From positions 1-20,747 of the IMG/VR virus record IMGVR_UViG_3300031873_000049: a stretch of DNA of 20,747 nucleotides; one strand, given 5' to 3'. Source of the stretch: a virus. The notes beneath the pieces are model-generated. The model was not told the origin of the DNA. It searched no databases and worked only from the letters and a program-made list of their open reading frames with translations. This document shows, one piece after another, positions 1 through 20,747 of the stretch. The stretch's first letter is position 1. Each line of letters begins with the position of its first letter. The translations under genes were made by a program, and so were the position numbers.

Positions 1-909
1 GCTGATCTTGGGCCTGGTTTGAGAAACCCCTATTACATCACATTCTTCGTCAATCAACAAAATTCATCGAAATACAAGACAACAAATAATACTGCTGTAG
101 GCAAGGATGGTCAACCGATCCAATCAAACATACAGATCAACCAAGGTGGTATTCGCACTCTTGGGAAGAACCTTGGTGGTACCGATTTGGGATTTGGACG
201 AAAAACTTCACGCACCACTGCGGCCATTCGATTATTTATGCCCGATAGTTTGAGTTGGGGATATCAAAACGCTTTCCAAAATGTTAGTTTGTCAGGACTC
301 CCATACACTAAATTACTATCCGCTGGAGTCGCTCTGGGTGAATCCGCAGTTGAAGGCTTCAAAAAAGGCACCATTATGGGTGTGCTGTCATCCTTGGCAA
401 AAAAAAGAAACGATAGAAACGTCACCGGTCCTGTGGCTGAACTTGTAGGGACCGCTCTTCTGGGTAGTGGGGGTGATGCCATCGCAGCTTCTGCTTTGGG
501 TGTTACGGTCAATCCCCAGATTGATGTCATTTACGAATCTCCTAAATTGCGTGATTTTACATTTGACTTTCTGTTTGCTCCTCGAAACCACTCTGAAGCC
601 GTTACGGTCGAGAAGATTGTTCAAAAATTCAAGTTTCACGCTGCACCAGAACTGTATGGTCAGGGGTCTGGCATAGGTCGATATTTTGTTCCCCCTTCGG
701 AATTTGATATAGAATTTTCTGTCCCCACGATGGGACGAGTTTCAACGTGTGTACTCGTCAATATTACACTTGATTACGCCTCATCCGGTGCGGCATTCTA
801 TGCTGATGATTACCCAGTATATACTCGCATGACTCTCCAGTTCATGGAACTTGAGTTCATGACGAAGGAACTTATTGAGACGGAGCAAAATGGCGGGAAG
901 GGATATTAA
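1..909 (+). CDS. 48: Baseplate tail-tube cap protein, gp48/gp54-like (5' end outside window)
   Basis: Probable T4_tail_cap-family protein that sits on the central hub and starts the tail tube. The frame is open from base 1 with no stop and no convincing ATG. The TTG at 19 lacks a ribosome binding site, so the true start is upstream and at least 302 residues are present. The C-terminal half carries the family signature: 'NPQIDVIYESP', then 'RDFTFDFLFAPRNHSEA' followed by a helix with 'IVQKFKFH', then 'FDIEFSVP', and late on 'LDYASSG...PVYTRMTLQFMELE'. This follows the family pattern NPxxE-x-F, RxFxFxFxxxPRxxxEA, FK, and YTRMTLxFxE. The middle, around residues 100-160, is Gly/Ala rich and less conserved. 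gp53 follows after 2 nt. I cannot separate gp48 from gp54 orthology without the missing N-terminus. The family call rests on remembered family patterns, not on an alignment. Confidence 0.75.
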   Translation, partial: ADLGPGLRNPYYITFFVNQQNSSKYKTTNNTAVGKDGQPIQSNIQINQGGIRTLGKNLGGTDLGFGRKTSRTTAAIRLFMPDSLSWGYQNAFQNVSLSGLPYTKLLSAGVALGESAVEGFKKGTIMGVLSSLAKKRNDRNVTGPVAELVGTALLGSGGDAIAASALGVTVNPQIDVIYESPKLRDFTFDFLFAPRNHSEAVTVEKIVQKFKFHAAPELYGQGSGIGRYFVPPSEFDIEFSVPTMGRVSTCVLVNITLDYASSGAAFYADDYPVYTRMTLQFMELEFMTKELIETEQNGGKGY

Positions 910-911
910 AC

Positions 912-1535
912 ATGTCGTCTGCCTACTTTACCAATTTCCCTCTCGTGGGATACGCATTGCATAAAACTGGGCAACCTGGGGAATTCCAGTGGGTCACGAA
1001 TATTTTTCTTCGTTCGGCTCCGGTTGCCGATCTGTTGAAACATAATCAAATATTCTATCCATATGTAATCCCCGAAGGTTATACGCCCGAAGTTCTCGCG
1101 GATAATTATTATGGCTCGGTGAACTATCATTGGGTGATTACCCTTTTGAATAATATTACCGATCCAGTATTGGATTGGCCAAAGGGCTATTCGAACTTGG
1201 TGAGGTATATTGTCAATAAATATGGATCGGTAGCCAGCGCCAGTGGATCGATTCATCATTACACCATGACTGAGGTGAAAACAGATTCGTTGGGTAACTC
1301 AAATACCGCCACCTATATCATTGACCAAACAAAGTACAACACTCTCACATCACCAACTCCCGTGGTTTATACGTTTCGTGATGGGAACACCGTTACCGTG
1401 ACAACCTCCCGATCCACAGTAGATAATTATACCTATGAAGTGGCTCTCAATGAAGCCAAGAGAAATATCGTGTTGTTGCAGGCTCAATATCTCCCCCAGA
1501 TACTAAGTGAGTTTGAAACATTAATGAGTAAATGA
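912..1535 (+). CDS. 53: Baseplate wedge subunit, gp53-like
   Basis: A 207-aa protein, close to T4 gp53 (about 196 aa). In T4, gp53 clamps neighbouring wedges together around the hub. The N-terminus reads 'YFTNFPLVGYAL', followed by 'QWVTNIFLRSAP', then 'YYGSVNYHWVITLLNNITDP' and 'DWPKGYSNLVRYI'. The pattern 'Y-x-N...HWVIxLxNxIxDPxxDWP' is characteristic of this family. The C-terminus has 'YEVALNEAKRNIVLLQAQYL', the usual helix of wedge proteins of this kind. A GGGA-type ribosome binding site in 'ggcgggaag' (about 892-900) precedes the ATG. The stop codon overlaps the next start (ATGA, 4 nt), which implies translational coupling with the hub gene. Confidence 0.88.
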   Translation: MSSAYFTNFPLVGYALHKTGQPGEFQWVTNIFLRSAPVADLLKHNQIFYPYVIPEGYTPEVLADNYYGSVNYHWVITLLNNITDPVLDWPKGYSNLVRYIVNKYGSVASASGSIHHYTMTEVKTDSLGNSNTATYIIDQTKYNTLTSPTPVVYTFRDGNTVTVTTSRSTVDNYTYEVALNEAKRNIVLLQAQYLPQILSEFETLMSK

Positions 1536-2848
1536 TGATACCCACAGACGGAATTCAATACGCCTCACAATTTCAATTGGATGACCTCACCCTTATTGCG
1601 GTCAATGGTACATCGGTGGACCTTAGGGAAGTCATGCGCGAAATGAACATCTTCGAAGATATGTTTACGAATACGATGTCCGGTGACCTGTTTATCAGCG
1701 ATTCACAAAATCTTATTAATCTCCTTCCAATTATTGGTGGGGAGTATTTGAAAGTCACTCTAAGTAAACCTTCATTCCCCTGGAAACTCGATAAAGTATT
1801 CCAGATTTACAAGATCACGGATCGCCGCAAAGCTACAGCATTTGCAGAGAATTATATCCTACACTTCTGTTCGGTGGAGCAGGTCTTGAGCGATTCTACC
1901 AGGATTTCAAAGTCTTACAGGGGTATGAGTATTTCAAAAATTGTGGAGGATATTACGACGAATTATCTCCATATCAATTCTAAGAAGTTTCCTTCTAGCG
2001 CCATCGATTCCACAACGGGCAATTTCGATATCGTGATACCATTTTGGACTCCCTTCTATGCCATCAATTGGCTCTCTCGTATGGCTCGATCTGCCGCTAC
2101 ACCAGGATGCTCCTATGTATTCTTTGAGGATAGCGTGGGGTATCACTTCACGTCTATAGAATCCCTGTCACAGCAGGAGCCTCTTCAGCCCATCAACCTT
2201 ATGCCCATGAATCTTGCTGGTGAGACTGGAGAACAGAGCCCAGTATCAGACACGCAGCAGCGCCTGGAATCGGCAGAAGAGTATGAGATGGTGGGATCTC
2301 CAGATCTACTTCGGTTCATTTCAACTGGTGTGTATGGTGGGAAACTCCTTACCGTCAATCCTATCGATCAGCGAATCAAATCCATCACCATGAATGCGGC
2401 GGTGCTTTTCGATGCAACCGATCACACGAATCCAAATATGTTTTTGCAATTGGGATCAGATAGGACGAAGAAACCACAAACCGAACACCATGATTCATTC
2501 TTTCGAATTGCAGCGGATAATCTAAAGGTGGATACCTGGTTGCTCCAACGTAACGCCTACATATCTGCATTTCATGGGTTTCAGGTGAAGGTCTCTGTAC
2601 CAGGAAATCTCTTGTTGCGGGTGGGGCAGATTGTACAACTCAACCTTCCAGCAGCAACACTTGGGTCAAAGGCAGAGAAACCCATCGATGAAATGTTTTC
2701 TGGAAATTATATGATTAGTGCTATTCGACACAAGATAGATCGCGTGAGATACGTTTGTATTCTTGAATTGTCAAAAGATTCACTTGTGCCGCAACTACCC
2801 CCTTCCTTGGAAAGTAGTTCTGCGATGAATAGAATACGGGAGTCATAA
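1532..2848 (+). CDS. 27: Baseplate hub subunit, gp27-like
   Basis: A 438-aa protein (T4 gp27 is 391 aa), probably the trimeric hub ring that joins the tube to the spike. The N-terminal segment around residues 28-80 has the hub pattern 'EMNIFEDMFTNTMSGDLFISDSQNL', then 'LPIIGGEYLKVTL', a tail-tube-like beta domain opening. It continues with 'ILHFCSVEQVLSD', which is typical of hub proteins. The centre has 'IPFWTPFYAINWLSRMA' and 'YVFFEDSVGYHFTSIESL', a conserved hub signature. The C-terminus contains 'GQIVQLNLP' and 'SGNYMISAIRHKI', as in gpD/gp27-like proteins. The start is the first of two ATGs (1532 and 1535), and it overlaps the gp53 stop. The next gene begins inside its stop codon (TAATG). 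Placement directly before the spike gene supports the call. Confidence 0.82.
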   Translation: MMIPTDGIQYASQFQLDDLTLIAVNGTSVDLREVMREMNIFEDMFTNTMSGDLFISDSQNLINLLPIIGGEYLKVTLSKPSFPWKLDKVFQIYKITDRRKATAFAENYILHFCSVEQVLSDSTRISKSYRGMSISKIVEDITTNYLHINSKKFPSSAIDSTTGNFDIVIPFWTPFYAINWLSRMARSAATPGCSYVFFEDSVGYHFTSIESLSQQEPLQPINLMPMNLAGETGEQSPVSDTQQRLESAEEYEMVGSPDLLRFISTGVYGGKLLTVNPIDQRIKSITMNAAVLFDATDHTNPNMFLQLGSDRTKKPQTEHHDSFFRIAADNLKVDTWLLQRNAYISAFHGFQVKVSVPGNLLLRVGQIVQLNLPAATLGSKAEKPIDEMFSGNYMISAIRHKIDRVRYVCILELSKDSLVPQLPPSLESSSAMNRIRES

Positions 2849-3852
2849 TGCAACACGATTTAGGCAATCAAATGGTTTGGTGGACCGGTGTGGTTGAAAG
2901 CCGACAAGATCCACTTAAAGTTGGACGGTGCCAGGTGCGTATTGCTGGTGCTCACGATGAAAATAAGTCCACATTTCCAACTGACCATCTTCCCTGGGCA
3001 CAACCACTCATACCCCTCAACGACAGTGCCTCATTACAGATTAAAGAGGGTGATTATGTTGTGGGGTTTTATTTTGATGGACACGATTCCCAGGTACCTA
3101 TCATTATTGGCATCCTTCCAGGAATCCCCAAAGAATTGGGGCCCAGTTCTGTGGGATTCTCAGATCCCCGAACGAACATAGAATTGCAGAGCGCACCCAA
3201 GGCACCAGAGTCCCTCGTTTCAAGCATTGGACCAGTGACCATCATAGAAGGAGTGGCCACACGGAACCCCTCACGGCTGAATGAGCCCACTTTTTCTCGG
3301 TTGGCACGTAATGAGAAGATTAGTGACACACCCATTGGGGGTAAGAAAAACAGCATCTCTGTGGCGGTGCCAACAGCAGGACCTGGTACATGGAGTGAAC
3401 CGGCGACACCCTACGCCGCAGTTTACCCCTATAATCGAGTCATGGAAACCGAATCGGGGCACATTTTGGAGTTTGATGATACCCCAGGCGCTGAACGAAT
3501 CCATATCTATCATCGCTCAGGTACATCTGAAGAAACCCACCCCGATGGTACAAAAGTCATACGAGTAAATGCCAATGCCTATGAAATTGTCCTGTCGGAC
3601 AAGAATGTGTATGTCAAGGGCGACCTCAACTTTACCGCTGTGGGTGATATCAATATCAAAGCGGGAATGAGTGTCAACATCGAAGCAGGATTGGATATCG
3701 TATTGAATGCGCTGGGATCGGTGATAACTCAGGCCGCAGTATCTGAGTCGCACACCACGGAAGGTCCGATGTCTTTGACTGGCATCCCAATGAATTTGAA
3801 TGGACCACCTGGCGCAATTCTGCCCCCACCAATACCAGTAACGGGAGTATAA
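2848..3852 (+). CDS. 5: Baseplate central spike, gp5-like, without a lysozyme domain
   Basis: A 334-aa spike protein that would form the trimeric needle under the hub. Residues 10-92 look like the gp5 OB-fold: 'WWTGVVESRQDPLKVGRCQVRI', 'LPWAQPLIP', 'GDYVVGFYFDG' and 'PIIIGIL'. Residues 93-190 are a Pro/Ser-rich linker. Residues 191-238 carry the spike neck motif 'YPYNRVMETESGHILEFDD', 'PGAERIHIYHRSGT' and 'PDGTKV'. Residues about 240-300 alternate 'GDINIKAG', 'MSVNIEAG' and 'LDIVLNAL', short near-octapeptide beta-strand repeats of a triple-stranded beta-helix. T4 gp5 is 575 aa and has a lysozyme between the OB-fold and the helix. Here that place is taken by an unrelated linker with no visible catalytic domain. 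The ribosome binding site is ACGGGAG (2836-2842). The gene is followed after 2 nt by the PAAR gene. Confidence 0.88.
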   Translation: MQHDLGNQMVWWTGVVESRQDPLKVGRCQVRIAGAHDENKSTFPTDHLPWAQPLIPLNDSASLQIKEGDYVVGFYFDGHDSQVPIIIGILPGIPKELGPSSVGFSDPRTNIELQSAPKAPESLVSSIGPVTIIEGVATRNPSRLNEPTFSRLARNEKISDTPIGGKKNSISVAVPTAGPGTWSEPATPYAAVYPYNRVMETESGHILEFDDTPGAERIHIYHRSGTSEETHPDGTKVIRVNANAYEIVLSDKNVYVKGDLNFTAVGDINIKAGMSVNIEAGLDIVLNALGSVITQAAVSESHTTEGPMSLTGIPMNLNGPPGAILPPPIPVTGV

Positions 3853-3857
3853 CTGTG
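3843..3857 (+). promoter_or_regulatory. Ribosome binding site deciding a GTG start
   Basis: GGGAG at 3843-3847 lies 7 nt before the GTG at 3855 and overlaps the last codons of the spike gene. No in-frame ATG occurs until after the first PAAR motif, so GTG is the credible start of the PAAR gene. Confidence 0.7.
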
Positions 3858-4166
3858 GGATTAGCATTGCCGGTTGTACGAATGGGAATTGATATATGTA
3901 GCGGACACCCCGCAGGACCAACATTTTTTCCTCCGCGCCCAACAATCACGGGATCGCCAGATGTGTATGTGGATGGTATCCCAGTGGTTCGAATGGGGAT
4001 AGATGTCTGGGCCCCACACACCAATATCATCAGTGTGCATCCAGGCACTGGGGTTGGGGGTTCTACAACCGTATTTTGTAACGGAGCACCAGTGATGCGT
4101 ATAGGAGACCCCATTGATTGTGGCTCCGTGGCTGCGATGGGTTCGGGCACAGTCTTTTGTGGATAA
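3855..4166 (+). CDS. 5.4: PAAR-repeat spike tip protein, gp5.4-like
   Basis: A 103-aa protein, similar in length to T4 gp5.4 (97 aa). PAAR proteins cap the beta-helical spike with a sharp metal-stabilised cone. Three PAAR-type repeats are visible: 'PVVRMG' at residues 6-11, 'PVVRMG' at 43-48 and 'PVMRIG' at 79-84. Between them come the usual 'GSPDVYVDG' and 'GSTTVFCNG' strands. Candidate metal ligands are C15, H18, H55, H62, C75, C89 and C102; which of them bind metal is not decided by the sequence. It starts with GTG, 2 nt after the spike stop. Its own stop codon (TAA, 4164-4166) is part of the AAGGAG ribosome binding site of the next gene. Directly following the spike gene fits its role. 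Confidence 0.93.
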   Translation: MGLALPVVRMGIDICSGHPAGPTFFPPRPTITGSPDVYVDGIPVVRMGIDVWAPHTNIISVHPGTGVGGSTTVFCNGAPVMRIGDPIDCGSVAAMGSGTVFCG

Positions 4167-4175
4167 GGAGTTACC

Positions 4176-4964
4176 ATGGCTTTCAACTTAGACTTCTCTC
4201 ACATTCCATCGGGGTTGGAACTTCCAGTCCTTCCGGTGAGTATTCCAACTGGCGCAACTGATATCACTAAAACTCTGGTGGATAAGATGACTTCAGATCC
4301 TGGAGTATTGATGTCAAACCCAATGACAAATTCAGTGAACTTCCTGGGTGACAGCGTTAAACGATTGGAAACGAGTATGAGCAACATTGCATCGGGAGCA
4401 GTCACTAACCCAAGTATCTCCCAGGTTCAAGCACAGAACTACCTTTCCGTTGATTCACTGAACGATGTTCGTACATCGATGGGAAATTTCATGATGCACA
4501 CGGATAGGCTTTCTGGATTACTCAAAAGTCAGGGCATCCAAGCCCCAGGACTTCAGCAGATTCTTTCGATTGGGACACAAATGCAAAACATGATGACTCT
4601 TTTGGAAGCGGGAGCGGGATGCCTCCCTGTAATTGGCGGTGCTACCGGTCTTTTCTCTCAGGAGACCTTCAATGGGTTCACCAGAGACGTAGAGGGGGTT
4701 CTTTCGAGACTTGAGCGTGGTGCGGCCACTATTGCAGATATCACAAGCACCATTGTGGGGGTGTCGAATCTGATACGAGGTATTGCCGACAAAGACAGTC
4801 AATTTCTACAAAATTGTGTTAATCAATTACAATCGGCCTCGGTAGGTCTTATCATGGAAGCCATTAACACCAATCCCTGTGGGCACTTCCTATTTGATAC
4901 TATATCGAACAAAAACCCAGGTGGACTGCTCAATGTATTGAGTAAGCCCATCGTCAAACAATAG
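4176..4964 (+). CDS. Unrecognised 262-aa protein of the hub/wedge cluster
   Basis: I do not recognise a family. The ribosome binding site AAGGAG (4165-4170) is strong and well spaced, so this is a real gene. The sequence is mostly predicted helix: 55-115 and 160-232 are long Ser/Asn/Gln/Ala-rich stretches of amphipathic character, such as 'VKRLETSMSNIASG' and 'VEGVLSRLERGAATIADIT'. They are separated by a Gly/Pro-rich turn around C149 ('GAGCLPVIGGATGLF'). Cysteines are C149, C214 and C235. There is no signal peptide and no clear membrane span, although 183-204 is fairly hydrophobic. Its place between the PAAR tip and the gp25 promoter suggests a hub-associated or assembly protein. A structural role is inference only. 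Confidence 0.85.
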   Translation: MAFNLDFSHIPSGLELPVLPVSIPTGATDITKTLVDKMTSDPGVLMSNPMTNSVNFLGDSVKRLETSMSNIASGAVTNPSISQVQAQNYLSVDSLNDVRTSMGNFMMHTDRLSGLLKSQGIQAPGLQQILSIGTQMQNMMTLLEAGAGCLPVIGGATGLFSQETFNGFTRDVEGVLSRLERGAATIADITSTIVGVSNLIRGIADKDSQFLQNCVNQLQSASVGLIMEAINTNPCGHFLFDTISNKNPGGLLNVLSKPIVKQ

Positions 4965-4966
4965 TA

Positions 4967-4974
4967 TATAAATA
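4967..4974 (+). promoter_or_regulatory. T4-type late promoter (TATAAATA) upstream of gp25
   Basis: An exact match to the T4 late -10 octamer, in the 15-nt gap between the 262-aa gene and gp25. If the octamer spans -13 to -6 as in T4, transcription starts at 4980, the A of the gp25 ATG. The same octamer recurs at two other gene junctions in this window and nowhere inside genes that I found. Confidence 0.8.
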
Positions 4975-4979
4975 GGAAC

Positions 4980-5369
4980 ATGGCCATAACCACGGTTTAT
5001 CAAGACTTTACTTTAGATTTTATTATCCACCCAGTCCGCAAGGATCTGGTACTAAGGACCAATGCAGACTCGGTGATTGCGGCTATTGTAAATTTGCTCA
5101 TGACGAACCACTATGATGTTCCGTTCCACCCTGAGATCGGATGTAATATCCGAAAGCTTCTCTTTGAAAATGTGTCGGACTTCACGGCCAGAGACATATC
5201 ACGATTTATCGAGGAAACTATCAATAACTTTGAACCAAGAGCAACGATCATATCCCTGGTAGTGACCCCAGACGAAGAGAACAATGCCTATAACGTGACG
5301 ATCACGGTTTCAATTAACACTTCTCCTGATCCATTCGTAGTGAACCTGATACTGGAAAGGGTCCGTTAA
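4980..5369 (+). CDS. 25: Baseplate wedge subunit, gp25-like
   Basis: A 129-aa protein (T4 gp25 is 132 aa) of the GPW/gp25 family, which nucleates sheath assembly at the baseplate. Visible family features are 'YQDFTLDFIIHPVRKDLVLRTNADSV', 'IVNLLMTNHYDVPFHPEIGCNIRKLLFENV', 'ISRFIEETINNFEPRATI' and a last strand ending 'VVNLILERVR'. The 'PFxPxxGxxLRxLLFE' and 'EPR' motifs are diagnostic. The only Shine-Dalgarno-like string, AGGA (4974-4977), sits just 2 nt from the ATG and overlaps the promoter octamer. Messages starting at this promoter would have little or no leader. The stop codon directly abuts the gp6 start. Confidence 0.95.
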   Translation: MAITTVYQDFTLDFIIHPVRKDLVLRTNADSVIAAIVNLLMTNHYDVPFHPEIGCNIRKLLFENVSDFTARDISRFIEETINNFEPRATIISLVVTPDEENNAYNVTITVSINTSPDPFVVNLILERVR

Positions 5370-7409
5370 ATGTCAGATCAACTTATTATCGCAGACTTAG
5401 AATTTGAGAATATTAAAAATAATCTCAAGCAATTTCTCAGCACACAAACAACATTTCTCGATTACAATTTCGAGGGGTCGTCTCTCGCTATTTTGATAAA
5501 CCTGCTAGCATATAATACCTATTATAACGGCTTTTATATGAACATGTTGGCGAACGAACTGTTTATTGACTCAGCGCAAGTTCGCAACTCACTCTTATCA
5601 CACTCAAAATCATTGAACTATACCCCCGTATCACGTAGAGCCGCCACAGCAACCGTCAATATTTTAGTGACCCCCCCAGGAGGAAATACTCAGGCAGTAT
5701 TGACCCTGGATCGGTTTAGTGAATTTCAATCTCAGGCGATTGATGGAATTAACTATTCATTCGTAACCATCGGTGCACAAACTGTCTATAAGGAAAATGG
5801 GGCATTTCCATTCTCTGCTGTCCAACTCAAAGAGGGCACCCCAGAGATTGCAACATTTACTTACAATGCACTAAGCAACCCAGCGTCACGATTTGAACTT
5901 CCCAACGACGATATCGACACCAGTACCCTCCTAGTCACGGTGCAAGTTTCTGGCGGCAATACTTCATCGAAAGTTTTTGAATTGTCTACGGATATTACTG
6001 CCTCAGATTCTAATACTGCGGTATATTATTTGAGCCCATCCAAGAGCAATAAGTATCAACTTACTTTTGGAGATGGATCGATTTCAAAAGCACTATCTAA
6101 TGGAAATATTGTGATTGCTAGTTACTTATCCACTACCGGACTGAATGCCAACAAAGCCAATTCGTTTGCAACAGGTTCCATTGGAGGATTCTCAAACGTC
6201 ATCATTACTCCGATCACATCTGCGGCAGGTGGAGGGGAGCGAGAAACTGATGATTCAATTCGTGCGCTGGCGGCACTAAGTTACACTTCACAGGGTCGTG
6301 CCGTATCTGTCAAAGATTTTGAGGCGCTCCTAAAGGCGTCATATACAGACATTCAAAGTATTTTCGTGTGGGGAGGGGAAGATAATAACCCACCAGTCTA
6401 TGGAAAGGTGTTTGTCTCAATTGCTCCAAAAGTTGGAGTTATTATCAATGATGCAGAAAAAGTCAGAATTGCTACGGAAATTTTAGCACCCATTGGCATT
6501 CTCACTATCACACCGGTTTTGGTTGATCCTGATTACGTGTATCTCAAATTTGAAACCACCGTGGAAGTGGATGGGAAATTGACACTCTTGACTGAGCCGC
6601 AAATTGCCAGCACGGTGCGAACGGCGATAGTGAATTACACCGATGCAACCTTTAATCAATTTGGGACTATCTTTACGATTTCAAAATTTAGTAGAGCAGT
6701 TGATGATTCGTTGAGTGCAATCATTGGTTCAGATACTGTCGTGCGTCTGGAGAAGCGATTCGTTCCGACTCTTAATGTCCTATCCACCTATGTGGTAAAC
6801 TTTTCAACAGAACTACACCATGCTCCCATTCAGAGTGCTCTCAAGTCCACGGCATTTATCGTGAAGGATTCCACAACTGTCTCCCGCACTGCCTATTTGG
6901 AAGAAGTATTTAATTCCTCTACGGGGGTGGATTCCATCACTATCACGAATCCTGGATACAACTATACCCAAGCACCAACCGTGACGATTACTGGCGATGG
7001 GCTGGGGGCAACGGCAGTAGCCACAATTGTCAATGGACGCATTGATACAATTACGGTGGTGAAACGAGGCACGTCTTATACCTCTGCGATTGTGACTATT
7101 ACTGGTGGGGGTGGATCGGCGGGTGAAGCTTCGGCTGTTGTGCAATCGAAGTTTGGAACTTTACGACTATTTTATTATAATAGCAACTCAGAGAAAGTTG
7201 ATATCAACCCAGAGATTGGTACGATTAACTATATTACTGGAGAGGTATTAATTTCAAACTTGAAGGTGGTGAGTTCTTTGACTGATTCCGGCGACATTCG
7301 ACTCAGCGTTGAACCAGAAGCCTCCATTATTCAAACACAACAGAACCAACTCCTCTTGATGGATTCCAATGATGCGAGTGCAATCAACATTTCCGTTATC
7401 ATGCGGTAA
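5370..7409 (+). CDS. 6: Baseplate wedge subunit, gp6-like, with inserted GxGY beta modules
   Basis: A 679-aa protein (T4 gp6 is 660 aa), the core wedge protein that forms the inner iris of the baseplate. The N-terminus has 'DLEFENIKNNLKQFLSTQTTFLDYNFEGSSLAILINLLAYNTYYNGFYMNMLANELFIDSA', the conserved gp6 opening. Residues about 287-312 carry 'GGGERETDDSIRALA' and 'SQGRAVSVKDFEALL', the J/gp6 motif. The C-terminus has 'LRLFYYN' and 'IGTINYITGEVLIS', as in cyanophage gp6. Between residues about 518 and 590 two beta modules are inserted: 'ITITNPGYNYTQAPTVTITG' and 'ITVVKRGTSYTSAIVTITGG'. They interrupt what is usually a short loop in relatives (from memory, not aligned here). The start ATG follows the gp25 stop immediately. 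Confidence 0.93.
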   Translation: MSDQLIIADLEFENIKNNLKQFLSTQTTFLDYNFEGSSLAILINLLAYNTYYNGFYMNMLANELFIDSAQVRNSLLSHSKSLNYTPVSRRAATATVNILVTPPGGNTQAVLTLDRFSEFQSQAIDGINYSFVTIGAQTVYKENGAFPFSAVQLKEGTPEIATFTYNALSNPASRFELPNDDIDTSTLLVTVQVSGGNTSSKVFELSTDITASDSNTAVYYLSPSKSNKYQLTFGDGSISKALSNGNIVIASYLSTTGLNANKANSFATGSIGGFSNVIITPITSAAGGGERETDDSIRALAALSYTSQGRAVSVKDFEALLKASYTDIQSIFVWGGEDNNPPVYGKVFVSIAPKVGVIINDAEKVRIATEILAPIGILTITPVLVDPDYVYLKFETTVEVDGKLTLLTEPQIASTVRTAIVNYTDATFNQFGTIFTISKFSRAVDDSLSAIIGSDTVVRLEKRFVPTLNVLSTYVVNFSTELHHAPIQSALKSTAFIVKDSTTVSRTAYLEEVFNSSTGVDSITITNPGYNYTQAPTVTITGDGLGATAVATIVNGRIDTITVVKRGTSYTSAIVTITGGGGSAGEASAVVQSKFGTLRLFYYNSNSEKVDINPEIGTINYITGEVLISNLKVVSSLTDSGDIRLSVEPEASIIQTQQNQLLLMDSNDASAINISVIMR

Positions 7410-7414
7410 CTTTT

Positions 7415-10375
7415 ATGGCTAATACATTAAGTCTCCTCGTTAGACAGCAACTACCAGAATTCATAAGATCGGATTACGATACCTTCGTGACGTTCATTGA
7501 GGCATATTATGCGTGGATGGATCAAACCGGCAACACCATTGATCTCGCAAAGAATATGCCATCCTATATCGACTTGGACACCACACTAACGGCTTTCGTC
7601 ACATATTTCATGAAGCAATTTCTCCCCCTCTTTCCACCGGATCGGTTGAGCAATCCCACATTTTTCATCCAACACGCGAAAGAATTCTATCGCACAAAGG
7701 GTACCGCAAAATCGATTCGACTTCTGTTTCGATTACTCTATGGCCAAGACATAGATATATTTTATCCCAAGGATAGTATATTGCGAGCTTCAACGAGTGG
7801 GTGGATTAATATACCCACATTACGATTAGATCCCACTATGTGGACGATTCAATATGGCGATGGAATCACCACTCGCTTTCGTGCGCTAGATACCTCCATT
7901 GGAGTTACCCCCACAGTGTATTTCAATGGTGTATTACAACCCTCTGGATACAATCACTCCCCCAATGAACCATGGATCATTTTCACTGTGGCCCCAACCG
8001 CAGGCGTAGAAATAAAAGTGACCTATGTTGGAGAAGAACTCACGGATTTGTTCAATACCAACAGAATCGTCGTGAAATTAATCGGGCAGACATCTGGTGC
8101 CTCAGTCATCACTGAAACACTTCAACAGGTGATTGTTGATACAATCACACAATTGGATATGCAGATTTCTTCCCCCAGGGGCAAGTTTACACAGTATGAA
8201 GTAGTAAAGGGAAATTGGGTCTATGACATTGCTACTGGCGATTCAATAAACATCTATGGAAGATTGGTGTCTTATCTTTCTGATATCATAATCACCGATG
8301 GTGGATTGTCCTATAATGTGGGAGATACGGTGGTCATCACTGGTGGATCTCCTGCTAATGCAGCCACCGCGATTGTGGATTCTATCTTTTCGGCTCTCAT
8401 TTCAAATATTACAATAGTCACTGGCGGGGCTGGATATCAGCCAGGGCAAACCACCCACATTTCTTCTACCCCTAATACGGGATTAAATGTATTCGTGTCA
8501 TCGGTGAATACTTCTGGAATTATCCATCCTAACTCCTATCCCATAAACCAAGACGTGATATCTCTGTGGGGTAACACGGTCATGTCAGACCCCAATTTTT
8601 ATTTTACTCCTGGGGTTTCTGAGAATGTCAATACCCTCATGTCGATTGCCTTTACGGATTTTATAGTAGGAAAACACCCCATTGAACGATTGGGTCCTAT
8701 CACAGGAGTCACGATCACGAGCAGCACGGCAGTCTTCAACCCAGCCCCAACATTGGTGGTTGATCCATTGATTATCTATGTCACGGGGAATACGGCAAAT
8801 GGCAACGTAGCCACGGCGAACGTACCCATTGACTATTTTGGCATCATGGGGAAGCTCAATGTTCAATTTGGTGGATCGGGATATCAGGTGGGGGATGAAG
8901 TTTCCTTTGAGAATATCCCTGGAGTGGGAATTGGTATTGGTGGAGCGGCAGAAGTTACCGATATTCATGCTGCGAATTCGGGAATCAAGAGAATTGAGTT
9001 TCGTCCTTCACGATTAACAGGTACCGTTACTGTGAACACTGCGGTGTCTAATACCCAAGTTGTGGGGGTGGGGACATTCTTCACCACCGAACTTTTGGTA
9101 AATGATCGTATAGAAATTAATAGCAAATCGACTTACGTGTCCACGATCATCAATGCCACACACTTAACAGTGAATACTGCATTCACACACAATTCCACAA
9201 ATCGAGCATTGGGTATCTATGGGCGCTATTTCATTGGTGGAATGAATTATCGAGCAGAAGCCATGCCGATTGTGCACGTCACATCTGGAAATCCTGTCGC
9301 AACGGGAGCTAATGTGGTGGTAGAATTGCTTCTCACCAGTGGTGCGAGTTTTCTCTTAGAACCGCAAACGAAAGAACCGGTGGGTAAGATCAGAACGATT
9401 AAAATCACAAATCATGGCTATGGTTATCAGTCACCCCCAGTTATCAATCTCATGGGAAGTGGTAATGGAAAGGCTAACGCGGTGGCAGTTATGTTGAGTA
9501 ACCTGTTCACTATTCCTGGGAGATTTCGAACCACTGAGGGATTTCTCAGTTCGGATCAGAAACTTCAGAGTGATGGATATTTTACTACCTTTTCTTATGT
9601 CTTGCGGTCTCAAACTGCCTTAAATACTTACAAATCAATCCTCAAAGATTTGGCACACCCCGCTGGTATGCGATTGTGGGGAGAGTATATGATTGAAGAA
9701 AATGTTTCGAGAAGTCCAATTTCAATGGCCAGCCTACCAGAAGAACTTTTGTTGGATACTATTGTGGATAATTTCAATCGTGCGGATGAAGGAAACGGCA
9801 TGGTCACAGGATGGATTAATAATGATTTTGGTTACCCAAATACCTGGATTCTCCAAACCAACACGCTTCAAACCGCAAACAATGGATTCTTCACATCGAA
9901 AGAAGTGATGATTTGGGATAGCGATTTGGGCACAACCGATCAACAAGTCTCTATGTTGATAAAGGGGTTGAGTACAGATACTGGACAAGATGGGTTCTTT
10001 GCACTCATATCCGGTATTGATGGAAGTGGGAATTTTAATGGAGTGGATCATGTGGAACTTCGTATCCAGAATACTTTGGTAGATTCTCAGTGGGGGTTGT
10101 TTTCATATGGTTCAATGGGAGGAATTACAGAAATTAATTATCTTCTCACGGGCCGACCAGTTCAAGTCGGAGATCGCGTGACACTTGATAATCGAGGAGA
10201 TGTGTATAACCTCTATCTCAATCAAATATTAGTCGTTTCGGTTCCACTAACATTTGGACAAGTGGTCGCAAAGGGTAATTATTGTGGAGTGTATGGGCAA
10301 GTGTTCCCAAACAGTCCATCATCGTTACCGTGGATACTAGATGATTTCATTGCAGGTCCAGCACAAAGCATATAA
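7415..10375 (+). CDS. Mosaic baseplate structural protein in the gene 7 position, with C-terminal lectin-like domain
   Basis: A 986-aa protein between gp6 and gp8, the place of T4 gene 7 (1032 aa), but with no resemblance to gp7 that I can see. The alpha-helical N-terminus (1-130, 'LPEFIRSDYDTFVTFIEAYYAWMDQTG', 'FYRTKGTAKSIRLLFRLLYG') is a known marine T4-like virion-protein opening. It is followed by a 'VYFNGVLQPSGYNHS...FTVAPTAGVEIKVTYVG' module (about 155-210). GxGY modules lie at about 287-366, 480-530 and 659-695, and a 'GTVTVNTAVSNTQVVGVGTFFTTEL' module at about 534-592. The usual end of the family, 'LAHPAGMRLWGEY', is at about 748-760. Residues 784-986, starting 'VDNFNRADEGNG', look like a concanavalin-like (LamG-type) domain. 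No clear ribosome binding site precedes the ATG, so coupling to gp6 (5-nt gap) is likely. Confidence 0.85.
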   Translation: MANTLSLLVRQQLPEFIRSDYDTFVTFIEAYYAWMDQTGNTIDLAKNMPSYIDLDTTLTAFVTYFMKQFLPLFPPDRLSNPTFFIQHAKEFYRTKGTAKSIRLLFRLLYGQDIDIFYPKDSILRASTSGWINIPTLRLDPTMWTIQYGDGITTRFRALDTSIGVTPTVYFNGVLQPSGYNHSPNEPWIIFTVAPTAGVEIKVTYVGEELTDLFNTNRIVVKLIGQTSGASVITETLQQVIVDTITQLDMQISSPRGKFTQYEVVKGNWVYDIATGDSINIYGRLVSYLSDIIITDGGLSYNVGDTVVITGGSPANAATAIVDSIFSALISNITIVTGGAGYQPGQTTHISSTPNTGLNVFVSSVNTSGIIHPNSYPINQDVISLWGNTVMSDPNFYFTPGVSENVNTLMSIAFTDFIVGKHPIERLGPITGVTITSSTAVFNPAPTLVVDPLIIYVTGNTANGNVATANVPIDYFGIMGKLNVQFGGSGYQVGDEVSFENIPGVGIGIGGAAEVTDIHAANSGIKRIEFRPSRLTGTVTVNTAVSNTQVVGVGTFFTTELLVNDRIEINSKSTYVSTIINATHLTVNTAFTHNSTNRALGIYGRYFIGGMNYRAEAMPIVHVTSGNPVATGANVVVELLLTSGASFLLEPQTKEPVGKIRTIKITNHGYGYQSPPVINLMGSGNGKANAVAVMLSNLFTIPGRFRTTEGFLSSDQKLQSDGYFTTFSYVLRSQTALNTYKSILKDLAHPAGMRLWGEYMIEENVSRSPISMASLPEELLLDTIVDNFNRADEGNGMVTGWINNDFGYPNTWILQTNTLQTANNGFFTSKEVMIWDSDLGTTDQQVSMLIKGLSTDTGQDGFFALISGIDGSGNFNGVDHVELRIQNTLVDSQWGLFSYGSMGGITEINYLLTGRPVQVGDRVTLDNRGDVYNLYLNQILVVSVPLTFGQVVAKGNYCGVYGQVFPNSPSSLPWILDDFIAGPAQSI

Positions 10376-10378
10376 ATA
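10371..10378 (+). promoter_or_regulatory. T4-type late promoter (TATAAATA) upstream of gp8
   Basis: An exact late-promoter octamer that overlaps the stop region of the 986-aa gene. Using T4 spacing, transcription would start near 10384. That leaves a leader of about 15 nt containing a GGGGA ribosome binding site (10388-10392) before the gp8 ATG. Confidence 0.82.
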
Positions 10379-10398
10379 AGAGACTATGGGGAAACACT

Positions 10399-11730
10399 AT
10401 GTCAAATTCGATTTCTCGTCGCCTCGGATACGAGGGGGCCTATAACTTCTTCAATAGTTTTATCACCGCTTCGGCGGATGCGATTGTTGGATACGTCATG
10501 CTCGGTCGTAACATTGCTTGGGATGCCAATGATGCTGTGCCAGCGATTTATGATACTGAAAACACTCTATTTAATACCTACAATAATTTTCTTGGTGGCA
10601 AGAAGATCACTGGAAACGATGTACAGCCGGTTATTCCTCGTGTTAATTGGTCTGCCAATATCGTCTGGACAGCATACGATGATGCCAGCAACACATTATT
10701 TTCATCGAGTAATGCCATGTATGCGTATGCTTCCGGTGGCAACGTCTACAAGTGTCTCAATAATGCAAATGGTGCCTATTCTACGATTGAACCAGCGAAC
10801 AACTACACGAGTGCCAACGGATTCACCTCACCTGGTGATGGTTATCTCTGGAAGTATATGTATAAGGTGCCCAGCACCAGCCAATTTCTCACTAACTCGT
10901 GGATGCCAGTCCCCACAACTCAATCCCCAGCGTATTTTGGGTTTGCGAATAATATCATCAAAGGAGCAATATCGCGCCTGGTGTTGACAACTGGTGGAGC
11001 AGGATATTCCAACACGAACACGACCATCGTAATAACGGGATCTGGTAGTTCAGCCAATGCCACTGCAAATGTCAATGCCAACGGAAATGTGATTGCCATT
11101 ACATTGAATAATCGTGGGGTGGATTACCTTAGACAAAATACAAGAGTTAATGTGGTTGGATCTGGGTCCAATGCAGCGATTCGGGTGATACTCTCACCCT
11201 ATGGGGGACATGGATTCAATCCTGCCCGTGAGTTGGGTGCCAATACGATCATGATTGCAGTCAAAGTGGGGGATGTTGATTCCACTGAGGGTGATACCAT
11301 TACCTCCAATAACGACTTCAGACAAGTTGGATTGTTATTGCGCCCGAACAAATATGGCGAGAATAGTGCGGTAACCAGTGCAAATTCGAATGTCGCAGTC
11401 ACGATGGTCACCCAAATTATTCTCACTTCGGGCCCATCATATTTGAAGGATGAACTGGTGTATCAGGGTGTGGCTGTATCCAATTCCACTTTCTCGGCCA
11501 ATGTATCGGATATCTTCACAAACGCGGTTCGAACTACGAATAGACAGGGGACCCCAGTGCCTGGGGCTCTTCTCATCGGACAAACCTCTGGAGTCTCGCG
11601 CACGGTCGTCACCTATACGAACCCAGACCTTGATGAGGAATCTGGTGACCTGGTATATACCGAAAATCGGTCTCCAGTCGTGCGATCAGATGGGCAAGCC
11701 GAGTGGATCAAGATTATAGTTAATTTCTAA
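10399..11730 (+). CDS. 8: Baseplate wedge subunit, gp8-like
   Basis: A 443-aa protein (T4 gp8 is 334 aa), a wedge protein that dimerises on the outer baseplate. Shared landmarks with T4 gp8 as I recall it are: early 'NFFNSF', 'VIPRVNW', 'YKCLNN', 'SPGDGYLWKYMYKVP' (about 144-158; T4 'DGYVWEYLFEIP'), 'NDFRQVGLLLRPN' (about 305-317; T4 'FRQISIITNP') and the C-terminus 'SGDLVYTENRSPVV...IKIIVNF' (T4 'SGEMIYMENRPPII...INILFTF'). The extra length is mainly residues 191-274, two GxGY modules ('LVLTTGGAGYSNTNTTIVIT', 'ITLNNRGVDYLRQNTRVNVV') leading into 'SPYGGHGFNPARELGAN'. The gene has its own late promoter and GGGGA ribosome binding site. Confidence 0.92.
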   Translation: MSNSISRRLGYEGAYNFFNSFITASADAIVGYVMLGRNIAWDANDAVPAIYDTENTLFNTYNNFLGGKKITGNDVQPVIPRVNWSANIVWTAYDDASNTLFSSSNAMYAYASGGNVYKCLNNANGAYSTIEPANNYTSANGFTSPGDGYLWKYMYKVPSTSQFLTNSWMPVPTTQSPAYFGFANNIIKGAISRLVLTTGGAGYSNTNTTIVITGSGSSANATANVNANGNVIAITLNNRGVDYLRQNTRVNVVGSGSNAAIRVILSPYGGHGFNPARELGANTIMIAVKVGDVDSTEGDTITSNNDFRQVGLLLRPNKYGENSAVTSANSNVAVTMVTQIILTSGPSYLKDELVYQGVAVSNSTFSANVSDIFTNAVRTTNRQGTPVPGALLIGQTSGVSRTVVTYTNPDLDEESGDLVYTENRSPVVRSDGQAEWIKIIVNF

Positions 11731-11738
11731 AGAAGACA

Positions 11739-11746
11739 TATAAATA
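11739..11746 (+). promoter_or_regulatory. T4-type late promoter (TATAAATA) upstream of the DUF4815-type gene
   Basis: An exact octamer in the 41-nt gap after gp8. T4 spacing predicts a start near 11752 and a leader of about 20 nt, which carries GGAG (11761-11764), 7 nt before the ATG. Confidence 0.84.
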
Positions 11747-11771
11747 GATCAACAACAAGTGGAGATACTAC

Positions 11772-14700
11772 ATGCCTATCGATTTGACACAGAACCCATA
11801 TAATGATGATTTTGATCCAAACAAACACTTCCACAAGATCCTTTTCAAGCCCAGCTTTGCGGTTCAGGCCAGAGAACTGACACAATCGCAAACTATCCTC
11901 CAAGATCAAGTTGCCAAATTGGGAAGAAATATATTTCAGAATGGGTCCATTGTTACTGGTGGACAGTCAATGTTGGATGTCACTTCTCCTCAGTATATCT
12001 GCATCGAAGCCACCGAACCATCGGGCGCGGTTGTGGATGTTAATAACTTCATTGGAAAGTTCATTGTCGATACGGAAACAGTTCGTGCTGGTGTTCGCGC
12101 ATATGTTATCGCTGGTGCCGCAGCCACCACAACCTCTCCTACTGTTTTGATCGTTAAGTATACCTCTGGACAACATTTTGCTGCAACATTTACACAGCCC
12201 ATCATCACAGAAGATGCCACCCACAGTGTTGCGATCATTGCCAGTTTGACGAGCCCGATTAATTTTACCGATGTCACCAGCGGATTGAAGTTTGGTGATG
12301 CGTCTATTTCAAGTATTCAAGATGGTGTATTTTTTGTTGATGGGGTATTTGTTCAAGTTGAGGAACAAACCATAATCCTCGATGCGTTTGATAAGACCCC
12401 AACCTATCGTATTGGACTTCAGATAGACGAGACGCTTGTAGATGAAACTCAGGATGCGTCTTTGCTCGATCCTGCACAGGCCTCTACGAACTTTCAGGCA
12501 CCTGGCGCAGATCGTTACCGAGTGGTTCTGACACTCACCAAACGATCACTCACCTCCCAAGATGATACAAAATTTATTGAATTACTACGTGTGGTTGCTG
12601 GCAATCTCACAAAGAAAGTGCAGTATCCAACTTATTCAAATCTTGAAGCGACGATGGCACGTAGAATGGACGATCAATCTGGATCATTCACCGTGCGCCC
12701 ATTCAAGGTCGCATTCGAACCACATGCCACTTTCTCCAATGCGTACAACATCGTGGTTGAAGCTGGTAAGGCTTATGTGCAGGGGCATGAATTTGAAACT
12801 ATCGCTCCAACCTACATCAAGGCCGAACGCGCTCGATCATTAGCCAACGTGTACCGATATGGCACAAATGTAGATTTTCAGAACTGGCTTGAAGTGACGG
12901 ATCTTGTGGGCCCAATTCCTTTTAAGACCTTACAGGCCGGTGTGTTGCATTGTGTCAATACTGCGAGCATCGCGGTGGCCAACGCAGCGGTTGCTGCCAA
13001 CACACTCATGGGTACAATTATTATTCGTGCACTGGATTATCAAGCTGGAGCGAATGCCACTTCAATAAGTACCGCAGTGTGGCGAGCCTACATGTTCAAT
13101 TCAAACGTCGCACAGAGTATTGTAGCCAATTGCGCTCTTGGACTGACCGGCACGGCAAACACCATTTATCTAGCACCAAACTTCTCCTCAGTTGCAAATG
13201 CCTACGTAGGAGTGAAGTTTACTGTCACATCAAATGCGGGTGTTGTGCTCACTGAACACCACACCATTGGCAGCTACGATGGTCCAACTAACAAAGCCAC
13301 TCTTCAAGGAACCGAGACCTTTGCGTTTGGTATTCCTGGTGAGATGACACAATTTAGATTGGATTATGAATTCAAGGATACTAACGCTGTTGTTTATTCT
13401 AATACCTCAGTTAATCAACATGTGTTCTCAACATCCATGGATGTCAATTCAACAAGTCTAGATGATCCACTCGTTGATCGATACCAAGGAGCGTTCCTCA
13501 CTGACAGTGAATTTAACACCGCATTTTTACAATTGCCATATCCAACGGTTGCAGATCAAACAGTCGTGAATGGAATTCCCCTTACCAACAGTCAATATTT
13601 TGGACGCAAAGCCTACACCGGTCAGTCATTCACCCAGAATGTCACTAGCTTTGTCAGTGCTGCGGGAATCACTTCACTCGTCAATGGATCGCCACTCTCT
13701 GGTTCTGATGCGATTGACAACATCCTCGTCGTGATGAGAGACGTAACTGGATCACCCCTCACAAACAATCAGGTCATTAATTTTTCATCTGGTAATCCAG
13801 GTGGCAACACTGTCACGGTCTCTACAGTCAGCAATACTTCTACGTGGGTTATTACAGTGCCTAACACCAACAGTGCCGCAAGTGCCGATGTCTACGTAAA
13901 AGTTGATCTTCCTTACTCTGATAAAATTGGGTCCTTGTTACGTGCGAAGACTGCAAGAAATGCCAACATTGCTGCGGGACTGAATTCTGGTGGTATACAG
14001 ATTCCTGATGCGAATGGATTAGTCCAATGGTATACACAGGGACCAACATTGGGTGCACAGATCACATTCTATGCGAACTCGGCAGCATGGCTCAATCTGA
14101 AAGATCCAACCAAGACTCAATCGATTTTCACTTCAGATGTGGTGAGACTCCGTAGGGTTATTGATGTTGGAAAAAATCTCATCGAGGATGGCAATGTGGC
14201 TATTGCGGCTGACATTACTGCCCGATACTCCCTCGACAGTGGACAGCGTGACAATGCCTATGAACATGGTTCCATACAACTAAAAGCAGGATCAACCGGT
14301 CCACTGGGTAATGTGGTGGTCTATGTTGACTACCTCGCGCATTCTGGATTAGGATATCTCACGGTTGATTCCTATGCGTCTGCAAATATCGCCTATTCAG
14401 ATATTCCCGATTATACTTCTCCCACACTAGGACATGTGTATCCGTTGCGTGACCTGATCGATTTCCGCCCTCGCCGCAATGATGGTGATATCGCTGGCAT
14501 TTATGGCGAGGAACTATTCGGAATTTCTGGGTTGAATTTCCAAACGGATTTCTCCTATTATTTGGCTCGTGTTGATAAGTTGGTCTTAACGAAGGACCGC
14601 GCATTTGAAGTATTGTCTGGTATCTCCTCACTGAATCCATTAACACCAGCCGACAAAGAAAATGCCATGACCCTTTATAGCTTGACACTACCTCCCTATA

Positions 14701-17700
14701 CCGCAGCGTTAAGAGATATTCGTCAACGCTACAATGACAATCGACGCTACACGATGCGTGATATTGGTACGCTCGAAAAGCGTATCACGAATCTTGAATA
14801 CTACACCTCCTTGAACTTACTTGAGCAAGCGGCCAAAAACCAGGAGATCGTGGATGATACTGGATTAAACCGCTTCAAAAATGGTATACTGGTAGACTCA
14901 TTCACGGGTCATAAGATCGGTGATGTGATGAATGGTGATTATCTTTGCGCCATAGACGCACAAAGTCAAGAATTGCGTCCCCCATATCACTTGGAATCTC
15001 TTGCTTTGGGTATCAGTGAAACCAATTCCACAAACTTTTCTCGCACCGGTTCGTTCGTGACGTTGGCATACACGGTGGCAACATTCCTCGATCAACCATA
15101 TGCGTCACAGGCAATTAATGTAAATCCATTTAATACTATTACTTGGATTGGACAACTTAAACTTGATCCTAGTTCAGACGTGTGGGTTGATACCAAACGC
15201 GCTCCTGACCTCCATATTAACATGGAAGGGGATAATGATAATTGGGCAGCACAAGCATCTGTCTTGAATAAGTCCTTGCAGGGTCAGACGATCAATGGAC
15301 AGACTTTTGGTACAGAGTGGAATGCGTGGCAGACCAACTGGACTGGCGTGAGCACGTCTCATAAAGTTGTTTCTCCGACTTACATCGGACACCAATGCCC
15401 ATGCCCAGGACATCGCATTGAAATCTATGCGCCGGTTGTTGATAGACAGACCACCAGTATCACAGAGAAGCAATCTCGCTCAGGTGTACAGACTGCTTAT
15501 GCACCAGAAACAATTCAAACTTCTATTGGGGATAAGGTTATCAACGAGTCAATCATTCCACGTATGCGCTCGCGTGGGGTGTTGTTTGTTGGAAAGATGT
15601 TGGCCCCAAACACCAATCTCTATGCGTTCTTTGATGGTAGTGCAGTCACGAGTTACTGCAACAAACCAAACATTGTCAAGGTCAACTCAACCACAGTGAA
15701 GTATATCGATACCTATCAGCAGGGTGAAACCGTGCGTGTATTTGATCCAGCTAGAGGACAAAACACCGCAACCGGTTTGGTCATTCTCAGCCGCAATGAA
15801 CCGACCTACACAAACGTAAGTATCGTCAATGTGTCTGGTGGTGATGACGCGAATGTGGCGAATTCCTACGTGATGCACAGCACGAATTCAACTTTCTTGA
15901 TCGGTAATTCTTCCGGTGCTAACACCCTCATTTCGGGCTACTACCATAACACAGGATTCGTGACGAATCCTAACGTATCGAGCATCCTATTGTCGCATGA
16001 TATAGCAAATTCCAACGTCGCATTCTCCAACTCATTCATCGTTGGTCAGACGATCCAGTTCACATCCGCGAACGGGCTGGGACAGTCGGCCACCATTACG
16101 TCCTATAACGCCAACACCCGCAATGTGGCATTCAGTCCATCGGTTACAGTGACACCAAATACCCAAACAACCTACTCTATTGGATACTTCAACTCTGATT
16201 ATCGAGGTGAGGTGTGTGGAACATTTATCATTCCATCAACCAGTGATTTGAGCTTCCGAACAGGAGAACGACAATTCACATTGGCCGACACCATTTCTGG
16301 ACAACTTGAACAATCCCAGACAAATGGAGTGGTGAAATATTTTGCTCAGGGTCTCTTACAGACCGTTCAATCCACCATTCTTTCAACTCGACATTTGGCC
16401 GTACAACGAACAGTGGTTAAAGAGGCGCGAGTGGTCACCCACGATACTGTGACCAGTTCGATTATCGGATATAACAATATTGGATACTACGATCCTCTTG
16501 CTGAGACCTTCTTGGTCGATGCTATCCAGCATCCAACCGGTATTATGATTACTGGTGTGAGACTAATGTTCAAGACTAAGGATGACCACATCCCTCTTCA
16601 GGTACAGATTCGTCCAGTCGTGAATGGATTCCCACATTCATCTTCAGTTGTGCCTGGAACCGATACCGTAGTTAATCCAAGTGATATGAATACCGTCTCT
16701 GAGGCTACGCTTGGAGCCAAGTATCTCTCTGGTGGTAATCCTTTCGATGACGCGACGATGTACACACAAATCAACTTCGAAGGACCTGTGTATTTGCAAC
16801 AGGGAGCGGAGTATGCCATTGTCTTGATTGCAAATTCAATAAAATACCAAGTGTACATTTCTGAAATGGGCAACAAAATCGTTGGCACGGATCGTATTAT
16901 ATCGGAGCAACCATACTTGGGCACCTTGTTCAAGTCGCAGAACTCGACTACGTGGACTCCAGTGCAGGAACAAGACTTGGCATTCAGACTTTTGTATGCT
17001 CAGTTTGACATCACTAATCAGGCGAATGTGGAATTTCAATTATCTCCATCGGATAATATCACATCTAATATTCCGATAGATGCACTTTATGTGACCTCAG
17101 GTAACTTGTTACTTCCAAATACGTCTATTGGTGCAATGTTCGCCACAACCACCGCAACGGGTGTCAAAGAACCATTGACTGCATTCCAATTAGATGAAAA
17201 TCTATTTTTTGATGACACCTTGGGTCGTCGTGTAGCCAGCAGCGATACCAGTTCATTCAAGGTGCGTGTGTTGCTCAACTCCTTGAGTGCAGATGTGTCT
17301 CCAGTGGTTGATATGGATCGTTTGTCGTTGTATGCTATTGAAAATTTGGTCAACAATCTTGAATTGAGTGGTAGTTTGGCAGCAGTGGTCGCATCGACCA
17401 ATAATTGGGTTACCACCGCAAACGTGTCGGTGAGGATCAGTGGGGGTGGGGGATCTGGCGCGAACGCACTTATCACTACCGCGAACAACATTGATACTAT
17501 CTTCGGTGTTCTAGCTAACGTAACAGTGGATGTCATTGGTAGTGGGTATACCACGGCTCCAACTGTCACGCTTTCTGGTAATACCTTGGTGGGGGCTGCG
17601 GTCAGTATCGCAGGAGAAGATCAGCCATTCGGCGGACCTGCCATTGCTCGATACATTACACGTAAAGTGACGTTGGATGAAAGTATGGATGCTGGGGACT

Positions 17701-18035
17701 TCCGAGTATTCTTTGATGCCTATTATCCATTGACTGCGGAAATCAATGTCTATTATAAGATCTTGTCCGCCGATGACCCAGAGCCATTCGACAACAAAGG
17801 CTACCAACTCATGACCATTATTGGAGGAGCCAACAGCGTCTCTAAGAACCAATTGGATCTCAAGAGTTTCGTGTATGCGCCTGGAGTCAATGGTATTGCT
17901 GCGGATCGTGTGCAATATGGCACCTTCACCAGTTTTAAGTATTTTGCTATTAAAATAGTGATGTCAGCCACCGATACTACTAAGGCACCAAGAATCAGGG
18001 ATCTGAGAGTCGTCGCACTTCCATCATTATCATAA
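11772..18035 (+). CDS. Giant DUF4815-type baseplate/tail structural protein
   Basis: A 2087-aa virion protein of the type that follows gp8 in marine T4-like phages. Its exact place in the baseplate is not established by sequence. The N-terminus 'NPYNDDFDPNKHFHKILFKPSFAVQARELTQSQTILQDQVAKLG' is the DUF4815 opening. Further family marks are 'YPLRDLIDFRPRRND' (about residue 890), 'MRDIGTLEKRITNLEYYTSL' (about 994-1013), 'RFKNGILVDSFTGH' (about 1035-1048), 'DYRGEVCGTFIIPS' (about 1476-1490) and 'HPTGIMITGVRLMFKTKDDHIPLQVQIRPVVNGFP' (about 1587-1620). Two sequence-switch modules of the 'tvYLapNFSS...Y' kind lie near 456-515 and 1405-1470. A GxGY module lies at about 1880-1945 ('VDVIGSGYTTAPTVTLSG'). 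An H1207-x-C1209-x-C1211-x-x-H1214 cluster may bind metal. The gene has its own promoter and ribosome binding site. Confidence 0.9.
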   Translation: MPIDLTQNPYNDDFDPNKHFHKILFKPSFAVQARELTQSQTILQDQVAKLGRNIFQNGSIVTGGQSMLDVTSPQYICIEATEPSGAVVDVNNFIGKFIVDTETVRAGVRAYVIAGAAATTTSPTVLIVKYTSGQHFAATFTQPIITEDATHSVAIIASLTSPINFTDVTSGLKFGDASISSIQDGVFFVDGVFVQVEEQTIILDAFDKTPTYRIGLQIDETLVDETQDASLLDPAQASTNFQAPGADRYRVVLTLTKRSLTSQDDTKFIELLRVVAGNLTKKVQYPTYSNLEATMARRMDDQSGSFTVRPFKVAFEPHATFSNAYNIVVEAGKAYVQGHEFETIAPTYIKAERARSLANVYRYGTNVDFQNWLEVTDLVGPIPFKTLQAGVLHCVNTASIAVANAAVAANTLMGTIIIRALDYQAGANATSISTAVWRAYMFNSNVAQSIVANCALGLTGTANTIYLAPNFSSVANAYVGVKFTVTSNAGVVLTEHHTIGSYDGPTNKATLQGTETFAFGIPGEMTQFRLDYEFKDTNAVVYSNTSVNQHVFSTSMDVNSTSLDDPLVDRYQGAFLTDSEFNTAFLQLPYPTVADQTVVNGIPLTNSQYFGRKAYTGQSFTQNVTSFVSAAGITSLVNGSPLSGSDAIDNILVVMRDVTGSPLTNNQVINFSSGNPGGNTVTVSTVSNTSTWVITVPNTNSAASADVYVKVDLPYSDKIGSLLRAKTARNANIAAGLNSGGIQIPDANGLVQWYTQGPTLGAQITFYANSAAWLNLKDPTKTQSIFTSDVVRLRRVIDVGKNLIEDGNVAIAADITARYSLDSGQRDNAYEHGSIQLKAGSTGPLGNVVVYVDYLAHSGLGYLTVDSYASANIAYSDIPDYTSPTLGHVYPLRDLIDFRPRRNDGDIAGIYGEELFGISGLNFQTDFSYYLARVDKLVLTKDRAFEVLSGISSLNPLTPADKENAMTLYSLTLPPYTAALRDIRQRYNDNRRYTMRDIGTLEKRITNLEYYTSLNLLEQAAKNQEIVDDTGLNRFKNGILVDSFTGHKIGDVMNGDYLCAIDAQSQELRPPYHLESLALGISETNSTNFSRTGSFVTLAYTVATFLDQPYASQAINVNPFNTITWIGQLKLDPSSDVWVDTKRAPDLHINMEGDNDNWAAQASVLNKSLQGQTINGQTFGTEWNAWQTNWTGVSTSHKVVSPTYIGHQCPCPGHRIEIYAPVVDRQTTSITEKQSRSGVQTAYAPETIQTSIGDKVINESIIPRMRSRGVLFVGKMLAPNTNLYAFFDGSAVTSYCNKPNIVKVNSTTVKYIDTYQQGETVRVFDPARGQNTATGLVILSRNEPTYTNVSIVNVSGGDDANVANSYVMHSTNSTFLIGNSSGANTLISGYYHNTGFVTNPNVSSILLSHDIANSNVAFSNSFIVGQTIQFTSANGLGQSATITSYNANTRNVAFSPSVTVTPNTQTTYSIGYFNSDYRGEVCGTFIIPSTSDLSFRTGERQFTLADTISGQLEQSQTNGVVKYFAQGLLQTVQSTILSTRHLAVQRTVVKEARVVTHDTVTSSIIGYNNIGYYDPLAETFLVDAIQHPTGIMITGVRLMFKTKDDHIPLQVQIRPVVNGFPHSSSVVPGTDTVVNPSDMNTVSEATLGAKYLSGGNPFDDATMYTQINFEGPVYLQQGAEYAIVLIANSIKYQVYISEMGNKIVGTDRIISEQPYLGTLFKSQNSTTWTPVQEQDLAFRLLYAQFDITNQANVEFQLSPSDNITSNIPIDALYVTSGNLLLPNTSIGAMFATTTATGVKEPLTAFQLDENLFFDDTLGRRVASSDTSSFKVRVLLNSLSADVSPVVDMDRLSLYAIENLVNNLELSGSLAAVVASTNNWVTTANVSVRISGGGGSGANALITTANNIDTIFGVLANVTVDVIGSGYTTAPTVTLSGNTLVGAAVSIAGEDQPFGGPAIARYITRKVTLDESMDAGDFRVFFDAYYPLTAEINVYYKILSADDPEPFDNKGYQLMTIIGGANSVSKNQLDLKSFVYAPGVNGIAADRVQYGTFTSFKYFAIKIVMSATDTTKAPRIRDLRVVALPSLS

Positions 18036-18044
18036 AGGATTATT

Positions 18045-18284
18045 ATGTCGGCCATAAATACCCTCAAGATTGAGAACACTGAATTTGTCAGAGATATGTC
18101 TTCGCAGGCGGTTGTAAGTACCGATATTGCTGGGCTTGGTCGATATAAAGAGGCAAGACGAAAATCTTTGGTGCAGAAACAAGAATTTCAGGAAACAAAG
18201 AAACGACTGGAAACAATAGAAGGTGAGATGCTCACGTTGAAACGCATTGTGAGTGAACTTTCTGTCTTACGAAGCCGAGGATAA
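18045..18284 (+). CDS. Small coiled-coil protein, probably virion-associated
   Basis: A 79-aa protein with a good ribosome binding site (AAGGA, 18035-18039, overlapping the previous stop). Residues 1-35 contain 'ENTEFVRDMSSQAVVSTDIAGLGRYKEAR', a pattern I associate with small proteins between the DUF4815-type gene and the fibre genes of cyanophages. Residues about 42-76 are charged with regular hydrophobic spacing ('EFQETKKRLETIEGEMLTLKRIVSEL'), which is likely a coiled coil. It may be a connector or trimerisation factor for the adjacent fibre, or a minor structural protein. No experimental function is known to me. The next gene starts 15 nt after its stop, behind a TAAGG site. Confidence 0.8.
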   Translation: MSAINTLKIENTEFVRDMSSQAVVSTDIAGLGRYKEARRKSLVQKQEFQETKKRLETIEGEMLTLKRIVSELSVLRSRG

Positions 18285-18299
18285 TTGTAAGGTACAAAC

Positions 18300-19568
18300 A
18301 TGTCTATCAACCAGATAAATGTAAGTAATACTTTTGGCCAGTTGATTACTGCCGTTGCCGCGATGATTGCGGTCGCCAACAACTTGACCGATGGACCACA
18401 GGTTTCGACTAATGCTGCGTGGTCCTTCATCAATCAGGATGTTGGGGTCAATGTCGGAAATACCGCTCTCATTAAAACCGCCAATGTCCAATTTCTGAAT
18501 GCAGGATTTGCAAACATCGTATCAATGAACATAGCAAGTATCAACACATCCTTCGCCAACATCAGCACGGCAAGCATAATCACGCTGAATGCTTCAACGG
18601 CAAATATTTCCAATGCCACCCTTGCAACGATGAATACCTCTTATGCCAACATCACATCTGGTATTGCCAATTTTACAAATTTGAGTGCTACGGTAGCGAA
18701 TGTGAATAGTGGAACTTTTGGTGTTCTGAATGCTTCCTATGCAAATCTTGTATCTGGGATAGCAGTATTATCTACATTGAGTGTATCATTTGCTAATCTC
18801 ACTGTAGCGAACGTGAATAGCGGAACTTTCGGCGTCTTAAATGCTTCGGTTGCTAATGCGACAGTAGCCAATGTTGTTAGCATCACCGTTTCTTCTCAAT
18901 TAAACGCTGAACGTGCTAATGCGACAGTAGCCAATGTGAATAGTGGAACTTTTGATGTTCTCAATGCTTCGGTTGCTAATGCGACTGTAGCCAATGTGAA
19001 TAGTGGAACTTTTGATGTTCTCAATGCTTCGGTTGCTAATGCGACTGTAGCCAATGTGAATAGTGGAACTTTTGATGTTCTCAATGCTTCGGTTGCTAAT
19101 GCGACTGTAGCGAACTTAGTGAGTGCCACCATCCCAACTTTGAATTCTTCTAGTGCAAATTTAACATTGGCGATCATTACAACTGGTAATACCGTCACCA
19201 TAAATTCTAATTCGGCAAATCTCGTAAACTTGCGTGTCGTATCCCTCATCACCGTGGGCACCACATTCACCAGTGAAGCCAACACGGGTGATGTTATCCT
19301 AGTCCAGGGAAGTGGACTGCGTAGCGTCAATGTTGCTGGTACAGGATTTATCACACTCATTCGATCTCAAACAGGTTCCGATATTGTGTGGTTATCTCCA
19401 GAAGGAAGAGACATCCGTTGGGGAGCCAACCTAATAGCTCTCGGTGGTGGTGCAACGCCAACATTTGGAACTATCGGGGGTGTGGGACCGGCTGCGGCTG
19501 CTCAGGATACATGGATGCGAGTCCTTGATGCAAATGGCACGGCATTCTGGGTTCCTGCTTGGAAATAA
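18300..19568 (+). CDS. Repeat-rich tail fibre protein
   Basis: A 422-aa fibre. The N-terminus 'INQINVSNTFGQLITAVAAMIAVANNLTDGP' matches the attachment-type opening of T4-like cyanophage fibres (IN-x-NVSNTF-x-x-W/L). Residues about 60-310 are low-complexity beta repeats built from 'NxSxAN' units. Within them 'TVANVNSGTF' occurs at residues 131, 168, 209, 229 and 249, with diverged copies at 188 and 269. The last three full copies are 20 residues apart and nearly identical in DNA. The C-terminus ends with 'IVWLSPEGRDIRWGANLIAL', then 'TIGGVGPAAAAQDTWMRVLD' and 'GTAFWVPAWK', a short closing domain seen at the end of many phage fibres. It probably forms a trimeric shaft. The ribosome binding site is TAAGG (18288-18292). 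Confidence 0.87.
   Translation: MSINQINVSNTFGQLITAVAAMIAVANNLTDGPQVSTNAAWSFINQDVGVNVGNTALIKTANVQFLNAGFANIVSMNIASINTSFANISTASIITLNASTANISNATLATMNTSYANITSGIANFTNLSATVANVNSGTFGVLNASYANLVSGIAVLSTLSVSFANLTVANVNSGTFGVLNASVANATVANVVSITVSSQLNAERANATVANVNSGTFDVLNASVANATVANVNSGTFDVLNASVANATVANVNSGTFDVLNASVANATVANLVSATIPTLNSSSANLTLAIITTGNTVTINSNSANLVNLRVVSLITVGTTFTSEANTGDVILVQGSGLRSVNVAGTGFITLIRSQTGSDIVWLSPEGRDIRWGANLIALGGGATPTFGTIGGVGPAAAAQDTWMRVLDANGTAFWVPAWK
18690..19160 (+). repeat. Degenerate 60-bp repeat array in the fibre gene
   Basis: Copies of a unit encoding 'TVANVNSGTF(G/D)VLNAS' begin at 18690, 18801, 18924, 18984 and 19044. Weaker copies begin at 18861 and 19104. The outer copies are diverged and the inner ones nearly identical, which is consistent with recent expansion from an older array. 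Confidence 0.85.
18927..19111 (+). repeat. Perfect 60-bp tandem repeat
   Basis: Every base from 18927 to 19051 equals the base 60 positions downstream, giving 185 bp of exact period-60 sequence (just over three units). The left edge is a single A/T difference at 18926 versus 18986. The right edge is at 19112 (g against c). It is in frame, 20 residues per unit. Confidence 0.95.
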
Positions 19569-19590
19569 TGTAAGTCTGTGAGAGGACCCA

Positions 19591-20747
19591 ATGCCATTTA
19601 TATGGAACAGTAATCCAAACCCCCCAACACGAGAACTTCCCCAACCCGTGCCGCCTGGAGAGGTAACATACCTCGTTGATGTCGTAGCGAATACCGTTAA
19701 TGCGGGGGGCTCACTTTTATACAATACCGCCAATACATCTTACGATGTTGTCTACGCACTTCCTTCATTAAATGTTGGGAACCTCACAGTCACGCACAGT
19801 GCTAATATCAATGGCGCTTCCACTATTACTATCCTAAACGCACACCCCATACTTTTTACTAATGGAATTATATCTCATGCTAATTCTGGTGTTGTAGCAT
19901 CGGGATATGGGGGAGCCAGCGTCATTCCGGTCCTCGTCATCGATACTACTGGACACATTACATCAGTCACGAATACCGCTATTATCTTATCAGGTGAGGC
20001 TCTTGCCTCCAACGGCGATGGTACCCTCCTCATTGGTAATTCTGCCACTGGTCATTTCAATGTAAACCCCCTCACACCAGGAACAGGAATTTTGGTCAAC
20101 AATGACAGGGGGTCGATCACACTTGTTGCCACTGGCGATCCTATCCTTTCGGGGCATCGCTATGGAAATGCCTGGGTTTCAAGAAGGGTCCTGAATAGTC
20201 CTTCCGAGGTTCAGTACGATTATCAGGATGCTGCTTGGAATGGCTCTATTCATGTGCTAGTTCCTATTAATATCCATGCCAACGTAAATAAAGTTTCAAC
20301 CAGCCCCGATGGTATTTCTTGGAGTACACACACCGTCCCTGATGGGGAATGGCTTATTGTCGATTCGAATCCTAGTTACTTTGTCTGCATGGGTGTACAT
20401 GGTGGTGGTGTGAAAGTCATGACCAGTCCCGATGGATTTAACTGGACTCGCCACGAAGGTCTTCTTCCGTCAATCGATATCGGCGCACTTGGTGCTGCAT
20501 CGCATCAAATGACTTGGAATGGTAGCGTCTTTGCTGTGATACCGAAAGGCACACCCTTCCCAGCATTGTTTAGTGCTGATGGTATCACTTGGACAGCCAC
20601 ACCCTTCCCCTCTCATCCAATCAATCAGGGAATAACAGCAGGAGGCGGTCTTTTTGTTGCAGTCGGCTACAACACATCAATAAGTACCAGTTCTAATGGT
20701 AACAATTGGGTCAGTAGATCATCTAGCTCAAATGACGCGACTCATGT
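19591..20747 (+). CDS. Tail fibre / receptor-binding protein with Asp-box-like repeats (3' end outside window)
   Basis: The frame is open from the ATG at 19591 to the window edge (385 codons), with AGAGGA (19581-19586) as ribosome binding site. The N-terminus is Pro-rich ('NPNPPTRELPQPVPPGEV'). Residues 101-130 read 'GYGGASVIPVLVIDTTGHITSVTNTAI', a motif common in phage fibres ('xxVPxlxvDxxGrIt'). From about 205 on there are repeats of the bacterial beta-propeller / Asp-box type: 'SPDGISW' at 238-244, 'SPDGFNW' at 279-285, 'SADGITW' at 328-334 and 'SSNGNNW' at 367-373. These are separated by 41, 49 and 39 residues. Strands such as 'WNGSIHVLV', 'WNGSVFAVI' and 'GGGLFVAVG' lie between them. This suggests a propeller head that would bind a host surface sugar or protein. 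Enzymatic activity is not indicated. Confidence 0.85.
   Translation, partial: MPFIWNSNPNPPTRELPQPVPPGEVTYLVDVVANTVNAGGSLLYNTANTSYDVVYALPSLNVGNLTVTHSANINGASTITILNAHPILFTNGIISHANSGVVASGYGGASVIPVLVIDTTGHITSVTNTAIILSGEALASNGDGTLLIGNSATGHFNVNPLTPGTGILVNNDRGSITLVATGDPILSGHRYGNAWVSRRVLNSPSEVQYDYQDAAWNGSIHVLVPINIHANVNKVSTSPDGISWSTHTVPDGEWLIVDSNPSYFVCMGVHGGGVKVMTSPDGFNWTRHEGLLPSIDIGALGAASHQMTWNGSVFAVIPKGTPFPALFSADGITWTATPFPSHPINQGITAGGGLFVAVGYNTSISTSSNGNNWVSRSSSSNDATH

Follow-up and report, generated by a model that had tools for sequence, protein, structure and literature searches.

In-frame gain and loss of 60-bp units as the probable source of length differences in the shaft of a tail-fibre-like protein from T4-like phages

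While phage EfV12-phi1 coevolved with its host, its tail-fibre gene acquired in-frame tandem duplications that varied in copy number (PMC6365445). In the gp37 adhesin of T4, duplications of a small domain were reported to expand the host range, as Tetart et al. 1996 are cited in PMC6365445 and PMC6957217. Tandem repeats of BACON domains in crAssphage are reported to have been studied as sites of rapid evolution (PMC6949934). The locus presented here carries a 60-bp repeat in frame with its gene. It is quite probable that the gene product is a tail-fibre-like, baseplate-associated protein of a T4-like phage, that the locus codes for its repetitive shaft, and that the length of this shaft evolves stepwise between lineages through in-frame gain and loss of units.

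The fibre-like gene and its family

The window (the whole stretch of DNA analysed) is a viral contig 20,747 bp long with a T4-like baseplate operon coding for tube cap, wedge, hub, PAAR, and more wedge proteins. The nearest isolate relatives of its gp6-like wedge protein are Pelagibacter, Methylophilales, and Synechococcus phages, with 32-39% identity. The genes around the array and the parts of the fibre-like protein are as follows:

11772-18035, + strand: DUF4815 protein of 2087 aa, upstream of the fibre-like gene (PF16075, phrog_358)
18045-18284, + strand: 79-aa gene, according to synteny a constant neighbour of the fibre-like gene (PHROG 473, virion structural protein)
18300-19568, + strand: fibre-like gene with the array, 422 aa (ORF; syntenic family)
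18300-18515 (aa 1-72), + strand: conserved N-terminal part, in alignment the shared anchor of the family
18441-19274 (aa 48-325), + strand: shaft of five-residue modules (autocorrelation at multiples of 5; pentapeptide-repeat profile match)
19275-19565, + strand: C-terminal part, shared with L004/L024 only; L015/L025 and L014 have other C-termini
19591-20745, + strand: downstream fibre-like gene, truncated by the contig end (weak match to phrog_31660, tail fiber protein)

The gene order around the fibre-like gene, in or adjoining the baseplate operon, is identical in the window and in a syntenic family that was built by using the whole protein, its N-terminus, and the upstream gene as queries against viral contigs. 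Counted as distinct at 95% identity, the complete genes of this family number 29; they code for 118-780 aa and are located after the DUF4815-type and ~79-aa genes. The fibre-like protein is composed of a conserved N-terminus, a repetitive shaft, and a variable C-terminus, and judging from its position and conservation the N-terminal part probably attaches to the baseplate. A Pfam search of the 422-aa protein gave no match, and a PHROGs search gave no named family and only a weak match, to one whose function is unknown; as no named tail-fibre family was matched, the protein is called fibre-like here. When the full protein was compared to isolate phages in tblastn, there were just weak, partial matches to three Acinetobacter phages (29-33% identity), and none when the N-terminus was used. 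No relative was found in bacterial and archaeal genomes.

The full copy of the downstream fibre-like gene in L013 (6246-9725, 1159 aa) has a stronger match to the PHROG 31660 tail fiber protein. This gene contains many SPDGITWT-like repeats and its product is perhaps a beta-propeller.

The 60-bp array and its copy number

The 185 bp with exact 60-bp periodicity that a preliminary description had reported were confirmed at positions 18927-19111 (3.08 copies, + strand, with a 125-bp self-match at lag 60). Tandem Repeats Finder placed the repeat at 18914-19111, with a period of 60, 3.3 copies, and 99% match. The older, diverged array of the same unit, described there at 18690-19160, agrees with units spanning 18687-19160, which are listed here:

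18687-18746 (aa 130-149), + strand: diverged, older 60-bp unit
18798-18857 (aa 167-186), + strand: diverged, older 60-bp unit
18858-18920 (aa 187-207), + strand: variant 63-bp unit with QLNAER, which in L024 sits after the D unit
18921-18980, + strand: recent unit 1, one base off at 18926
18981-19040, + strand: recent unit 2
19041-19100, + strand: recent unit 3, exactly as unit 2
19101-19160 (aa 268-287), + strand: diverged unit ending the array

The D-type unit, ATVANVNSGTFDVLNASVAN, is encoded in codon frame by each of the three recent units. These are 0-1 base apart, as unit 1 deviates from units 2 and 3 at a single base, while the two older VNSGTF units of the window have 9-15 differences per 60 bases, the distance to the recent units being 9-13 bases. 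According to codon usage, the odds of 41 identical codons at lag 60 in the same protein are about 1e-21. In 2000 recodings of the same protein, the longest run at lag 60 was 29 vs 125 observed, and 500 base shuffles gave runs of 8 at most. Chance, codon bias, and shared protein sequence were ruled out by the recoding and shuffle tests as the cause of the periodicity. The similarity of the units is beyond codon constraint, and the reading that a 20-residue unit has recently expanded in frame within a shaft-like region was upheld.

The preliminary description had named an assembly artefact as a possible refutation. With such an artefact, the true copy number would be higher or lower; the exact 185-bp repeat does exceed typical short reads, and as four copies would not be resolvable at k=127, which is the value assumed for the assembler, a larger true number might be collapsed. 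However, no 126-mer occurs twice in the window, whose longest repeated word is 125 bases, so three copies are resolved at k=127, and four are not. In addition, L003, a contig of a different record that belongs to a near-identical virus, is distinguished from the window by 14 SNPs over ~6.8 kb and by a 587-bp insert, and carries the same array of three copies with zero SNPs; it is the sole near-identical relative to do so. A one-off assembly error is thus unlikely, and the three copies are probably real and older than the split of the window and L003. Both the k-mer uniqueness and the second distinct contig ruled out an artefact as the main explanation, and the probability left to it is very low indeed. 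Short-read assemblies with k-mers of 127 or less resolve at most three such units and may thus overlook longer alleles.

The upstream 4.3 kb contain 11 SNPs that separate the window from L003, and 10 of them are clustered at 17396-17633, which suggests a small recombination tract. No second array of similar scale was found elsewhere in the window, where the sole other Tandem Repeats Finder match is at 11055-11098. This is an 18-bp repeat of 2.4 copies within the gp8-like baseplate gene, and it looks ordinary. An ORF on the reverse strand at 18896-19360, overlapping the array, was interpreted as a shadow of the repeat.

Unit number and shaft replacement among relatives

Four members of the family have the VNSGTF-type shaft, with five units in the window, six in L024 (the same contig as L004), three in L015, and two in L025. 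The unit count across related phages, proposed as a check in the preliminary description, is hence not constant. Two pairs of proteins with both ends in common are exactly 20 residues apart (422 vs 442 aa and 345 vs 365 aa). L024 carries separate recent duplications of 90 bp and 60 bp, and L064 has a recent duplication of 84 bp, with a unit of 28 aa that is not a multiple of five. In the window the QLNAER unit precedes the recent units, whereas in L024 it follows the D unit. Differing unit counts, 20-residue steps, separate duplications, and changed order all point to in-frame gain, loss, and rearrangement of units in several lineages, on the species scale. The contigs of L016, L018, and L019 stop within the shaft gene, L018 and L019 at the same base, and no exact repeat was found at these three contig ends.

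Gene conversion could also have homogenised the units with no change in their number and no recent expansion. Units are often more alike within than across genomes, and their order differs between the window and L004, as might be expected from this process, but the unit number varies among the four relatives and the proteins with both ends in common differ by exactly one 20-residue step. Because the unit number differs, gene conversion alone was judged very unlikely.

For gain and loss of units, the preferred reading, neighbouring units would be added or removed by replication slippage or unequal recombination, and these two are indistinguishable from the present sequences. Such changes would be tolerated because the units are whole numbers of five-residue shaft modules, by which both the frame and the shaft pattern would be preserved and the changes would survive. 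The outcome would be a slow, stepwise evolution of shaft length between lineages. No sign of a dedicated switch was seen at the locus.

A larger kind of change was found in L014. Its identity to the window is 98.6% over 7.8 kb upstream and 94% over the following 238 bp into the fibre gene. Beyond about residue 72 the similarity stops, and L014 encodes a protein of 759 aa with a different shaft and tip. L015 and L025 have a third kind of C-terminus. To judge from these sequences, replacement of shaft and tip alters the fibre gene far more than unit number does, and any effect of unit number on host range is probably small beside it. The earlier proposal, that copy number would set fibre length or reach and could serve host recognition, is thus supported in part, by the whole-unit differences in length between related viruses; the main variation is the replacement of shaft and tip.

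The comparison of relatives also bears on copy number as an active mechanism of length variation, in which frequent change of units within a population tunes reach or host range. Unit number does differ among relatives, recent duplications are present in more than one lineage, and the tandem duplications that EfV12-phi1 carries in a tail-fibre gene arose in coevolution (PMC6365445). On the other hand, the sole near-identical relative with the array matches the window in copy number and has no SNP there, and L014 replaces shaft and tip as a whole. An active mechanism is therefore considered unlikely, and slow stepwise change between lineages is preferred.

In L015 (8914-10629) and L025 (8834-10546), two extra genes of ~275 and ~292 aa separate the fibre gene from the fibre-like gene that follows, alongside the third C-terminus. 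At three loci a free-standing GIY-YIG endonuclease gene stands immediately before the fibre gene; two of the three were scanned with Pfam, and the third reads the same. A fourth locus has a GIY-YIG-looking ORF without a Pfam match. These genes and the ORF are located at 4350-4973 in L003/L013, 7786-8409 in L014, 7778-8398 in L021, and 7788-8507 in L022. The insertion point is near position 18283 of the window, which itself has no endonuclease. The window and L013 have the fibre in common and not the endonuclease, while L013 and L014 have the endonuclease in common and not the fibre.

Shaft structure and comparison with known systems

Five-residue periodicity was detected in all 12 of 12 shafts, and was as strong in none of 300 shuffles. 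The best repeat length of most shafts is 15 or 5 residues, not 20. When a profile of 15 shafts was compared to solved structures, it matched 4yfo (E 8e-14) and 2j8k (E 8e-7), which we take to be pentapeptide-repeat proteins, and one weaker match carries the pentapeptide-repeat name itself. The shaft of the window, shuffled or reversed as a control, gave no match to those structures. Pentapeptide models of Pfam never reached the cut-off, with best E values of 0.0096 and 0.014 in 2-3 of the 15 members. AlphaFold2 models of the shafts are all-beta and of modest confidence; Foldseek and VIA-align matched them to solved structures of a general beta-solenoid kind and to no confident fold, and the pentapeptide-repeat fold, a right-handed quadrilateral beta-helix, was absent among the matches listed, an absence that does not count against such a fold. 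A search of a viral structure library yielded a small number of weak matches, to uncharacterised phage proteins. In view of the missed Pfam cut-off, the periods of 15 or 5 residues, and no confident fold, the shaft would be better said to work like a pentapeptide solenoid than to be one.

One turn of a beta-solenoid adds ~0.5 nm. If one 20-residue unit were one such turn, it would add about that length, which is a small step in reach. A more specific model takes the shaft for a pentapeptide-type solenoid with the 60-bp unit as one turn, unit number being a built-in ruler that sets the distance of the tip in steps of one turn with its face kept, and populations holding several lengths; this model is doubtful.

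A search of the literature on phage fibre minisatellites and pentapeptide fibres gave no direct precedent for this type of unit. The shafts resemble the pentapeptide-repeat proteins 4yfo and 2j8k in five-residue periodicity and profile similarity, but differ from them in that no Pfam pentapeptide model reaches its cut-off and the best repeat length of most of these shafts is 15 residues. Like the crAssphage BACON repeats (PMC6949934), the units are repeats within a phage protein; BACON repeats are whole carbohydrate-binding domains, whereas the units here are 20 residues of a shaft. In T4 gp37, as in the present case, the duplication affected a limited portion of a T4-type fibre protein, but in the cited accounts this was a small adhesin domain with an expanded host range, and the present unit belongs to the shaft. 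A tandem in-frame duplication within a phage tail-fibre gene is also the case in EfV12-phi1 (PMC6365445), where the unit is 1.8 kb and varies within populations; here it is 60 bp, and variation is known between relatives.

At a single locus, two modes of fibre evolution can be separated, one proceeding by small steps in unit number and the other by exchange of shaft and tip as a whole. The recent, independent in-frame duplications of units are readable across uncultured T4-like phages with a common gene order. Evolution of fibre length by in-frame duplication is already known in phages, and the present locus is a natural example of it with a much smaller unit.
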